The notes under the pieces were generated by a model. That model saw only the letters and a list, made by a program, of their open reading frames with translations. It was not told the origin of the DNA and made no database searches. Both the position numbers and the translations under genes were made by a program. Positions 1-64,000 of a DNA stretch of 64,000 nucleotides are shown piece by piece. Origin of the DNA: an uncultured Clostridia bacterium (GTDB lineage: Bacteria > Bacillota > Clostridia > Christensenellales > Borkfalkiaceae); NCBI GenBank assembly GCA_947631925.1, contig CANRNE010000004.1:1-64000 (forward strand), in the 5' to 3' direction. Position 1 is the first letter of the stretch; every line of letters starts with the position of its first letter.

Positions 1-596
1 TAAGCGGAGTTCACCGAGATGATGGTGTCGTCCTCGGGGAAGTGCATGATGTAGCGCTTTTCGGGGTCCACGTCGCATTTGCAGTGGAAGCCCTTGATGA
101 AGTCCCCGTCCTCGCCCAAATAGTCATAGCATTCGGTGCCGACGCGGGTCATGATTGCCATGTTGAGGACGACGTAGATGGAGTCGGTGACCTCGATGCC
201 AATCTTGGAGAACGGCGAGCCGACGATGCCCATGGAGTAGGGAATCACGTACATGGTACGCCCCTTCATCTTCCCGCGGGCGATTTCGCGGCAGAGGGCA
301 TACGCCTCTTTGGGGTCCATCCAGTAGTTGATGGGGCCCGCGTCATCCTTGTCTTTGCAGCAGATGAAGGTGCGGTCCTCGACGCGCGCGACGTCGTTTT
401 GCGCCGTGCGGTGATAATAGCAACCGGGGAGTTTTTCCTGATTGAGACGAATCATCTCGCCCGTCTTCACCGCCTCCTCGCGAAGTGCGGCGAGCTGGGC
501 CTCACTGCCGTCAATCCAGACGATGTTGTCGGGACAGGCGAGGTCTGCGCTCTCCTTGACGAAGTCGAGAACTTTTTTGTTGTTGGTCAGTGCCAT
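1..596 (-). CDS. pckG: Phosphoenolpyruvate carboxykinase (GTP), 5' part only
   Basis: This is the N-terminal ~198 residues of a GTP-dependent PEP carboxykinase, the enzyme interconverting oxaloacetate and phosphoenolpyruvate with GTP/GDP. The remainder lies beyond the left edge. Reading leftwards, the protein begins MALTNNKKVLDFVKE, then has PDNIVWIDGSEAQ, the arginine-containing RTFICCKDKDDAGP, the stretch GRTMYVIPYSMG and SPFSKIGIEVTDS, all typical of the cytosolic GTP-type enzyme. The start ATG (594-596) is preceded by a strong GGAGG 8 nt upstream. Kinase and catalytic-lysine regions are outside the window, so activity cannot be judged. The upstream DNA is a repeat-derived gap, and I could not find a clear promoter. 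Confidence 0.93.
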   Translation of the reverse strand, partial: MALTNNKKVLDFVKESADLACPDNIVWIDGSEAQLAALREEAVKTGEMIRLNQEKLPGCYYHRTAQNDVARVEDRTFICCKDKDDAGPINYWMDPKEAYALCREIARGKMKGRTMYVIPYSMGIVGSPFSKIGIEVTDSIYVVLNMAIMTRVGTECYDYLGEDGDFIKGFHCKCDVDPEKRYIMHFPEDDTIISVNSA

Positions 597-716
597 GTAT
601 GTTTTACCTCCTGAAATGCTTGTTTCGACAAAAATCTTTGCTTGTTTCGCGCGATTTCTTTTGCTACGCAAAATAAATGCGCGCGAGGAAATTGACTGAA
701 TCGCCTTAACAGGCTC

Positions 717-1182
717 ACTGTCGCGGTCGTGCTATCGGACAATAAGCCTGCGGTGGCGTTGCAAATTGTGTCGCGCAGCGCAAAAGCGTGGTTTTGCTCG
801 CGCACATTATTTGGAAATGACACCCCCTCAGTCACTGCGTGACAGCTTTCTCGGACAGGTAGAGTCCTGCCCTCGGGCACCGTTCGCGCGGCAAATGCGC
901 TCACTCACCGCAAACGCCGCGCACAGCGCACTGTGCTGTGCGCGAGAAATGCGTTTGCGACCCTCGAGGGGGCGCCAAGTCACTTGCCCACCCCTTGAGG
1001 GGTGGGTGGCGCGAACGAAGAGAGCGACGGAAGGGGTGGCGCTTGTTCACACGACACCCCCTCAGTCTCGGCTAACGCCTCGACAGCCGTCTCACGCGGG
1101 TAGACCCCCGCGTTCGGGCATCGTTCGCGCGGCAAATGCGCTCACTCACCGCAAACGACCCTCAAGGGGGGCGCCGAGCGGC
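717..1182 (+). repeat. Dispersed mosaic repeat, copy R1 (degenerate)
   Basis: This fills most of the 672-bp gap between pckG and the next gene. It carries the 35-bp core found in the other copies (736-770, starting CGGACAATAAGCCTGCGG). A module starting ACACCCCCTCAGTCACTG follows, then the stretch around GTTCGCGCGGCAAATGCGC twice (near 886 and 1126), and GGGGGCGCCAAGTCACTTGC elements. The terminal hairpin seen in other copies is decayed here. No plausible protein is encoded; the open frames across it are low-complexity and repeat-derived. I see nothing else in 597-1268 apart from the A/T-rich stretch at 1195-1240. Confidence 0.75.
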
Positions 1183-1268
1183 ACCCTCTCATTTGCTCTA
1201 TTATATATTATAACACAAAACAGGGGTAAAGTAAACAAACGGGCGACAAATTTCGACAAAAATTGCAG

Positions 1269-2159
1269 TCAGTCGGACTGCACGGTCACGTATTCGCCGC
1301 TGTCGGCGGATTGGAAGGTAATCCAAAAGCCCGACCCGTCCGAAAAGGGCGAGGCGGGGACAAAACAGGCGTGCTCCATGCCCGCGGGCGGCGTGTCGCC
1401 GTCCGCCTCCGTCGCGACGCAGAGGTAGGCGGGCACCCCCTCGCGGAAAATCATTCCGAGGAGTGCGCCGTCCGTCTTCACCCATTCCGAACAGGGGAAG
1501 ACGGAGACAAGCCGCGTGTCGCGGGGGAGGGTTTCAAAGGCTTTTTTGAGGCGTTCGCGCACGGTGTTATAATATGTAAGCGTCCCGCGCGGGCGGAAGA
1601 GTCCAGCGTCCTCATCCGAATGAGGCTTCTTCCCGTCCGCTTCCGCCGCATTTTCTCCCCCAAGAGGCGAACCCCCTTCGTCATCCGCATGCGGCGGTCG
1701 TTGATAATAGTCGGCATCGGCAATCGCGTCGTCGTCGTATGCCGTCCCGCGAAAGGGCTCCCGCTCTTTCTCCTTCTTCTTGCAAGATTTGCTCTCCTTG
1801 ACGGCGGAAAGGAGCTGTTCGTAGTTCGAAGGCGCGATGCCGCAACTGCCGTAGGCGACAGGCTCGATTTCCCCCTTCAAAAAGACGAGAAGGACGGAGA
1901 AACCGCCCTTGATGGAGGGCGCATCCTGCAACCGGACGGGCGCGCTCAAAGAAAGTTCGAAAATTTTCACCTCGCCTTCCACCCAGAGCGCGACGGCGTA
2001 TCTGCCCTCCCGCAACGGCGCAATCCCGGGAATGCGCGGCGTGATAACAAGTTCTCTCCCCATCCGCTCGGCGTACACCGCCCCCGTGAGCGTCCCGCCG
2101 TCCGCGGAGAACCCCCGCTTGATTTGTTTGAGCACACAGACCCGTTTTTCGTATGCCAT
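1269..2159 (-). CDS. Conserved-looking hypothetical protein with acidic linker
   Basis: This 296-residue protein has no function I recognise. It starts at ATG 2157-2159 behind GGGGGAGAG. There is no signal peptide or membrane segment. Residues 1-125 look like a compact domain with alternating strands (ALWVEGEVKIFELSLS), and 126-195 is a charged low-complexity linker with an acidic/lysine mix. The C-terminal ~100 residues form a second domain containing YYNTVRERLKKAFETLP and ending in VPASPFSDGSGFWITFQSAD. The two-domain layout joined by a disordered linker suggests a scaffold or envelope-associated regulator, but this is only an inference. The gene is flanked on both sides by dispersed repeats. 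Confidence 0.7.
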   Translation of the reverse strand: MAYEKRVCVLKQIKRGFSADGGTLTGAVYAERMGRELVITPRIPGIAPLREGRYAVALWVEGEVKIFELSLSAPVRLQDAPSIKGGFSVLLVFLKGEIEPVAYGSCGIAPSNYEQLLSAVKESKSCKKKEKEREPFRGTAYDDDAIADADYYQRPPHADDEGGSPLGGENAAEADGKKPHSDEDAGLFRPRGTLTYYNTVRERLKKAFETLPRDTRLVSVFPCSEWVKTDGALLGMIFREGVPAYLCVATEADGDTPPAGMEHACFVPASPFSDGSGFWITFQSADSGEYVTVQSD

Positions 2160-2261
2160 TCTCTCCCCCTTTCCGTGCGTTTTTTCTCCATCGTATCACG
2201 TTTTCCCGCACGGATTTTGTCGCTTTTCCGCCCCTTCTTGCATTTTTTGACCGAAACCGCG

Positions 2262-2606
2262 GGGGCAAAAACAAACGCCACCCTTCTCGGGCAGGGCTCT
2301 CCCTGTCCGAGAAAGCTGGCACGCAGTGACTGAGGGGGTGTTGCTTTCAAAAAAGAGCAAAAAAAATAAAGGCTTAAACGCCTGTTTCCTCGACGAAAAG
2401 ATTTGCTTTAGCAAAGCTTTTCGCCGAAATAAAAAAAATTTATGGAAAAAGCAAAAACCACGCTTTTTGCTTTTTCACACAATTTGCGACCTCGAAGCTT
2501 ATTGTCCGATGAAACAGTACCGCTTGCGCGGCTACGGGCAGGAGAAGGTACGAACGCCAATCCGCTCGACGAAAAGATTTGCGTTAGCAAAGCTTTTCGC
2601 CGAAAT
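2262..2606 (-). repeat. Dispersed mosaic repeat, copy R2 with two terminal hairpins
   Basis: This copy lies in inverted orientation relative to R1. It contains the CTTCTCGGGCAGGG...CAGTGACTGAGGGGGTG module (from 2279) and two copies of the terminal hairpin (2391-2426 and 2567-2602, CGACGAAAAGATTTGC...GCAAAGCTTTTCGCCG). Between them is a partial core (TTATTGTCCGATGAAACAGTAC). The right hairpin overlaps the 3' end of the neighbouring SLOG-type gene and contains its stop codon. Confidence 0.8.
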
Positions 2607-3057
2607 GAAACAGTTTTACTCTTACGTTCTTTGATTTTGCAAGGCGAACGGTGTAGGCGGTGCCGCCGTCCGATTTGGTGAGATAGGCATACAGCATGTC
2701 GCAGGCCTCCACCATCAGCCGGTTGCGCGCGATGAAACAGCCCGAAAAATAGTTGTGAAACAGTACCTTCTTTTCGTCGCACCACGGCAGCAGACGGTAG
2801 TACTCGTCCTTGTCCTCTTGGGGGAAGATTCTCTCCTGTCCCGCGAACGGAATATACGCCTTGATACGGACATGGTACCGCTGTTTGAGCTCTACGAGAC
2901 ATCCGAGCGACACCAAATCAAACCCGCGCGCCATGCCGCAGAGAAAGGTAGTATACCCCTCTTTGATGAGATCTTCGAGGTCGGCAAGCAGTGCGTCTCT
3001 ATCGAAATTTGCGGGAAGGTCGCGGTGTCCCGTCAGGGCGCAAACAAGTTCTTTCAT
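2584..3057 (-). CDS. SLOG-family (DUF1273/YpsA-like) protein with repeat-derived C-terminus
   Basis: This 157-residue protein belongs to the SLOG/DUF1273 group of Rossmann-like nucleotide-ligand-binding proteins. Supporting motifs are the N-terminal ALTGHRDLP, the FLCGMARGFDLVSL loop (GMARG is the typical small-molecule-binding turn), IPFAGQERI, and NRLMVEACDMLYAY near the end. The start codon overlaps the rsmG stop (ATGA), so translation is probably coupled to rsmG. The last residues (HFGEKLC) and the TAA stop are encoded by the hairpin of dispersed repeat R2, so the original C-terminus was replaced or extended by repeat insertion. The exact cellular role of this family is unsettled; relatives include DprA and lysine decarboxylase-like fold proteins. 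Confidence 0.8.
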   Translation of the reverse strand: MKELVCALTGHRDLPANFDRDALLADLEDLIKEGYTTFLCGMARGFDLVSLGCLVELKQRYHVRIKAYIPFAGQERIFPQEDKDEYYRLLPWCDEKKVLFHNYFSGCFIARNRLMVEACDMLYAYLTKSDGGTAYTVRLAKSKNVRVKLFHFGEKLC

Positions 3058-3743
3058 AGCGGATTTTTCCTCTCCATTCCCCTGCCGCGGGGATATTTTT
3101 CGGGCGTATTCGCGCCCTTTCTCACGACGACGAGCGTGCGGTGGCCGAACCCTTCGGGAAGGTCGTATTCCACCGTCTGCGTCCTCGTCCCGCCGAGCCG
3201 ACGGATGGCATTTTCCCCAACCTCGAGTTCGCTGTCCGCGCCCTTATAGGCGATAAACGTTCCCCCCTTCTTGACAAGGGGCATGCAGTACTCGGCGAGG
3301 GTGTCGAGACGGGCGACGGCGCGGGCGCAGGAGATGTCGTAGCATTCGCGGAAACGTCCCTGTGCGGCGTCCTCTGCGCGCATGCAGTACACCTCCGCGG
3401 GAAGTTCGAGCGTGCGGATGACCTCCTCCAAAAAGGCGCACTTCTTTGCCGTACTCTCAAAGAGGGCAAAGACGAGGTCGGGGCGGGCAATCATCAGAGG
3501 GATAGAGGGAAATCCCGCTCCCGAGCCGACTTCCGCCACGCGGCTCCCCGGAAGGAAGAGGTTCACGCCTGCGAGAGAGTCGAGAAAATGTTTGACGAAA
3601 ATCTCCTTTTCGTCCGAGATGGCGGTGAGGTTGAACTTCTCGTTGTTGATGCGGAGAAGGTCTTTGTAGGTCTCAAACAGTCCGCGGCGGGATTCATAGA
3701 GTTTTTCCAGCGTCTCAAAGGACGGCGATGCAAGAATTTTCAC
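3054..3743 (-). CDS. rsmG: 16S rRNA (guanine-527-N7)-methyltransferase
   Basis: RsmG (GidB) methylates N7 of G527 in 16S rRNA using S-adenosylmethionine. At 229 residues it matches the usual length. The SAM-binding motif AEVGSGAGFPSIPLMI is clear, preceded by the NLTAISDEKEIFVKHFLDSL segment and followed by SCARAVARLDTLAEY, both typical of the family. I place the start at GTG 3741-3743 (protein VKILASPSFETLEK), because the only good promoter has its TATAAT box 6 nt upstream of it. An in-frame ATG further upstream (3770) would overlap the promoter. The mRNA is therefore predicted to be leaderless. The SLOG-family gene downstream is translationally coupled. Genes for rsmG commonly sit near the replication origin. 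Confidence 0.92.
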   Translation of the reverse strand: MKILASPSFETLEKLYESRRGLFETYKDLLRINNEKFNLTAISDEKEIFVKHFLDSLAGVNLFLPGSRVAEVGSGAGFPSIPLMIARPDLVFALFESTAKKCAFLEEVIRTLELPAEVYCMRAEDAAQGRFRECYDISCARAVARLDTLAEYCMPLVKKGGTFIAYKGADSELEVGENAIRRLGGTRTQTVEYDLPEGFGHRTLVVVRKGANTPEKYPRGRGMERKNPL

Positions 3744-3749
3744 GCCTCT

Positions 3750-3779
3750 ATTATAGCACACTTTTTCCATTGTGCGCAA
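3750..3779 (-). promoter_or_regulatory. Promoter of rsmG, predicted leaderless start
   Basis: On the minus strand this reads TTGCGC, 18 bp, TATAAT, then exactly 6 nt (AGAGGC) before the GTG start codon. A normal transcription start 6-7 nt after the -10 box would fall at or next to the start codon, leaving no room for a Shine-Dalgarno sequence. Confidence 0.7.
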
Positions 3780-3802
3780 GTTTTTCCGAAAAGTTCCTAA
3801 AA

Positions 3803-3854
3803 TTTTCCACGCGCTGTGAAAAACGGGAAAGTTATCCTTCCACAGCGTGGAAAA
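3803..3854. repeat. Imperfect inverted repeat between rsmG and dnaN
   Basis: TTTTCCACGCGCTGTG pairs with CACAGCGTGGAAAA: 9 plus 5 base pairs with a 2-nt bulge and a ~22-nt loop. Both arms contain a TTTTCCACG DnaA-box-like core. It could be a DnaA-binding palindrome or a transcription-related hairpin. Confidence 0.6.
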
Positions 3855-4009
3855 AATTGTCGATAACTCCCGCTTTTCGGCGATGAAACTTGTCCCGCGG
3901 AAAATTCCCCGAGAAAGGGCTGTGGAATGTCCCCTTCTTTTCACACCTTGTCCACGGCCTTTCCACAACTTTTTTTCGCGCGCGATTTTTCAAAACAGGG
4001 GAAAAAGGC

Positions 4010-4038
4010 TTGAAATTTTCGTGTATTTCCTGTATAAT
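4010..4038 (+). promoter_or_regulatory. Promoter of dnaN
   Basis: TTGAAA, 17-bp spacer, TATAAT. A DnaA-box-like TTGTCCACA lies 29 bp downstream of the -10 box, so DnaA could repress or modulate this promoter. The leader is about 100 nt. Confidence 0.8.
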
Positions 4039-4142
4039 AGAGATATCTTTCGGACAAGCCGCGAGGTTGTCCACAAATCGACAGCCTTTATTATTACTAT
4101 TAAAATTCTTATTTGAAAAGAAATCATCATACGGAGGACACG

Positions 4143-5240
4143 ATGAAATTCGTAACTGACGGCCTCACCCTCTCGGAAGCGGTGAGCAAGGTATCCAAAG
4201 CGTGTGCAATTCGCACGACGGCGCCCATCATGGAGTGCATTCTTCTCTCCGCGTCCAAGGACGGGGTCTCCCTTCTTGCGACGGACGGGGAACTCTCCAT
4301 CCGCAAGACCATCAAAGCGGAAGTCCTCGAAGAGGGCGACATCTGCCTCCCCGGGAAGCTGTTTGCCGACTTCTCCTCCAAACTGCTCGGCGAGGAGATT
4401 TCCCTCTCGACGGGGGAGCGCGGCGTGGAGCTCAAATACCGCGACTCCGTCTCCTTCATGCAGGCGCTGCCCGCCGAGGAATTTCCCGCCATCAGCCTCG
4501 ACATCGGGGAAAATTCCTTTGTCATGAAGAAAAAGGACTTCAAGAAGATTGTCGCCGACACGGCGTTCTGCTGTGCGCAGGATGACAGCCGCCCCATTCT
4601 GAAGGGCTGCCTCATGGAGTTCCGCGACAAGCTCGAAGTGGTCGCCCTCGACGGCTACCGCCTCGCCCTTGCCTCGCAGGACATTCTCTCCAAGAGCGGC
4701 GAGGGAAGGATTATCTGTCCCGCCCGCACCCTCAATGAGATTGCGCGCATGCTCTCCGATGATGACAGCGAAGTCACTCTCTACACGCAGGGCGGTATGC
4801 TCCTCGTGGACAGCGAGAACATGACGGTCGTCTCCCGTCTCTATCTCGGGGACTTCATCAGAAAGGAGAACGTCATCCCCTCCCGCTTCACGACGACGGT
4901 CACCATCTCCCGTGCGGAGCTCTCCGCCAGTGCCGAGCGCGCCGCCATCCTGAACCGCGGCGACAAGAACAACCTCGTCACCTTCGAAATTACGGCGGAC
5001 GGGCTCAAAGTTTCCTCCGTCTCCGACTACGGCAACGTCTCCGAGGTGCTCCCCGCCAAAGTGGAGGGGCTGGACCTTACCATCTCGATGAACGCAAAAT
5101 TCCTGCTCGACGCCCTCCGCGCGCTCGAAGAGGACAACGCGGTCATCTCCTTCAACGGGCCCGTTTCCCCCTTTATTTTGCAGAATGAGGTGCAAAAAGA
5201 GGGCTTATATTTGATTTTGCCCGTGAGAAACATTGTATAA
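4143..5240 (+). CDS. dnaN: DNA polymerase III sliding clamp, beta subunit
   Basis: DnaN is the ring-shaped processivity clamp of the replicative polymerase. At 365 residues it has the normal length of three ~120-residue clamp domains. Recognisable stretches are LLATDGELSIRKTI, MQALPAEEFPAI, FCCAQDDSRPILKGCLME, VALDGYRLALASQ and the C-terminal GPVSPFILQ...YLILPVRNIV. The ATG at 4143 is chosen because it follows GGAGG at the right distance; an upstream in-frame ATG (4113) lacks a ribosome-binding site. The gene directly precedes rpmH, an unusual order because dnaA normally occupies this place in Firmicutes. Confidence 0.97.
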   Translation: MKFVTDGLTLSEAVSKVSKACAIRTTAPIMECILLSASKDGVSLLATDGELSIRKTIKAEVLEEGDICLPGKLFADFSSKLLGEEISLSTGERGVELKYRDSVSFMQALPAEEFPAISLDIGENSFVMKKKDFKKIVADTAFCCAQDDSRPILKGCLMEFRDKLEVVALDGYRLALASQDILSKSGEGRIICPARTLNEIARMLSDDDSEVTLYTQGGMLLVDSENMTVVSRLYLGDFIRKENVIPSRFTTTVTISRAELSASAERAAILNRGDKNNLVTFEITADGLKVSSVSDYGNVSEVLPAKVEGLDLTISMNAKFLLDALRALEEDNAVISFNGPVSPFILQNEVQKEGLYLILPVRNIV

Positions 5241-5244
5241 TCGC

Positions 5245-5273
5245 TTGACGGAAACAGGGAAATCCCGTATAAT
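5245..5273 (+). promoter_or_regulatory. Promoter of rpmH-rnpA
   Basis: TTGACG, 17 bp, TATAAT: a strong consensus promoter starting 5 nt after the dnaN stop codon. Confidence 0.88.
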
Positions 5274-5322
5274 CTTTTCGTATCCCATAAAAATTTCGGT
5301 TCAATAAGAAAGGAGCTTTACC

Positions 5323-5457
5323 ATGAAGAGAACGTATCAACCCAAAAAGAGACAGAGAAGCAAGGTGCACGGCTTCCGCAAGAGAATGGCCACGACGGGC
5401 GGAAGAAAGGTCCTGAAGAGAAGAAGAAACAAGGGCAGAAAGCACCTCACCGCGTAA
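5323..5457 (+). CDS. rpmH: 50S ribosomal protein L34
   Basis: This 44-residue basic protein begins [18 protein letters not shown], continues [17 protein letters not shown] and ends GRKHLTA, a textbook L34. It is a component of the large ribosomal subunit that binds 23S rRNA. The ATG follows AAAGGAG. It is first in the conserved rpmH-rnpA-yidD-yidC-jag cluster found near bacterial origins, with rnpA starting 9 nt after its stop. Confidence 0.98.
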
Positions 5458-5466
5458 AGTCAACGT

Positions 5467-5799
5467 ATGGAGTATCTGCGGCTGAAAAAGGAAAAGAGCA
5501 TCTCGGCTACCCTCAAAAAGGGCAAACGTCTGCATGCAGAGACGCTGACGATGGTCTTTCTCCCCGCAGAGAGGACCTATCTCGCCGTATGCGTCGGAAA
5601 GAAGTACGGAAAAAGCGTACGGAGAAATCACATCAAACGCCTTCTTCGGGAGGCGTTTCGCGGCTATGCGCAAAAGATGTCGCCCTGCCGCGTCCTGCTC
5701 ATTCCGCACCTCGCCGAGAAGTACGACTATCATGCGTTTTCCCGCGATATCGGGAAGATGCTGAAAAAAGAGGGGCTTTTGCATGAGCAAACGTCGTAA
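5467..5799 (+). CDS. rnpA: Ribonuclease P protein component
   Basis: RnpA is the protein subunit that, with the catalytic RNA, removes 5' leaders from pre-tRNAs. At 110 residues it has the usual size. It shows the family's RNR signature SVRRNHIKRLLREAFR, preceded by VCVGKKYGKS. The central basic cleft residues that bind the leader and the catalytic RNA are therefore present. The 3' end overlaps yidD by 17 nt, which implies translational coupling. The catalytic RNA gene (rnpB) is not in this window. Confidence 0.96.
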   Translation: MEYLRLKKEKSISATLKKGKRLHAETLTMVFLPAERTYLAVCVGKKYGKSVRRNHIKRLLREAFRGYAQKMSPCRVLLIPHLAEKYDYHAFSRDIGKMLKKEGLLHEQTS

Positions 5800-6055
5800 C
5801 TTCCCCTCCGTCCTCTTTCGGCCCGTGAGAAGTCTGTGCATCCGCATGATTCTCTTCTACCAGCGGCGCCTGTCCCGTCACACCTGCCTGTATGTGCCGA
5901 CTTGCTCGGAATACACCAAGCGGAGTATCCACAACCTCGGCGCGATTGCGGGCATCTGTGTCGGATTTTGGCGAATCCTGCGCTGCAATCCCCTCTCCAA
6001 GGGCGGGCAAGACCCCGCACCCGAGCGGTTTTCCCGCCTCAAATGGGTAATTTAG
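5783..6055 (+). CDS. yidD: Membrane protein insertion efficiency factor YidD
   Basis: YidD is a small membrane-associated protein that aids YidC-dependent insertion. The 90-residue sequence has the family core FYQRRLSRHT, CLYVPTCSEYT, AIAGICVGFWRILRCNPLSKGG and a basic tail, with the conserved cysteines in both CxYxPTCS and RCNP motifs. It starts within the end of rnpA (17-nt overlap) and is followed 1 nt later by yidC. This matches its role as a partner in the insertion pathway. Confidence 0.95.
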   Translation: MSKRRNFPSVLFRPVRSLCIRMILFYQRRLSRHTCLYVPTCSEYTKRSIHNLGAIAGICVGFWRILRCNPLSKGGQDPAPERFSRLKWVI

Positions 6056-6056
6056 C

Positions 6057-7586
6057 ATGATAAATTTACTTGCAACCACCATCCAGACCATTCCCGATTT
6101 CAGCATGTCGCTGGACTTTCTCGGGAAATTTGCGCGTGCCATCATCGAGGGCGTGGGGAGTCTCGGCCTCGGGATTATCCTCTTTACGCTCGTCCTCAAG
6201 GCAATCACCCTGCCCTTTGACATCTACCAGCGCTACAAGACGAGAAAGCAGACCCTCATCATGAAGGCCATGAAGGATGACCTCGACAAACTGCAGAAGC
6301 AGTACGCCAACGACAAGACGACGTACAACATGAAGATGCAGGAGCTCTACAAGAAGAACGGTTACAGCGTCTTCGGCGCGTGCTTGCCCATGCTCATCTC
6401 CCTCGTCATCCTCATCGTCGCCTTCCAAGGGTTCAATTCCTATTCCCGCTATGCGACCGTCCATCTCTTCGTCAACATGAAGGAGGAGTACAACGCCGCC
6501 ATTCTCGAGCACGGTCCGGGAGGGGAAGACAACGTGGACTACCTTGTGGGAGATGGAGAAAACGACATCCCCCGCTCATCCATCACGGACGAAGAAACTG
6601 TTTATAAAGAGGAAAACGGCCTCAAATACACCATCGTCTATGAGGCGGTCAATACGCCCGTCTTCGACGAATCGGGGGTACCCATGTCCGAGGATGGGAA
6701 GTCAAAAACGCAGGAAGTCCTCACGCCCTACCTGCGCGTGGAGGCCTTGGAGACCGTCGAACACGACAACACCTTCCTCTACTATCAATACCGTCTTGCG
6801 AGCTACCGCCTCACCGAACAGAACGGGACGGTGACGAAGGAACTTCTTCCCGAGACGGAGGCGAAGCGCACCTACTACTTCGCAGAGGACGGGGAGGGTT
6901 TCCTCATCGATCGGTTCCTTGCAAAGGGCGCGGAAAATTCCGCGGAAAATTCCGCGGAAAAGAGCGCTTGGGACAAACTTTCCGCTGCGGAGACGGACAG
7001 CGGGAAGGAGCAGATACGGCTCGACTATCTCGTCGGCGTCGGCGCACAGCGCGCGGCGGATTGGTATCATACCAAGGGCAACAACGCGGGATTTCTCTGG
7101 ATTAAAAACGTGTGGTATTCCGACGCATCCTATCAACATCCCGTGCCCGCGGCCACCGTCTCTGCGGACCTCCCGCAGGAACTCTACGACGACCTCACGG
7201 CGGGGCTCGAAACGGAAAAGACGGCCGCAAACGGCTATTATATCCTCATTGTTCTCTCCATCGGCATGATGGCGCTGTCGCAGTTCATCTCGATGCGCAG
7301 CCAGAAGGAGAGCGCCCAGTATCAGACGGTGGACGGGCAGGGCGCCATGTCCCAGAAGGTCATGCTCGTCATGATGCCCCTGATTTTCGCCGTCTTTGCC
7401 TTCCTCTACAGCGCCGCATTCTCTATCTATATGGTCGTGAGTACGGTGATTTCCCTCCTCGTGACGGTATTTTGCAACCTCGCGCTCGGGCACATCTTCC
7501 GCAAGAAGGAAGAGGCGGAAATCAAGGCGCGCTACACGAGGGATGTCCCTTGGAAGAAGGGCGAAAACAAGAAAAAACGCAAATAA
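6057..7586 (+). CDS. yidC: Membrane protein insertase YidC with large extracytoplasmic insertion
   Basis: YidC/Oxa1 inserts and folds proteins in the cytoplasmic membrane. At 509 residues it is about twice a Gram-positive SpoIIIJ-type YidC. The five-helix core is visible: TM1 about 33-55 (GLGIILFTLVLKAITLPFD), a coiled cytoplasmic hairpin 60-105, TM2 105-127, TM3 about 393-414, TM4 435-452 and TM5 455-478, with a basic tail. About 200 extra residues (131-330) sit between TM2 and the conserved FLWIKNVWYSD segment, on the outer face. The groove arginine expected in TM1 is Lys48. There is no N-terminal lipobox. A short repeat (AENSAENSAEKSA) lies at 292-304. Confidence 0.94.
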   Translation: MINLLATTIQTIPDFSMSLDFLGKFARAIIEGVGSLGLGIILFTLVLKAITLPFDIYQRYKTRKQTLIMKAMKDDLDKLQKQYANDKTTYNMKMQELYKKNGYSVFGACLPMLISLVILIVAFQGFNSYSRYATVHLFVNMKEEYNAAILEHGPGGEDNVDYLVGDGENDIPRSSITDEETVYKEENGLKYTIVYEAVNTPVFDESGVPMSEDGKSKTQEVLTPYLRVEALETVEHDNTFLYYQYRLASYRLTEQNGTVTKELLPETEAKRTYYFAEDGEGFLIDRFLAKGAENSAENSAEKSAWDKLSAAETDSGKEQIRLDYLVGVGAQRAADWYHTKGNNAGFLWIKNVWYSDASYQHPVPAATVSADLPQELYDDLTAGLETEKTAANGYYILIVLSIGMMALSQFISMRSQKESAQYQTVDGQGAMSQKVMLVMMPLIFAVFAFLYSAAFSIYMVVSTVISLLVTVFCNLALGHIFRKKEEAEIKARYTRDVPWKKGENKKKRK

Positions 7587-7604
7587 CCTATTATAGGAGT
7601 TTTT

Positions 7605-8528
7605 ATGACATATCAAGGCAAAACGGTTGAAGAGGCGATTGCAATCGGGCTCGAAGAGCTGGGCATCGCCCGCGAGGACGCGGAGATTACCGTCCTCGAA
7701 CAGGGAAAGAAGAAGTTGTTCGGCTCCGTGCCCGCCAAGGTGGAGATTGTCCCCATCGTGCGGCTCACCGACGGCGAGCGCGCCGTCAAGTTCCTCGAAG
7801 GGCTCTTCCCTCTCCTCTGCTGCGAAGCAAATGCCGTGCTTGACAGCGAGGGCGAGAAAATCGTCATCCGCCTCGAGGGGGAAACCAAGAACCTCATCGG
7901 ACACCGCGGCGAAGTCATCGACGCCGTGCAGGTGCTCGCCGGTGCCGTCGCAAACACCGGGAGAACGGAGTACAAGCGGGTCGTCGTCGACTGCGGCAAT
8001 TACCGTGAGACGCGCGAGGAGACCTTGAAACGCGTCGCCAACAAGCTGGCCGCCAAGGCGGTGAGAACGGGCAAGCGCGTTCGTCTCGAGCCGATGAACC
8101 CCTACGAGCGCCGCATCATCCACTCCGCACTCGTGGACAACGAGGAAGTCACCACCCGCAGCGAAGGCAGGGAGCCCAACCGCTATGTGGTCATCACTCC
8201 CAAAAATCTTCGCCCCTTTGAAAAGCGGGACCGCGACGGGAAAAATTCCCGCGGGGACAGAAATCGCGGCGACAGAGACAGTCGCGACCCGAGAGGCCGC
8301 GGCCACGGCGACAGACCGTACAAAAAGCGCGAACTGCCCGCAGAGGGCACGCCCGAATCGAGCGGGACGAGCTTCTCCCGCGGCGGCACCCCGGGCTACA
8401 AAAAGGGCGGTTTCACGGGATTTTTCGGGACCTATCTCGGCAAAGAAGAGAGCGAAGACGTGACCCCCGTGACCGAAAACGAGGGCACCATGTCCGAGAC
8501 GGAGCCTTCGGAAACCCGCGACGAGTAA
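7605..8528 (+). CDS. jag: RNA-binding protein Jag/KhpB (SpoIIIJ-associated)
   Basis: Jag (KhpB/EloR) is a cytosolic RNA-binding regulator linked to cell elongation and division and encoded beside yidC. The 307 residues show a Jag_N domain (1-50, TVEEAIAIGLEELGI and GKKKLFGSVPAKVE), a KH domain (~75-150, NLIGHRGEVIDAVQVLAGA) and an R3H domain (~150-205, NPYERRIIHSALVD and RYVVITPK). The C-terminal ~100 residues are a charged Arg/Gly/Asp-rich tail (DRDSRDPRGRGHGDRP) that is unusual for the family and probably disordered. It starts 18 nt after yidC behind TAGGAG and ends at a strong terminator, closing the rpmH operon. Confidence 0.95.
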   Translation: MTYQGKTVEEAIAIGLEELGIAREDAEITVLEQGKKKLFGSVPAKVEIVPIVRLTDGERAVKFLEGLFPLLCCEANAVLDSEGEKIVIRLEGETKNLIGHRGEVIDAVQVLAGAVANTGRTEYKRVVVDCGNYRETREETLKRVANKLAAKAVRTGKRVRLEPMNPYERRIIHSALVDNEEVTTRSEGREPNRYVVITPKNLRPFEKRDRDGKNSRGDRNRGDRDSRDPRGRGHGDRPYKKRELPAEGTPESSGTSFSRGGTPGYKKGGFTGFFGTYLGKEESEDVTPVTENEGTMSETEPSETRDE

Positions 8529-8542
8529 GAATTTTCAAACAA

Positions 8543-8580
8543 AAAAGAGAGACGGGACATCCACCCGTCTCTCTTTTGTC
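8543..8580. terminator. Bidirectional intrinsic terminator after jag
   Basis: AAAAGAGAGACGGG pairs perfectly (14 bp) with CCCGTCTCTCTTTT across a 7-nt loop. A/T runs on both sides allow it to serve jag and the convergent small gene. Confidence 0.93.
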
Positions 8581-8592
8581 TTTCGGGAAAAT

Positions 8593-8823
8593 TCAGTGCT
8601 CCGCAAGCCACTTTTTCGCCGAAGCCTTGCTGAGCCCCGTGATTTTCTCCGTCGGATAGGGCGACGCCTCGCCGCCGTTCCCATACAGGAAATAATCCCC
8701 TTCGGGCGTCAAAAAGACGATTTCCTCGAACCCCGCGGGGTCGCCGAACACGCTGTGCGTGATGTGCTTGACCACCGTCGCGGACGACGTGTCGTACGTC
8801 TTGTTGCGCGTAGTTTTGACCAT
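8593..8823 (-). CDS. Small conserved hypothetical protein
   Basis: This 76-residue protein begins MVKTTRNKTYDTSSA, has GDPAGFEEIVFLTPEG and YFLYGNGGEASPYP in the middle and ends LSKASAKKWLAEH. I recognise this pattern as a small protein frequent in Clostridia, with no established function. It is soluble, has no cysteine, and ends in a short amphipathic helix. The start is well supported by GGAGGGTG 6 nt before the ATG. It is convergent with jag and shares its terminator. Confidence 0.8.
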   Translation of the reverse strand: MVKTTRNKTYDTSSATVVKHITHSVFGDPAGFEEIVFLTPEGDYFLYGNGGEASPYPTEKITGLSKASAKKWLAEH

Positions 8824-8965
8824 AATTCACCCTCCTTGCTTTCGTTTGATTCTATTGTAATAAACAAACACCGATTCGTCAAGAAAACGAGCGGGAATTT
8901 TCAAAATAGTGTAGAATTGTAAATAATTTCCAAATCTGCGCACGCGGCTTGCGGGGCGGTGTGTG

Positions 8966-9511
8966 TTACGAACACTTTTTTTCTGCGCCCCGACGGTATT
9001 CGAGCATGGAGACGGCCCCCGCGACCGCGTCTGCCATCGCGTAGACCATATTGAGCCGCGTCAGGTTGAGCAACTGATAGGAGAAGGCCGAGCGGCGTGC
9101 GACGATGCCGAGCACGGACACATCCCCCACCCGTCCGAGCCGCTTATTCGCTCCCGACCCCGGGCGGAGCGGCCCCGAAAATACCTTGACGAGCCCGACG
9201 TCGCTTTCCTCCCCCACCGCGGCGTCGACGGCGATGATTTTGCTCCCGGGGTGGGTCTTTTTCAAAAATTCCCCGAGATAGCGGACTTCCTTCGCGGTAA
9301 TCGGGCGGGCGAGCGTGCCGTAGAGATAGCCGCAAAAGCCGCGACGCTTCAGCATCGTTCCCGTGACGGGTCCGAGGCTGTCCCCCACCGCAAGGTCGCT
9401 CCCGATGCAGAGCACGACGGGCGGGGCGTCGAGCTTCCCGAGAAGAGTCTTGAGGGAGAGGAATATGCCCGTCTCCGCCATCGTATTGTTGTAATGAAAT
9501 GCGTGGTCCAT
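8966..9511 (-). CDS. yyaC: Spore protease YyaC family protein (DUF1256)
   Basis: YyaC is a sporulation-associated protein with a protease-like fold related to the GPR spore protease. The 181-residue protein contains VVLCIGSDLAVGDSLGPVTG, YLYGTLARPITAKEVRYL, IIAVDAAVGEESDVG and the tail NMVYAMADAVAGAVSMLE, all typical. The ATG at 9509-9511 follows GGGGGAGGTG. The upstream in-frame extension lacks a ribosome-binding site. In Bacillus subtilis yyaC lies beside the parAB origin genes, and here it is also within a few kilobases of parA and parB, supporting the call. Its presence implies a spore-forming ancestry. Confidence 0.9.
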   Translation of the reverse strand: MDHAFHYNNTMAETGIFLSLKTLLGKLDAPPVVLCIGSDLAVGDSLGPVTGTMLKRRGFCGYLYGTLARPITAKEVRYLGEFLKKTHPGSKIIAVDAAVGEESDVGLVKVFSGPLRPGSGANKRLGRVGDVSVLGIVARRSAFSYQLLNLTRLNMVYAMADAVAGAVSMLEYRRGAEKKCS

Positions 9512-9564
9512 AGTCACCTCCCCCGATTTGTTGACAAGATTGCGGAAAATTATAAGGAAAATGT

Positions 9565-9593
9565 ATGACTTTTCGGCGAAATGGTGATATAAT
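9565..9593 (+). promoter_or_regulatory. Promoter of the CvpA-like gene
   Basis: ATGACT (5 of 6 to TTGACT), 17 bp, TATAAT, followed by GGAGG about 10 nt downstream. Confidence 0.65.
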
Positions 9594-9612
9594 AGGGACA
9601 TCGGAGGTCAAA

Positions 9613-10161
9613 ATGAACTTACTCGCAGCGTCGGGGGGCTGGGTCCTCGACATCATCTTCTTCGTCGCCCTCACCGTCGGCATCATTGTCGGCTGTTGCC
9701 GCGGATTTGTAAAGGGTATTTGTAAAATCGCAGGCACCGTGTTTGCGCTCATCTTCGCCGTTTGCTTCTGTGTGCCGATGGAGAACTCCCTCGAGAGCAC
9801 CTTCGGCCTCACGACGGCGCTGACCGACGCGATTGGTAGCGCCATCGCCGCAAGTTGGATTGCGGTCGCCATCTCCTTCGTAGCGCTGGTCGTCATCATC
9901 AAACTTGGGGCTTGGCTCCTCGGGAAGCTCGGGACGGCGCTGGTGGACAAGTTTGCGCCGGTCAAAATCATCAACAAATTCCTCGGCGGCGTCCTTGGAT
10001 TTGTCAAAGCGCTCGTCATCATCCTGCTCATTCTCGCCATCTGCAAGTGGATTAACCTCGAGAGCATCAATGCGTTCATCGAAACGAGCGGCGTAGTGAA
10101 GTACGTCTATTCGTGGGATTGGTTCTCTTGGGCGATGCAATTCCCGACGCAACAGGCATAA
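9613..10161 (+). CDS. CvpA-family integral membrane protein
   Basis: This 182-residue protein has four hydrophobic segments: about 12-32 (LDIIFFVALTVGIIVGCCRG), 36-55, 78-103 and 122-142. The layout and the RGFVKGICKI turn after the first segment fit the CvpA/colicin V production family, whose biochemical role is not known. The ATG at 9613 follows GGAGGTCAAA. It is a single-gene unit with its own promoter and terminator. The family is often encoded close to origin or division genes in Firmicutes, which fits the surroundings. Confidence 0.78.
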   Translation: MNLLAASGGWVLDIIFFVALTVGIIVGCCRGFVKGICKIAGTVFALIFAVCFCVPMENSLESTFGLTTALTDAIGSAIAASWIAVAISFVALVVIIKLGAWLLGKLGTALVDKFAPVKIINKFLGGVLGFVKALVIILLILAICKWINLESINAFIETSGVVKYVYSWDWFSWAMQFPTQQA

Positions 10162-10173
10162 ATTTCCAATTCT

Positions 10174-10207
10174 CCCCGCAGACAAACCGTCTGCGGGGGC
10201 ATTTTTT
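10174..10207 (+). terminator. Intrinsic terminator after the CvpA-like gene
   Basis: CCCCGCAGAC pairs with GTCTGCGGGG (10 bp, loop AAACC), followed by GCATTTTTT. Confidence 0.93.
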
Positions 10208-10319
10208 ACGCGTTATCCACGCGAATTCCACAGATTTTGAACGTTTTCCACCAAAAATCAAGCATTTCCACAGCATTTTTTGCGTATTGTAGAGAAAAGG
10301 GCTATTTTTCGTGCACCAA

Positions 10320-10335
10320 AATTTCACGTGAAACA
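10320..10335. promoter_or_regulatory. parS-like centromere site 1
   Basis: The 16-mer AATTTCACGTGAAACA matches the Bacillus-type parS consensus TGTTTCACGTGAAACA at 14 of 16 positions with a perfect 12-bp palindromic core. ParA and ParB are encoded 2.3-3.1 kb downstream. Confidence 0.85.
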
Positions 10336-10361
10336 CTAAAAATTGCTGAAAAAATCGGGGA

Positions 10362-10377
10362 GGTTTCATGTGAAACA
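10362..10377. promoter_or_regulatory. parS-like centromere site 2
   Basis: GGTTTCATGTGAAACA matches the parS consensus at 14 of 16 positions, with one substitution in the centre. It lies 42 bp from site 1, about four helical turns, so both sites face the same side of the DNA. Confidence 0.82.
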
Positions 10378-10488
10378 TCATTTTTGGCAAAAATCGCCCA
10401 TTTTTGAGGCAAAAACGGCCATTTTTCGGGGTTTTTGTTATAGCGGGGTGAAATTTTTGAAATGTAGGCGAGAACTTTCTTCAAACAC

Positions 10489-10517
10489 TTGATAATTTTT
10501 TTGGAATGTGATACAAT
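10489..10517 (+). promoter_or_regulatory. Promoter of ftsH
   Basis: TTGATA, 17 bp, TACAAT. The leader is about 55 nt and contains an AAGGAG before the TTG start codon. Confidence 0.75.
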
Positions 10518-10577
10518 AATATTGCTTACAGTGGCGAACTGTAAAATGACAGCAAAATCAATATAAGGAGTTGCGAA

Positions 10578-12641
10578 TTGAGTAAGACAGTTAAAATCAT
10601 CATTGCCGTCATACTCGTTGCGGTTCTCGGAATAGGGGTTTACTTTCTGGTCACCTCACAAGTCAGAAACAGCAAGCAAATCGATTCCAGCGAGTTCACC
10701 GCACGCGTAACGGGCGAATCCTATGATTTCGACCACGACGGCACGAAAGACGAATTCAAAGAAGAAGACCGCATTGTGCGGGTCGAGGTGGACGGCTACG
10801 TCCTCTATGGCTACACGGCTGCAAGCCCCAACAACTACTCCTTCTGGGCGAACTATGCGAGTCTGTATTCGAAGGACGGCTTGGATATTCTCAACACTTG
10901 GGACGTCGAATACAACTACGCCAATCCCGATGCGGGAAGCGGGTGGGGGAATATCCTCTATATTGCCATGCTCGTGCTTGGCGTCGTCATGTTTGTCGTG
11001 ATACTTCGCATGTCCACAGGCGGAAACGGCAAGATTATGAGCTTCGGCAAGACCAAGGCGAGGGTCACGACGAACATAAAAGTTCGGTTCTCCGACGTCG
11101 CGGGAGCGGAAGAGGAGAAGGAAGAGCTCGCCGAAGTCGTGGAGTTTTTGAAGAATCCCAAGAAGTTCTCTGCTCTCGGGGCGAAGATTCCCAAGGGCGT
11201 GCTCCTTGTGGGCCCTCCCGGGACGGGCAAAACGCTGTTCGCGCGTGCCGTTGCCGGGGAGGCGAATGTGCCCTTCTTCTCCGCAAGCGGCTCCGATTTT
11301 GTGGAAATGTATGTCGGTGTCGGTGCCTCGCGTGTACGCGACCTCTTTGATATCGCGAAGCGCAACCAGCCCTGTATCATCTTCATCGATGAAATCGATG
11401 CGGTCGGGCGGCAGCGTGGAGCGGGTCTCGGTGGCGGCCACGACGAACGCGAGCAAACCCTCAACCAAATTCTCGTCCAGATGGACGGATTTGAGACAAA
11501 CGACGGCATCATTGTCATGGCAGCGACAAACCGCGCGGATATTCTCGACAACGCATTGCTTCGTCCCGGACGTTTCGACAGACAAATTTACGTGCACCTG
11601 CCCGATGTTAAGGGACGTGAACAAATTTTGAAGGTCCATTCCCGCAACAAACCCCTTGCGCCCGACGTCAACTTTAAGGTCATCGCGCGCATCACGAGCG
11701 GTTTTTCGGGCGCAGACCTTGCCAATCTCCTCAATGAGGCTGCAATTTTAGCGGCGCGTGCGGGCAAGAAGCTCATCGGCAACCTTGAGCTCTATGAGGC
11801 CATCAACAAAGTCATCATGGGTCCCGCCAAAAAGAGCCGCGTCGTGAGCGAGCAGGAGAAGAAGCTCACCGCCTACCACGAATCCGGCCACGCCATTCTC
11901 GGCAAGCTCTGCCACGAGGAGGACAACGTGCAGGAGGTCTCCATCATCCCGCGCGGCCCCGCGGGCGGCTACACGCTCTACCGCCCCGAGAACGACAACA
12001 ACCTCGAGACGGTCAAGTCCCTCCGCGGCGCCATTTGCTCCGGCCTCGGCGGAAGAGTGGCTGAGGAGATTGTGCTTCACGACGTCTCCTCGGGGGCCTC
12101 GAGCGACATTCGGCAGGTCACGCAGATTGCCCGCAAGATGGTCACCGAGTGGGGTATGAGCGACCGCTTGGGTCCCATTGCCTATTCGAGCGACGGCCCC
12201 GTGTTCCTCGGCAGAGATTTTGAGGAACGCAACACCTATTCCGAAGAGACGGCGGGCGCCATCGACGAGGAAGTCAAGCGTATCATCTCCGAAGAGTATG
12301 AGCGTGCGAGAAAATTGCTCACCGAGAACCGCTCCATTCTCGACAACATGGCGCGCGTGCTCGTGGAGCGGGAGACCATCTACACGGCGGAAGTCGACAT
12401 ACTCATGGCGGGCAAGGACTATAAAGAGGTGCTTGCCTACATGGAGGAGCACGACAAGGAGACGCCCGACGACCCCTTCGGTCGGGTCGCGGAGGCAGTT
12501 GCCGCCGATGAGGCGAAATCTGACGGCTCTTCCTCGGACATGGGTGCCTCGGACGCGGTCGACGCCGAAAAAGGTGCCACCCATGTCGAAGATGACGGAA
12601 AAAATCCGCCCAACGGCCCGACAGACGATGAATCTGAATAG
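10578..12641 (+). CDS. ftsH: ATP-dependent zinc metalloprotease FtsH
   Basis: FtsH is a hexameric membrane AAA+ protease that degrades misfolded membrane and regulatory proteins. Of 687 residues, TM1 is 5-25, an extracytoplasmic domain covers 30-122, and TM2 is 125-144. The AAA+ module has Walker A GPPGTGKT (212-219), Walker B IIFIDEID (267-274) and the [12 protein letters not shown]. The zinc site is HESGH (434-438). The start is a TTG behind AAGGAG. An unusual detail is the extracytoplasmic loop D-F-D-H-D-G-T-K-D (50-58), which looks like an EF-hand/dockerin calcium loop. The C-terminal ~45 residues are acidic and probably disordered. It lies directly before parA. Confidence 0.97.
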
Positions 12642-12653
12642 GAGGTCGCTGAC

Positions 12654-13430
12654 ATGGGTAGGGTCATTTCGTTCTCCAACCAGAAGGGAGGCGTCGGGAA
12701 GACGACAACCTGCGTCAACATGGCGGCCTATCTTGCGACCGCGGGAAAGCGCGTCATGCTTGTCGACCTCGACCCGCAGGGCAACGCGACAACCGGCCTC
12801 GGGTTTGCAAAGGGCGGCTTGAAGAAGTCGGTCTACAACGTCATGATTGACGACGAAGACGTCAAGGACAATCTTCTTACGACCGTCATCGATAACCTCA
12901 CGGTGTTGCCGTCCAACATCGACCTTGCGGGCGCGGAGGTGGAGCTCGTCTACAAGAAGGGCCGCGAGAAGGTGCTGCGGGGCGCCTTGGAAAAAGTCAA
13001 AGGGCAGTACGATTTCATTCTCATCGACTGCCCGCCCTCGCTCGGCCTTCTCACCATCAACGCCCTTGCGGCGAGCGACAGCGTCATCATTCCCATCCAG
13101 AGCGAGTACTACGCGCTCGAGGGGCTCTCCCAGCTCATGAACACGATAGCTCTCGTCCGCCAACACCTCAACAAGAGCCTGAAGGTGGAGGGGGTCGTCA
13201 TCACGATGTACGACGGCAGGTCGCTCATTTCCCGCCAGATTGCCGCCGACATCAAGAAGTTTTTCAGCAAGAAGCTCTATGAAATCGTCATTCCGCGCAA
13301 CGTGCGTCTCTCCGAGGCGCCGAGCCACGGAAAACCCATTCTGCTGCATGACCCGAAGTGCATGGGCGCACGGGCATACAGCGCGCTCACGGAAGAATTT
13401 TTGAAAAAATCAGAGGGAAAAGGAGATTAA
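12654..13430 (+). CDS. parA: Chromosome-partitioning ATPase ParA (Soj)
   Basis: ParA/Soj is the DNA-binding Walker-type ATPase that works with ParB-parS in origin segregation and, in relatives, regulates initiation by DnaA. The 258 residues contain the deviant Walker A KGGVGKTT (11-18), the switch segment VDLDPQGNATTG (DLDPQG), FILIDCPPSLGLLTINAL and IPIQSEYYALEGLSQL, all typical for chromosomal ParA. The start follows AGGAGG. Stop and start of parA/parB are separated by 2 nt, so they form one operon, preceded closely (12 nt) by ftsH. Confidence 0.97.
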   Translation: MGRVISFSNQKGGVGKTTTCVNMAAYLATAGKRVMLVDLDPQGNATTGLGFAKGGLKKSVYNVMIDDEDVKDNLLTTVIDNLTVLPSNIDLAGAEVELVYKKGREKVLRGALEKVKGQYDFILIDCPPSLGLLTINALAASDSVIIPIQSEYYALEGLSQLMNTIALVRQHLNKSLKVEGVVITMYDGRSLISRQIAADIKKFFSKKLYEIVIPRNVRLSEAPSHGKPILLHDPKCMGARAYSALTEEFLKKSEGKGD

Positions 13431-13432
13431 CC

Positions 13433-14329
13433 ATGGCAAAAGGATTAGGACGCGGGCTTTCCGCCCTGTTCAGCGACACGGAGAGCGCCTACGAGAAGGC
13501 GCAGGGAGACATCAAAGAGACTTCGGAGGGGTCCACGGAGGTTCCTCTCTCCAAAGTCATTCCCAACCCCGACCAGCCGAGAAAGGCTTTCGACGAGAAT
13601 TCGCTCAACGACCTCGCCCGTTCCATCAAGGAGCACGGCGTCATCAGCCCCCTCGTCGTCAACCGCAAGGAGGACGGGACGTACATGATTATTGCCGGGG
13701 AGCGCAGATATCGCGCCGCCGTCAAAGCGGGCCTCGAGCACATTCCCGTCATCATCAAACAGTTGGACAAGCGCGAGATTCAGGAGATTTCCCTCATCGA
13801 AAACCTGCAGCGCGAGGACCTCAACCCCATCGAGGCCGCGTACGGCATGCGCCGCCTCATGGAGGAATTCAATCTTACGCAGGAGGTGCTCGCCGAGCGC
13901 CTCGGCAAATCCCGTCCCGCGATTGCGAACACGATGCGCCTTCTGACGCTCTCGGAGGAAGTCGTCGACCTCGTCCGCGAGGGGAAACTCTCCGCGGGGC
14001 ACGCGCGCACCCTCGTTCCCGTCGCCAAGGTCGCACAGGCACAGCTCGCCCGTGAATGCGTGAAGAACGGCTGGTCGGTGCGCGACATGGAGCGCGCGGT
14101 CAAGCAGTATCTCAACCCGCCCGAAGTCATCGCAAAGGAGCGCGAGAAGAAGAACGCCCTCGCCAACGTCGAGCTCAAACACTTCGTCGAGCGGCTGCGC
14201 TCCACCTTCAAGACCAAGGTCTCCCTCATCGGGACGGAGAAGAAGGGGAGAATCTACATCGACTACTACACCCGTGACGACCTCGACCGCATCTCCGAAC
14301 TGCTCGACATTCTCGACAACCTGCATTAA
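13433..14329 (+). CDS. parB: Chromosome-partitioning protein ParB (Spo0J)
   Basis: ParB binds parS sites and spreads on DNA as a CTP-dependent clamp. The 298-residue protein starts MAKGLGRGLSALF. It has the first conserved box (PNPDQPRKAFDENSL), the CTP-binding GERRYRA motif, the IQEISLIENLQREDLNPIEA stretch and a helix-turn-helix (LTQEVLAERLGKSRPAIANTMRLL). A C-terminal dimerisation domain ends in DRISELLDILDNL. The ATG at 13433 follows AAAGGAG. Upstream in-frame extension into parA is excluded because it lacks a ribosome-binding site. Two parS-like sites lie upstream of ftsH at about 10.3 kb. Confidence 0.97.
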   Translation: MAKGLGRGLSALFSDTESAYEKAQGDIKETSEGSTEVPLSKVIPNPDQPRKAFDENSLNDLARSIKEHGVISPLVVNRKEDGTYMIIAGERRYRAAVKAGLEHIPVIIKQLDKREIQEISLIENLQREDLNPIEAAYGMRRLMEEFNLTQEVLAERLGKSRPAIANTMRLLTLSEEVVDLVREGKLSAGHARTLVPVAKVAQAQLARECVKNGWSVRDMERAVKQYLNPPEVIAKEREKKNALANVELKHFVERLRSTFKTKVSLIGTEKKGRIYIDYYTRDDLDRISELLDILDNLH

Positions 14330-14375
14330 AGAATAAGGAGAATCGCCTCGTGCCGCACGGCGCGGGGCTTTCATC

Positions 14376-15788
14376 ATGGAATTTACACCCCTGTCTGCAA
14401 TTTTACCCGAAGAAATCAAGCCCTATCTTCGCAATCAATGCCTGCATCTGTCCGATTTTTCGTGCGGATTTCTCTTCATGTGGCAAAAGACGCTGCACCC
14501 GCTCTATGCCATCGTCGAGGGTTGCCTCGTCATCGAGGAGTTCTACGCGGGAAGGTGGTATTTTCACTACCCCGTCTCCTTAACCGGGGACAGAGAAGAG
14601 GAGCTCGCCGCCGTCGCCGCCGTGGAAAAATACTGCCGCGCGAGCGACAAGCGCCTGCACTTTACCAACGTTCCCGAGAGCCGCATCGCGGACATGGTAT
14701 GCCGATATCCGTCCGCGGCCGTCTCAAATAACCGCAGATGGCGGGATTATCTGTATCTTGCCGAAGATTTTCGCACATTTGCGGGAAAAAAGTACGCGGG
14801 ACAGCGAAATCACGTCAGAAAATTCGAGAAATTATACCCCGATTGGTCGTTTTCCAAAGCCTCACTCTCGGACATGGGTGCCTTGGAACACTTCTTAGAG
14901 GAGTACGGCGCGTCCCAACTCGAAAAGCACGACGCGCTCGCGGACGAGGAGCTCTCCGAGGTCTACGCCGTCCTTCCCCACATGCGGGAGCTCGGCATGT
15001 TCGCGGGCATTTTGCGCGTGGGCGAAAAGGTGGTCGGCTTCTCCGCCGGGGAACGGTGCGGCGACATGGTGATTATTCATATCGAGAAGGCGCTCCGCGG
15101 CTATGAGGGGGCCTATCCCTTTCTCGCGCAAAAATTTGCCGAGACGTTTGCGGGCGACGCGCGCTATCTCAACCGCATGGACGACGCGGGGGACGCGGGC
15201 CTGCGCAAGTCCAAACTGCAGTACCACCCCTGCGAACTCGTCGCAAAATACAACCTCATTCCGCACCGCGCCATCGACAATGTCTCCAAACTTCCCACCC
15301 TGCACACGGAGCGGCTCACCCTGCGGCCCGTGGAGGACGAGGAGGCCGACGCGTATGCCCGTCTCGCCTCCGACGTCGAAAGAAACCGCTACTGGGGGTA
15401 TGACTGGCGCACGGACGCAGAGGGGACCCCGTCGCCCGCGTGGTTTCTCGAGGGCGCGCGGGAGGATTTCAATCACCGCCGCGAGATGCCGCTCGGCATT
15501 TTTCTCGAAAAGACGCTCGTCGGGGAAGTCGTTTTGCACAACTTCGGCTACACGGCGGAGTGCGAGGTCGGTGTGCGGCTCTTGCCCGATTTTGAGGGGA
15601 TGGGGTACGCTTTTGAGGCGGTGAAGGCCTATTCGCAGTACGCGTTTTTGCAGCTCAACATCGAGCGCGTCGAGGCGAAGTGCTATCGCGAGAACACCCG
15701 CTCCCGCGCGATGCTGCTGCGGGCGGGCATGCGCCCCTGCGGCGAGGACGCGACGTACTTTTACTTCTGCCGCACGGCGGAAGATTGA
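14376..15788 (+). CDS. Fusion of DUF2156-type and GNAT acyltransferase domains
   Basis: This 470-residue cytosolic protein has two parts. Residues 1-300 resemble DUF2156, a GNAT-related fold found in the C-terminal half of phosphatidylglycerol lysyltransferases (LHFTNVPESRIADMV, then YAGQRNHVRKFEKLYPDW, and LRKSKLQYHPCELVAKY). Residues 305-468 form a RimJ/RimL-type N-acetyltransferase (LHTERLTLRPVEDEEA, EVVLHNFGYTAECEVGVRLL, the acetyl-CoA-binding FEGMGYAFEAVKAY, and AKCYRENTRSRAMLLRAGM). The substrate is unknown. The ribosome-binding site is weak. It lies 46 nt after parB and may be read through from the parAB operon, but a functional link is not evident. Confidence 0.82.
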   Translation: MEFTPLSAILPEEIKPYLRNQCLHLSDFSCGFLFMWQKTLHPLYAIVEGCLVIEEFYAGRWYFHYPVSLTGDREEELAAVAAVEKYCRASDKRLHFTNVPESRIADMVCRYPSAAVSNNRRWRDYLYLAEDFRTFAGKKYAGQRNHVRKFEKLYPDWSFSKASLSDMGALEHFLEEYGASQLEKHDALADEELSEVYAVLPHMRELGMFAGILRVGEKVVGFSAGERCGDMVIIHIEKALRGYEGAYPFLAQKFAETFAGDARYLNRMDDAGDAGLRKSKLQYHPCELVAKYNLIPHRAIDNVSKLPTLHTERLTLRPVEDEEADAYARLASDVERNRYWGYDWRTDAEGTPSPAWFLEGAREDFNHRREMPLGIFLEKTLVGEVVLHNFGYTAECEVGVRLLPDFEGMGYAFEAVKAYSQYAFLQLNIERVEAKCYRENTRSRAMLLRAGMRPCGEDATYFYFCRTAED

Positions 15789-15886
15789 AATTTCGCAAAA
15801 ATCGTCGGGAAAAAGTGATACAAATCTTCGCGGACGTGATATAATATAGGAAAATTCAACTTTGCTGTTTGCAAAAGGAGAGAAGA

Positions 15887-18130
15887 ATGAATCTGAACTT
15901 ACTCACGATTATCGTGATGTTCGCGGTCGTGCTCGGGCTCGGGTACGCGGCGCTCAACTTCTACCTCACCAAGAAGCTCAAAGAGGGGAACGAGCGCATG
16001 CAGTATATCGCGGGCAAAATAAGAGAGGGCGCGAATGCGTTCATCTTCTATGAGTACAAGATAGTCGCCATCATCGGCGCGGTCGTCGCGCTTGTCTTGG
16101 GACTGTTCATCGCGTGGGAGGCGGGCGTCGCCTTCGTCATCGGCGCCGTGATGTCCGCAACGGCGGGCTTTATCGGCATGAAGATTGCGACCTACGCCAA
16201 CGTGCGCGTCACCAACGCCGCCAATGAGACGAGAAACATCGGCAAGACGCTCAAAGTTGCCTTCCGCGGCGGCTCCGTCATGGGGCTGTGCGTGGCGGGA
16301 TTTGCCCTGCTCGGCGCCATCATCGTCTACTGCTGCTTCGGCTGGGCGGAGGGCATGATTAACGTCGGCGGGTCGTCGCTTGCCGAAATTGTCGTCGAGA
16401 ACATCAACCCCATTACGCAACAACAGTACAATCTTTCCATCGTCCTCTCGGGCTATGCGCTCGGCTGTTCCATCATCGCCCTCTTCAACCGTGTGGGCGG
16501 GGGAATTTACACCAAGGCCGCGGACATGGGCGCCGATCTCGTCGGGAAGACGGAGGCGCACATCCCCGAGGACGACCCCCGCAACCCCGCGACGATTGCC
16601 GATAACGTCGGCGACAACGTGGGCGATGTCGCAGGCCTCGGCGCAGACCTTCTCGAGAGCTATGTGGGCTCCGTCGTCGCGACCGTCATCCTCGCCATCG
16701 AGCTCTTCTGCAACACGGTGGGTGCGGACGTTAGTATCGGCGCAAGCCTTCTCCAGAAGATGGTGCTCTTCCCCATTTTGTTTGCGGGGATTGGGCTCAT
16801 CGGCTGTGTCATCGGAATCTCGTACCCGCTCCTCAAGCCCAAACTTTCGGACAATCCGCACATGGAACTCAACCTCGCGACGTGGATTTCCGCGGGTGTG
16901 ACGCTCGTCGGCGGGTGCCTGCTCTCCATCTTCCTCTTCAAAGGAGAGACGGAAGAGGCGCTCTCCGCGGCAAAACTGTCCATCGGCGCCGTGACGCCGT
17001 GGGTCTGCGCGGCGGTCGGCATTGTCGCGGGAATCGTCATCGGAATTTTGTCCGAGTACTACACGAGCTACGACCATAAGCCTACCAAGCGCATCTCCGA
17101 GGCAAGCAAAGAGGGCGCGGCGCTCACCATCACGCAGGGTATGGCAACGGGCATGATTTCCACCATGCTCCCCGTCGTTGTCCTCGGCATTGCCATCTTT
17201 GCGACATACGCGCTCGGCGGCATGTTCGGCGTCGGCTGCGGCGCCATGGGGATGCTCTCCTTCGTCGCGGCGACCGTCTCCGTCGACACCTACGGTCCCA
17301 TTTCGGACAATGCGGGCGGCATCGCCGAGATGAGCATGCTCGACGAGGAAGTGCGCGAAATCACCGACACCCTCGACTCCGTCGGCAACACGACGGCCGC
17401 CATCGGCAAGGGCTTTGCCATCGGCTCTGCCGCGCTCGCGACGATGTCCATGATGTCAAGCTACCTCTATGCGGCGGCGGACAGCTTCTTCAAGAACGGA
17501 CTTCTGGAACTCAACATCATCCGCGGCGATATCATCGTCGGCGCCATCGTGGGGGCCGCCATTCCCTTCCTGTTCTCGGGCATGCTCATCAACGCCGTCG
17601 CCAAGGCCGCAAGGAGAATGGTGGAGGAAGTGCGCCGCCAGTTCCGTGAAAATCCCAAGATTTTGACGGGCGAAGAGGACCCCGACAGCACCAAGTGCGT
17701 CACCATCTCCTCGCAGGGCGCCTTGAAGCAGATGATTGTGCCCTCCGTCATCGCCATCGCCATTCCCGTCGTCTGCGGGTTTATCTTCGGCGCGGGCTTT
17801 GTGGGCGGTATTCTCATCGGCGCGACGCTCTCCGCCATCATGCTCGCCATCTATACGGGCAATGCGGGCGGCGCATGGGACAACGCCAAGAAATACATCG
17901 AAAAAGGCGGCGTCGAAGGCGTCAAGAAGGGGGAAGAGGGGTATGATACCGTGCACGATGCGGCCGTTGTCGGCGACACCGTGGGCGACCCCTTGAAGGA
18001 CACGGTTGGCCCGTCCCTCGACATTCTCATCAAGATTATGTCCACCATCTCCCTCGTCTGCGTGGTTGTGTTCAACGAATTCAACCTGATGTCTGTCATC
18101 CCCGGCATGGCGGAGATATTTGGCGCGTAA
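15887..18130 (+). CDS. hppA: Membrane-bound ion-pumping pyrophosphatase
   Basis: This enzyme couples pyrophosphate hydrolysis to H+ or Na+ transport across the cytoplasmic membrane. The 747 residues form about 16 helices. The substrate-binding signature DNVGDNVGDVAGLGADLLES is complete, followed by EYYTSYDHKPTKRI. GNTTAAIGKGFAIGSAA has Ala in the position that marks potassium-dependent enzymes (potassium-independent ones have Lys). The ending carries GDTVGDPLKDTVGPSLDILIK. Whether it pumps Na+ or H+ cannot be settled by eye. The ATG at 15887 follows AAAGGAG. A TATAAT lies at 15840-15845 without a good -35 box. Confidence 0.96.
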   Translation: MNLNLLTIIVMFAVVLGLGYAALNFYLTKKLKEGNERMQYIAGKIREGANAFIFYEYKIVAIIGAVVALVLGLFIAWEAGVAFVIGAVMSATAGFIGMKIATYANVRVTNAANETRNIGKTLKVAFRGGSVMGLCVAGFALLGAIIVYCCFGWAEGMINVGGSSLAEIVVENINPITQQQYNLSIVLSGYALGCSIIALFNRVGGGIYTKAADMGADLVGKTEAHIPEDDPRNPATIADNVGDNVGDVAGLGADLLESYVGSVVATVILAIELFCNTVGADVSIGASLLQKMVLFPILFAGIGLIGCVIGISYPLLKPKLSDNPHMELNLATWISAGVTLVGGCLLSIFLFKGETEEALSAAKLSIGAVTPWVCAAVGIVAGIVIGILSEYYTSYDHKPTKRISEASKEGAALTITQGMATGMISTMLPVVVLGIAIFATYALGGMFGVGCGAMGMLSFVAATVSVDTYGPISDNAGGIAEMSMLDEEVREITDTLDSVGNTTAAIGKGFAIGSAALATMSMMSSYLYAAADSFFKNGLLELNIIRGDIIVGAIVGAAIPFLFSGMLINAVAKAARRMVEEVRRQFRENPKILTGEEDPDSTKCVTISSQGALKQMIVPSVIAIAIPVVCGFIFGAGFVGGILIGATLSAIMLAIYTGNAGGAWDNAKKYIEKGGVEGVKKGEEGYDTVHDAAVVGDTVGDPLKDTVGPSLDILIKIMSTISLVCVVVFNEFNLMSVIPGMAEIFGA

Positions 18131-18740
18131 AAGGTTTCGGCGAAAATCTTTGCTAAAGCAAATCTTTTCGTCGAGCGGATAGGCGGTGGCGCCTTCATGT
18201 ACTCGTAGCCGCGCAAGCGGTACTGTTTCATCGGACAATAAGCCTGCGGTGGCGTTGCAAATTGTGGCGCCCACGGCGGAAGTGAATTCCGCCTAAGGCA
18301 AGGAATTCAGAACTCGTACCCACCCCCCTACCCCCCTCCGCGGGAGGGGGCATGAGGAGCGATTCCTCGGGAGGGGCATGCATGGCGCCTCCGTGGGTAG
18401 CAAACGCATTCTTCGCGCACAGCACAGTGCGCTGTGCGCGGCGTTTGCGAAGAGTGAGCGCATTCGCCGCGCGAACGATGACCGAGGGCAGGGCTCTACC
18501 TGCCCGAGAGAGCTGTCGAGCATTGCGAGACTGAGGTGGGGCGCATTCTAAATTTGTCATGCTGAGCCGCCGTATCGCGGCGAGTCGAAGCATATCCGCA
18601 TTCATAATAAGCTTCGACAGGCTCAGGGTGACGGATTGGGAAGGGGGTGATTCTGAATTCGTCATGCTGAGCGTAAGTCGAAGCATATCCGCATTATAAT
18701 TTCGTCATGTCGAGCGTAAGTACTTCGCCTGCGGCTCGTG
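18131..18740 (+). repeat. Dispersed mosaic repeat, copy R3 (longest)
   Basis: The repeat begins 7 nt after the hppA stop with the terminal hairpin (18138-18173, CGGCGAAAATCTTTGC...GCAAATCTTTTCGTCG). The GCGCAAGCGGTACTGTTTCA segment and the core (18232-18266) come next. Further modules are CCTCCGCGGGAGGGGGCATG, GCATGCATGGCGCCTCCGTG, a GCACAGTGCGCTGTGC palindrome, CTCTACCTGCCCGAGAG, and three copies of a GTCATGCTGAGC...GTCGAAGCATATCCGC element (from 18557, 18661 and, partly, 18705). An inverted mate AAGCTTCGACAGGCTCAGGG lies near 18609. It fills most of the 690-bp gap before the next gene; I see no protein in it. Confidence 0.85.
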
Positions 18741-18820
18741 GGCTTCGCCGTCGAGCGCCCTTCTGCCGCCGACGCCGCTTTTCCATTACGAAGGGCGGCA
18801 GATGTTACAAAGGAATCAAT

Positions 18821-19555
18821 ATGGATTTTTTTACCGCAGTCCTCGTCATCTTCTTTCTCTTTTTTACGGGCAGTATCGCGGGATGGTGCGTGGAAGTGGT
18901 GTTCCGCCGCCTGTTTACGGCGAAAAAGTGGATTAACCCCGGCTTTTTGACGGGCCCCTATCTTCCCCTTTACGGCTTCGGCACCGTCGGACTGTTCGGC
19001 ATCTCCCTCATCCCCATCAACACGGGCATGGGGTGGCTGGATGCCGTCCTCATCATCTTCATCATGGGCGTCGCCATGACCCTGATTGAGTATATCGCGG
19101 GGCTCATCTTCATCAAGGGGATGAAGATAAAACTGTGGGATTATTCCAATCGGTGGGGGAATATTCAGGGCATCATCTGTCCGCTATTTTCCCTCTTTTG
19201 GTTGATTGCGGGCGCCGTGTTTTACTTCGTCATCGATAAACCCGTCATCGACGCGGTGAGCTGGTTCGTCTCAAACATCGGCTTCTCCTTTGTCGTCGGA
19301 ATAATCTTCGGAATCTTTCTGGTCGACCTTGCCCATTCGCTCCATCTGTCCGTCCGCATCCGCAAATTTGCGGAGGAGCACAACGTCATCGTCCACTACG
19401 AAAAACTCAAAGAGGAAATCAAGACGCGCAAGCAGGAAATCAAGGAGAAGGCAAGCTTTCTCTTTCCCTTCAAGTCCCTTACCGAACTCAAAGAGGATTT
19501 GACCGCGCGCATCGAAACGTTCTCCGCCCGCCGCAAAGAAAACAAGAAAAAATAG
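18821..19555 (+). CDS. Putative ABC-transporter-permease-like membrane protein (CmpB type)
   Basis: This 244-residue protein has about five hydrophobic segments: 6-26, 46-68, 74-98, 118-140 and 148-172. A long charged cytoplasmic coiled tail (175-244) follows. The motifs GSIAGWCVEVVFRRLF, WINPGFLTGPYLPLYGFG, LIEYIAGLIFIKGM, LWDYSNRWGNIQGIICPLFS and FVVGIIFGIFLVDLAHSL match the family annotated as putative ABC-transporter type IV permease (PF06541-like). Its transport role is not demonstrated. The ATG at 18821 follows AAAGGA; longer upstream extensions run into the repeat. The gene is monocistronic, ending at a bidirectional terminator. Confidence 0.85.
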   Translation: MDFFTAVLVIFFLFFTGSIAGWCVEVVFRRLFTAKKWINPGFLTGPYLPLYGFGTVGLFGISLIPINTGMGWLDAVLIIFIMGVAMTLIEYIAGLIFIKGMKIKLWDYSNRWGNIQGIICPLFSLFWLIAGAVFYFVIDKPVIDAVSWFVSNIGFSFVVGIIFGIFLVDLAHSLHLSVRIRKFAEEHNVIVHYEKLKEEIKTRKQEIKEKASFLFPFKSLTELKEDLTARIETFSARRKENKKK

Positions 19556-19593
19556 CCGCATAAAATTTCGCCGAAAGGCTCTCGCGGCCAAAA

Positions 19594-19624
19594 GAGAAGT
19601 CGGGAGCGGAACTCCCGACTTCTC
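19594..19624. terminator. Bidirectional hairpin terminator
   Basis: GAGAAGTCGGGAG pairs with CTCCCGACTTCTC (13 bp, 5-nt loop) between two convergent genes. The T-run is weak, so efficiency is uncertain. Confidence 0.75.
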
Positions 19625-19656
19625 ATGTTATATAAAATCAATCCCTCATTCTGTTT

Positions 19657-20508
19657 TTATTCCTCCTCATAGTAATAGGAATAGTCAACCCCCTTCATAA
19701 ACAGCTCGCGGTCGTCGATTTGGTCGGTCAGCGCGCCCGCAATGAGCGTAAAAATATCCGCCGCGTCGACAGGGCTTTTTCGCATCGCGTCGAGATAGGC
19801 GCGCTTGTCAATTTTGCTCCAATCGACGCACTTGTACAAGTTCTTCTTCAAAATGAGGTCGAGCCAGATGCGCGTACTGCGCCCGTTCCCCTCCATAAAC
19901 GGATGGGCGATATTCATTTCTACGTATTTTTTGACTATCTCTTCAAGGGTACTTTCGGGCATTTTTTCGATGAGGGCGAGATTTTCCTTTAAGTACATTG
20001 CCGGCGCAAACGCAAAGCCGCCTTTGGCGATATTCAGCCCGCGAATCTGCCCTGCAAAGTCATAGAGTCCGCCGAAGAGGTAGCCGTGAATCTGCTGCAA
20101 GCCCTTCACCGTGCCGACCTCGAGCTCGTATATCATGCCGCTTTCGAACAACTCATACGCCTTCTGCTTGCTCTTTTCGTCGACGGTGCTTCCCATACCC
20201 GAAAGCCAACGGACAAAGTTTTCGCGATTCTTTGCCGGAATGAGCGAGACAACTGTGTTCACGCCGTCCGCGTCAACCATGTCGGTGAGGTAGGACTTTC
20301 CGTCCCGCGCGGCGAGTTTCAGTTGTCGACAAATTGTCGACAACTCATTATGGCGACGCTTGAACGCATTCCAATAAGAGCGCGGATTTTTACTCTTCGT
20401 GAGCGCCTCGGCGATGTCGACAGCACAAAACCACCATTTGGAATCCTCGTTGTTCCAGACGGCTCTTACCGGAATATCTTCAAAAAAACGGATAGATGTC
20501 TTTATCAT
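19657..20508 (-). CDS. BRO-N-like and Fic domain protein (predicted AMPylase or toxin)
   Basis: Fic domains transfer AMP or other phosphate-containing groups onto target hydroxyls. The 283-residue protein has the complete catalytic motif [12 protein letters not shown] (202-213; His202 is the predicted base), preceded by a flap region ([18 protein letters not shown]). The first ~105 residues resemble a BRO-N domain ([28 protein letters not shown] pattern), found in phage and mobile-element regulators. I did not see a convincing inhibitory (S/T)xxxE(G/N) helix, nor an adjacent antitoxin gene. The ATG at 20508 follows GGCGGAG; an upstream TTG has no such site. It lies downstream of deoR but behind a terminator. 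Phage or mobile origin is possible. Confidence 0.85.
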
Positions 20509-20556
20509 ATTGGCTCCGCCAAGGGGCAATTTTCAAATTGTATCCCGCATTGCGAT

Positions 20557-20582
20557 AAAAACCCGCCGAGCGGCGGGTTTTT
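20557..20582. terminator. Intrinsic terminator after deoR
   Basis: AAAAACCCGCCG pairs with CGGCGGGTTTTT around a 2-nt centre. The T-run on the minus strand terminates the DeoR gene. Confidence 0.9.
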
Positions 20583-20595
20583 GCACGATTTGTCG

Positions 20596-21354
20596 TTACA
20601 TGACGACGATGTTGCGGGAAGTGAATTGCTCCTTGAGTTCGGGCGGGAAGTTGTCGTCCGTGATGAGCACGTCGATGTCCTCGAGCCGCGCGAACGTGTA
20701 GGGCATAATCTTGCCGATTTTCGAGCTGTCGAGCATCATGTAGAGCACCTTCGCCTTCTGACGGGTGATTTTGAGAAGGTCGGCCTCGATTTGGGACGCG
20801 CAGGAGAATCCGTTCTCGGGCGTGAATGCCGAGGCGGAGATGATGGCGAGTTCGAAATTGGTGTTGTCGAAGTACGCCTTGGCTACGGGGGAGGCAGTGG
20901 AGAGGTTATCCTTGAGCACCTGCCCGCCGAGCACCGTGAGATGGACGTTCTTCTTCTGCGCCACTTCGATGGCGACTGCAAGCCCGTTGGTGAAGACGTG
21001 CACGTTGATGTCGGGCATCTCTTTGGCGAGATACATTGCCGTCGTGCCGCCGTCGATGAAGATAGAGCTGTTCTCATCGATGAGACGGGCGGCCTTTTGG
21101 GCAATCTTGATTTTCTCGTCCGTGTGGATGGCTGTCTTCTTGGTATAGGGCTCGCCCGAAACTTTTTGAACTTCCTTGACGGACATTGCGCCACCGCGGA
21201 CACGGATGATACGCCCCTCCTGTTCCAGCTGGAAGAGGTCACGGCGAAGCGTCATCTGTGAGACGTGCGGAAAATATTCATCGAGTTGTTCGAGGGTAAG
21301 TTTGCCCCGTTTGTCCAGAAGGTCAGCGATTTCTTCAATTCTGTCGCGTTTCAT
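20596..21354 (-). CDS. DeoR/GlpR-family transcriptional regulator
   Basis: This 252-residue DNA-binding repressor has an N-terminal winged helix (MKRDRIEEIADLLDKRGKLT, then VSQMTLRRDLFQLEQEGRIIRVRGGA, the DeoR signature). A C-terminal sugar-phosphate-sensing domain of the phosphosugar isomerase type follows (IFIDGGTTAMYLAKEMP, VLGGQVLKDNLSTASPVA, YMMLDSSKIGKIMPYTFA, LITDDNFPPE). Ligands in this family are phosphorylated sugars or polyols; no sugar operon lies nearby, so the target is unknown and may be elsewhere. The ATG at 21354 follows GGAGG. It is monocistronic with a consensus promoter. Confidence 0.94.
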   Translation of the reverse strand: MKRDRIEEIADLLDKRGKLTLEQLDEYFPHVSQMTLRRDLFQLEQEGRIIRVRGGAMSVKEVQKVSGEPYTKKTAIHTDEKIKIAQKAARLIDENSSIFIDGGTTAMYLAKEMPDINVHVFTNGLAVAIEVAQKKNVHLTVLGGQVLKDNLSTASPVAKAYFDNTNFELAIISASAFTPENGFSCASQIEADLLKITRQKAKVLYMMLDSSKIGKIMPYTFARLEDIDVLITDDNFPPELKEQFTSRNIVVM

Positions 21355-21387
21355 GTCTGTAGTCCTCCATTTTATTTTCCGTGAAAG

Positions 21388-21416
21388 ATTATAACATACT
21401 TTGTAATTTAATGCAA
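21388..21416 (-). promoter_or_regulatory. Promoter of deoR
   Basis: On the minus strand: TTGCAT, 17 bp, TATAAT. Confidence 0.85.
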
Positions 21417-21773
21417 GTATTTTTTCAAACTTTTTTCGAAGAAAATTGTAAAAAGTGAAAAAATCCATTTCGAACAAGAATTTTGTTTGGTTCTATCGAA
21501 AATATTTTTCATCTGTTCGTTCCGAAAGTTCGCAATGTTAAAGATGTACATCAAATTCCTCAAAACAGAACATTTTCGGATTTTTTTCGACGAAAATTTT
21601 ATTTCGCGCGATTTCTTTTGCTTCAGTTTTAATTGTCATTTTGAGCGGAGCGAAGCGTAGCCGAGGCATCTCGTCCTTTGAGATTTCTCCCCGCGGTGCG
21701 TGGAAAACGATTGCGTTTTTCCAAAGAGCATGGTAAAATATCGTAAGAAGCGGGTCGCCGCATACGATGACGT
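21417..21773. other. Intergenic stretch deoR-cysE with a small REP-like element
   Basis: This is A/T-rich DNA without a gene. At 21635-21675 is an isolated element (GTCATTTTGAGCGGAGCGAA, then GCGTAGCCGAGGCATCTCG) related to the GTCATGCTGAGC modules of the larger repeats. A weak TAAAAT box lies at about 21733. I see no T-box or other riboswitch upstream of cysE. Confidence 0.55.
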
Positions 21774-22304
21774 ATGAAACATTCTTGGAAAAAGGACGTG
21801 GAGGCGGCGATGCGGTGCGACCCCGCGGCGCGAAGTTTTTGGGAAGTCGCGCTCCTTTATCCCGGGGTGCGCGCCCTCGCAAGCCATCGCCGTGCGGCAT
21901 TCTTCTGGCGGCACAACATGAAGTTTTTCGCCCGTTTTCTCTCCGAGCGCGCCAAGCGCAGGACGGGGATAGAGATTCATCCCGCGGCGAAGATAGCGGC
22001 GGGGGTGTTCATCGACCACGGCGCGGGCGTCGTCATCGGCGAGACCGCGGAAGTGGAGGAGGGCGTCGTCATCTATCAGGGCGTGACGCTCGGCGGCACG
22101 GGGAAGGAGACGGGAAAGCGTCACCCGACGGTAAAGCGCGGCGCAGTCATCTCCTGCGGCGCCAAAGTGCTGGGCGGGTTCACCGTCGGCGAGGGCGCGC
22201 GCGTCGGCGCGGGGGCGGTGGTTCTTCATGAAGTTCCCCCCTTCGCGACGGCGGTCGGCGTCCCCGCACGCATCATTGCAAGGCAAGAAAAGAGTGAACT
22301 ATGA
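21774..22304 (+). CDS. cysE: Serine O-acetyltransferase
   Basis: CysE makes O-acetylserine from serine and acetyl-CoA, the first step of cysteine synthesis. The 176 residues contain the N-terminal helical part (MKHSWKKDVEAAMRCDPAAR) and the left-handed beta-helix with GIEIHPAAKIAAGVFIDHG, GVVIGETAEVEEGVVIYQG, VTLGGTGKETGKRHPTV and the C-terminal GVPARII. The His-Gly-containing active-site segments are present. The start lacks a strong ribosome-binding site. The stop overlaps cysS by 4 nt, so the two are co-translated: cysteine synthesis is linked to cysteinyl-tRNA formation, as in many Firmicutes. Confidence 0.93.
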   Translation: MKHSWKKDVEAAMRCDPAARSFWEVALLYPGVRALASHRRAAFFWRHNMKFFARFLSERAKRRTGIEIHPAAKIAAGVFIDHGAGVVIGETAEVEEGVVIYQGVTLGGTGKETGKRHPTVKRGAVISCGAKVLGGFTVGEGARVGAGAVVLHEVPPFATAVGVPARIIARQEKSEL

Positions 22305-23689
22305 GAATTTATAATTCTTTGACAAGAAGAAAAGAGGAATTTGTCCCCCTCGAAGCGGGGAAGGTAAAGCTGTACGCCTGCGGCATCACCGTCTCGGGCG
22401 AGGCGCACGTCGGGCATGCCTTTCAGGCGCTCGTCTATGACGTCTTCCGCAAATTTCTCGAGAAGAAGGGCTACGAAGTCACCTATGTGCGCAACTACAC
22501 GGACGTGGACGACAAAATCATCGCGAAGTCGCACGAGACGGGCATTCCCGCCGACGTCTACGCCGAGCAGATGATTGAAAAGACGAACGCCGTCATGGCG
22601 CGCGCACACATCGACGAGCCCACCGTCTGGATTCGCGCCACCGAGCACATCGGGGACATCATTTCCTTCATCGAAGAGCTCATCCGCGGGGGGCATGCCT
22701 ACGAAGGGGGCAACGGAGACGTGTATTTCGACGTCGACAGCTATCCCGCCTACGGGCAGCTCTCGGGGCGCAGCAAGGAGGACATGCTCGACGGCGTGCG
22801 CGTGGAAAACGACGAGCGCAAGAAGAACGCCTACGACTTTGCCCTCTGGAAGGCGGCGAAGGCGGGGGAGATTTCTTGGGACTCCCCGTGGGGGAAGGGC
22901 CGCCCGGGCTGGCACATCGAGTGCTCGGCGATGAACCGCTGCGCCTTCGGGGACCGCATCGACATCCACGGCGGCGGCAGGGACCTCATCTTCCCGCACC
23001 ATGAGAATGAAATCGCGCAGTCCGAGGCATGCACGGGCAAGAAATTCGCCAACTATTGGATTCACAACGGGCTCATCAAGGTGAACGGACAGAAGATGTC
23101 CAAGTCCCTCGGAAATGTTTTGCTCCTCTCCGACGTGCTCGACGAGTATTCGGACGAGGCGCTCAAATTCGCCCTGCTCTCCTCCAACTACCGCGGCGAC
23201 CTCAACATCACGGACAACCTCTTCGCGGGGGCGGAGGCCCACCTCGTGCGCTTCTACACCCTCATCGACAGGGCGGAGACGGCATTCCCCGCCGAGACGG
23301 GGAAGGAGAAGGCGGTGGACGAGGCTTTCGACGCGGCGATGGAGGACGACTTCAACACCGCCCTCGCCCTCGCGGACCTCTTCGGCTACTTTAAGGAAGT
23401 CTCCAAACTTCTCGACGCCGAAGATTCCCGCGCGCGGCGGATTACCAATCAAATCAAAGAGACCTACGGCCTGCTCGGGCTCTTCCGCAGGGATGCAAAG
23501 GTCTACCTTGCGACATACGCAAAGGGGGAGGACGTGCCCGAGGACGTGAAGGCCGTCGCCGAAGCGCGGTGGGCGGCCCGTCTTGCCCGCGATTGGGCGA
23601 AGTCGGACGAACTCCGCGAACGCCTCAAGGAGATGGGCTACGCCGTCAAGGACGCGAAAGACGGATATACGTTGAGCAAATTATCATAA
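22301..23689 (+). CDS. cysS: Cysteinyl-tRNA synthetase
   Basis: CysRS charges tRNA-Cys with cysteine. At 462 residues it has the normal length. It shows the class I signature HVGH (36-39, a HIGH variant) and KMSKS (265-269). Zinc ligands are Cys27 (YACGITV) and the later ECSAMNR...[12 protein letters not shown] region. The start overlaps the cysE stop. A tRNA-Cys(GCA) gene is also in this window at 47440. alaS follows after 12 nt, forming a cysE-cysS-alaS operon. Confidence 0.97.
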
Positions 23690-23701
23690 GGAAACCGAAA
23701 T

Positions 23702-25510
23702 ATGAAGATTACAGGCAAAGAACTCAGACGGAAATGGCTGGATTTCTACAAGAGCAAGGGACACACCGACATCGGCGCGGTGTCCCTCATCGGGGACGGC
23801 TCGACGGGCGTCATGTTCAACGTCGCGGGCATGCAGCCCCTCATGCCCTATCTCTTGGGTAAGCCCCACCCCGCGGGGAAGCGGCTCTGCAACGTGCAAG
23901 GGTGCGTGCGCACGGTGGACATCGACAGCGTCGGCGACGCCTCCCACTTCACCTTCTTCGAGATGATGGGCAACTGGTCGCTCGGCGACTATTTCAAGAA
24001 AGAGAAGACGGCGTGGACGTTCGAACTGCTCACGAAGGTATTCGGGCTCGACGCGGACAAGCTGTGCACGACGGTATTCGAGGGCAACGCAAGCGCCCCG
24101 CGCGACGGGGAGACGGCGGCCCTTCTCATCGGGCTCGGAATAAAACCCGAGCACGTCTTCTATCTCCCCAAAGAGGACAACTGGTGGGAGCTCGAGGGCA
24201 CCGTCGGCACCCCCTGCGGCCCCGACAACGAGTGGTTCTATCCCATCGGCAACCCCGAAAATCCCGTATTTCCCGACGACTATGTGGAAATCGGCAACGA
24301 CGTCTATATGCAGTATAAGAAGACGGAGACGGGCTACGAGCCGCTTGCGAACAAGAACGTGGACACGGGGTTCGGCTTCGACAGAATGCTGCTCTTTCTG
24401 AACGGGCTCTCCGACGGCTACAAGACAGACCTCTTCGCGGGGGCGATTGCAAAGCTCGAGGAGCTCTCGGGGAAGAGTTATGACGGGGACGAAGACGCCC
24501 GCCGCTGCATGCGCATTGTCGCCGACCATGTCCGCACGACGGTCATGCTCATCGGGGACGCCAACGGCATCCTTCCCTCCAACGTGGGGGCGGGATACAT
24601 TCTCCGCCGCATCATGCGCCGCGCCATCCGCTACTGCCGCCGTCTCGGCGTCTCGGCGGACGCCATGTCCGAGGTCGCGCGCATCTTTATCCATGAAGTA
24701 TACGGGGAGGCATACCCCCTTCTCGTCGAAAAAGAGGACTACATCCTCGAGGAAATCAAGAAGGAAGCGGAGCGCTTCGACACCATGCTCGTCACAGGCA
24801 TGAAGGAGTTCGAGAAGTGCGTGCAGGGCATCTCCCGCAAGAACGAATTCATGAAGAAGCAGGACCCTGCCTACCGCGACGAGACCGTCGTGGGCGGCAA
24901 ACAGGCATTCCGCCTCTACGACACCTTCGGCTTCCCCCTCGAACTCACCGAGGAGCTCGCCGCCGAGCGCGGACTCTCCGTCGACCGTGCGGGCTTTGAG
25001 GCCGCTTTCAAGGAACATCAGGAGAAGAGCCGCGTGCTCGCAAAGGGGGACGCCAAGGGGGGGCTCGAGAGCCATTCCGAGCAGGCGACCAAGTACCACA
25101 CCGCCACCCACCTTCTCAACGCCGCGCTCAAAGTCGTTCTCTCCCCCGACTGCAACCAGAAGGGGAGCAACATCACCGACGAGCGCATGCGCTTTGACTT
25201 CAACTTCGAGCGCGCCATGACGGAAGAGGAGATCAAGGCGGTCGAGAACCTCGTCAACGAGAAAATCAAAGAGGACATTCCCGTCGTCTTCCGCGAGATG
25301 AGCCTCGAGGAGGCGCGCGCCGAACACTTCGTCGGCGTGTTCGACAGCAAGTACGGCGAAGTCGTCAAGACGTACGCCATCGGCGACTTCTCTAAGGAGA
25401 TGTGCGGCGGCCCCCACGTCGAGCGCACGGGCACCCTCGGGCATTTTAAGATTGTCAAGGAGCAGTCTTCCTCCGCCGGCGTGAGGAGAATCAAAGCAAT
25501 TTTGGAGTAA
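23702..25510 (+). CDS. alaS: Alanyl-tRNA synthetase lacking the C-terminal domain
   Basis: AlaRS charges tRNA-Ala. This protein has the class II catalytic core (MKITGKELRRKWLDFYKSKG, FFEMMGNWSLGDYFKKE, NVDTGFGFDRML), the tRNA-recognition middle domain (DHVRTTVMLIGDANG, GYILRRIMRRAIRY) and the editing domain with its zinc site H466-T-A-T-H470 and C568-GGP-H572. It stops at 602 residues right after SAGVRRIKAILE, whereas standard bacterial AlaRS is about 870. The oligomerisation and DHHA1-type C-Ala domain is missing. No in-frame remnant follows; dispersed repeat R4 begins within ~15 nt. The truncation is therefore either ancestral to the lineage or caused by the repeat. Confidence 0.94.
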   Translation: MKITGKELRRKWLDFYKSKGHTDIGAVSLIGDGSTGVMFNVAGMQPLMPYLLGKPHPAGKRLCNVQGCVRTVDIDSVGDASHFTFFEMMGNWSLGDYFKKEKTAWTFELLTKVFGLDADKLCTTVFEGNASAPRDGETAALLIGLGIKPEHVFYLPKEDNWWELEGTVGTPCGPDNEWFYPIGNPENPVFPDDYVEIGNDVYMQYKKTETGYEPLANKNVDTGFGFDRMLLFLNGLSDGYKTDLFAGAIAKLEELSGKSYDGDEDARRCMRIVADHVRTTVMLIGDANGILPSNVGAGYILRRIMRRAIRYCRRLGVSADAMSEVARIFIHEVYGEAYPLLVEKEDYILEEIKKEAERFDTMLVTGMKEFEKCVQGISRKNEFMKKQDPAYRDETVVGGKQAFRLYDTFGFPLELTEELAAERGLSVDRAGFEAAFKEHQEKSRVLAKGDAKGGLESHSEQATKYHTATHLLNAALKVVLSPDCNQKGSNITDERMRFDFNFERAMTEEEIKAVENLVNEKIKEDIPVVFREMSLEEARAEHFVGVFDSKYGEVVKTYAIGDFSKEMCGGPHVERTGTLGHFKIVKEQSSSAGVRRIKAILE

Positions 25511-25519
25511 GGAGTCGCC

Positions 25520-26022
25520 TCGCTGTCCTCTTTGGGGCGGATATGCTTCGACTCGCCGCGATGCGGCGGCTCAGCATGACGAATTTAGAGCGCCACCCCT
25601 TCCGTCGCTCTCTTCGTTCGCGCCACCCTTCTCGGGCAGGTAGAGTCCTGCCCTCGGTCACCGTTCGCGCGGCAAATGCGCTCACTCCTGTCGCAACGCG
25701 CGAAAAGTTCACTGGACTTTTCGCAGAACGCGTTGCTCCACCTCAAGGGGTGGGCAAGTGACTTGGCGCCCCCTTGAGACTCGGGCAAGCAACTTGGCGC
25801 CCCCTTGAGGGGGAGCTGTCACGCAGTGACTGAGGGGGTGTCATTTCCAAATACTTGCGCGAGCAAAACCACGCTTTTGCGCTGCGCGCCCCCATTTGCA
25901 ACGCCACCGCAGGCTTATTGTCGGATGAAACAGTACAGTTTGCGCGGCTAAGAGTAAATGAAGGCGCTAACGCCAATCCGCTCGACGAAAAGATTTCCGC
26001 AGGAAAGCTTTTCGCCGAAACC
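25520..26022 (-). repeat. Dispersed mosaic repeat, copy R4
   Basis: Reading leftwards, the terminal hairpin is at 25983-26017 (CGACGAAAAGATTTCC...GGAAAGCTTTTCGCCG). The GCGGCTAAGAG/AAACAGTAC segment, the core (about 25891-25933, inverted), the CAGTGACTGAGGGGGTG module and paired GGCGCCCCCTTGAG elements (near 25774 and 25795) follow. GTTCGCGCGGCAAATGCGC (25663) and an inverted GCTTCGACTCGCCGCG...GGCTCAGCATGACG module come last. It fills the gap between alaS and the next gene. The hairpin end lies just 12 nt upstream of that gene's ribosome-binding site. Confidence 0.85.
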
Positions 26023-26036
26023 AAAAGGAGCAAATC

Positions 26037-26612
26037 ATGACTCAAAAACAAAAACTGCAGGCAGGAGAGCTGTACGTCGTGGACGACGAGCTCGGCGAGG
26101 AGATGGTGCGGGCAAAGCGCATCTGCGAGGAATACAACCGCACCCCGCGCGAGGAATGGGACAGGCGGGAGGCGCTCATGCGGTCTCTTCTCGGCAAGTG
26201 CGGAGAAAACTTCTGGTTCGAGAGTGATGTGTGGTTCGACTACGGCTACAACACCGAGGTGGGGGAGAACTTCTACGCCAACCATGACTGCGTCTTCCTC
26301 GACACCAACAAAATAATCTTCGGCGACAACGTCTTCATCGCGCCGCAGTGCGGGTTCTATACCGCGGGGCATCCTTTGGACGCAAAACTGCGCCGCAAGG
26401 GGCTGGAATTTGCAAAGCCCATCCGCGTGGGGAACGACGTCTGGTTCGGCGGCGGCGCCCTCGTCATGCCGGGAGTGACTATCGGCGACAACGTCGTCAT
26501 CGGCGCGGGCAGCGTCGTTGTGCACGACATTCCGGGCAACAGCGTCGCCGTAGGCAACCCCGCACGGGTCGTAAAGACGCTTCCCCCCATTCGGGAAGGG
26601 GAAGAAGATTGA
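26037..26612 (+). CDS. Sugar/galactoside O-acetyltransferase, Maa/LacA type
   Basis: This 191-residue left-handed beta-helix acetyltransferase resembles maltose and galactoside O-acetyltransferases, which transfer acetyl from acetyl-CoA to sugars. Supporting features are the N-terminal helical Maa-type domain (ELYVVDDELGEEMVRAKRIC and YNRTPREEW), the FYANHDCVFLDTNKI strand, IAPQCGFYTAGHPLD with the catalytic histidine in TAGHP, then WFGGGALVMPGVTIGDN and NPARVVKTLPP. The ATG follows AAAGGAG, which lies right beside the repeat end. No promoter could be found between repeat and gene, so transcription may start within the repeat. Confidence 0.9.
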   Translation: MTQKQKLQAGELYVVDDELGEEMVRAKRICEEYNRTPREEWDRREALMRSLLGKCGENFWFESDVWFDYGYNTEVGENFYANHDCVFLDTNKIIFGDNVFIAPQCGFYTAGHPLDAKLRRKGLEFAKPIRVGNDVWFGGGALVMPGVTIGDNVVIGAGSVVVHDIPGNSVAVGNPARVVKTLPPIREGEED

Positions 26613-26727
26613 ACGCCGCGGGGCGGGGAAAGAGGGTTTCCCCGAAAAATCCCCGCTTGTGCCGCGGACGGGACAAAAAATATTTGGATTTTTCCGAAAA
26701 AATCTTAATTTACGGACTCAAAACAGC

Positions 26728-26756
26728 TTGACGGAATTTCGGCAACATCTTATAAT
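26728..26756 (+). promoter_or_regulatory. Promoter of rplM-rpsI
   Basis: TTGACG, 17 bp, TATAAT, giving a leader of about 75 nt. Confidence 0.9.
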
Positions 26757-26763
26757 AAAGGGG

Positions 26764-26837
26764 TAGTTGAATGAAACGGGACGCTTCGCCCTCACGAAGA
26801 GCGGCGGCTCCCGCATCACAGCACAAGGAGCACGGAT
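26764..26837 (+). promoter_or_regulatory. Leader of rplM mRNA, possible L13-type autoregulatory element
   Basis: The 5' leader contains a G/C-rich foldable segment (GGACGCTTCGCCCTCACGAA, then GAGCGGCGGCTCCC) before AAGGAG. Firmicute rplM genes often carry an L13-binding leader. Position suggests the same here, but I cannot confirm the fold. Confidence 0.4.
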
Positions 26838-27269
26838 ATGAAAACCTACATGGCAAAGGCCCAGACTGTGGAGAGAAAGTGGTACGTCGTCGACGCGGAC
26901 GGTCTTCCCCTCGGAAGACTCGCTTCGAAGGTCGCCGCCATTCTCCGCGGAAAGAATAAGCCTACCTTTACTCCCAACGTCGACACGGGGGATTTTGTCA
27001 TTATCATCAACACGGACAAAGTGCTGCTCACGGGCAAGAAGCTCGAGAACAAATTCTACCGTTATCACACGGGATACATCGGCGGCCTCAAGGAAATTTC
27101 GTACGGGAAACTCATGGCAGAGCACAGCGACCTCGCGGTCTACGAGGCGGTGCGCGGCATGCTCCCCAAGAATTCCCTCGGGCGGCAGATGATCAAGAAG
27201 CTCAAGGTGTATAAGGGCGCGGAACACAACCACGCCGCCCAGAAACCCGAGGCTTTGAAATTATTTTAA
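26838..27269 (+). CDS. rplM: 50S ribosomal protein L13
   Basis: The 143-residue protein begins [20 protein letters not shown] and has [53 protein letters not shown] and the C-terminal [18 protein letters not shown]. It is the standard L13, an early-assembling large-subunit protein. The ATG follows AAGGAG. rpsI begins 14 nt downstream, the universal L13-S9 pairing. Confidence 0.98.
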
Positions 27270-27283
27270 GGTGAGGACGAGAT

Positions 27284-27697
27284 ATGGCGAAAACGAATAT
27301 TAAGAAGAAGTTGCAATTCTGGGGCACGGGCAGAAGGAAGAAGGCGATTGCCCGCGTCCGTCTCATTCCCGCCGGTAGCGGCGCCATCGTCATCAACGAC
27401 CGTTCTTTGGAGGATTACTTCCCGCAGGGCACGACGCAGTATGTCGTCAAACAGCCCCTTGTCGCGGTGAGCGCGGAAGGGAAGTACGACGTGTTTGTCA
27501 ACGTCATCGGCGGCGGCTTCACGGGACAGGCGGGCGCCATCCGCCTCGGCATCGCGAGAGCATTGCTCGAAGCCGAACCCGAAACGCGTCCCACCCTCAA
27601 GAAGGCGGGCTTCCTCACGAGAGACCCCCGCGTCAAAGAGCGCAAGAAGTACGGCCTCAAAAAGGCAAGAAGAGCGCCTCAGTTCTCGAAGAGATGA
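27284..27697 (+). CDS. rpsI: 30S ribosomal protein S9
   Basis: The 137-residue S9 has [20 protein letters not shown] near the start, [40 protein letters not shown] and the conserved C-terminal tail [12 protein letters not shown]. The final Lys-Arg contacts P-site tRNA. It forms the rplM-rpsI operon and is followed by a strong terminator. Confidence 0.98.
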
Positions 27698-27702
27698 AAA
27701 AT

Positions 27703-27738
27703 TTCCGACCCTCGGTTTTTGGGGGTCGGAATTTTTTT
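27703..27738 (+). terminator. Intrinsic terminator after rpsI
   Basis: TTCCGACCC pairs with GGGTCGGAA across an 11-nt loop, followed by seven T. Confidence 0.93.
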
Positions 27739-27742
27739 GCTT

Positions 27743-28178
27743 GTTTCGGCGAAAATCTTTCCTGCGCAAATATTTTCGCCGAGCGGATAGGCGTTAGCGC
27801 CTTCATTTACTCTTAGCCGCGCAAGCCGTACTGTTTCATCGGACAATAAGCCTGCGGTGGCGTTGCAAATTGTGTCGCGCAGCGCAAAAGCGTGGTTTTG
27901 CTCGCGCAAGGAATTTAGAACTCGTACCCACCCCCCTACCCCCCCTCCGCGGGAGGGGGCATGAGGAGCGATTCCTCGGGAGGGGCATGCATGGCGCCTC
28001 CGTGGGAGGGGGCATGAGGAGCGATTCCTCGGGAGGGGCATGCATGGCGCCTCCGTGGGAGGAGCTGTCGAGCATAGCGAGACTGAGGTGGGGCGCATTC
28101 TGAATTCGTCATGCTGAGCGAAGTCGAAGCATATCCGCAGTATAATAAGCTTCGACAGGCTCAGGGTGACGGATTGGA
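27743..28178 (+). repeat. Dispersed mosaic repeat, copy R5
   Basis: This copy starts 5 nt after the rpsI terminator with the terminal hairpin (27747-27781, CGGCGAAAATCTTTCC...GCAAATATTTTCGCCG). The GCGCAAGCCGTACTGTTTCA segment, the core (27840-27874) and the GCAGCGCAAAAGCGTGG module come next. Two tandem 53-bp units follow, then a GTCATGCTGAGCGAAGTCG element (about 28108) and its inverted mate AAGCTTCGACAGGCTCAGGG (about 28147). Module order is the same as in R3. Confidence 0.87.
27951..28056 (+). repeat. Perfect tandem duplication of a 53-bp unit inside R5
   Basis: Two consecutive identical 53-bp units (27951-28003 and 28004-28056) begin GGGAGGGGGCATGAGGAGCG and end GGCGCCTCCGT. R3 carries one unit, so this is a recent local duplication. 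Confidence 0.9.
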
Positions 28179-28213
28179 ACGGGATTTCTCCACGCGCTCA
28201 CCGCCAAACCCCT

Positions 28214-28459
28214 TCACTTCTTCACTTTGCCGGTGGTTTTGTCGTGGCGGGCGAGGAAGGTGTCGAGGGCGGCGGAGGGGCCCGTCTTGCCGTAGACGGG
28301 CGGGTCGAAGGCGGGGTCATGCGCAGAGCCGTGCGCGGGACCTTGGGCGGGGTCATGGGCGGGCGGTTGCGCAAATTCCTCCTCTTTTTTGGGCGCAGCC
28401 TCGCTTGCCGTGAGCGCGGAGAGTGCGTCGAGCAGCTCGAAAATTCCGAATTTTTCCAT
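28214..28459 (-). CDS. Small hypothetical protein
   Basis: This 81-residue protein starts MEKFGIFELLDALSAL behind GGGAGGG 9 nt upstream. It has an N-terminal amphipathic helix (1-18), a Pro/Ala/His-rich middle with the recurring PAHDPAQGPAHGSAHDPA pattern, and a C-terminal helix (PSAALDTFLARHDKTTGKVKK). The middle is likely disordered. I do not recognise a function. It lies between repeat R5 and a divergent lipoprotein gene. Coding status rests on the ribosome-binding site and on the helix ends, so it is less certain than its neighbours. Confidence 0.6.
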   Translation of the reverse strand: MEKFGIFELLDALSALTASEAAPKKEEEFAQPPAHDPAQGPAHGSAHDPAFDPPVYGKTGPSAALDTFLARHDKTTGKVKK

Positions 28460-28573
28460 CACAGGTCCCTCCCGTCCGTCCGCATTCGGGGGCAAAAACA
28501 CAAAAAATTCCCCCGAAAGCCATAGCGCGGACAAAATTTCTCAAAGAAAACTCCAAGTTTTGCGGGTTTTTGA

Positions 28574-28602
28574 TTGCCAAATCCCTTATTTTAGTTTATA
28601 AT
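28574..28602 (+). promoter_or_regulatory. Promoter of the double-anchored lipoprotein gene
   Basis: TTGCCA, 17 bp, TATAAT. Confidence 0.8.
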
Positions 28603-28654
28603 AAAAACTGTATCGTTAGAACCAAAATTCCGATATACGAAAGGAATGTCGAAT

Positions 28655-31045
28655 ATGCGTAAATCTACGAAAATCATTTTGGCAACGGCGACTGCCGCAG
28701 CCCTCGCCGCAGGCACCCTCGCCGCGGCGGCTTGCTCCCCCCAAGTCCACTCCGTCACCATGCCCCAGAGCACGACGGTGACCTCCAACGGCGGATTTGT
28801 GGTCGGCGTGGGCGAATACTACTACTTCATCAACGGGAAGGAGACCTACACGTCGGACAACACCTACGGGACTCCCGTCAAGGGCGCCCTGCAACGCATC
28901 AAGAAGACGGACGCCGCGAGCGGCACCAACACCGTGGAGACGGTCATTCCCTCCCTCATGGTCGCAGGCGACGCGGGTGCGGGGCTCTTTGTATACGGCG
29001 ACCGCATCTACTACGCCACCCCGACGAACACGCCCAACCTGCAGGGCGAGATAGAGAATTCCTATCTCGACTTCAAGAGTGCGAAGCTCGACGGGTCGGA
29101 CATCACCCACCTCTTCCGCCTCGAGAGCAACTCGACGCCCTACCGCTTCGTGAAGGGAGCGGACGGCAAGGTGTATGTCATCTATGCCTCCGCGAATGCC
29201 ACAACTTCGTCCAATTTCGATTTGCATTCCCGCAATACCGAGGACCCGGCGAAGGACGTCGTGCTCGCCGAGAATGCGACGGGCTACCTCTTCAACTCCT
29301 CCGACCCCACGGATGCGACCGTGTATTTCACGATGGGCGTCGTGGACCGTATCGACACCGACGACCCCGACACGTCCATTGCCTACAACCAGATTTACCG
29401 CGTCGAGGCAGACACGGAGGACACGCCCTATCCCGTCTACCATGAATGGGACGAGGATTGGCTCAAGGACCACGACGACAAGGAACCCTATGTGAACTTC
29501 GGCACCGTCGTCGCCGACGGCATCGGGTCCGAGCAGTTCGACAACCACAAGACCAAGTTTACGCACAGCAAGACGCGGCCCCAGTCCTCCATCGGGTACA
29601 CCTACTCCCTCAAGTCGTTCGCAAACGACGGCATCTACTTCATCCGTACGAACACGTCGACGACGGGCAGCACGGTGGGGGCGAGCGGTTCGCTCTACTA
29701 TCTCCCCGAGACGAAAGCCGGCACCGACAGCATCGCGGTCAATGACGACGGCTCTTTCGAGACGGTCGCCACCGCAGGCAAGACGGACAAGGCGGATGGC
29801 GCGTACTTCTACATCGACGAGAAAGGCCACCACTATCTCTATGCCGACGGCTCCAACATCGTCCGTGCAGACGTGGAGACGACAAGCGGCGTGACCACGA
29901 CCGCCACGACGACCATCGCCCGCGGCGCAAGCTCCCCAGAGTTCATGTTCCTCGACAACGCGTCGCACAGCGGCGACGATTCCCCCGTGGAGGGCAGAGA
30001 CCTTCACTACCTCTACTACACGGGCACGACGTCCAACGGCGTCTCCGTCAACCGCGCCGTCTACAACGGCATCACCGACCTTGCGACGGGGCAGAACGAC
30101 TACGCAGACCTTCCCTATAAGGATGAGGACAACTCCTATTTCGCGAGCGTGCGCATTCTCGATGCGGAACACGCGACGGGCTGGTATGACGCCGAGGTCG
30201 TGGACGGACTTCTCTTCTATGCCAACGCGAAGACGTACGGCTCGACCGCTTACAACTACATCAGCGTCATCAACCTCAATGAAGACGGCAAGCTGATGGA
30301 CAATAAACAGATTAAGGCGTTCAACGAGAAGCTCGAGGAGATTACCGACGGCTCGGACGGCGTGCTCGCCACCATCTCCGCAGACGCCAGCACCACCCTT
30401 CGCAACGCCATCGAGTACTACTTCTACACGGGCGATAAGGAGTTCACCATTCTCTACGACAACATCAAGGAGAACGAGGATGCGGGCGAGGACGACCTCT
30501 ATGAAGAGGAAGACCTCAACGCACTCAAGGCGTTTGCCGAGGGCAAGGGCTTTACCTACAACGACACCAAGGAGCTCTTCAAAGAGGGCGACTTCACGGA
30601 CGGCGACAAGAGCTACCGCGTGTATTCCTACTTCGTGACCGAAATCGGCACCCACAGCGACGCAGACGTCGAGGCGATGGAAAGCTACTACAAGAACTTC
30701 CTCAACCACTACGAGGCGCCTGTCGAAGAAGAGGAAACGGGGCTCGAGGGCTGGGAAATCGCGCTCATCGTCATCGCGTGCGTGCTCGCCGTCGGTGCGG
30801 GAGCGGGCGTCGGCCTCTGGTTCCTGTTCAAGAAGCGTAAAGAGGAGAAGAAGAACGCTCCCAAACCCAAGCGCATGCACGTCGACACGACGGACGACAA
30901 GAGCGTGGATGTGTACAACACCGACTCCGACGAGGCGGGCGAAGCAGAGCCCGCGGAAGAGCCTGCAGGCGAAGTTGCGGAAGAGCCTGCGGATGAATCC
31001 GCAGAAGAACCCGCGCCCGACACGGACGACCCGTATCAAGAATAA
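28655..31045 (+). CDS. Large surface lipoprotein with C-terminal membrane anchor
   Basis: The 796-residue exported protein begins with a signal peptide and a lipobox (LAAAAC; Cys27 would be lipidated). A second anchor follows at the other end: a hydrophobic segment at about 702-725 (WEIALIVIACVLAVGAGAGV), then a basic stop-transfer KKRKEEKK and an acidic ~65-residue cytoplasmic tail with EEPA repeats. The extracytoplasmic body has repeated YYYF, LYYLPE and HYLYYTG strands like the beta-propeller/DUF5050 type, so a solute- or surface-binding role is possible. I do not recognise the protein. The ATG at 28655 is chosen because AAGGA lies 9 nt before it; the ATG at 28646 touches that site directly. 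Confidence 0.8.
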   Translation: MRKSTKIILATATAAALAAGTLAAAACSPQVHSVTMPQSTTVTSNGGFVVGVGEYYYFINGKETYTSDNTYGTPVKGALQRIKKTDAASGTNTVETVIPSLMVAGDAGAGLFVYGDRIYYATPTNTPNLQGEIENSYLDFKSAKLDGSDITHLFRLESNSTPYRFVKGADGKVYVIYASANATTSSNFDLHSRNTEDPAKDVVLAENATGYLFNSSDPTDATVYFTMGVVDRIDTDDPDTSIAYNQIYRVEADTEDTPYPVYHEWDEDWLKDHDDKEPYVNFGTVVADGIGSEQFDNHKTKFTHSKTRPQSSIGYTYSLKSFANDGIYFIRTNTSTTGSTVGASGSLYYLPETKAGTDSIAVNDDGSFETVATAGKTDKADGAYFYIDEKGHHYLYADGSNIVRADVETTSGVTTTATTTIARGASSPEFMFLDNASHSGDDSPVEGRDLHYLYYTGTTSNGVSVNRAVYNGITDLATGQNDYADLPYKDEDNSYFASVRILDAEHATGWYDAEVVDGLLFYANAKTYGSTAYNYISVINLNEDGKLMDNKQIKAFNEKLEEITDGSDGVLATISADASTTLRNAIEYYFYTGDKEFTILYDNIKENEDAGEDDLYEEEDLNALKAFAEGKGFTYNDTKELFKEGDFTDGDKSYRVYSYFVTEIGTHSDADVEAMESYYKNFLNHYEAPVEEEETGLEGWEIALIVIACVLAVGAGAGVGLWFLFKKRKEEKKNAPKPKRMHVDTTDDKSVDVYNTDSDEAGEAEPAEEPAGEVAEEPADESAEEPAPDTDDPYQE

Positions 31046-31050
31046 TCAAA

Positions 31051-31102
31051 AAGGGAGACGCAAGTCTCCCTTAAATTTTACGCCTCCCGCAATGGGAGGC
31101 GT
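31051..31102. terminator. Tandem hairpins between convergent genes
   Basis: There are two consecutive perfect 9-bp stems: AAGGGAGAC/GTCTCCCTT (31051-31072), followed by AAATTTT, and ACGCCTCCC/GGGAGGCGT (31080-31102). They probably terminate the lipoprotein gene and the convergent marR gene. Confidence 0.8.
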
Positions 31103-31108
31103 ATTTCG

Positions 31109-31549
31109 CTATTTATTTTCGTGGGCGGCGGAGATTTTCTCCCCGATTCGGACGAAGGCGCGAGCGTCCTCTTCCCCGATGATTTCGACGAGTTGTCCCA
31201 CCATGTCGAGGGTGTGGCGGTGCACCTCGAGATATTCGGGCAGCTTCTCTTTGACGGGGCGCACAAACGTCGTCCGCCTGTCCGCGCCGTCGCTGCGGAT
31301 GAGAAAGCCCTTCTTGACGAGGGAATCAATCGTCCGATTGACGAGGGATTTGAGCATGTTCGTCTCGGCGACAATCTCCTTGAAGGAGACCAGCCCCTCG
31401 CCGTCCTCTTCAAACCTGCGGAAGGCGAGCAGCATCACCGTCGCCTCGTTGTAGTTCATGCCCTTTGTGAGGCGTGTGTTCTTCAAAATTCCCGTCAGAC
31501 GCACCCACGCCGCGATGACGTCCTCTTCGAGTCTCAAGTCTTCTTTCAC
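31109..31549 (-). CDS. MarR-family transcriptional regulator
   Basis: This 146-residue winged-helix regulator has helices AAWVRLTGILKNTRLTKGM and YNEATVMLLAFRRFEE. The DNA-binding helix-turn-helix is FKEIVAETNMLKSLVNRTIDSLVKKGFL, and the wing is RSDGADRRTTFVRPVKEK. It has no cysteine-based redox motif. Start GTG 31547-31549 follows GGGGGG. The gene stands alone with its own promoter; its targets are not apparent from the neighbours. Confidence 0.9.
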   Translation of the reverse strand: MKEDLRLEEDVIAAWVRLTGILKNTRLTKGMNYNEATVMLLAFRRFEEDGEGLVSFKEIVAETNMLKSLVNRTIDSLVKKGFLIRSDGADRRTTFVRPVKEKLPEYLEVHRHTLDMVGQLVEIIGEEDARAFVRIGEKISAAHENK

Positions 31550-31576
31550 GGTATTCCCCCCCAAAAATCTACTGTT

Positions 31577-31605
31577 ATTATACCGCAACCGCTCGCCCGC
31601 GTCAA
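31577..31605 (-). promoter_or_regulatory. Promoter of the marR gene
   Basis: On the minus strand: TTGACG, 17 bp, TATAAT. Confidence 0.88.
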
Positions 31606-31637
31606 GCAAATTTTCATCAAACAGTTTGCGGCAAGGT

Positions 31638-31666
31638 GTTGCATTTTCGCGCGCCGTCTGCTATAA
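31638..31666 (+). promoter_or_regulatory. Promoter for the small gene and HAD phosphatase
   Basis: TTGCAT, 17 bp, TATAAT. It is divergent from the marR promoter, so MarR could regulate both. Confidence 0.82.
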
Positions 31667-31745
31667 TAATGAAAAACAGGGGAAGGCCGCCCTCTCCCTG
31701 TGGATAAGTGGATAACTTTTGTGGAATTCGTGCGGGAGGCGCACC

Positions 31746-31946
31746 TTGAGCAAGCTCGACCTCTTAAAACTTTTTTCTGCCTATGAGGAGCTCTCCGAGG
31801 GCGATTTCACCCCCGAGGAGCTGGAGGAATACCTCGCGTATGTGCGCGGGGAGGAACATCCGCTTCCCTTCGGGGACTGGAAACGGGAATATTTTGCATT
31901 TTACGACGACGTCAAGGACAAATCTCTGAAGAAACAGGATTGGTGA
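31746..31946 (+). CDS. Small hypothetical protein
   Basis: This 66-residue acidic, helical protein (LSKLDLLKLFSAYEELSEG after the start, then TPEELEEYLAYVRGEE and EYFAFYDDVKDKSLKKQDW) has no recognised function. The start is TTG 31746-31748, supported by GGGAGG 6 nt upstream. It ends 2 nt before the HAD phosphatase gene, with which it should be co-translated. The leader from the promoter is about 75 nt. Confidence 0.7.
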   Translation: MSKLDLLKLFSAYEELSEGDFTPEELEEYLAYVRGEEHPLPFGDWKREYFAFYDDVKDKSLKKQDW

Positions 31947-31948
31947 TT

Positions 31949-32641
31949 ATGAAGCCGTATTTGTGCATTCTGTTCGATGCGGACAACACGCTCGCGGACA
32001 GGGAACATGACCTTGTCCGTGCCTTCTCGTCTGCGCTCGAAAGGGTGGGAAGAGGGGGCGATAAGGAGGCGCTTTCTCTCCTCTGCGGGTTCGTCCTCAC
32101 AGACGGCGACGCGGCGGGCCTCACCGACATCCGCATGCCCCATGTCCGAACCGCGTACCGCGAATTAAACCGTACCCATGTCCGAGACCTCTTTGAATAT
32201 GCAGACATGGTATGCGGCTTTTGCGGCAGGGGGACGGAGGCGGAAGCGGCCTTCTGGGAGGCATATTCTCAGCCCGCGACCCCCGTCGAGGGCGCCGTGG
32301 AGACGGTGAAAGCGTTACAAAAAAAATACCGCGTCTTCGCGGTGGCAAACGGGCTCTCCGGGGTGGAAAAGCGGCGGCTCTCGATGTTCGGGCTCGACGA
32401 CGTCTTCGTCTCGGAGGAGTTGGGGGCAATCAAGCCGCACGCCGAATTTTTCCGCGCCGTGCTGCACCTCCTCGGCGTCGATGCCTCCCGCTGTCTGTAT
32501 GTGGGGGACTCTCTTCTCACCGACATCGCGGGTTCGCGCACCTGCGGCATGGACAGCTACTGGTTCAACCGAAAGGGCGCCGCCTGTCCCGACGGGGTGT
32601 GGGAAATTCGCTCCCTCAAAGACCTCGTTCCTCTGCTATAA
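31949..32641 (+). CDS. HAD-superfamily hydrolase (YjjG-like nucleotidase type)
   Basis: This 230-residue phosphatase has the four HAD motifs: nucleophile DADNT (motif I, Asp10), VANGLSG (motif II region), IKPHAEFF (motif III lysine) and YVGDSLLTDIAGS (motif IV acidic pair). An all-helical cap domain lies between motifs I and II. The arrangement resembles YjjG/PynA-type pyrimidine nucleotidases that clean up non-canonical nucleotides, but substrate prediction is uncertain in this superfamily. The ATG at 31949 is preferred over the upstream TTG/GTG codons, though none has a strong ribosome-binding site; coupling to the preceding gene is likely. Confidence 0.88.
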   Translation: MKPYLCILFDADNTLADREHDLVRAFSSALERVGRGGDKEALSLLCGFVLTDGDAAGLTDIRMPHVRTAYRELNRTHVRDLFEYADMVCGFCGRGTEAEAAFWEAYSQPATPVEGAVETVKALQKKYRVFAVANGLSGVEKRRLSMFGLDDVFVSEELGAIKPHAEFFRAVLHLLGVDASRCLYVGDSLLTDIAGSRTCGMDSYWFNRKGAACPDGVWEIRSLKDLVPLL

Positions 32642-32677
32642 GAGAATATTGCCCGTGCCTTTGCGCATACTGCCCGC

Positions 32678-32887
32678 ATGAAACTTTCCACTATTCTTGC
32701 GAGCGCCGTCCTCATCGCGCTCGGACTGTTTGCTTCGGCGTACGCCCTCACGGGGGTGCCCGTCCTTCTCGTGCTCTGCGGGGGAAATGTCACCGCCCTC
32801 CGCGTGCTCCTGTCCTTCGGCGGCGTGGCGGCGGGCTGGCTCCTCTTCTGGCTGATTGCCTTCCGTCCCCTCAAATTTGTCTCCTGA
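32678..32887 (+). CDS. Small two-helix membrane protein
   Basis: The 69-residue protein starts MKLSTILASAVLIALGLFA, with two hydrophobic segments (about 4-24 and 42-62) joined by a short loop with one cysteine (VLCGGNVTALRVL), and ends RPLKFVS. I do not recognise a family. It follows the HAD gene by 36 nt and converges on the next gene, with 4 nt between their ends. Coding status is plausible from its hydrophobic pattern but not proven. Confidence 0.5.
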   Translation: MKLSTILASAVLIALGLFASAYALTGVPVLLVLCGGNVTALRVLLSFGGVAAGWLLFWLIAFRPLKFVS

Positions 32888-32891
32888 CATC

Positions 32892-33146
32892 TTAAAGATT
32901 TTCGAGCACCAGTTTGTCGAAGGGGACGCTCTCGACGAAGTCCCGCGGCCGAAAGACGGCATGATGAAACTTCGCATAGTGGAAGAGGTGCGTCTTGAGA
33001 AGAACGGGGGTGGGGACGTCGAGCGCGTCGCAGATTTCGGCGAGATAGAGGAAGAAATCGGCGTATGTGAACGCCCCTTCCCGCTCGTAAGTCAGCTGCT
33101 TTTCGATGTGCTCGCCGCGATACAGTTTTGCCCAGATGCGAATCAT
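32892..33146 (-). CDS. Small conserved protein, predicted leaderless mRNA
   Basis: This 84-residue protein begins MIRIWAKLYRGEHIEKQLTY, contains FFLYLAEICDALDVPTPVLL and KTHLFHYAKFHHAVF, and ends DFVESVPFDKLVLENL. The pattern is one I recognise as widespread in Clostridia, function unknown. Its ATG lies exactly 6 nt after a perfect TATAAT box, so the mRNA should begin at or next to the ATG, with no Shine-Dalgarno sequence. It is divergent from greA. Confidence 0.82.
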   Translation of the reverse strand: MIRIWAKLYRGEHIEKQLTYEREGAFTYADFFLYLAEICDALDVPTPVLLKTHLFHYAKFHHAVFRPRDFVESVPFDKLVLENL

Positions 33147-33152
33147 GTCCCC

Positions 33153-33181
33153 ATTATACCGTATTTTTGCCGAAAATGCAA
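33153..33181 (-). promoter_or_regulatory. Promoter, predicted leaderless start
   Basis: On the minus strand: TTGCAT, 17 bp, TATAAT, then GGGGAC and the ATG. The -10 to start-codon spacing is 6 nt. Confidence 0.82.
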
Positions 33182-33200
33182 CCGCCTGCGGGGAAAAGTG

Positions 33201-33229
33201 TTGACAAAACCGCTTATAAAGGGTATAAT
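33201..33229 (+). promoter_or_regulatory. Promoter of greA-lysS operon
   Basis: TTGACA, 17 bp, TATAAT: full consensus. It is back to back with the promoter at 33153-33181. Confidence 0.92.
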
Positions 33230-33241
33230 AAAGAAAAACGT

Positions 33242-33269
33242 ACCGTGATTCCCCCTCGGGAATCACGGT
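33242..33269 (+). promoter_or_regulatory. Perfect hairpin in the greA 5' leader
   Basis: ACCGTGATTCCC pairs perfectly with GGGAATCACGGT (12 bp, loop of 4). It lies 13 nt after the -10 box, about 44 nt before the greA start. No T-run follows, so it is more likely an RNA-stability or pausing element, or an operator, than a terminator. Confidence 0.75.
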
Positions 33270-33312
33270 CATCTTTATGGAATTCGGCGCAAATGCGCAA
33301 AGAGGTGTCAAA

Positions 33313-33780
33313 ATGGCAGATAAGTTCTACATGACGAGCGAACAAAAAAAGAAGGCGGAGGAGCGGCTCAAGTACCTCACGACCGTCAAACGCGCGGAGA
33401 TTGTCGAGCGCATTCAGGAGGCGCGCAGCCACGGCGACCTCTCCGAGAATGCGGAGTACGACGCCGCCCGCAACGAACAGGCGGCCAACGAGGGGGAAAT
33501 CGCCGAGCTCGACTACCAGATTAAGAACGCGGAGATTATCGAGGAGAGCGACGACAACACCGTCGTTCACATCGGCTCCACCGTCACCGTCTACGATGCG
33601 GAACTCGAAGAGGAGGAGACGTATACCATCATGGGGACCACCGAAGTCGACCCCATGAACAACATCATCTCCAACGAGTCGCCGGTGGGCATGGCTCTGC
33701 TCAAGCACAAGAAGGGCGACAAGGTTGTCGTCAAGGCTCCCGACGGGGAATACACGTTGAAAATCGTAAAAATCGACTGA
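33313..33780 (+). CDS. greA: Transcription elongation factor GreA
   Basis: GreA rescues backtracked RNA polymerase by stimulating transcript cleavage. The 155 residues form an N-terminal coiled coil (to ~80) with the acidic tip ARSHGDLSENAEYDAARNEQ, whose Asp/Glu pair acts in cleavage, and a C-terminal FKBP-like domain (GSTVTVYDAELEEEETYTIMG, ISNESPVGMALLKHKKGD). The ATG at 33313 follows AGAGGTG. lysS starts 2 nt after the stop; the greA-lysS pairing is common in Firmicutes. Confidence 0.96.
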   Translation: MADKFYMTSEQKKKAEERLKYLTTVKRAEIVERIQEARSHGDLSENAEYDAARNEQAANEGEIAELDYQIKNAEIIEESDDNTVVHIGSTVTVYDAELEEEETYTIMGTTEVDPMNNIISNESPVGMALLKHKKGDKVVVKAPDGEYTLKIVKID

Positions 33781-33782
33781 TT

Positions 33783-35267
33783 ATGGAACAGCAGACACAG
33801 GGCATGGAGGACCTCGCCGAACAGGCGCGCATCCGCCGCGAAAAGCTCTTCAAATTGCAGAGTGAGGGGCACGACCCCTACAAGATTACAAGCTATCCCG
33901 TGGACGCCAACTCCGAGGAAGTCAAAGGGAATTTTGACGCCTATGAGGGGAAGGACGTCGTCGTGGCGGGCAGACTCATGTCCCGCCGCATCATGGGGAA
34001 GGCCTCCTTTTCGCATATTTCAGACCGCTTCGGACAGCTTCAGATCTATGTCACGCGGCAGGACGTCGGCGAAGAGGTGTATGCCGCCTACAAAAAGGAC
34101 TTTGACATCGGCGATATCGTCGGCGTCAAGGGGTTTGTCTTCCGCACGCAGACGGGGGAAGTCACCGTGCACGCCAAGGAGTTTGTCATGCTCTCCAAGG
34201 CGCTCCTTCCGCTGCCCGAAAAGTACAACGGCTTGCAGAATGCGGACACCAAGTACCGCCTGCGCCACATCGACCTCATCGTCAACGAGGACGTCCGCGA
34301 GACCTTCTTCAAGCGGGCGAAGATTGTGCGCGCCATCCGCGCCTTTTTGGACGGCAGGGGATTTTTCGAGGCAGAGACGCCCATCCTTCTCCCCCTCGAA
34401 ATCGGCGCCGACGCACGCCCCTTCAAGACGCACCACAACGCGCTCGACCTCGATATGTATCTGCGCATCGAGACGGAGCTCTACTTAAAGCGCCTCATCG
34501 TCGGCGGCTTCGAAAAGGTGTATGAGCTGGGGAGAATCTTCCGCAACGAGGGGATGGACTCCAAGCACAACCCCGAGTTCTCCACGGTGGAAATTTATCA
34601 GGCGTACGTCGATTACCGCGCGATGATGGACCTCGTCGAGGACCTCTACCGCTATGTGGCGACGGAGGCGTGCGGCACGACCAAAGTCACCTATCAGGGC
34701 ACGGAGCTCGACTTCGGGCACTGGGAGAAGCTCACGATGACGGAGGCGGTGAAAAAGTACGCAGGGGTGGATTTTTCCGCCATTTCCTCGGACGAAGAGG
34801 CGAGAAAGCTCGCCGCCGGGCACGGCGTGGAGCTCGAAAAGGGGAAGGACAGCAAGGGGCACATCCTCGCCGCCTTCTTCGACGCCTTTGTCGAGGACAA
34901 GCTCGTTCAGCCCACCTTCATCTATGAATATCCCGTGGAAATCTCGCCGCTCGCCAAGCGCAAGCCCGACGACCCCACGATGTGCGAGCGCTTCGAATAC
35001 TTCATGATGGGCATGGAGATGGGGAACTCCTTCTCCGAGCTCAACGACCCCATCGACCAAGAGGCGCGCATGACGCAGCAGGCGGAGAAAAAGCGCGCAC
35101 AGGGCGCCAATGCGCAGGTGGATGAGGACTTCATCGACGCGCTCAATCACGGCATGCCGCCCACGGGTGGGCTGGGACTCGGCGTCGACCGCCTCGTCAT
35201 GCTGCTCACGGACAGCGCGAGCATCCGCGACGTCCTGCTCTTCCCCACGATGAAGCCCAAGAAATGA
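33783..35267 (+). CDS. lysS: Lysyl-tRNA synthetase, class II
   Basis: LysRS charges tRNA-Lys. The 494-residue class II enzyme has the N-terminal OB anticodon-binding domain (VVVAGRLMSRRIMGKASFSHI, about 55-145) and catalytic motifs 1-3 (YRLRHIDLIVN, FRNEGMDSKHNPEF, GLGLGVDRLVMLL). One oddity is PLEIGADARPFKTHHNALD, where most LysRS have GGAxARPF; the first Gly of that loop is replaced. The C-terminus is normal. It overlaps the decarboxylase gene by 4 nt. Confidence 0.96.
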   Translation: MEQQTQGMEDLAEQARIRREKLFKLQSEGHDPYKITSYPVDANSEEVKGNFDAYEGKDVVVAGRLMSRRIMGKASFSHISDRFGQLQIYVTRQDVGEEVYAAYKKDFDIGDIVGVKGFVFRTQTGEVTVHAKEFVMLSKALLPLPEKYNGLQNADTKYRLRHIDLIVNEDVRETFFKRAKIVRAIRAFLDGRGFFEAETPILLPLEIGADARPFKTHHNALDLDMYLRIETELYLKRLIVGGFEKVYELGRIFRNEGMDSKHNPEFSTVEIYQAYVDYRAMMDLVEDLYRYVATEACGTTKVTYQGTELDFGHWEKLTMTEAVKKYAGVDFSAISSDEEARKLAAGHGVELEKGKDSKGHILAAFFDAFVEDKLVQPTFIYEYPVEISPLAKRKPDDPTMCERFEYFMMGMEMGNSFSELNDPIDQEARMTQQAEKKRAQGANAQVDEDFIDALNHGMPPTGGLGLGVDRLVMLLTDSASIRDVLLFPTMKPKK

Positions 35268-36304
35268 AACTGCACATCGCCGATATGCTCCGCGGGCAGG
35301 GGCAACATCTCTCCTTCCACACCCCGGGGCACAAGCGGGCGGGGGGAGACATCACCGAGCTCTCCTATTCGGACAACCTCTATGCGCCGCACGGCGTTCT
35401 CGCGGCGGCGGAGAGGGACATTGCGGAGATTTTGGGCGCTGACGCAAGTTTTCTTCTGACGGACGGCAGCACGGCGGGGGTATATTCCATGCTCTTTGCC
35501 GCGCGCGAAGCGGGCGCAAAACGCGTGGCCGTACCCGCATTTTCGCACCCCAGCGTCGGACATGCCTGCCACGTTTTGGGTCTCGCCCTCGAAATCATTC
35601 CGCAGACGGCGCGCTTCGGAGTCCCCGAACAGCCCGCGCTCTCCGCGCTCGAAGAGGGGCTAAAAAGGGCGGACGCCCTCCTTCTCACCTCCCCCGATTA
35701 CTACGGATTTTTCCCGCCCCTTGCGCAGATTCGCGCGCTCTGCACGCGGGAAAAGAAGCCCTTTCTTGTGGACGGCGCGCACGGCTCACACCTGCATTTT
35801 TGCGACCTGTATGCGGGAAAATATGCCGATATGTGGGTGGATGGTGTGCATAAATCACTCCCCGCGATGACGCAGGGCGCCGTCGTCTCGGCAAAGGGGG
35901 AATGGGCGGAGCGGCTCGCCCGCGCGGTGAAATTTTTCCGCACCACCTCGCCCTCCTATCCCATCATGGCGAGCGTGGAATACGCGGTGAAATATCCCCG
36001 CAACACGGCGCTTGAAGAGGCTTCCGAAGCCTTCAAATGCGGACATGGGTGCCTCAAAAACGCTGACTGGACAAAAATTCTCTATCCCGTCGGGAAGCGG
36101 GGGGACGAAGTTCTCCGCGCCCTCGAAGCGCAGGGCATCTACCCCGAATTTTTCGACGGAAACTATCTTCTCTTCTATCTCTCCCCCGCGACAAGGGGGG
36201 AGGACCTCGACCGCCTCGGGGAGGCTCTTGCGGCGTTTTCGCGGGCGGAAATTTCCGAAGACGCCCCCGTCGGCGCCATTCCCATCTATCGGGAGGATGC
36301 GTGA
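35264..36304 (+). CDS. Orn/Lys/Arg decarboxylase-family PLP enzyme (YaaO-like, short)
   Basis: This is a fold-type I pyridoxal-phosphate enzyme related to the ornithine/lysine/arginine decarboxylases that begin polyamine synthesis. The 346 residues contain LSFHTPGHKRAGG, the phosphate-binding LLTDGSTAGVYSMLFA, VDGAHGSHLHF and the PLP-lysine motif VDGVHKSLPAMTQGA. It is shorter than classical enzymes (~450-490) because the C-terminal domain is reduced. In Bacillus, yaaO lies with tmk, holB, yaaT; here it precedes holB and ricT, so the gene group is conserved though tmk is absent. It overlaps lysS and holB by 4 nt each. Confidence 0.9.
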   Translation: MKLHIADMLRGQGQHLSFHTPGHKRAGGDITELSYSDNLYAPHGVLAAAERDIAEILGADASFLLTDGSTAGVYSMLFAAREAGAKRVAVPAFSHPSVGHACHVLGLALEIIPQTARFGVPEQPALSALEEGLKRADALLLTSPDYYGFFPPLAQIRALCTREKKPFLVDGAHGSHLHFCDLYAGKYADMWVDGVHKSLPAMTQGAVVSAKGEWAERLARAVKFFRTTSPSYPIMASVEYAVKYPRNTALEEASEAFKCGHGCLKNADWTKILYPVGKRGDEVLRALEAQGIYPEFFDGNYLLFYLSPATRGEDLDRLGEALAAFSRAEISEDAPVGAIPIYREDA

Positions 36305-37227
36305 AACAGCTCTTGCGTGAGACAACGGCATACGCCAAATATGCGGAGGACGCGCGGCGCGGCGAGTGCTCGCACACGACGCTCGTGCTCTTTCCGGACG
36401 AGCCCCTTCTGCGCGCCCTGCTCAAGGAGTGCGCCAAGGCGTTCTTTTTGGCGGAAGACGGCTCCCGTGAGGCCCTTCTCATCGATAAGGAAAGTTTTTC
36501 CGACTGCTTCTTCTACCCCGCCGCGGGGGGGAAATATGCCGCAGACGGCACGGGGGAAATCATCGACGAGAGCATCCTTCTGCCCGTCGAGGGGAAGAAG
36601 AAACTGTTCGTGCTCGACGCCTTCCACACGGCGTCCCCCCTCGTCCAGAACAAACTCTTAAAAGTGCTCGAAGAGCCGCCCGAAGGGGTATATTTTCTGC
36701 TCGGCGCGACCGCCGAACACACCGTGCTTCCCACCGTGCTCTCGCGGGCGAAAAAGCTCGCCTGCGTACCCTTTTCGGAGGAACAGATTGCCGCAGCGCT
36801 TTTGCGGACCCATGCGGGGGAGCGGGGAATTTCGGAGGCCGCGGCGGCCTGCGGCGGCTCCTACTCCGCCGCGGAGGCCCTTCTTTCGGCGGGGGAAGAG
36901 GAGTCGAAACTTGCCGAACGCTTTTTGCTCGGCGAGGAGGTGGAGGCGCTCTGCAGGGGGCTCACCGACAAGACCGTCCGCCCCTTCCTGTCCGCCGTCC
37001 GTCTCGCCGCCCGTGACGCGCTCTTCTTCTTGAACGGACTTCCCACGGCGCGGGACGAGGCATCCTCCGCCCGCATCGCAGACAGCCTTCCCGCGGGGGT
37101 TCTGCTCGCCGCGGTGCGCTTTGTGTCGGAAGCGGAGTGCGACCTTAAATTCAACGTCAACTGCGGACAGGCCGCCCTTGCGCTGTCCCGCAAAATCGAG
37201 AGGGAGAAAACATTATGGCAACGGTAG
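36301..37227 (+). CDS. holB: DNA polymerase III delta-prime subunit
   Basis: The delta-prime subunit is a non-ATPase member of the clamp-loader ring that loads DnaN. The 308-residue protein lacks a P-loop, as expected for delta-prime. It keeps KKLFVLDAFHTASPLVQNKLLKVLEE (the degenerate Walker B/sensor region), the PEGVYFLLGATAEHTVLPTVLSRAK stretch and a helical C-terminal collar. The N-terminal domain is shortened and poorly conserved. It overlaps the decarboxylase gene by 4 nt and ricT by 13 nt. Confidence 0.88.
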   Translation: MKQLLRETTAYAKYAEDARRGECSHTTLVLFPDEPLLRALLKECAKAFFLAEDGSREALLIDKESFSDCFFYPAAGGKYAADGTGEIIDESILLPVEGKKKLFVLDAFHTASPLVQNKLLKVLEEPPEGVYFLLGATAEHTVLPTVLSRAKKLACVPFSEEQIAAALLRTHAGERGISEAAAACGGSYSAAEALLSAGEEESKLAERFLLGEEVEALCRGLTDKTVRPFLSAVRLAARDALFFLNGLPTARDEASSARIADSLPAGVLLAAVRFVSEAECDLKFNVNCGQAALALSRKIEREKTLWQR

Positions 37228-38060
37228 CTGCAGTCAAATTCAGAGGAAACGCCAAGCCCTACTACTTCGGGATTGGCAAGGAGGAGCTCGTCCGCGGACA
37301 GCATGTCATCGTGGAGACGGCGCACGGTTTAGAGTTCGGCACTGTCATCGACCCCGCCGTCACGGTGGAGGAGGACAAGATTGTCCGGCCCCTCAAAAAC
37401 ATCGTGCGCATCGCGACGGAAAAGGACGAGGAGATTGTCGCCCGCAACGAGGAGCGCCGCCCCGAGGCGATGAGACTGTGCAAGGAGCGCATCGCCGCCC
37501 ACGGGCTCGAGATGAAGCTCATCGACTGCGAATTCACCTTCGATGGCGGCAAAGTCATCTTCACCTTCACGGCGGAGGGGAGGGTGGACTTCCGCGACCT
37601 CGTCAAGGACCTCGCTTCCCTCTTCCATCTCCGCATCGAGCTCAAACAGGTGGGGAGCCGCGACGAGACGAAGATTCTCGGCGGAATCGCGCCCTGCGGC
37701 AGGGTGGTGTGTTGTGCAAGCTGTATGCCCGACCTTCGCAAGGTGAGCATCAAGATGGCGAAAAACCAAGGCCTCTCCTTAAATCCCGGGAAAATCAGCG
37801 GCCTCTGCGGGAGGCTGATGTGCTGTCTCTCCTACGAGAACGAGTACTATGCAGACGCCTGCAAGCGGGTTCCCAAACTCGGCGGCGCCGTCGAGACGCC
37901 CGAGGGGCGGGGGACGGTGATTGCCGTGGACATGCTCAAGATGACGGTGCGCGCCAAAATCGAAAAGGACGGCACCTTCGTCTACCGCGATTACCCCGTG
38001 AGCGAGCTGAATTTCAAGCGGAGCGAGCCCGCCGCGGACGAAGAAAATTCCGCCGAATGA
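37215..38060 (+). CDS. ricT: PSP1-domain protein RicT/YaaT
   Basis: RicT is part of the RicA-RicF-RicT Fe-S complex, which in Bacillus assists RNase Y-dependent mRNA maturation and influences sporulation and competence. The 281 residues have the PSP1 fold (YFGIGKEELVRGQHVIVETA, LEFGTVIDP) and the typical cysteine clusters APCGRVVCCASCMPDLRKVS and GLCGRLMCCLSYENEYY, candidate Fe-S ligands. It starts inside holB (13-nt overlap), behind GAGGGAG. Partner genes ricA and ricF are not in this window. Confidence 0.94.
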   Translation: MATVAAVKFRGNAKPYYFGIGKEELVRGQHVIVETAHGLEFGTVIDPAVTVEEDKIVRPLKNIVRIATEKDEEIVARNEERRPEAMRLCKERIAAHGLEMKLIDCEFTFDGGKVIFTFTAEGRVDFRDLVKDLASLFHLRIELKQVGSRDETKILGGIAPCGRVVCCASCMPDLRKVSIKMAKNQGLSLNPGKISGLCGRLMCCLSYENEYYADACKRVPKLGGAVETPEGRGTVIAVDMLKMTVRAKIEKDGTFVYRDYPVSELNFKRSEPAADEENSAE

Positions 38061-38079
38061 AAAAATTTTCGCAAAAGCC

Positions 38080-38108
38080 TTTACGAATGAAAAAAAGTAT
38101 GGTATAAT
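38080..38108 (+). promoter_or_regulatory. Promoter of the ferredoxin gene
   Basis: TTTACG, 17 bp, TATAAT. Confidence 0.8.
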
Positions 38109-38138
38109 ACGAGTAAGATTTTAACGGAGGTTATCAAT

Positions 38139-38309
38139 ATGGCTCATAAGATTTCGGATGCTTGCGTCTGCTGCGGCGCTTGCGAAGCAACTTGCCCCGT
38201 CAACGCAATCAGCCTCGGCGAAACGACGTATGTGGTCGACCCCGATGTGTGCGTCGACTGCGGCGCCTGCGAGGACGGATGCCCCGCGGGTGCAATCACC
38301 GCTGAATAA
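38139..38309 (+). CDS. 2[4Fe-4S] ferredoxin
   Basis: This 56-residue clostridial-type ferredoxin has two complete CxxCxxCxxxCP motifs (CVCCGACEATCP, Cys9-12-15-19, and CVDCGACEDGCP, Cys38-41-44-48). It is a low-potential electron carrier for anaerobic redox enzymes. The ATG follows GGAGG. It stands between ricT and rsmI with its own promoter and a hairpin after it. Confidence 0.97.
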   Translation: MAHKISDACVCCGACEATCPVNAISLGETTYVVDPDVCVDCGACEDGCPAGAITAE

Positions 38310-38317
38310 CGGAAACA

Positions 38318-38348
38318 AAGGGGAAAGGCGCGGCGCGGCTTTCCCCTT
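38318..38348 (+). terminator. Hairpin after the ferredoxin gene
   Basis: AAGGGGAAAG pairs with CTTTCCCCTT (10 bp) across an 11-nt G/C-rich loop. There is no clear T-run, so rsmI may receive read-through. Confidence 0.6.
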
Positions 38349-38363
38349 CTGCTTAAAAAGGCT

Positions 38364-39161
38364 ATGATTACCTTTGTCCCCACGCCCATCGGGAACTTAA
38401 AAGATATCACCCTCCGCGCGCTCGACGTTCTGCGGGCGGCGGATGTCGTCTTCTGCGAGGACACGAGAAACACCGTGCGCCTGCTCTCCGCATACGGCCT
38501 CAACAAACCCCTCGTCGCCTGTCATAAATTCAACGAAAGGGAGGCGGCGGAGAAGCTCATCGCCCTCTCCCGCGAAGGGAAGGAGATTGCCGTCGTCTCG
38601 GATGCGGGCATGCCCGTCATCTCCGACCCCGGCGCCGTCGTCTGCCGCGCCCTCAAGGAGGCGGGGGAGCCCTACACCGTGCTCCCCGGGGCATGCGCCT
38701 TCGTCTGCGCGCTCGCCCTCTCCGCATTTCCCTCAGATACCTTCCTCTTTCTCGGCTTTTTGCCCGAAAAAAACAGCGCCCGCCGCACACTGTTGGAGCG
38801 CGTGAAGGAGTATCCCGAGACGCTCATCTTCCACTGCGCGCCGCACGACGTGGACGATTACGTCCATACCATGTCCGAGGTATTGGGCAACCGTCGCGCC
38901 TGCGCCGTCCGCGAAATCTCCAAGATTCACGAGGAGAGCGTGGAATTTTTCCTCGCCGACGGATACACGGGCGAGCACCGCGGGGAGTTCGTCCTCCTCG
39001 TCGAGGGGAACAGCGCCCCGCGCACCTTTTCCCTCACCCCCGAAGAGCAGGTGAAGGCGTACATTTCGGAGGGAATGGACAAAAAAGAGGCGTTAAAGCG
39101 CGTCGCCCGCGAGCGGGGCATTGCCAAGAGCGAGCTCTACAAACGGACGCTGGATGATTAA
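38364..39161 (+). CDS. rsmI: 16S rRNA (cytidine-1402-2'-O)-methyltransferase
   Basis: RsmI 2'-O-methylates C1402 in the ribosomal decoding centre. The 265-residue tetrapyrrole-methylase-fold protein has FVPTPIGNLKDITLRALDVL, the family motif CEDTRNTVRLL, VVSDAGMPVISDPGAVVCRA, LPGACAFVCALALSAFPSD and FLGFLPEK. The C-terminal helical extension (TPEEQVKAYISEGMDKKEAL) is usual for RsmI. It is preceded by AAAAGG and followed by an intrinsic terminator. Confidence 0.95.
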   Translation: MITFVPTPIGNLKDITLRALDVLRAADVVFCEDTRNTVRLLSAYGLNKPLVACHKFNEREAAEKLIALSREGKEIAVVSDAGMPVISDPGAVVCRALKEAGEPYTVLPGACAFVCALALSAFPSDTFLFLGFLPEKNSARRTLLERVKEYPETLIFHCAPHDVDDYVHTMSEVLGNRRACAVREISKIHEESVEFFLADGYTGEHRGEFVLLVEGNSAPRTFSLTPEEQVKAYISEGMDKKEALKRVARERGIAKSELYKRTLDD

Positions 39162-39179
39162 ACTGTACAAAAACACATA

Positions 39180-39207
39180 CCGCATCTGTCAGGATGCGGC
39201 ATTTTTT
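39180..39207 (+). terminator. Intrinsic terminator after rsmI
   Basis: CCGCATC pairs with GATGCGG (7 bp, 6-nt loop), followed by CATTTTTT. Confidence 0.88.
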
Positions 39208-39255
39208 GACATTTTTCGACAAATTTCCCCCTAAAAAATTCCGCCGCGGAATACT

Positions 39256-39284
39256 TTGCACGAAATTTCCGAAAAGTATATAAT
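39256..39284 (+). promoter_or_regulatory. Promoter of the O-antigen-ligase-like gene, predicted leaderless start
   Basis: TTGCAC, 17 bp, TATAAT, then AGAAAT and the ATG. The -10 to start-codon spacing is 6 nt, as at the two other predicted leaderless genes. Confidence 0.82.
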
Positions 39285-39290
39285 AGAAAT

Positions 39291-40715
39291 ATGCTGTGCG
39301 GAATTTTCCCCAACCTTGCGAATGTGCGGCCGATTGCCGTGCTTCGTACATTTTTGCGGTCCGTCCCGTACGCCGCCCTCGTCATTCTCATCATGGTCGT
39401 GTCCGAAGTCGGCTCCCTGGAGCTGTTCGCCTTCTGGACCTACTTCGTGATGGGACTTCTTTCGATATTATTTTGCGAAGATTCCCTCCCGGTCCTTCCC
39501 ATCGTGCTCTGCGCCTACATGACGGTTTCCCGCCCCAACAGCACCGTTCACTACCTCGGCAGCACGATGTTTGACGACCCCTCATCGCAAATTCAACTCT
39601 TCATCCTCATCGGACTGTGCTCCGCCCTTCTTCTCGGGCACCTCGCCTACGCGCTCTTCGACAAGCGCCGCCGCAAGACGATGCCCTGCCTTCTCGGCGG
39701 ATTTTTATTGCTCGGCGTCGCCTACATGCTCGGCGGCTCGTTCACCGAGTTCTACGACGGACGCACCCTGCTCTTTGCCTTCCTGCAGCCCGTCTCCCTC
39801 GCCCTGTTCTATGTCTATTTTCACTACACGCTGCGCTGGGAAGACATCGACAAGGGGTATTTTCCCGCCCTGTTCTGCGGTCTCGGCATGGGAATCTTCG
39901 TGCAGATTGTCGGCATGTACACCTATCCCTCCGTCATACAGGGGGGCGCCGTCATCCGCGAGGAGCTGTACACGGGCTGGGGGACGTATAACAACGTCGC
40001 CTGTATCATGGGCATGTGCATTCCCGCGCCCTTCTACTTTGCCGTCACGAAAAAGCACGGCTGGATTTACACCCTGCTCGGAACCTTCTTCTATCTCTCC
40101 ACCCTGTTCACCCAGAGCCGCGGGGGGATGGTCTTCGGGAGCGTGACCTTCTTTTTATGCACCCTCTACGCCATCCGCGTCGCAAAGCGGGAGGAAGTCA
40201 AGGGGCTCTTCGCCGTTCCCCTTGCCATGTTCGCGGGGATGGCCGTCCTGCTTCTTGCCTTCCCCGAAACGGTGGGTGCGCTCTTCCACTCCGTCATTGA
40301 GGCGGGGCTGGACTCCTCCAACCGCTTCGAACTCTACGCCGCCTGCTGGAAGATTTTCTTGAAGCACCCCGTGTTCGGCGTGGGTTTCTACGCCACCCCG
40401 GGCTTTGCTTTCGACTCCGAGTGGAGCTTCCTGCCCCCGCGCGCGCACGATACCTATCTTCAACTGCTCGCGACGGGCGGGCTCGTCCTCTTCGCCGCCT
40501 ACGCGTTCCACAGATACCAGACAATCGTCCTTCTTCTCAAGTCCCGTTCGGCGGAGAAGTGGTTCGCCCTCTTCTGCATCCTCGCGATGCTATTGATGAG
40601 CATCGTCGACTGCCACTTCTTCAACATCGGCCCGCCCATTCTGTACGGCATCGTGCTCGGCTATGCGGAGAATTCCTCCCGCATGCGGTCGCCAAATCAA
40701 AGACGGCTGCTATAG
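39291..40715 (+). CDS. O-antigen ligase/Wzy-like polytopic membrane protein
   Basis: This 474-residue protein has about 11-12 membrane segments. Between the last ones is a long external loop with the Wzy_C-type pattern: FTQSRGGMVFGSVTFF, DSSNRFELYAACWKIFLKHPVFGVGF and AHDTYLQLLATGGLVLF. The family covers O-antigen ligases, Wzy polymerases and teichoic-acid or glycan ligases acting on undecaprenyl-linked sugars at the outer face of the membrane. In a Gram-positive cell a wall- or capsule-glycan role is the likely reading. No glycosyltransferases lie nearby. The start ATG follows the TATAAT box by only 6 nt, so the mRNA appears leaderless. Confidence 0.85.
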   Translation: MLCGIFPNLANVRPIAVLRTFLRSVPYAALVILIMVVSEVGSLELFAFWTYFVMGLLSILFCEDSLPVLPIVLCAYMTVSRPNSTVHYLGSTMFDDPSSQIQLFILIGLCSALLLGHLAYALFDKRRRKTMPCLLGGFLLLGVAYMLGGSFTEFYDGRTLLFAFLQPVSLALFYVYFHYTLRWEDIDKGYFPALFCGLGMGIFVQIVGMYTYPSVIQGGAVIREELYTGWGTYNNVACIMGMCIPAPFYFAVTKKHGWIYTLLGTFFYLSTLFTQSRGGMVFGSVTFFLCTLYAIRVAKREEVKGLFAVPLAMFAGMAVLLLAFPETVGALFHSVIEAGLDSSNRFELYAACWKIFLKHPVFGVGFYATPGFAFDSEWSFLPPRAHDTYLQLLATGGLVLFAAYAFHRYQTIVLLLKSRSAEKWFALFCILAMLLMSIVDCHFFNIGPPILYGIVLGYAENSSRMRSPNQRRLL

Positions 40716-40754
40716 CAAAACCCCCCGGAACTCGCGTCCCGAGGGGTTTTGCTT
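40715..40754. terminator. Bidirectional intrinsic terminator
   Basis: GCAAAACCCC pairs with GGGGTTTTGC (10 bp). It separates the ligase-like gene from the convergent spmB. The stretch 40755-40967 is A/T-rich with no gene seen. Confidence 0.85.
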
Positions 40755-40967
40755 ATGATAAGGGGGAAAAATTATGAGCGGTATTTTTAGCTCCTTGCGG
40801 TGCTTACAATCATATTATATCTGTATTTCGCCATAAAGTAAAATAATTCGGCAAAAAAATCTGAAAAAATTTTTTTCAAAAGCATCTTTTCACGAAATGT
40901 GAAAAACTACCAACGGACGCCGTTTGTGTGATTAAATTTCATTCACCGTCCTGCGTTTTTCAATCTT

Positions 40968-41480
40968 TTATAATACCCTGCATAAAAGACAGCCGACGAC
41001 GGTTCCCAAAAAATTGGCAAGCAGGGCGACGAGGGTGGGAAGGAGCAGCCGCTTTTTTTTGGCGCCCGCGAAATAGACCGCAGAGATGTAGAAGACGGTC
41101 TCGCTCGAGCCGTAGCAGACGGCGGCGCAGCGGCCGATGTAACTGTCCGCCCCACAGCGGGCAAAGACGTCGGAAAGAAGGGCGGTGGACCCGCTCCCCG
41201 AGAAGGGCTTGATGAGGACGAGAGGGGCGAGCTCCGCGGGGATGCCGAGTGCGGAAAAGAGGGGGGAGAGAAGGCGGGTAAAAAGATTCGCAAGCCCGCT
41301 CGCCTCGAAGAGTTCGGAGAGGATGAGCACGGCGGCGAGATAGGGGAAGAGGGAAAGAAGAAGCGGGACGGCCTCCTTGATGCCCTCGGTGAAACAGTCG
41401 TAGAGCTTGATTTTCTTGACGAGCGCATAGACAAAGAGCGCCAAAAAGAGGACAGGGATGAAAAATGCGACGAAATTCAT
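40968..41480 (-). CDS. spmB: Spore maturation protein B
   Basis: SpmB is one of two nucleoside-recognition-domain (Gate) membrane proteins needed for spore core dehydration. The 170 residues have about four membrane helices. The family motifs IKEAVPLLLSLFPYLAAVLIL, VLIKPFSGSGSTALLSD and CYGSSETVFYISAVYFAGA match the SpmB half. Its start overlaps the spmA stop by 4 nt. It ends without a dedicated terminator other than the shared hairpin at 40715. Confidence 0.94.
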   Translation of the reverse strand: MNFVAFFIPVLFLALFVYALVKKIKLYDCFTEGIKEAVPLLLSLFPYLAAVLILSELFEASGLANLFTRLLSPLFSALGIPAELAPLVLIKPFSGSGSTALLSDVFARCGADSYIGRCAAVCYGSSETVFYISAVYFAGAKKKRLLLPTLVALLANFLGTVVGCLLCRVL

Positions 41481-42037
41481 CTTCGCCTGCCCCGCAGTTT
41501 ATCGATAAAAAAGAGCAGAAACCCCCCGAATAGTGTGGATAAAAGCGTCGCAAGAAGGGTGGGGAGAAAGATGTCGGCGGGGGAGGGGGAGCCCGCCGCG
41601 GCGCGCAAGGCGATGACGGTGGTGGGAAGAAGCTGCAGGCTCGTCGCGTTGAGGACGAAGAGCATGTCGGCGGCGTAGTCGTTTTTTGCCATAAGAAAGC
41701 GCTTGGTGGCGCGGATTCCGAGCGGAGTGGGCGCCCCGGGGAGTCCCAAAAAATTGGCAACCATGTTCGACCCCGCAAAGAAGAGCGCCTGCTCGTCCGA
41801 AGTGCGGAATAGGCGCTTGGTCGCGGGCATGGTGGCCCTCGAGAGCCTCTCAGCGAGTCCGCTCTTCTCGAGAATCTTAAAAAATCCCAACCAGACGCAG
41901 TATACCGCGAGGAGGGAGACGGAGAGCGCAATCGCCTTTTGCCCGCCCGCGAGCATGGCGGGAAGGAACCCGTCGGGATTGGTGACGAGAAACATCGCCG
42001 CGGCCGCCACAAACACCGCCGCAAAAATAGCGTTCAT
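41477..42037 (-). CDS. spmA: Spore maturation protein A
   Basis: SpmA is the other half of the spore-maturation pair. The 186 residues contain the Gate-domain patterns AIALSVSLLAVYCVWLGFFK, the motif GSNMVANFLGLPGAPTPLGI, and MLFVLNATSLQLLPTTVIAL, with several membrane helices. No Shine-Dalgarno sequence precedes the ATG (42035-42037; upstream sequence is A/T-rich), and the terminal hairpin of dispersed repeat R6 begins about 23 nt upstream. Transcription may therefore start in or next to the repeat. Together with yyaC it marks the organism as sporulating or descended from a sporulating line. Confidence 0.94.
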   Translation of the reverse strand: MNAIFAAVFVAAAAMFLVTNPDGFLPAMLAGGQKAIALSVSLLAVYCVWLGFFKILEKSGLAERLSRATMPATKRLFRTSDEQALFFAGSNMVANFLGLPGAPTPLGIRATKRFLMAKNDYAADMLFVLNATSLQLLPTTVIALRAAAGSPSPADIFLPTLLATLLSTLFGGFLLFFIDKLRGRRR

Positions 42038-42051
42038 GGTTTAATATATGT

Positions 42052-42398
42052 GGATGTTTCGAAGAAAATCTTTGCGTGCGCAAATATTTTCTTCGAGCGG
42101 ATGGGCGTCCGTACCTTCTCCCGCTCTTAGCTGCGCAAGCGTTACTGTTTCATCGGACAATAAGCCTGCGGTGGCGTGGCAAATTGTGTCGCCCACGGCG
42201 GAAGTGAATTCCGCCTAAGGCACATTATTTTGAAATGGCACCCCCTCACCGCCTATGGCGGAGCTTTCTCGGGCAGGACTCTACCTGCCCGAGAAGGGTG
42301 GCGCGAACGAAGAGAGCGACGGAAGGGGTGGCGCTCTGAATTCGTCATGCTGAGCCGCCGCATCGCGGCGAGTCGAAGCATATCCGCATTTCTGCCCC
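42052..42398 (+). repeat. Dispersed mosaic repeat, copy R6
   Basis: The terminal hairpin is at 42060-42095 (CGAAGAAAATCTTTGCG...CGCAAATATTTTCTTCG, 16 of 17 pairs). The GCGCAAGCGTTACTGTTTCA segment and the core (42154-42188) follow. The R3-like CACGGCGGAAGTGAATTCCG, CTCTACCTGCCCGAGAAGG and a GTCATGCTGAGCCGCCGCAT...GTCGAAGCATATCCGC module (from 42345) come next. It occupies the space between spmA and metG, which are divergent. Confidence 0.87.
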
Positions 42399-42434
42399 CC
42401 AAATAACAAAAGGCGCGCCTGCGGGCGAATTTGC

Positions 42435-42463
42435 TTTACAAACTGCGCGCGAAACGGTATAAT
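42435..42463 (+). promoter_or_regulatory. Promoter of metG-tatD operon
   Basis: TTTACA, 17 bp, TATAAT. Confidence 0.8.
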
Positions 42464-42481
42464 AAAGCAAAGAGGTGCATT

Positions 42482-44419
42482 ATGGCAAAGTACTACATCA
42501 CGACGCCCATCTACTACCCGAGCGGCAATTGGCACATCGGGCATTGCTATACGACGGTCATCTGCGACTGCCTCGCCCGTTTTCACAAGATGAAGGGGGA
42601 CGAGGTATTCTTCCTCACGGGCACGGACGAACACGGTCAAAAGGTGGAAAAGGAGGCAAAAAAGCACGGCGTCACGCCCCGCGAATTTGTCGACCCTCTT
42701 GTTGCCGAGCTCAAGGACATGTGGAATCTCCTCGACGTTCGCTACGACCGCTTTCTCCGCACCACGGACGAGGACCATGTCAGATGCGTGCAGACCATCT
42801 ATCAGAAACTCTTCGAGAGCGGTGATATCTATAAGGCGGAGTACAGCGGCTACTATTGCACCCCGTGCGAGGCCTTCTGGACGGAGAGCCAGCTCAAGGA
42901 CGGAAAATGCCCCGACTGCGGCAGAGAGGTCTCTCTGCAAAAGGAGGAGAGCTACTTCTTCCGCCTCTCCAAGTACGCGGACAGGCTCCTCAAGCTCTAT
43001 GAGGACAACCCCGACTTCCTGCAGCCCAAATCCCGCGTCAACGAGATGGTGAATAACTTTCTGAAGGCGGGACTTTCCGACCTCTGCGTCTCCCGTACGA
43101 CGGTGAAGTGGGGCGTTCCGCTTCCCTTCGACCCCAAGCACACCGCCTATGTGTGGGTGGATGCGCTCTCCAACTACATCTCCGCGCTCGGCTACGGCAC
43201 GGGAGAGGATGACCTCTTCAAAAAATTCTGGCCCGCCGACCTTCACCTCGTCGGCAAAGAGATTGTGCGCTTCCACGCCATCGTCTGGCCCGCCATTTTG
43301 ATGGCGCTCGGCCTTCCCCTCCCCAAACAGGTGTACGGGCACGGCTGGCTCCTCATCGGCGGCGACAAGCTGTCCAAATCCAAGGAAGAGGCCGCGAAGA
43401 CGCAGATTACCGACCCCTACGAACTCACGAAGGCGTTCGGCACCGACGCCGTCCGCTACTTTTTGCTGCGCGAAATTCCCTTCGGCAGCGACGGGGAATA
43501 CACGACGGAGCGCCTCGTCGGCCGCATCAACGCCGACCTCGCCAACGACCTCGGCAACCTCGTCTCCCGCACGCAGGCGATGATTTTGCAGAACTTCGGC
43601 TCCGTCCCCCCGCGCGGCAAAGAGGAGGGCCCCGACGTCGGGCTCATCTCCGCCTGCAATTCGCTTTTTGAGCGGGTAGACGCGGACATGGGTGCCCTCA
43701 ATGCGCCCGAAGCGCTCGAAGAAATCTTCTCCGTGGTCGCCCGCGCGAATAAATATATCGACGAGACGATGCCTTGGGCGCTCGCCAAGGACCCTGAAAG
43801 GCGGGAGCGCCTCGCCGCCGTCCTCTACAACCTCGCCGAGGCGGTGCGGATTTGCGCCGTCCTGCTCAAGCCCTTCCTGCCCAAGTCGGCGGAGGCGATT
43901 TTGAGAAGTTTCTCCTCGGAGGAAGCGGGCATCGAGGCCGCGCGCTTCGGCCTTCTGAAGGCGGGAACGCCCGTCGAAAAACTTCCCCCGCTCTTCCCCC
44001 GCATCGACAAAAAGACGCTCGACGCCCTGCTCGCCGCGCATGCAAAAAGCGCACCTGTCCCCCAAAAAACGGCAGAAGTCCCCGAAAAGAAGCCGGAAAT
44101 CTCCTTTGACGACTTCACCAAACTCGAGCTCAGGGTGGGGGAGGTCATCGCCTGCGAAAAGGTGGCAAAGAGCGAAAAACTGCTGCACGAGACGGTGAAA
44201 ATCGGCGCCGAGACCCGCTCCGTCGTCTCGGGCATCGCAAAATTCTACACCCCCGAAGAGATGGTGGGCAAGAAGGTCGTCGTCGTGACCAACTTAAAGC
44301 CCGTCAAACTCTGCGGCGTCCTGTCCGAAGGCATGATTTTGTGCGCCGAAGACGGGGACGGCCGCCTCTCCCTCGTCTCCCCCGAGCGGCTCGTCGCGGA
44401 CGGGGCGACGGTGCGGTGA
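42482..44419 (+). CDS. metG: Methionyl-tRNA synthetase with C-terminal tRNA-binding domain
   Basis: MetRS charges initiator and elongator tRNA-Met. The 645-residue class I enzyme has HIGH (18-21, in GNWHIGHCYTT), a KLSKS variant of KMSKS (296-300), and a zinc knuckle with CTPC (Cys126, Cys129) and CPDC (~142-145). The anticodon-binding helical domain follows to ~510. The C-terminal ~110 residues (FDDFTKLELRVGEVIACEKV, VVSGIAKFYTPEEMVGKKVV) are the EMAP/Trbp111 tRNA-binding domain used for dimerisation. The ATG at 42482 follows AGAGGTG. Confidence 0.97.
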   Translation: MAKYYITTPIYYPSGNWHIGHCYTTVICDCLARFHKMKGDEVFFLTGTDEHGQKVEKEAKKHGVTPREFVDPLVAELKDMWNLLDVRYDRFLRTTDEDHVRCVQTIYQKLFESGDIYKAEYSGYYCTPCEAFWTESQLKDGKCPDCGREVSLQKEESYFFRLSKYADRLLKLYEDNPDFLQPKSRVNEMVNNFLKAGLSDLCVSRTTVKWGVPLPFDPKHTAYVWVDALSNYISALGYGTGEDDLFKKFWPADLHLVGKEIVRFHAIVWPAILMALGLPLPKQVYGHGWLLIGGDKLSKSKEEAAKTQITDPYELTKAFGTDAVRYFLLREIPFGSDGEYTTERLVGRINADLANDLGNLVSRTQAMILQNFGSVPPRGKEEGPDVGLISACNSLFERVDADMGALNAPEALEEIFSVVARANKYIDETMPWALAKDPERRERLAAVLYNLAEAVRICAVLLKPFLPKSAEAILRSFSSEEAGIEAARFGLLKAGTPVEKLPPLFPRIDKKTLDALLAAHAKSAPVPQKTAEVPEKKPEISFDDFTKLELRVGEVIACEKVAKSEKLLHETVKIGAETRSVVSGIAKFYTPEEMVGKKVVVVTNLKPVKLCGVLSEGMILCAEDGDGRLSLVSPERLVADGATVR

Positions 44420-45177
44420 TTGACATCCATGCCCATTTTGCGGGGGAAGGGTACGAATTTCCCGCGGAATGGGAAAAAATCAAGGCTGCGGGGGTCGGGA
44501 AAGTCGTCCTCGCCGCCGACACTTTAGAGCACGCCGCGTGGCATCAAAAGTTTGCGAAATCGCACACAGGTTGCTATTTTACGGTGGGCGTGCACCCCTC
44601 CGAACTCAAAGATTTCGGGCAAAAGTCGCTTGAAACGCTGAAACATATGGCCGCCGACGAGAAATGCGTCGCGATAGGGGAGATTGGGCTCGATTATCAC
44701 TACCCGAACCCCGACAAGGCGGCGCAGTACGCGGCTTTCGAGGCTCAGCTCGATGTTGCGGAGGAGTTGGGACTCCCCGTTCAGATTCACTCACGGGACG
44801 CCTGCGCGGACACGCTTGCCATTCTGCAGGCGCGGCGGGAGCGCCTTTCCATGGGCTTTCTCATGCACTGCTATTCGTACGGCGCGGAAAATCTCGAGGC
44901 CTTCCTCGAACTCGGTGCGTCCTTCTCCTTCGGCGGGGTTTTGTGCTTCAAAAACGCGCGGCGCGCCGTCGAGGCGGCTGCAAATTGCCCCATGGAGCGC
45001 ATTCTGACGGAGACGGACAGCCCCTATCTTTCCCCCTTCCGCGGGGAGAAGAACACGCCCGCGAACATCCCCGTCATTGTCAAAAAGTTGGCGGAAATCA
45101 AGGGCGTTTCGCAAAACGAGATGACGGAGACCGTCCGCAGGAACGCGGCGCGGCTCTTCCCCAAATTGCAAGCATGA
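44416..45177 (+). CDS. tatD: TatD-family metal-dependent deoxyribonuclease
   Basis: TatD-type hydrolases are TIM-barrel metallo-DNases. The 253 residues start with the metal-binding DIHAHF (two His), followed by VGVHPSELKDF, CVAIGEIGLDYHYPNPDKA (metal-binding Glu), LPVQIHSRDACADTL and ILTETDSPYLSP (metal-binding Asp). The start is GTG 44416, overlapping the metG stop (GTGA); no upstream alternative is sensible. The metG-tatD order is common in bacteria. A TatD-associated radical SAM gene follows with a 4-nt overlap. Confidence 0.94.
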   Translation: MIDIHAHFAGEGYEFPAEWEKIKAAGVGKVVLAADTLEHAAWHQKFAKSHTGCYFTVGVHPSELKDFGQKSLETLKHMAADEKCVAIGEIGLDYHYPNPDKAAQYAAFEAQLDVAEELGLPVQIHSRDACADTLAILQARRERLSMGFLMHCYSYGAENLEAFLELGASFSFGGVLCFKNARRAVEAAANCPMERILTETDSPYLSPFRGEKNTPANIPVIVKKLAEIKGVSQNEMTETVRRNAARLFPKLQA

Positions 45178-45767
45178 AAGACGTTTATACCTACCAAATC
45201 GGGCAAAACCTGTACATCAACCTCACCAACCGCTGTACCAACCGCTGCACGTTTTGCGTGCGCAACGGGAAGGAGACCTACGAGGGGTATCCCCTCTGGC
45301 TGCACGGCGGCGAGGGGACGGTGGAACAAATCGCCGCGGAAATCGGCGACCCGACGCGCTATGAGGAGATTGTCTTCTGCGGTTTCGGCGAGCCGACTTG
45401 CAGGCTGGAGGACATGTTCGCACTCTGCGACATCATCCATGCGCGCGGCGGAAGGACGCGGGTAAATACCAACGGCCACGCCTCCCTCATCGCGGGAGAG
45501 GACGTCGCGCCCCGCTTTTTGGGGAAACTCGACGGCGTGAATATCTCCCTCAACGCTCCGACGGAGGCGGAATACGACGCCCTCTGCCGCCCGCTCATCC
45601 CGAACGCCTTTCAGGGCATGCTCGCCTTTGCGCGCGCTTGCAAAGCGTGCGGCGTATGCGCGTGGTTCTCCGTCGTCGACTGTATCGGAAAGGAGAAGAT
45701 TGCCGCCTGCAGACGGATTGCGGAGGAGGTCGGCATCCCCCTTCGCGTGCGCGCCTTGATTGAATAA
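45174..45767 (+). CDS. TatD-associated radical SAM protein
   Basis: The 197-residue protein has the radical-SAM cluster C21xxxC25xxC28 (RCTNRCTFCVR), the GFGEPTCRLEDM motif (GGE-like) and TRVNTNGHASL. It ends in a partial TIM barrel with several cysteines (ACKACGVCAW). I recognise it as the class of radical SAM proteins encoded directly after TatD, function undetermined. The start ATG overlaps the tatD stop (ATGA). It is the last gene of the operon, before a terminator. Confidence 0.9.
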   Translation: MKDVYTYQIGQNLYINLTNRCTNRCTFCVRNGKETYEGYPLWLHGGEGTVEQIAAEIGDPTRYEEIVFCGFGEPTCRLEDMFALCDIIHARGGRTRVNTNGHASLIAGEDVAPRFLGKLDGVNISLNAPTEAEYDALCRPLIPNAFQGMLAFARACKACGVCAWFSVVDCIGKEKIAACRRIAEEVGIPLRVRALIE

Positions 45768-45781
45768 ATTTTTGCAAAAAC

Positions 45782-45817
45782 AAATCCCCCCGACGACATT
45801 GCCGAGGGGATTTTTTT
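45782..45817. terminator. Intrinsic terminator
   Basis: AAATCCCC pairs with GGGGATTT, followed by TTTTG. It lies between the radical SAM gene and a convergent gene. Confidence 0.88.
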
Positions 45818-45851
45818 GCGCCGATTTCGGACATGGTATGCCCGTTTTCGG

Positions 45852-46295
45852 TCAAGCAATCAAATTTTTCCAGATTTTTTCAAACTCTTCCTCACTGCGG
45901 AGCAGCTCTTCGGCGAGCGATTTTATCTCGTCGTCCGCGCATTCGTCGCACATCTCCCCGAGCGTGCTTTTGAGGGCGGTCACGCCCATCACGGTGCCCT
46001 GCACCATCATCTCCGCGATATGGGAGCGGGAATCGTCCTTCATCGCGCTCATCTTGATGCTTCCCCACATCATCGCCTTTTTGAGCGGGTTGGGGTTCTT
46101 GAGCTCGATGCCGAGCTGTTTCGCGAGCAGGCATGCTCTTCCGCTGATGCGCTCGTACTCCTCATGCTCCCGCAGAAGTTCGGATTTAATCTCCTCGTCG
46201 TCCGTCTCGGGCAGGATGTCCGAAATGGACTGCTTCGCGTATTCGCAGTTGCGGTGAATCTCCGCAAGCACCTCTTCGCTTTTCTTGATGTCCAT
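45852..46295 (-). CDS. Hypothetical all-helical protein
   Basis: This 147-residue protein is highly helical and acidic: MDIKKSEEVLAEIHRNCEYA, ETDDEEIKSELLREHEEYER, ACLLAKQLGIELKNPNPLKK, then a bundle to the end (DDEIKSLAEELLRSEEEFEK). The ExxxLLxEHExYE pattern is reminiscent of ferritin-like four-helix bundles, though I cannot assign metal ligands with confidence. It contains CDEC at about residues 117-120. The ATG at 46293-46295 follows GGAGG. It has no obvious partner. Confidence 0.65.
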   Translation of the reverse strand: MDIKKSEEVLAEIHRNCEYAKQSISDILPETDDEEIKSELLREHEEYERISGRACLLAKQLGIELKNPNPLKKAMMWGSIKMSAMKDDSRSHIAEMMVQGTVMGVTALKSTLGEMCDECADDEIKSLAEELLRSEEEFEKIWKNLIA

Positions 46296-46360
46296 GGTTA
46301 CCTCCTGCCAAAAGATTGCGAAAAAAATCAAACTTCTATGCAAATCGGCGCGAAAACCGC

Positions 46361-46389
46361 TTGACTTTTGCCTTTTTCTATGGTACATT
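46361..46389 (+). promoter_or_regulatory. Promoter of rplU-rpmA
   Basis: TTGACT, 17 bp, TACATT. Confidence 0.75.
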
Positions 46390-46395
46390 TATTCC

Positions 46396-46480
46396 CGAGC
46401 CGCTAAGGTCGGGCCCCCAAAGTACCTCGATAGAGGTCGCCCGTTTGCCTTGCGAGACTGGTTAGAGGAGGTAAATTGCG
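46396..46480 (+). promoter_or_regulatory. rplU leader, possible L21-type ribosomal leader
   Basis: The ~85-nt leader can fold (CCTCGATAGAGG hairpin at 46424-46435, plus GGTCGGGC/GTCGCCCG pairing). It ends GGTTAGAGGAGGT with the ribosome-binding site. Firmicute rplU genes commonly have a structured L21 leader; the assignment by position is tentative. Confidence 0.45.
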
Positions 46481-46481
46481 A

Positions 46482-46787
46482 ATGTATGCAATCATCGAAA
46501 ACGGCGGAAAGCAGTACAAAGTCGCCGAAGGAGATCTCGTAAAGGTGGAGAAAATCCGCGGGGAAGCGGGGGACGAAGTCAGCTTCCGCGCAGTGCTCAT
46601 CGCCGACGGGGACGCCGTGCGCATGGGCGACGAGGTCAAGGATGCAAAGGTCGTGGGCAAAGTGGAAGCGCAGGACAAATTCAAGAAGATTATCGTCTTC
46701 AAGTACAAGTCCAAGAAGAACGAGCGCAAGAAGCAGGGCCACCGCCAGCCGTACACCGCAGTCAGAATCGAGAAAATCTCGGGCTGA
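46482..46787 (+). CDS. rplU: 50S ribosomal protein L21
   Basis: The 101-residue protein starts MYAIIENGGKQYKVAEGDLV and has VVGKVEAQDKFKKIIVFKYK, then the C-terminal NERKKQGHRQPYTAVRIEKI, matching L21. The ATG at 46482 is chosen over a TTG 6 nt upstream because all family members begin with MYAII. rpmA follows after 27 nt; the prp protease gene that usually sits between rplU and rpmA in Firmicutes is missing. Confidence 0.97.
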   Translation: MYAIIENGGKQYKVAEGDLVKVEKIRGEAGDEVSFRAVLIADGDAVRMGDEVKDAKVVGKVEAQDKFKKIIVFKYKSKKNERKKQGHRQPYTAVRIEKISG

Positions 46788-46814
46788 CGAACACAAATCA
46801 AGGAGAAGAAAATC

Positions 46815-47081
46815 ATGATTTTTATCAGATTGTTCGCGCATAAGAAGGGAACGGGTTCCTCCCACAACGGCAGAGACTCCAACGCGAAGCGTTTGGGCGT
46901 CAAGCGTCAGGACGGGCAGGAAGTCCTCGCGGGGAGCATCATCGTCCGCCAGAGAGGGACGAAGATTCACCCGGGCAACAACGTCGGCATCGGCGGAGAC
47001 GACACCCTCTTCGCCCTCAAGGACGGCGTGGTCCGCTTCGAGCGCCTCGGAAGGGACAAGAAGCAAGTCAGCGTCTACTAA
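46815..47081 (+). CDS. rpmA: 50S ribosomal protein L27 with N-terminal extension
   Basis: L27 lies near the peptidyl-transferase centre. The 88-residue protein reads [20 protein letters not shown], then [20 protein letters not shown] and [19 protein letters not shown], a normal body. The first residues MIFIRLF precede AHKKG, where mature L27 begins in Firmicutes. They resemble, in shortened form, the leader ending in FF that the Prp protease removes. No prp is adjacent. The ATG follows AAGGAG, and a terminator follows the gene. Confidence 0.96.
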
Positions 47082-47089
47082 GGCCTCAC

Positions 47090-47115
47090 GGGACCGCCGC
47101 GTGCGGTCCCTTTTT
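47090..47115 (+). terminator. Intrinsic terminator after rpmA
   Basis: GGGACCGC pairs with GCGGTCCC (8 bp, 5-nt loop), followed by TTTTT. Confidence 0.93.
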
Positions 47116-47200
47116 CTTCCCTTTTTCGGGGAAATTTTCGATAGGTTAGGACGCGGGTGAGATTTTTTCCGAAAAATTTCATTTCGCACGAAGAAAACGC

Positions 47201-47229
47201 TTGCAATCTTTTTGAGATTGTGGTATAGT
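47201..47229 (+). promoter_or_regulatory. Promoter of the tRNA cluster
   Basis: TTGCAA, 17 bp, TATAGT, about 12 nt before the first tRNA. Confidence 0.85.
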
Positions 47230-47241
47230 AAACAAGCAATC

Positions 47242-47317
47242 GGAAGTTTAGCTCAGCTGGGAGAGCACTTGCCTTACAAGCAAGGGGTCATAGGTCCGAG
47301 TCCTATAACTTCCACCA
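47242..47317 (+). tRNA. tRNA-Val (anticodon UAC)
   Basis: The cloverleaf has acceptor GGAAGTT/AACTTCC, a D-arm with AGCTCAGCTGGGAGAGC, and an anticodon stem CTTGC/GCAAG with loop CTTACAA (anticodon TAC). The T-arm contains AGGTCCGAGTCCT. The 3' CCA is encoded in the DNA. Confidence 0.96.
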
Positions 47318-47339
47318 ATACAGCGCGGTCGGCTTATAT

Positions 47340-47414
47340 GCGGGAATAGCTCAGTGGTAGAGCGCCACCTTGCCAAGGTGGATGTCGCGGGTTCGAATCT
47401 CGTTTCCCGCTCCA
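47340..47414 (+). tRNA. tRNA-Gly (anticodon GCC)
   Basis: Acceptor GCGGGAA/TTCCCGC, D-arm AGCTCAGTGGTAGAGC, anticodon stem CCACC/GGTGG with loop TTGCCAA, T-loop GGTTCGAATCTC; discriminator T and CCA are encoded. The second tRNA of the transcript. Confidence 0.97.
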
Positions 47415-47439
47415 AACACAGCTCCGCGCTGTTTTTTTT

Positions 47440-47514
47440 GGCGCCATAGCCAAGTGGTAAGGCAAGGGTCTGCAAAACCCTGACTCCCCGGTTCAAATCC
47501 GGGTGGCGCCTCCA
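47440..47514 (+). tRNA. tRNA-Cys (anticodon GCA)
   Basis: Acceptor GGCGCCA/TGGCGCC, D-arm AGCCAAGTGGTAAGGC, anticodon stem AGGGT/ACCCT with loop CTGCAAA, T-loop GGTTCAAATCC; discriminator T and CCA are encoded. It is the substrate of CysS encoded in this window. Confidence 0.97.
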
Positions 47515-47517
47515 TCG

Positions 47518-47542
47518 CCCCGAAATTTTCGGGGTTTTTTTG
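47518..47542 (+). terminator. Intrinsic terminator of the tRNA cluster
   Basis: CCCCGAA pairs with TTCGGGG, followed by a run of seven T. Confidence 0.92.
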
Positions 47543-47733
47543 TGTCCGAAAAGGGCGTTTCGCTGTCCCCCGAATACAAAAATTGTTACAAATTTACATA
47601 CAGAAATTTTTGCATAAATTCATTTCATTTATGCAGGATAAAATTTCGCCGCAAAACGCGATATTATAATATAGAAAAAAAATAAAAACAGCTTATTTTC
47701 ATATAAAATTCACAAAATCACGTGGATATTTGC
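47543..47733. other. A/T-rich intergenic stretch
   Basis: This region has no gene. It holds several A/T-rich inverted repeats (GCATAAATTCATTTCATTTATGC at 47611-47633, an 8-bp stem) and a TATTATAATATA segment at 47663-47674. It may contain a regulatory site for the lipoprotein gene downstream, but I see no defined operator. Confidence 0.5.
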
Positions 47734-47762
47734 TTGACTTGATTGCATGCGATGAGTATAAT
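47734..47762 (+). promoter_or_regulatory. Promoter of the InlB-repeat lipoprotein gene
   Basis: TTGACT, 17 bp, TATAAT, with a leader of about 70 nt. Confidence 0.85.
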
Positions 47763-47837
47763 TGAATAATGCAATTATGAATTTACTCTTTGCGGAAGCA
47801 TAAATTTTCATTCCGAACAAGAGGGAAAGAGGAAACC

Positions 47838-49127
47838 ATGAAGAAAAGACGCAACTTGCTCTGTTTCGTACTCGCACTTGTCGCCGCCGTGCTCCTTTGC
47901 TGCGGCCTTGCGGCGTGTGCGGACGAGGGCGACTTTGTCCCGACCGAGCGCAACGGCATTAAAGTCACGTTCGAGCTCGAGGGGGCAAAGTACAGGAACA
48001 GCGAACGCGCGGTGCGGGAATATTTCACCTACCCCGAGGGCGCGCCGCATAAGATTGTTCCTCTCGAGGCGCTGGGGGGCAACAAGTCCAAACCCGTGTA
48101 TCCCAAGCACCGTCTCCGCGGCTGGTTCAAAACGCGCGAAGTTCTGGCGGACGGCACGGTCGTCTACTCCGACGAGTGGAACTTCGACACCGACGTTGTG
48201 GAAGGGGACTCCCTCGTTCTCTATGCCAAGTGGGTCAGGGCGTTCACCTACACCGTCACCTATCTCGACGACGCGGGCGAACCCCATGACGTCAAGGAAC
48301 TGATTATGGAGGACGACAAGCTGCGGGACGGCACCGCCGTGTTCACCCCCCTCGTGCAGAGCGACTTCGCCGCCGCCTATGACGGCCACACCGTGGACTG
48401 CGAACTCGGGGAAGACGGCACCGTGCAGGTCAAGTACTATTCCGACAAAGCGTGCACGACGCGCTGGGACTTCTCGGCAAGTCACCCCGGCAACCCCGAC
48501 GACCCCGACCACTCGACGACCGATGTTCCCGTCTATGTCCGCTTCAATAAGGGCGTGTACACCTACGCCGCCACCGCGAAGGATTTGGTAGCCGCATCCG
48601 CGGCAACCAACAAGGGCGGCATCTGGCTGCTCAAGGACATCGACATGAGCAGCTATAAGGGTACGTTGGTCGATGGCTCGGCGGGGGCGTTCTACGGCTT
48701 CCGCAATGCGGGCGGCCTCCGCGGGAACGGCTTCACCGTCTCGGGCATCATCCTCGAGGTGGCGTCCGACAACAACTCCCTCATCTACGACACCGCGCAG
48801 GGCTGGGACAAAGTCTTGCTCGTCAGCCTCTTCGACGGATTGGAAAACGGCTCCATCGAGGATGTGACGATAGAGGACCTCTCCATCACCCTGAGTACCA
48901 CCAACAGCCGCATCTCGGAAGTCCACGTCTCCCCCTTCCTCGGACGGGCGAAAAACACGAAGGTCTCCAACGTCACCGTGACGGGGACTTGCGTCCTCGA
49001 GAGACTTCCCTCCGCCATCCGCAACGACGAGAGCAAGATTATTCAAGCAACGCAGCCCTTCTATGCGGACAGAGCCTCCACCTTCGACAATGTCACCGTG
49101 ACCGTCGAAATTCGGAAAAACTTTTGA
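47838..49127 (+). CDS. Surface lipoprotein with InlB/Flg_new-type repeat
   Basis: This 429-residue secreted protein has a signal peptide with lipobox LAAC (Cys27). Residues ~75-125 look like an InlB_B/Flg_new repeat (HRLRGWFKTREVLADG, then WNFDTDVVEGDSLVLYAKWV), a module common in surface proteins of Clostridia. The region 220-429 has a strand-turn periodicity (IWLLKDIDMSSYKGTLVDG, NGSIEDVTIEDLSITLSTT, NTKVSNVTVTGTCVLERL) suggestive of a right-handed beta-helix. Function is not known. It is the first gene of a same-strand run with the opp genes and may bind extracellular polymer or peptide. Confidence 0.82.
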   Translation: MKKRRNLLCFVLALVAAVLLCCGLAACADEGDFVPTERNGIKVTFELEGAKYRNSERAVREYFTYPEGAPHKIVPLEALGGNKSKPVYPKHRLRGWFKTREVLADGTVVYSDEWNFDTDVVEGDSLVLYAKWVRAFTYTVTYLDDAGEPHDVKELIMEDDKLRDGTAVFTPLVQSDFAAAYDGHTVDCELGEDGTVQVKYYSDKACTTRWDFSASHPGNPDDPDHSTTDVPVYVRFNKGVYTYAATAKDLVAASAATNKGGIWLLKDIDMSSYKGTLVDGSAGAFYGFRNAGGLRGNGFTVSGIILEVASDNNSLIYDTAQGWDKVLLVSLFDGLENGSIEDVTIEDLSITLSTTNSRISEVHVSPFLGRAKNTKVSNVTVTGTCVLERLPSAIRNDESKIIQATQPFYADRASTFDNVTVTVEIRKNF

Positions 49128-49188
49128 AACGACCGCAGCATAAGGCGGGAAAACCCAATAAATTCGCTAATCAGTAAAGGAGAACAGT

Positions 49189-51825
49189 ATGAAAATCAAA
49201 TTCGCGAAAACAATTTCGGCAGCGCTGGCCCTCGCCATGACGGCGGGTGTGATTGCAGGCTGCGCCCCGACGCGGGAGAAAAAAGCCTATGACAACAGAA
49301 ACGACCCGCTCATCTTCTCCATTCTCGAAGTCGATCAGGTCTTCAATCCCTTCTTCTCGACTTCCGCAACGGACTCCAACGTCGTCGGTCTCACGCAGAT
49401 TTCCATGCTCACCAACGATAAGGACGGGAAAGTCGCCTATGGCGACGACGAGGAAGTGGTCGTTAAGGATTTGGAAATCACGGACAACGGCAAGGAGCAG
49501 GACCATGGTTTGCAGACCACCTATAAGTTCGTCTTAAAGAACGACGTTCGCTTCTCGAACGGCTCCTATCTCACGATGAAGGACGTCCTCTTCAACCTCT
49601 ATGTCTACCTCGACCCCGCCTACACGGGCTCCGCCACCATGTATTCGACGGACATCGTGGGCCTGAAGGAATACCGCACGCAGGCATCCCAAGAGACCGA
49701 ACAGGACGCTTTCATGCAGCAATTCCAACGCGCGGCGCGCACGCGCAGAAACTCCCTTCAGTCGGCCGCGGAGGAGATTCTCGACGAACACAACAATACC
49801 CTCAGCGAGAAAGACTTCGAAAAGGAACTTGAGAACTATCAGGCAGAGCACAGCGGCAATGAGGCATATGCGCACCTTGTCGAGGATTATAAAAAGGCCA
49901 TCGAACTCTTCAAAGATGAGCTCAAGAGCGACTATACCGCCGCCAAGGACAGCTTCCGGGACACCATCTTCGTCGACAAGAACGGCAACGAACACAGAAA
50001 CCTGTTCACGACGGACGTCGAGCAGTTCCTCTACAACGAGGGCGCCATCACATGGAACAAGGCGGCAAACAACGGCAACGGCGAACTTTCTTACGGCACC
50101 GGCACCCCCGAAGCGACCAAGGCGTGGACGGAAGAAAGGGCAATTCAATATATCTATGATACCAACATCCCCGATAAAATCGCAGAAGTCGTCGAATATT
50201 GGGTGACCGCGAGCGACCTCTTCACCTTTATCACCAATGCGGAGATGGAGGAGTTCTTCAAAGAGGCGGGCAATATCGAATACAAGAACATCTCGGGTAT
50301 CAAGTTTGCCAACCGCGAAGAGCCCGTCACGGTAAACGGCGTCACCTACAACGTCCCCGAATATGCGGACGACGGCCATGTGATACAGGGCAACGAGGTG
50401 CTCTCCATCACCATCAACAACATCGACCCCAAGGCCATCTGGAACTTCGGCTTCACCGTCGCGCCCATGTATTACTACTCGGATGCCGAGCACATCAGGG
50501 CGTTCGACTACGAGGAGAACTTCGGCGTGGAGAGAGGGTCGCAGACCTTCCTGCAGGACGTCGTGAACAACAGCAAAAAGATCGGCCTTCCCGTCGGCGC
50601 AGGTCCCTATGTCGCAAGCAAGGCGGAGGGCGGCATCACGGACGTCGAATCGGGCGACTTCTTCGATACCAACATCCTCTACTACGAAAGCAATCCCTAC
50701 TATCTGATGGGAGAACCCAAGATTAAGAAGATCCGCTATCAGATTACCCCCTCCACGCAGATGACCAACTCGCTCTACAGCTTAGAGGTGACTTTTGCGG
50801 AGCCCAACGCCAAGCCCGAAACGTATGACGAAATCAAGGGCAGGGAAAAGGACGGCTTCCGCGCCAAGCTGGTCTCGACGCTCGGCTACGGCTACATCGG
50901 CATCAACGCGGGCAAGGTCCCGTCGCTCGAGGTGCGGCAGGCCATCATGCACTGCATCAATACGCAGGAATGCGTCGACTACTACAAGAGCACGGCGAGC
51001 CCCATCTACCGCTCCATGTCCAAGGAGAGCTGGGCATATCCCGACGATTCGACGCCGTACTATCCCTACATCGGAGGGAAAATTCCCGAAGACCTCACCG
51101 TCGTCAACCCCGCCTACAAACGGTTTGTCGAGAGCAAGGGCAAGAGGGCGGGAGACACCCTCACCCTTGCGGAGCAGGAGGAGTTCATCCGCGGGCTCGT
51201 CGAATCGGCGAGCTATCACACGGACGCCGGCGGCGTGTATGTGAACGCCGCGGGCACGCAGCGCCTCAAGTACACTTTCACCATCGTCGGACAGGAGACG
51301 GACCACCCCGCATGGCGCGCCCTCAACCACGCGAGAGAGCTGCTCAACCAATGGGGCTTTGAAATCAACGTCAGAACGGACGTGAGCGGTCTGCAGAAGC
51401 TCGCCACGGGCAACCTCACCGTCTGGGCGGCGGCATGGGGCGCCACCATCGACCCCGATATGTATCAGGTCTATCACAAGGACTCCACGGCAACCTCCGT
51501 CCTCAGCTGGGGCTACCGCCAGATTTTGCTCAATGCGGGCAACCGGTATTCGCGGGAGAACACCATCCTCGACGTCTTGTCCGAATACATCGAAGCGGCA
51601 CGCGAGACCAACAATCAGGACGAACGTGCACGCATCTACTCCGATGCGCTCGACAAAGTCATGGAGCTCGCGGTCGAGCTGCCCACCTACCAGCGCAACG
51701 ACTTGTTCGCCTACGATGCGTGGAAGCTCGACGAGAGCACGCTCACGCCCGACAGCGAAGTGAGTGCGTTCAAGGGGCTGACCAGCAGAATGTACAATCT
51801 CTCCCTCGTCACACAGATTCAATAA
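49189..51825 (+). CDS. oppA: Oligopeptide ABC transporter substrate-binding lipoprotein, oversized
   Basis: OppA captures peptides outside the cell and delivers them to OppBC. The 878-residue protein has a lipobox (VIAGC, Cys25) and the SBP_bac_5 fold: YKFVLKNDVRFSNGSYLTMK, the core YESNPYYLMGEPKIKKIRY, and RQAIMHCINTQECVDYYKS. It ends DERARIYSDALDKVMELAVE. It is much longer than the usual 530-600. A helical, charged segment of about 125 residues (roughly 165-290, rich in E/K/A) is inserted in the N-terminal lobe. The gene opens the opp operon, and a 10-bp hairpin separates it from oppB. Confidence 0.92.
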   Translation: MKIKFAKTISAALALAMTAGVIAGCAPTREKKAYDNRNDPLIFSILEVDQVFNPFFSTSATDSNVVGLTQISMLTNDKDGKVAYGDDEEVVVKDLEITDNGKEQDHGLQTTYKFVLKNDVRFSNGSYLTMKDVLFNLYVYLDPAYTGSATMYSTDIVGLKEYRTQASQETEQDAFMQQFQRAARTRRNSLQSAAEEILDEHNNTLSEKDFEKELENYQAEHSGNEAYAHLVEDYKKAIELFKDELKSDYTAAKDSFRDTIFVDKNGNEHRNLFTTDVEQFLYNEGAITWNKAANNGNGELSYGTGTPEATKAWTEERAIQYIYDTNIPDKIAEVVEYWVTASDLFTFITNAEMEEFFKEAGNIEYKNISGIKFANREEPVTVNGVTYNVPEYADDGHVIQGNEVLSITINNIDPKAIWNFGFTVAPMYYYSDAEHIRAFDYEENFGVERGSQTFLQDVVNNSKKIGLPVGAGPYVASKAEGGITDVESGDFFDTNILYYESNPYYLMGEPKIKKIRYQITPSTQMTNSLYSLEVTFAEPNAKPETYDEIKGREKDGFRAKLVSTLGYGYIGINAGKVPSLEVRQAIMHCINTQECVDYYKSTASPIYRSMSKESWAYPDDSTPYYPYIGGKIPEDLTVVNPAYKRFVESKGKRAGDTLTLAEQEEFIRGLVESASYHTDAGGVYVNAAGTQRLKYTFTIVGQETDHPAWRALNHARELLNQWGFEINVRTDVSGLQKLATGNLTVWAAAWGATIDPDMYQVYHKDSTATSVLSWGYRQILLNAGNRYSRENTILDVLSEYIEAARETNNQDERARIYSDALDKVMELAVELPTYQRNDLFAYDAWKLDESTLTPDSEVSAFKGLTSRMYNLSLVTQIQ

Positions 51826-51845
51826 TCGCAAAATCATGCGTCCGC

Positions 51846-51870
51846 GCGGAACGGCAGAGAGCCGTTCCGC
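51846..51870 (+). other. Perfect hairpin between oppA and oppB
   Basis: GCGGAACGGC pairs with GCCGTTCCGC (10 bp, loop AGAGA). No T-run follows. Such hairpins after binding-protein genes often protect the 3' end, raising oppA mRNA over the permease genes. Confidence 0.75.
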
Positions 51871-51892
51871 ATAGGACTTTCACGGTGAAGAA

Positions 51893-52900
51893 ATGTTCAA
51901 ATACATTGTAAAAAGACTCCTCATCTCCATCGTCATCCTGCTCGGCGTATCCATCATCATTTACACGCTCGTGCGCCTGATGCCCACCGACTTCCTCACG
52001 CAGAAGTATGCGGCACAGTTGCAGACGAACCCGGGATTTGTGGAACAATTCGAAAAATTCAAGGAGATGTACGGCCTCGCCGATAACTCCTTCGGCGGCA
52101 TCATGTCGGGCTATTTCCAGTGGCTCGGCAACATGCTGAAGGGGGACATGGGTACGTCGTTCATCTACCAGAAGCCCGTCTCGAGCATCATCGGCGAGAA
52201 CATGTGGATTTCCTTTGCGATTGCGGCAATTGCGACCGTTCTGCAGTTCCTCATCGCCATCCCGCTCGGCATCACGAGCGCGACGCACCAGTACTCCGTG
52301 CGCGACTACGCCACGACGGTGCTCACGATGATCGGTATCTCGCTGCCCACCTACTTCTTCGCGGCGATTGTCATCAAGTTCTTCGCGATGGACCTCGGCT
52401 GGTTCCCCAACACCGGTCTCGTCTCCCCGAGCAAGGACTTCCCCGCGACGTTTGCGGGTACCATGGCGAAGATAGGGGATATGGCGCACCATCTCGTGCT
52501 GCCCATTTTCGTCAGCGTCCTGCTCTCCATCGGCGGCCTCATGCGCTACACGAGAACGAACACGCTCGAGGTGCTCAACGCGGACTACATCCGCACGGCG
52601 CGCGCAAAGGGATTGAGCGAGCGGAAAGTCATCTACAAGCACGCCTTCCGCAACACGCTCATTCCGCTCGCCACTCTGCTTGCGGGAATTCTGCCCTCCC
52701 TCTTCGGCGGCATGCTCATCACCGAGCAGGTCTTCGGAATCAACGGTATCGGCGGCCTTGCCTACAAGGCGCTGCAACAGGGGGACATTCCCTTCATCAT
52801 GGGCTACAACATGTTCCTTGCGGTGCTCACCGTCATCGGAACACTGCTATCGGATATCATGTATTCCATCGTCGACCCTCGGGTCAAACTCGGGAAATAA
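51893..52900 (+). CDS. oppB: Oligopeptide ABC transporter permease OppB
   Basis: OppB forms half of the membrane channel. The 335 residues begin MFKYIVKRLLISIVILLGVS, have an external loop after TM1, and a permease core (about 100-330) with five further segments. The EAA-like loop for OppD/F contact is LNADYIRTARAKGLSERKVI. LPSLFGGMLITEQVFGINGI is typical for the family. It is followed 9 nt later by oppC. Confidence 0.95.
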   Translation: MFKYIVKRLLISIVILLGVSIIIYTLVRLMPTDFLTQKYAAQLQTNPGFVEQFEKFKEMYGLADNSFGGIMSGYFQWLGNMLKGDMGTSFIYQKPVSSIIGENMWISFAIAAIATVLQFLIAIPLGITSATHQYSVRDYATTVLTMIGISLPTYFFAAIVIKFFAMDLGWFPNTGLVSPSKDFPATFAGTMAKIGDMAHHLVLPIFVSVLLSIGGLMRYTRTNTLEVLNADYIRTARAKGLSERKVIYKHAFRNTLIPLATLLAGILPSLFGGMLITEQVFGINGIGGLAYKALQQGDIPFIMGYNMFLAVLTVIGTLLSDIMYSIVDPRVKLGK

Positions 52901-52909
52901 GGGGGGCAT

Positions 52910-53995
52910 ATGAGTGACTTTGATAAGACAATAGAAGAAGAGCTCCCCGCAGACGTTGCTGCAGCCCCCGACCCCACTCCCCCCGAGGAGAGAGGGGAGG
53001 AAGTGACGTATAAGGAGATGAGTCCGTTGCGGCTCGTCCTCCGCCGCTTCTTCCGTTCCCGCCTCTCCATCGTGGGACTTGTGATGATTGTCGCCCTGTT
53101 CCTCTTTTCCTTCCTCGGCCCCGTGGTGTACAGCCGCTGGGGGGAGGAGACGGTGGACAGACCCGACGGCGGCGCCATCACCGAACTCACCAACAAGTAC
53201 ACGCACAATGACGTCTCCCAGCTCGGCGACGGGGTGGAGGTCGAAGAAGTCATCGAGCACGTCAGCACGGACAACCTGCTCGCCCCGCCGAGCGCGAGAC
53301 ACCTTCTCGGCACCGACGACAAGGGCATGGACGTCTTCGTGCGGCTCATGTACGGCGGACGCATCTCGCTCATCATCGGATTTATCGTCGTCATTCTGGA
53401 GACGCTCATCGGCGTCCTGCTCGGAGGGCTTGCGGGCTACTTCGGCGGATGGGTGGACAGCGTCATCATGCGTATCGTGGATATCTTCAACTGTATCCCG
53501 ACGCTGCCAATCCTGCTCATAGCATCGGCGACGATAGAATCGTGGGAGCTGTCCCCCGACCAACAGATTTATGTGCTCATGGCGTTCATCACGCTATTCA
53601 GTTGGAGCGGGACGGCGCGCCTCGTGCGCGGGCAGATTCTATCGCTCCGCGAACAGGAATTCATGACGGCAACCGAGGTCATGGGCCTGTCCATCTGGCG
53701 GCGGCTCTTCAAGCACCTCATCCCCAACGTCATGCCCCAGCTCATCGTCTCCATGACGCTCGGGCTCGGAAGCGTCATCCTCTACGAGTCCACGCTGAGC
53801 TACCTCGGCTTGGGCGTCCAGCTCCCGAAGGCGGCGTGGGGGACCATGATTGCAACGGCAAACGACCCCGTCATTCTGCAATATCACGTCAACATGTGGC
53901 TGCCCGCAGGCGTTCTCATCGTCATCGCGGTGCTCGGATTTAACTTCGTCGGGGACGGTCTTCGCGACGCAATGGACCCCAAAGCAAAGAAATAA
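52910..53995 (+). CDS. oppC: Oligopeptide ABC transporter permease OppC
   Basis: OppC is the second permease subunit. The 361 residues have a longer acidic cytoplasmic N-terminus (about 38 residues), TM1 (SIVGLVMIVALFLFSFLGPV), an enlarged external domain of roughly 75 residues (WGEETVDRPDGGAITELTNK, then HLLGTDDKGMDVFVRLMYGG) and five more helices. The EAA loop is QEFMTATEVMGLSIWRRLFK, then IPNVMPQLIVSMTLGLGSV. The start follows GGGGGG. It is co-transcribed with oppB and oppD. Confidence 0.95.
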   Translation: MSDFDKTIEEELPADVAAAPDPTPPEERGEEVTYKEMSPLRLVLRRFFRSRLSIVGLVMIVALFLFSFLGPVVYSRWGEETVDRPDGGAITELTNKYTHNDVSQLGDGVEVEEVIEHVSTDNLLAPPSARHLLGTDDKGMDVFVRLMYGGRISLIIGFIVVILETLIGVLLGGLAGYFGGWVDSVIMRIVDIFNCIPTLPILLIASATIESWELSPDQQIYVLMAFITLFSWSGTARLVRGQILSLREQEFMTATEVMGLSIWRRLFKHLIPNVMPQLIVSMTLGLGSVILYESTLSYLGLGVQLPKAAWGTMIATANDPVILQYHVNMWLPAGVLIVIAVLGFNFVGDGLRDAMDPKAKK

Positions 53996-54001
53996 ACGAC
54001 T

Positions 54002-55171
54002 ATGGCAAAGAAAGCATCCAATTATCTCACCCTGCGCGAGAGCCGCAAAATCATCTCTTACAATCTGAAGCAGATGAAGTACTACGAGGGTCTCAAGCGC
54101 CGCAAGCGCAGCGCGGAGGAATATACCACGGTGATGAAGGACGAGAACAACCTTCTCGAGATAGAAGACCTCAAGACGTGCTTCTTCACCGACAGCGGGA
54201 CGGTCATGTCCGTCAACGGCGTCTCTTTCAATGTGCCCAAGAACAAAGTCGTGGGCGTCGTCGGGGAGAGCGGCTGCGGCAAGAGCGTGACTTCGCTCTC
54301 CGTCATGCAGCTCGTACAGGCGCCGCAGGGACAGGTCGTCGGCGGGCAGATTCGCTTCAACACGGACGCCCTCGGCTACGATGAAGAGGGGAGAAAGATC
54401 TGCTACGACATCGTGCAGATGCCCACCCGGCAGATGTACAGCATCCGCGGCAAGGACATCACGATGATTTTCCAGGAGCCCATGACCAGCCTCAACCCCG
54501 TGTTCACCATCGGGTCGCAGCTCGACGAGGTCTCCTTCCTTCTCGACCCCAAGATTTCCAAGGAGGCGGCGAAGGAGAAGAGCATCGAGATGCTCCGCAA
54601 GGTGGGAATCTCCATGCCCGAGCACACCTACACCTGCTACCCGCACGAACTCTCGGGCGGCATGCGCCAGCGCGTCATGATTGCAATGGCGCTCGCGGGC
54701 AATCCCAAGCTCATCATCGCGGACGAGCCGACGACGGCGCTCGATGTCACCATTCAGGCGCAGATTCTCGAACTTCTCCGCGAACTGCAGAAGTCGCAGG
54801 GCTGCTCCATCATGCTCATCACCCACGACCTCGGCGTCATTGCCGAGATGGCGGACGAGGTGGTCATCATGTATGCGGGCCGCATCATCGAGCGGGGCAC
54901 GGCGCGGGAAATCTTCCACAATCCCCTGCATCCCTACACGGTGGGACTGCAGAAGAGCAAGCCGCTCATCACCTCCAAGACGGGCGAGCCACTCTACTCC
55001 ATCCCCGGTCAGGTGCCCAACCCCATCAATCTGCCCAACTCCTGCTACTTCAAAAACCGCTGCGAGAAGTGCATCGCAAAGTGCGGCGGGGATTATCCCC
55101 CCGAGATTCGCGTCTCGGACACCCATGCCGTGTCTTGCTGGCTCTACCAACAAGGGGAGGACGCGGAATGA
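54002..55171 (+). CDS. oppD: Oligopeptide ABC transporter ATP-binding protein OppD
   Basis: OppD is one of the two ATPases that power uptake. The 389 residues have Walker A GESGCGKS (88-95), the Q-loop [16 protein letters not shown], signature [16 protein letters not shown] and Walker [17 protein letters not shown]. The C-terminal oligopeptide/dipeptide-type domain has a cysteine cluster ([16 protein letters not shown]) as in OppD/DppD, where it can bind an Fe-S cluster. The first ~50 residues ([20 protein letters not shown] and on) are a basic extension not found in most OppD. It overlaps oppF by 4 nt (ATGA). Confidence 0.95.
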
Positions 55172-56658
55172 GCAATAACAAGTTTTTCCAAACGGTGAAG
55201 TCGCTTTTCACCAAGAAAAAGGACCAAGATAAAGAGCGGGAGCCCGAACCTTCCGTCCCCTCCCGAGAGGAGATTGCGGAGGCCCCCGTCCCCGAAGATG
55301 CGCCCATCCTCAAGGTGGAGCATCTCAAGAAATATTTCCCCATCGCACGCAATTTCTTCGGCAAGCCCATCCGCTTCCTCCGCGCCGTGGACGACGTCAG
55401 CTTCACGGTGGAGCGCGGCACGGCAATCGGCGTCGTGGGGGAGAGCGGCTGCGGCAAGACGACGCTGGGGAGAACGATTCTCCGCCTCTATGACATCGAC
55501 GGCGGCACCGTCCAATTCTGCGGCGAAGATTTGACCAAGCTCAAGCAGAGCGCGATGCAGAAGTACCGCACGCGCATGCAGCTCATCTTTCAGGACCCCT
55601 ATTCCAGCCTCTCGCCCCGCATGACGGTGGGGGCCATCATCTCGGAAGGGGTGCGCGCCCACAAGATTGTTCCCCGCGAACAGGTGCATGATTACGTGCT
55701 CGAAGTCATGCGCAAGTGCGGCCTGCAGCCGCAGTACTACGACCGCTATCCCCACGAATTCTCGGGCGGACAGCGCCAGCGTATCTGCATCGCGCGCGCC
55801 CTCGCGGTAAAGCCCGAACTCGTCATCTGCGACGAGCCCGTCTCCGCCCTCGACGTGTCCATTCAGGCACAGATTATCAACCTGCTCAAGGAGTTGCAGG
55901 CGGCAGACAGCCTCACCTATGTGTTCATCTCGCACGACCTCTCCGTCGTCAAGTACATCACCGACCAAGTCATGGTCATGTACCTCGGCAACGTCATGGA
56001 GCTCGGCGCGACGGAGAAAATCTTCGCGGAACCCCTTCATCCCTACACGAAGGCGCTGTTCTCGGCGGTCCCCGTCCCCAATCCCGACGTGAAGATGAAC
56101 CGCATCATCCTCGAGGGGGACATCCCGTCTCCCGCCAACCCGCCCAAGGGCTGCAAATTCCACACCCGCTGCTCCTCCTGCATGAACGCCTGCCGCTTCA
56201 TCCAGCCGGGGTACAACGAGGTGCGGGAGGGCCACTTCGTCGCCTGCCACCTCTATGACGAGAACATCCTCTCCCGCAGTGCGGAGATTGACGGGGAGTA
56301 CGTCGTCTGGCTGCAGGAACAGATTGCGGCCGCCAAGTCGTATGCGGGCAAGCGCGAATATCTCGCCGAACTCGAACGCATGCGCCCCGACCTCTACACG
56401 GCATGGCTCTCTGCGGCCTTGCTGAAACGGGAGAGCGTATTGGACCATCTCCCGGGACGCAAGAAGGAACGCGCCCACCTCATGGAGGAGCTCGCGCGCA
56501 TGGACGGCGAAGAGGCCGACCGCGTCACGGCAGAGCTCGCCGCCCGCAAGGCATCCAAGAAGGGCTCCAAACCGCCCGAAAGCGAAGACGTCGCCGAGGC
56601 GCCCGCCGAAGATGAGAAACCGGACGACGCGGACAAGACGGACGACAGGGGCGAATGA
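55168..56658 (+). CDS. oppF: Oligopeptide ABC transporter ATP-binding protein OppF with C-terminal extension
   Basis: OppF is the second ATPase. The 496 residues have an acidic-basic N-terminal tail (1-45), then Walker [14 protein letters not shown]-loop LIFQDPYSSLSPRMTV, signature FSGGQRQRICIARALA, Walker B ELVICDEPVSALDVSI, and the cysteine cluster (CKFHTRCSSCMNAC). After ~375, a charged helical extension of about 120 residues follows (YVVWLQEQIAAAKSYAGKRE, RAHLMEELARMDGEEADRV) and ends in an acidic tail; this is absent from standard OppF. The start overlaps the oppD stop. Confidence 0.95.
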   Translation: MSNNKFFQTVKSLFTKKKDQDKEREPEPSVPSREEIAEAPVPEDAPILKVEHLKKYFPIARNFFGKPIRFLRAVDDVSFTVERGTAIGVVGESGCGKTTLGRTILRLYDIDGGTVQFCGEDLTKLKQSAMQKYRTRMQLIFQDPYSSLSPRMTVGAIISEGVRAHKIVPREQVHDYVLEVMRKCGLQPQYYDRYPHEFSGGQRQRICIARALAVKPELVICDEPVSALDVSIQAQIINLLKELQAADSLTYVFISHDLSVVKYITDQVMVMYLGNVMELGATEKIFAEPLHPYTKALFSAVPVPNPDVKMNRIILEGDIPSPANPPKGCKFHTRCSSCMNACRFIQPGYNEVREGHFVACHLYDENILSRSAEIDGEYVVWLQEQIAAAKSYAGKREYLAELERMRPDLYTAWLSAALLKRESVLDHLPGRKKERAHLMEELARMDGEEADRVTAELAARKASKKGSKPPESEDVAEAPAEDEKPDDADKTDDRGE

Positions 56659-56927
56659 CAGGGCGCAGTGCGCCACCTCTTATGAAAGAGCGGAACAAGA
56701 AGAAAAAAAAGAAGGTCGTCTACATTGACGACGGTCATACCGTTTACAGCATGGAGGGGTTGGACCCCGACGTTGCAAAGCGGAAGAACGCAGAGACAAA
56801 CCTCACCCGCAAGGAGAGGCATGCGCTCATCCGCGCGGGCATGGCACGCTATCTGCCCATTCTCTTTCTGGTGCTCGCGTGTTTTGCCGTCGCGGCGGTC
56901 TTGCTGTATTTCTGGTTGATGTATTGA
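56655..56927 (+). CDS. Small membrane protein at the end of the opp operon
   Basis: This 90-residue protein has a basic N-terminus (MKERNKKKKKKVVYIDDGHT), YSMEGLDPDVAKRKNAETNL in the middle, and one C-terminal transmembrane segment (YLPILFLVLACFAVAAVLLY). It overlaps the oppF stop by 4 nt at ATG 56655; a second in-frame ATG (56682, MKERNKKK) is an alternative without a ribosome-binding site. I recognise the VVYIDDGxTxYxMxGL pattern as recurring in clostridial small membrane proteins, function unknown. Its place at the end of the transporter operon suggests an accessory or regulatory subunit. Confidence 0.75.
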   Translation: MTGRSAPPLMKERNKKKKKKVVYIDDGHTVYSMEGLDPDVAKRKNAETNLTRKERHALIRAGMARYLPILFLVLACFAVAAVLLYFWLMY

Positions 56928-56940
56928 TATGGAGAATGAC

Positions 56941-59900
56941 ATGAAAACACTCAAAAGGACATTGTGTATCTGTTTGACTTTGACGATGGGGCTGTTCTTT
57001 GCGGCGTGTGCGGCACCCAACGGGGACGGCACCGCCGACAACGGCAAGGGCAGTGAAGTCTTCGGCGATCAGTCGCAGGATCTTGAGATTCTCAAGAGCG
57101 ACTATCAGATTCCCGCCGAACAGCAGCTCTCCCGCATCAAGGCGGACTATCTCGTCCAAAACCAAGGCTACGGGGAAAACGACGAGGTGGTCGCCATCCT
57201 CTCCCTCAAGGGGGATGCGCTCATCGACACCTTCCTCGGCGGCGTGCGGGACGGCTCCGCCTCCGTCGGCGACTATGCCACCACCCAGCGCGGCTTGGAG
57301 CAGGCGAAGGAGCTCACCCGCGCACAGAATGCGCTCATCAGCGACCTCAAGGCGCAGAAGCTCATCAAATCCGTCAATTATTCGTACACGACGGTCCTCA
57401 ACGCCGTCGCGGTGACGACGACATACGGCAACTTCCGCAAGCTCGAAGGCATGGCGGGCATCGAACAGGCCATCCTCTCGGATACCTATTCCCGTCCGCA
57501 GGAGGCAGACGAGAGCCCGAATGCCTCCGCCATCGTCAACGACGTCGACGTATACGAGTCGGGTATCTTCAACTCGGGCAGCGTTCCCGACACCATCACG
57601 GGCGAGACGACGGCGGTCGCCATCCTCGACTCCGCCTTCGACTGCAGCCACCCCGTCTTCCAGATTGAGCTCGACGAGAGCAAGCTCCTCCTCGAGAAAT
57701 CGGAGATTGAGACCCTTCTTCCGAGCACCAACGCCATCAAGACAACCCCGTCCCTGCGCATCTCGGACGTCTTCTACAGCAACAAGATTCCCTTCGTCTA
57801 CGACTATGCGGATAAGGACCCCGACGTGTTCCCGTATGACAGCGAACACGGCACCCATGTCGCGGGTATCATCGGCGGATACGACGAAGACGGCTACACC
57901 GACAAGGACGGAAATCCCGTCGTGGACAGCGAGGGGAACCGCATTCCCTTCCGCGGCGTCGCACCCAAGACCCAGCTCGTCCTCCTCAAAGTGTTCCCCA
58001 ACCTCAGCGAGGGGGCGGAGACGGAAGACATCCTTGCGGCGCTCGAAGATGCCGTGCTCCTCAACGTGGACTGCATCAACATGTCCCTCGGCGCCTCGTG
58101 CGGCTTTGCGCGCGAAGAGGACGGCGACGCCATCAACACCGTCTATGACAAAGTCAACGAGAGCGGCATCAGCCTGCTCACTGCGGCGAGCAACAGCTTC
58201 AGCTCGAGCTACGGCGGCGACCAGGGCAACACCAACTTCGTAACCAATCCCGACTCGGGCACGGTGGGCTCTCCCTCCACCTACGAGCCCGCCCTCTCCG
58301 TCGCCTGCATCAGCGGCGTCAAGAGCAAATACCTCATCGCGAACGGCTCGCAAGTCGTCTTCTTCGACGAATCCAACTCCATCTCGGGCGTCGCCAACGA
58401 CTTCTTCAAAGAGATTTACGAAGCCAAGGGCTGGAGCCTCACCGACGGGGCGGAGCACACCGTCGAATACGTGACCGTCCCCGGCGTCGGCAACCGCGTC
58501 AACTATACCACCCTCACGGATAACAACGGCAAATCCCTCGTCGAGGGGAAGGTGGCCCTCGTCCGCCGCGGCGACAACACCTTTGAAGACAAGGCGCGTC
58601 AGGCAAAGAACGCGGGCGCGCTCGCATGTATCATCTACAACAACGTCGAGGGTGAAATTCTCATGTCCATGGGCAAGACCGACCACATTCCCACCATCTC
58701 CATTTCGAGAACGTCGGGAATTGAGATGGCGAAGCTCGAGACGGGCACCCTCGTTCTCTCCTACAAACAGCAGGCAGGCCCCTTCATGAGCGACTTCTCG
58801 AGCTGGGGACCTCTGCCCGACCTCTCCCTGAAGCCCGAAATCACGGCGCACGGCGGGAGCATCACCTCCTCCGTCCCCGGCGGCACCTTTGCCGAACTCA
58901 GCGGCACGTCCATGGCGACGCCCAACCTCTGCGGCATCGTCGTCCTCATCCGCCAGTTCCTCAAGAACCAGCCGAGATATTCCGAGCTCACGTGGAAGGA
59001 AATTTCCATCCTCGCAAACGAGATGCTCATGTCCACGGCGGGCATCATCCTCAACGAAGAGGGCATCCCTTACTCGCCGAGAAAGCAGGGCGCGGGCCTT
59101 GCGAGCCTCAAAAACGTCGTCAACGCGGAGAGCTATCTCACGGTGGAGGGCAAAGACCGCTCCAAGATTGAGCTCTACGACGACCCCGAACGCAAGGGCA
59201 TCTACGAGATGGACTTCAACATCGTCAACGTCTCGGGCAAGGCGGAGACCTACGACCTCTCCCTGTTCGGCATGACGGAGAGCGTCTCCGCTTCGGACAA
59301 CAAGCACGTCGCCGAGACGGGCCAACAGCTCACGGGCGGCTTCGAGGCCTCCGTGGACGGCACGGGCGCCACGCTCGAAAACAACAAACTCACCGTCTCC
59401 GCGAACGCCACGGCGAAGATCAAGCTCACCTACACGCTCTCGGCGGCGGACAAGGACCTCATCGACAACCTCTTCCCGTACGGCATGTATGTCGAGGGCT
59501 TCGTCAAGCTCACCGCAACGGGAAGCACCACAGTCAGCCTGAACATTCCCTTCCTCGGCTTCTACGGGGACTGGACGCAGGCGCCCATCTTCGACAAGAC
59601 ATTCTACGAAGTGGAATCCGAGGCGCACGACATGTCCATCGACGACGAGGACAAAATCAAGGCGGATTACTACGCCACGACGCCCTACGGCTCCTACTTC
59701 TACAACTATATCATCCCGCTCGGCAGCTACCTCTATGACATCGATACGTCGGCGTACGACCCCATCCCCGCCACCGAGGACCATGCGGCAATCTCCGACG
59801 TGTACGGCTGCATCGACGGCATCTCCGTCGTCTATGCGGGACTTCTGCGCAACTGCAAGACGATGCTCTACACCATCACCGACACGGTGACGGGGGAGGT

Positions 59901-62900
59901 TGTCTACACCAACGAAGTCACCAACTCCCGCAAGGCGTTCTCGCAGGGCGCGGGTCCCATCCCCAACTATGAGGAACTCTACATCGAGGCATTGCAGCTC
60001 GGACTGCTCAACAACCGCGTCTATGAGTTCAAGATGAAGGGACTTCTCGACTATGAGCGGGACGGCGAATTCACCAACGTGCGCAACACCTTTGCGTTCA
60101 ACTTCACCCTCGACAACGAGGCGCCCGTCATCAAGTCGGCGACGTACGAAAAAGAGTACGACCGCACGCTGAAGAAGGACCGCTTCTACATCAACCTCAC
60201 CGTCTCCGACAACCACTATGCGATGTCCGTCGCACCCTTCGTGTTCACGTCGGACAATCCGCAGAAGCTCTCCATTTCCTACCTGACAGACAATCCCATT
60301 CCGCTCTACGGCGAGAAGGGGGAGGACTGCACGGTGAGAATTGAAATCACCGACTACCTCGAGGACGCCCTCCTCGATGAGATGTTCACGAACGGCATCG
60401 GCTTCCTCGTGGACGACTACGCCATCAATCAGGCGGTGTACGTCTGCCAGCTCCCGGGAACGCGGGGCACGCTGAAGTTCACGACGAGCGGCCTTCCCGA
60501 CGGCTCCCAGCTGCTCATTCTGCAGCCCTCGCTCAAAGTCGGCGAAATTGTTGACCTCACCCGGTATCTCTCCACCACGGACAGCACGGTGGACGCAGAC
60601 AAGGATTATCTCAAATACCTCGACTGGTCCTCTTCCCGTCCCGAAATTGCGAGCGTGCAGGAAGGGCAGGTGCTCGGCATCAAGCAGGGCACTGCCGTCA
60701 TCACCGTCCAGAACAAGATTACGCGCCAGCGCGCCAACATCACCATTCCCGTCGCCAACCGTCCCGCTGCGGCCTCTGCGTCCGTGACGGAGACAGACGA
60801 CTTCGCGGTGGCGCCCGTCTCGCAGAACGACATCGAAAACGTGGAGACCGAGGCCATCAAGTCCCTCCGCTTCTCCTACCTCGATACGGTGCACGCCCAT
60901 GCGCGTGCGGGACAGACGGCGGGCCTCGACACGAGCAACATCGGCACGACGGGTTCGCGGACGTTCATCTCCTCCCTGCCGGGCGGCGTGAGCTGTTACC
61001 CGGGCGAATCCTTCCGCCTCTCCTATGACCTCGACCCTTGGTATGTGGCAGACCGCTACAAGTTGACGTTCAAATCGGACAACACCGAGGTTGCGACCGT
61101 CACCGAGGACGGCATCGTCACCGCGCTCAAGAAGGGCACCGCGAATATTTCCCTGCAGGTGGAGGGCTCCAACATCATGGCGGAGCTGCGCATCACCATC
61201 AACAGCGAATTCGTCATCGACGATGCGCGCACCCTCGTCGCCTACAAGGGGCGGGGCGGGGAAGTCACCATCCCCGACGATGAGGGAATTCTCTACATCG
61301 GGTCCTTCGCATTCAGCCTCTACACGACGGATTACGACTACGGCGAACGTCTCCCCGAGGATGACTTCGACGCCAACAAGAATCCCTCCTACAACAACGA
61401 AGTCACCAAAGTCATCGTGCCCGACGGCGTGGAGCAGATTCAGAAGTACGCCTTCTACAACTGCACGGCGCTCGAGGAAGTCGTCCTGCCCAAGACCATC
61501 CGCTTCATCCGCGAGTATGCCTTCTATGAGGATGCCAAGCTCGAACGCATCAACATGGAGGATGTCGAGGTCGTGGGCGCCCGCGCCTTCTTCGGCTGTG
61601 AAAAATTGGGCACGGCGGTAGGGGAGCACGACAAGACGCTCGACCTTCGCGGCGCCTATGCCATCGGGGTCTCCGCCTTCGAGGGCTGTGAGAGCCTCAC
61701 CTATTTGGACCTCTCCGCCCTGCGCAACACGGGCAATCGCGCCTTTGCGGGCTGCTCTTCGCTCGCCGAAGTCGTCCTCAACGAGCACACCAAGCTCTCC
61801 GAGGAGATGTTCGCGGGCAGCGGCCTTGTCGACGTCGACCTCTATGAGACCAACGCCATCCCCGACGGGCTTCTCATCGACAGCCCTCATCTCCGTTCCG
61901 TCACCATGCACAACGGGCTCGTCTCCATCGGGCTCGGGGCATTCGCGGACTGCGCCGCCCTCGAGGAAGTCACCCTTCCCGACAGCGCCTTCACCCTTGC
62001 GGGCAACGTCTTCAACGGCTGCTCTGCGCTCTCTGCGGTGAAGTTGCAGAAGAACACCCGCTTCACCTCCGCGCTCGCAAGCACCTTCGAGGGCTGCGAT
62101 GCGCTCACCTCCTTCACGGTCGACCCCGAAAACACGCAGTACGGGGCGGCGGCGGGCGGCAAGCTCCTCGTCGGAAAGACGGATAAGACCATCGTCTTCG
62201 CCGTTCCCACGATTGCGGACGCCGACCTCGAGGGGCTCAGCGGCTTCGACACCGTCGGAAGCGGCGCCTTCAGCGGCACGAAGATTACGAAAATCAATCT
62301 CACGGGCTTCAAGAAGATTTCCGATTACGCCTTCGCGAACTGCGAATCGCTTGCGGAAGTCACCCTGCCCGCCGATGTGGAAATCGGCTCCAATGCCTTC
62401 AACGGCTGTACTGCCCTGACGACGGCGGACCTTTCGGGCGTCAAGAAGGCAGGCTCCTACGCCTTTGCCTCGACGGGCCTCAAGAATGTGACGATTGCGG
62501 CGCAGGCGGAGTACGGCGAAGGGGCGTTCTTCCGCTCCTCCCTCGAGACCGTGACCATCGGCGAGGGGGCGAAGTTCGGCCTCGGCGCCTTCCAGCGCTG
62601 CACGAGCCTTCGGACGGTCAACATGCCCGCGGGCGGCGGCGTCCACTTCGGAAAAGTGGGCTTTGCCTACGACTCCGCGCTCACGAGTATCGACCTCAGC
62701 AAGACGGACGGCATCATCGAAGACCAGACCTTCTTCTGGTGCACCTCCCTTGCGACGGCAAATCTTTCGGGCGTCACCGACATCGGCGATTTTGCCTTTG
62801 CCAACTGCGAATCTCTGCGCTCCGTGACGGTTACGGACGGCCTGCTCACCATCGGCGAGGGCGCCTTCTCGATGCAGGAGGACATGAACAATCAGGTCGG

Positions 62901-64000
62901 CAGCGCGCCCATCTTCGCCGAATTCGACCTGCCCGAATCCCTTACGAGCATCGGCGGGAGCGCCTTCCTCGGCTGTGAACAGCTCACTTCGGTGACCATT
63001 CCCTCCAAGATTACCTCCGTTCCCGAGATGGCATTCGGCTATTGCACCGCCCTTACGACCGTCAATTTGCACGAGGGCGTGGACACGATAGAGGGATATG
63101 CCTTCGTCGCGGACGCGAGCATCACGGAGATTGACCTCTCCCATGTCAAGCACATCGGCGATGCGGCGTTCATGTCCGAATACATGTACTACCTCATCAC
63201 GGGTGAGGACGCAACGGGCATCTCCTTTACCATCCATCAGATTGAGGAAGCGGACCTCTCCTCCGCGGAGGACATCGGCTTTGCGGCATTCGCGGGCGGC
63301 GCCATCTGCGGCGACTATACCCTTCCCAACCTGAAGACGGTCGGCGCGTACGCCTTCTATAAAATCAACCGCTCCGTCTATTCCGACCAGAACGGCAACC
63401 AGACCACCTATCCCACGCTGAACGTCTTCGACGCTCCCAACCTCGAGAGCATCGGCTACTCGGCGTTCGAGGGCAACGTGAGCATGACCTACTTCAAGGT
63501 CTATCCCGCCCTCAAAGAGATTATGCCGCGCGCCTTCTATGACTGCCTCGCACTCACGCAGTTCACCGACAAGGACGGCAACGCGACGGCGACAGTCAGC
63601 GACTATGCAAGCGTCGCGGACGGCGTGCTCTATACCCGCCTCGCAAACGGCAAGCTCCAGCTCACCTCCTTGCCCGCGGCGAAGAATGTTCCCGCACTCA
63701 CGGTGCAGGAGGGGACGTACCGCATCGACGACTATGCGGGCAGCGCGAACAAGACCCTCACGTCCCTCGTGCTTCCCGACTCCCTCTCCTACATCGGCGA
63801 CCACGCCTTCTACGGCTGTTCCGCCCTCAATTCGGTGGAATTCCGCTCGATTGAGGCGCCCGTGCTCGAGAGCGACGACATCAACTACGTCTACCAGCTG
63901 TACGTTCTCAACGAGGGCGACCCGGGATATGCCATCCTGCACAGCGAGTACAACCTCAACGACTTCGAGAAGTACTACTTCAACTTCATCGACTTCCTCG
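56941..64000 (+). CDS. Giant secreted subtilase with Ig-like and leucine-rich repeats (3' end missing)
   Basis: This is an S8-family serine protease lipoprotein. At least 2,353 residues are in view and the gene runs off the right edge. A signal peptide with lipobox FFAAC (Cys23) leads. The triad is Asp230 (VAILDSAFDCSHP), His303 (EHGTHVAGIIGG) and Ser657 (LSGTSMATPNLCG), with oxyanion Asn418 (AASNSF). A protease-associated domain is inserted at about 500-590 (GKVALVRRGDNTFEDKARQA). Bacterial Ig-like segments lie around 1200-1425 (SDNTEVATVTEDGIVTALKK). From about 1435 on, BspA-type leucine-rich repeats recur (GAFADCAALEEVTLP-like units). The ATG follows GGAGA. It starts 13 nt after the small membrane protein gene and may be in the opp operon. 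Confidence 0.93.
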   Translation, partial: MKTLKRTLCICLTLTMGLFFAACAAPNGDGTADNGKGSEVFGDQSQDLEILKSDYQIPAEQQLSRIKADYLVQNQGYGENDEVVAILSLKGDALIDTFLGGVRDGSASVGDYATTQRGLEQAKELTRAQNALISDLKAQKLIKSVNYSYTTVLNAVAVTTTYGNFRKLEGMAGIEQAILSDTYSRPQEADESPNASAIVNDVDVYESGIFNSGSVPDTITGETTAVAILDSAFDCSHPVFQIELDESKLLLEKSEIETLLPSTNAIKTTPSLRISDVFYSNKIPFVYDYADKDPDVFPYDSEHGTHVAGIIGGYDEDGYTDKDGNPVVDSEGNRIPFRGVAPKTQLVLLKVFPNLSEGAETEDILAALEDAVLLNVDCINMSLGASCGFAREEDGDAINTVYDKVNESGISLLTAASNSFSSSYGGDQGNTNFVTNPDSGTVGSPSTYEPALSVACISGVKSKYLIANGSQVVFFDESNSISGVANDFFKEIYEAKGWSLTDGAEHTVEYVTVPGVGNRVNYTTLTDNNGKSLVEGKVALVRRGDNTFEDKARQAKNAGALACIIYNNVEGEILMSMGKTDHIPTISISRTSGIEMAKLETGTLVLSYKQQAGPFMSDFSSWGPLPDLSLKPEITAHGGSITSSVPGGTFAELSGTSMATPNLCGIVVLIRQFLKNQPRYSELTWKEISILANEMLMSTAGIILNEEGIPYSPRKQGAGLASLKNVVNAESYLTVEGKDRSKIELYDDPERKGIYEMDFNIVNVSGKAETYDLSLFGMTESVSASDNKHVAETGQQLTGGFEASVDGTGATLENNKLTVSANATAKIKLTYTLSAADKDLIDNLFPYGMYVEGFVKLTATGSTTVSLNIPFLGFYGDWTQAPIFDKTFYEVESEAHDMSIDDEDKIKADYYATTPYGSYFYNYIIPLGSYLYDIDTSAYDPIPATEDHAAISDVYGCIDGISVVYAGLLRNCKTMLYTITDTVTGEVVYTNEVTNSRKAFSQGAGPIPNYEELYIEALQLGLLNNRVYEFKMKGLLDYERDGEFTNVRNTFAFNFTLDNEAPVIKSATYEKEYDRTLKKDRFYINLTVSDNHYAMSVAPFVFTSDNPQKLSISYLTDNPIPLYGEKGEDCTVRIEITDYLEDALLDEMFTNGIGFLVDDYAINQAVYVCQLPGTRGTLKFTTSGLPDGSQLLILQPSLKVGEIVDLTRYLSTTDSTVDADKDYLKYLDWSSSRPEIASVQEGQVLGIKQGTAVITVQNKITRQRANITIPVANRPAAASASVTETDDFAVAPVSQNDIENVETEAIKSLRFSYLDTVHAHARAGQTAGLDTSNIGTTGSRTFISSLPGGVSCYPGESFRLSYDLDPWYVADRYKLTFKSDNTEVATVTEDGIVTALKKGTANISLQVEGSNIMAELRITINSEFVIDDARTLVAYKGRGGEVTIPDDEGILYIGSFAFSLYTTDYDYGERLPEDDFDANKNPSYNNEVTKVIVPDGVEQIQKYAFYNCTALEEVVLPKTIRFIREYAFYEDAKLERINMEDVEVVGARAFFGCEKLGTAVGEHDKTLDLRGAYAIGVSAFEGCESLTYLDLSALRNTGNRAFAGCSSLAEVVLNEHTKLSEEMFAGSGLVDVDLYETNAIPDGLLIDSPHLRSVTMHNGLVSIGLGAFADCAALEEVTLPDSAFTLAGNVFNGCSALSAVKLQKNTRFTSALASTFEGCDALTSFTVDPENTQYGAAAGGKLLVGKTDKTIVFAVPTIADADLEGLSGFDTVGSGAFSGTKITKINLTGFKKISDYAFANCESLAEVTLPADVEIGSNAFNGCTALTTADLSGVKKAGSYAFASTGLKNVTIAAQAEYGEGAFFRSSLETVTIGEGAKFGLGAFQRCTSLRTVNMPAGGGVHFGKVGFAYDSALTSIDLSKTDGIIEDQTFFWCTSLATANLSGVTDIGDFAFANCESLRSVTVTDGLLTIGEGAFSMQEDMNNQVGSAPIFAEFDLPESLTSIGGSAFLGCEQLTSVTIPSKITSVPEMAFGYCTALTTVNLHEGVDTIEGYAFVADASITEIDLSHVKHIGDAAFMSEYMYYLITGEDATGISFTIHQIEEADLSSAEDIGFAAFAGGAICGDYTLPNLKTVGAYAFYKINRSVYSDQNGNQTTYPTLNVFDAPNLESIGYSAFEGNVSMTYFKVYPALKEIMPRAFYDCLALTQFTDKDGNATATVSDYASVADGVLYTRLANGKLQLTSLPAAKNVPALTVQEGTYRIDDYAGSANKTLTSLVLPDSLSYIGDHAFYGCSALNSVEFRSIEAPVLESDDINYVYQLYVLNEGDPGYAILHSEYNLNDFEKYYFNFIDFL

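Follow-up and report, generated by a model that had tools for sequence, protein, structure and literature searches.

A probable replication origin before dnaN and apart from dnaA in a genus of uncultured gut Clostridia

Our analysis of a 64,000-nucleotide stretch of an uncultured clostridial genome (the whole of it called the window here; C4:1-64000 of a draft genome, G000, of 1.92 Mb in 75 contigs) indicates, with high probability, a replication origin (oriC) in the gap before dnaN, where copying appears to start. It is highly likely that the gap between rsmG and dnaN is oriC throughout the genus, and that it derives from the oriC2 half (the dnaA-dnaN gap) of a normal bipartite Firmicutes origin, left with dnaN when dnaA separated. 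The named relatives recovered in a DnaN search, all of them uncultured gut Clostridia, include Candidatus Gallimonas merdigallinarum (73% DnaN identity); the NCBI taxonomy lists the genus Gallimonas under Clostridia incertae sedis, and we take the GTDB position to be Borkfalkiaceae within the Christensenellales. A published passage on such a placement deals with another genus, Coproplasma (PMC8035907).

A first-pass annotation had described dnaN as directly followed by rpmH, rnpA, yidD, yidC and jag, with rsmG divergent from it; in our calls of the dnaN block, which used NCBIfam models with their cut-offs, all of these genes score above the cut-offs where it had put them. Its parAB pair further on was also found, with parB above the cut-off of a ParB domain model and parA like the ParA-family models, yet below their cut-offs. 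The features of the region are as follows.

3054–3743, minus strand: rsmG, divergent from dnaN, with a predicted start codon (TIGR00138, 153.8 bits, cut-off 99.5)
3744–4142, no strand: putative oriC, the rsmG-dnaN gap, with a DnaA-box cluster, a promoter-like site and an unwinding motif (from box density, conservation, and the orientation and skew switch)
3803–3866, no strand: left DnaA-box group of five boxes, TTTTCCACG at 3803 (+), TTTTTCACA at 3815 (-), TTCCACA at 3838 (+), TTTTCCACG at 3846 (-) and TTATCGACA at 3858 (-)
3918–3968, no strand: middle DnaA-box group, TCCACA at 3921 (-), TTGTCCACG at 3948 (+) and TTTCCACA at 3960 (+)
4010–4038, plus strand: promoter-like site into dnaN, TTGAAA, 17-bp spacer, TATAAT (loose pattern)
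4067–4083, plus strand: tandem co-oriented DnaA boxes, TTGTCCACA at 4067–4075 and the degenerate AAATCGACA at 4075–4083
4088–4102, plus strand: five DnaA-trios, seen in the sequence as their complement, TTA-TTA-TTA-CTA-TTA
4143–5240, plus strand: dnaN, DNA polymerase III beta clamp (TIGR00663, 230.2 bits, cut-off 137.65)
5323–5457, plus strand: rpmH, in the same direction as dnaN (TIGR01030)
5467–8528, plus strand: rnpA, yidD, yidC and jag (all above NCBIfam cut-offs)
10320–10377, no strand: two parS-like sites, at 10320 and 10362 (42 bp apart), upstream of ftsH; no other site in this genome has as few as two mismatches
12654–14329, plus strand: parA and parB (profile models)

The rnpA-rpmH-dnaA-dnaN origin context has been described as conserved throughout the Firmicutes (PMC7561715), and the dnaA-dnaN place serves in computational origin prediction (PMC7198777). 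The dnaA, recF and gyrB genes, reported as missing from the 64 kb, are indeed on other contigs of this genome (dnaA and recF on C14, gyrB on C13). The proposal that dnaN takes the place of dnaA holds in so far as dnaA is gone; it fails as a simple swap, since the usual order has rpmH and dnaA divergent (L071; PMC7561715) and here the rpmH-jag block has also been turned to read with dnaN. Elsewhere in the window there are direct repeats at 841–923 and 1082–1164 (83 nt, 82%) and at 2377–2442 and 2553–2618 (66 nt, 85%), and within yidC (6920–6970) a TTCCGCGGAAAA-like unit is seen by eye to repeat directly over a short stretch; the vicinity of 1480–1640 in the dnaA locus (L012) looks similar by eye to the 83-nt pair, like an interspersed repeat. 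A second DnaN-like protein (118 bits, below the cut-off of 137.65) is encoded at a contig end (G000:C50, L178, 3–1061), and beside it is an ORF of 850 aa with DNA-methyltransferase-like sequence at its end; this is perhaps a mobile element with its own clamp.

From left to right the gap contains the left boxes with an inverted pair, the middle boxes, the promoter-like site, the tandem boxes, a short GC stretch and the trios (DnaA-trios as defined in PMC10721633 and PMC10316083), and then dnaN. The two DnaA-box-like motifs claimed earlier, TTGTCCACG at 3948 and TTGTCCACA at 4067, are both in place, and the box cluster that the first-pass annotation had proposed to test for is well above chance, with 7 TCCACR cores per 375 bp against 0.53 expected at the window's own rate; the gap is the densest 375-bp stretch for this core across the 104 kb examined. 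There are no copies of the exact canonical box TTATCCACA in the rsmG-dnaN gap, so canonical boxes were dropped as its marker, and the TCCACR-core cluster is the useful signal. Genome-wide, TTNTCCACR occurs at 216 sites (125 for the reversed control), and a looser box-trio pattern has two matches in the whole of this genome, one in the rsmG-dnaN gap and one on C26 (none in the reversed control). Loose box groups on C2, C5 and C10, taken from the matches listed (which reach into C10), fall within called ORFs, and none was taken for an origin.

These parts of the gap recur across the genus, for which we used a set of draft genomes (G000–G036). Matches were found for dnaN in 36 of these 37 genomes (in two pieces in G029) and for dnaA also in 36, and rpmH lies immediately 3' of dnaN in every one of the 36 with a dnaN match. 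Mapping of 15 reference genes gave the order rsmG< dnaN> rpmH> in 39 loci, the window being one of them, and removal of three exact duplicates left 36 distinct gap sequences, which are related and not independent. Together these hold 251 TCCACR cores in 13.5 kb (2 to 12 per gap), and the inverted pair TTCCACA/TGTGGAA at the place of the left group is well conserved among relatives. A strict pattern of tandem boxes, GC stretch and trios before dnaN, drawn up after the alignment had been seen, is present in 29 of the 36 distinct gaps including the window's and in none of 3600 same-strand shuffles; it misses the other seven. When 2.56 Mb of strand sequence (overlaps counted) was scanned with this pattern, 8 of 12 dnaN regions were matched, and every match was just before dnaN. 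The loose promoter pattern was found at varying positions in 33 of the 36 gaps, a count made without a shuffle control. In one genome (G007:C18, L141 and L142) parB<, parA< and ftsH< lie some 2.5 kb left of dnaN, and rsmG lies beyond jag at the right; parAB-ftsH and rsmG have thus swapped sides around the gap, with the box-trio motif still before dnaN.

In 12 genus genomes, gene orientation and GC skew were analyzed over up to 20 kb to either side of dnaN and of dnaA, oriented by the gene in question, with a gene caller trained on BLAST-anchored genes. To the left of dnaN 23 genes are forward and 133 reverse, and to its right 134 are forward and 25 reverse; an orientation switch at the dnaN gap beats no switch in all 12 genomes, and the best switch point is within 500 bp of dnaN in ten of them (1.4 and 4.7 kb off in the remaining two). 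Intergenic GC skew at dnaN turns from -0.048 on the left (negative in 12 of 12) to +0.035 on the right (positive in 10 of 12). On these flanks skew and gene orientation therefore both switch, as is generally expected of an origin, with the skew of the window's own genome being weak: right of dnaN it is +0.018 in the first 20 kb and close to zero over 84 kb. On the rsmG side of another genome (G025) the intergenic skew is positive going outward from dnaN in nine of nine 20-kb steps. The 84-kb and G025 values were obtained with an earlier gene caller that misassigned the strand of genes in several cases (seen in G028 and G015). The raw GC skew of the window was discarded as an origin signal, being swamped by C-rich four-fold sites, whose sense skew is mostly -0.2 to -0.4 (own genome and G025); at such sites a leading-strand effect fits left of dnaN and not right of it, where reverse genes are few.

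The parS-like pair lies about 6 kb downstream (ftsH itself is above its cut-off) and is present in all 20 loci of the named collection that reach ftsH; no such pair was seen in the dnaA-side stretches fetched. Sites with up to three mismatches are hardly more frequent than in the reversed control (8 versus 7 matches per strand), so it is the place and the conservation of the pair that speak for it. The earlier suggestion that the gap marks where replication starts is supported by the agreement of the orientation switch, the skew turn at dnaN, the unwinding motif and these sites.

The gap might instead be a DnaA-regulated promoter of dnaN, with oriC elsewhere. The promoter-like site does lie within the box cluster, and the DnaA of B. 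subtilis is described as doubling as a transcription factor (PMC4447404); on the other hand, such a promoter leaves aside the switch in orientation and skew at the gap, the unwinding motif with its trios, the parS-like pair nearby, and the similar motif that several relatives with the normal gene order have between dnaA and dnaN. We consider it improbable, and prefer an origin in the gap.

The dnaA gene, which the first-pass annotation had left to be located, is on another contig, in the order recF< dnaA> mnmG>; in the genome of the window a single ORF, of 444 aa, passes the DnaA cut-off (C14, 4663–5997; L012). The adjoining, divergent recF (TIGR00611, 348 bits, cut-off 172) and the downstream mnmG are both above their cut-offs, and the recF< dnaA> arrangement was found in ten genus loci including this one. 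Aligned with the trio-strand contacts of B. subtilis DnaA, the protein keeps Glu183, Asn187 and Lys222 and lacks Asn196, Glu223 and Glu228. Neither TCCACR nor TTNTNCACA occurs in the recF-dnaA gap of any of the ten loci, and the 300 bp upstream of dnaA contain no TCCACR in 11 of 12 genomes (one copy in G035). The gene counts around dnaA, forward/reverse, are 16/139 and 45/110 in the 12 genomes, so there is no orientation switch overall although recF and dnaA diverge there too. A skew minimum at a distant dnaA had been named as the finding that would speak against an origin at dnaN; on flanks of up to 20 kb the intergenic skew is negative on both sides of dnaA (-0.035 and -0.045). In the genus dnaA points against most of its neighbour genes and against the local skew, and for these reasons it appears to be on the lagging strand.

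These data bear on the idea that the origin is still at dnaA and that the dnaN block moved off. Its attraction is that recF and mnmG, the neighbours of dnaA here, lie near dnaA-dnaN in L071, and in 2 of the 12 genomes (G012, and G034 with 5.5 kb only on one side) gene orientation around dnaA is better described with a switch than without one; in the other ten a switch there fits no better, the skew shows no overall change, and the box-free recF-dnaA gaps are hard to reconcile with it. This idea is very improbable. That an assembly or binning error hides a dnaA truly just upstream of dnaN can be dismissed almost entirely: the genomes are drafts, and in G000 both genes are near contig ends (C4:4143, C14:4663), but the two are on separate contigs in all 35 genus genomes that have both, rsmG lies directly across the gap in the 39 mapped loci, and dnaA is at least about 434 kb from dnaN on the rsmG side (G025:C1, 448,645 bp; dnaA on C8) and at least 81 kb on the other side (G000:C4, 86,214 bp; dnaA on C14).

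For comparison with the genus, 24 further families of the order were each represented by one genome. The dnaA and dnaN genes are adjacent in 15 of them and apart in seven (f4, scored from 3.9 kb upstream of dnaN without dnaA, and f6, f7, f9, f13, f18 and f19), and two could not be scored, one gene not being found (f12, f14); counting the window's own family gives 8 of 23 scorable families with the two genes separated, at one genome each. The dnaA-dnaN gap was read by eye in 13 of the adjacent families (f3 and f24 left out), and boxes with trio-like runs after them are clear ahead of dnaN in eight (f2, f5, f8, f10, f11, f21, f22, f25), doubtful in three (f15, f17, f20) and absent in two (f16, and f23 with a gap of 44 bp). 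Since families with the usual order have a similar motif between dnaA and dnaN, the gap in the window looks like the oriC2 half. Five of the seven further split families also keep boxes plus trios before dnaN by eye (clear in f4, f6 and f9, weaker in f7 and f13), which with the window's family makes six of eight, two of them weak. In f9 the motif is nearly identical to that of the window, and there are four boxes within 500 bp at dnaA too. No DnaA boxes were found within 600 bp upstream of dnaN in f18 (G053; L172, L173), and no clear box cluster in f19; on its dnaN contig f18 has a 500-bp stretch with three boxes around the far recF end, its dnaA contig has four ahead of parB, and its genes diverge at recF/dnaN. 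On the short stretches available, gene orientation indicates the dnaN gap in f9 (0.86) and f18 (1.00, at recF/dnaN) and not in f6 (0.57), f7 (0.20), f13 (0.56) or f19 (0.55). Read in such single genomes, the motif would seem to travel with dnaN across families.

The simplest account for the genus has dnaA separating from an oriC2 half that remained with dnaN; dnaA would then have ended beside recF and mnmG. DnaA made from this distant gene would bind the box cluster of the gap, two DnaA molecules on the tandem boxes at 4067–4083 would load a filament of DnaA-ATP onto the trios at 4088–4102, and the strands would open toward dnaN before helicases are loaded. Transcription of dnaA presumably proceeds without DnaA-box feedback, and that of dnaN, starting inside oriC, could be under such feedback. 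One may go further and suppose that the heritable origin unit in the order is the unwinding motif plus dnaN, with dnaA a free gene that has departed repeatedly, and that in the genus dnaA sits without box feedback at a lagging-strand site and dnaN is a DnaA-controlled output. This is speculative and on balance unlikely, the more so because orientation in most other split families misses the dnaN gap; if true, the timing of initiation would no longer be based on an origin-linked, self-repressed dnaA. A search for the origin next to dnaA would probably go astray in this clostridial genus, and depth-based growth-rate estimates on such drafts would presumably need the correct origin. With related families that have and lack dnaA beside dnaN, the role of dnaA linkage and self-repression in the control of initiation becomes testable.

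Among the matches listed in our literature search, none reported a clostridial origin located apart from dnaA. The bipartite oriC described for Firmicutes such as B. subtilis and C. difficile (rpmH-oriC1-dnaA-oriC2-dnaN) likewise has boxes and trios directly before dnaN, and in C. difficile the DNA is reported to unwind in oriC2 (PMC7561715). The genus thus has the box cluster upstream of dnaN that is expected of oriC2, but its dnaA is not between two box clusters, the gap before dnaA is without boxes, and the rpmH block is turned and downstream of dnaN. Tandem boxes, GC stretch and trios before dnaN in the window resemble the unwinding system (BUS) described for B. subtilis (PMC10721633); a co-oriented box pair beside a trio run is found in 29 of the 36 gaps, the second box of the window being degenerate. 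In B. subtilis the dnaA promoter is described as carrying DnaA boxes in addition to those ahead of dnaN (PMC4447404), whereas the boxes of the genus were found only before dnaN. E. coli also has its oriC and initiator gene separated, and its BUS score is given as relatively weak; the genus differs in keeping the boxes-plus-trios motif, which stays with dnaN (PMC8287927). An origin by dnaN is not a layout new to bacteria, since the oriC of Synechococcus elongatus is reported to lie near dnaN at a GC-skew shift (PMC7198777), as in the genus; S. elongatus belongs to another phylum, and the likeness is one of layout, presumably of independent origin.
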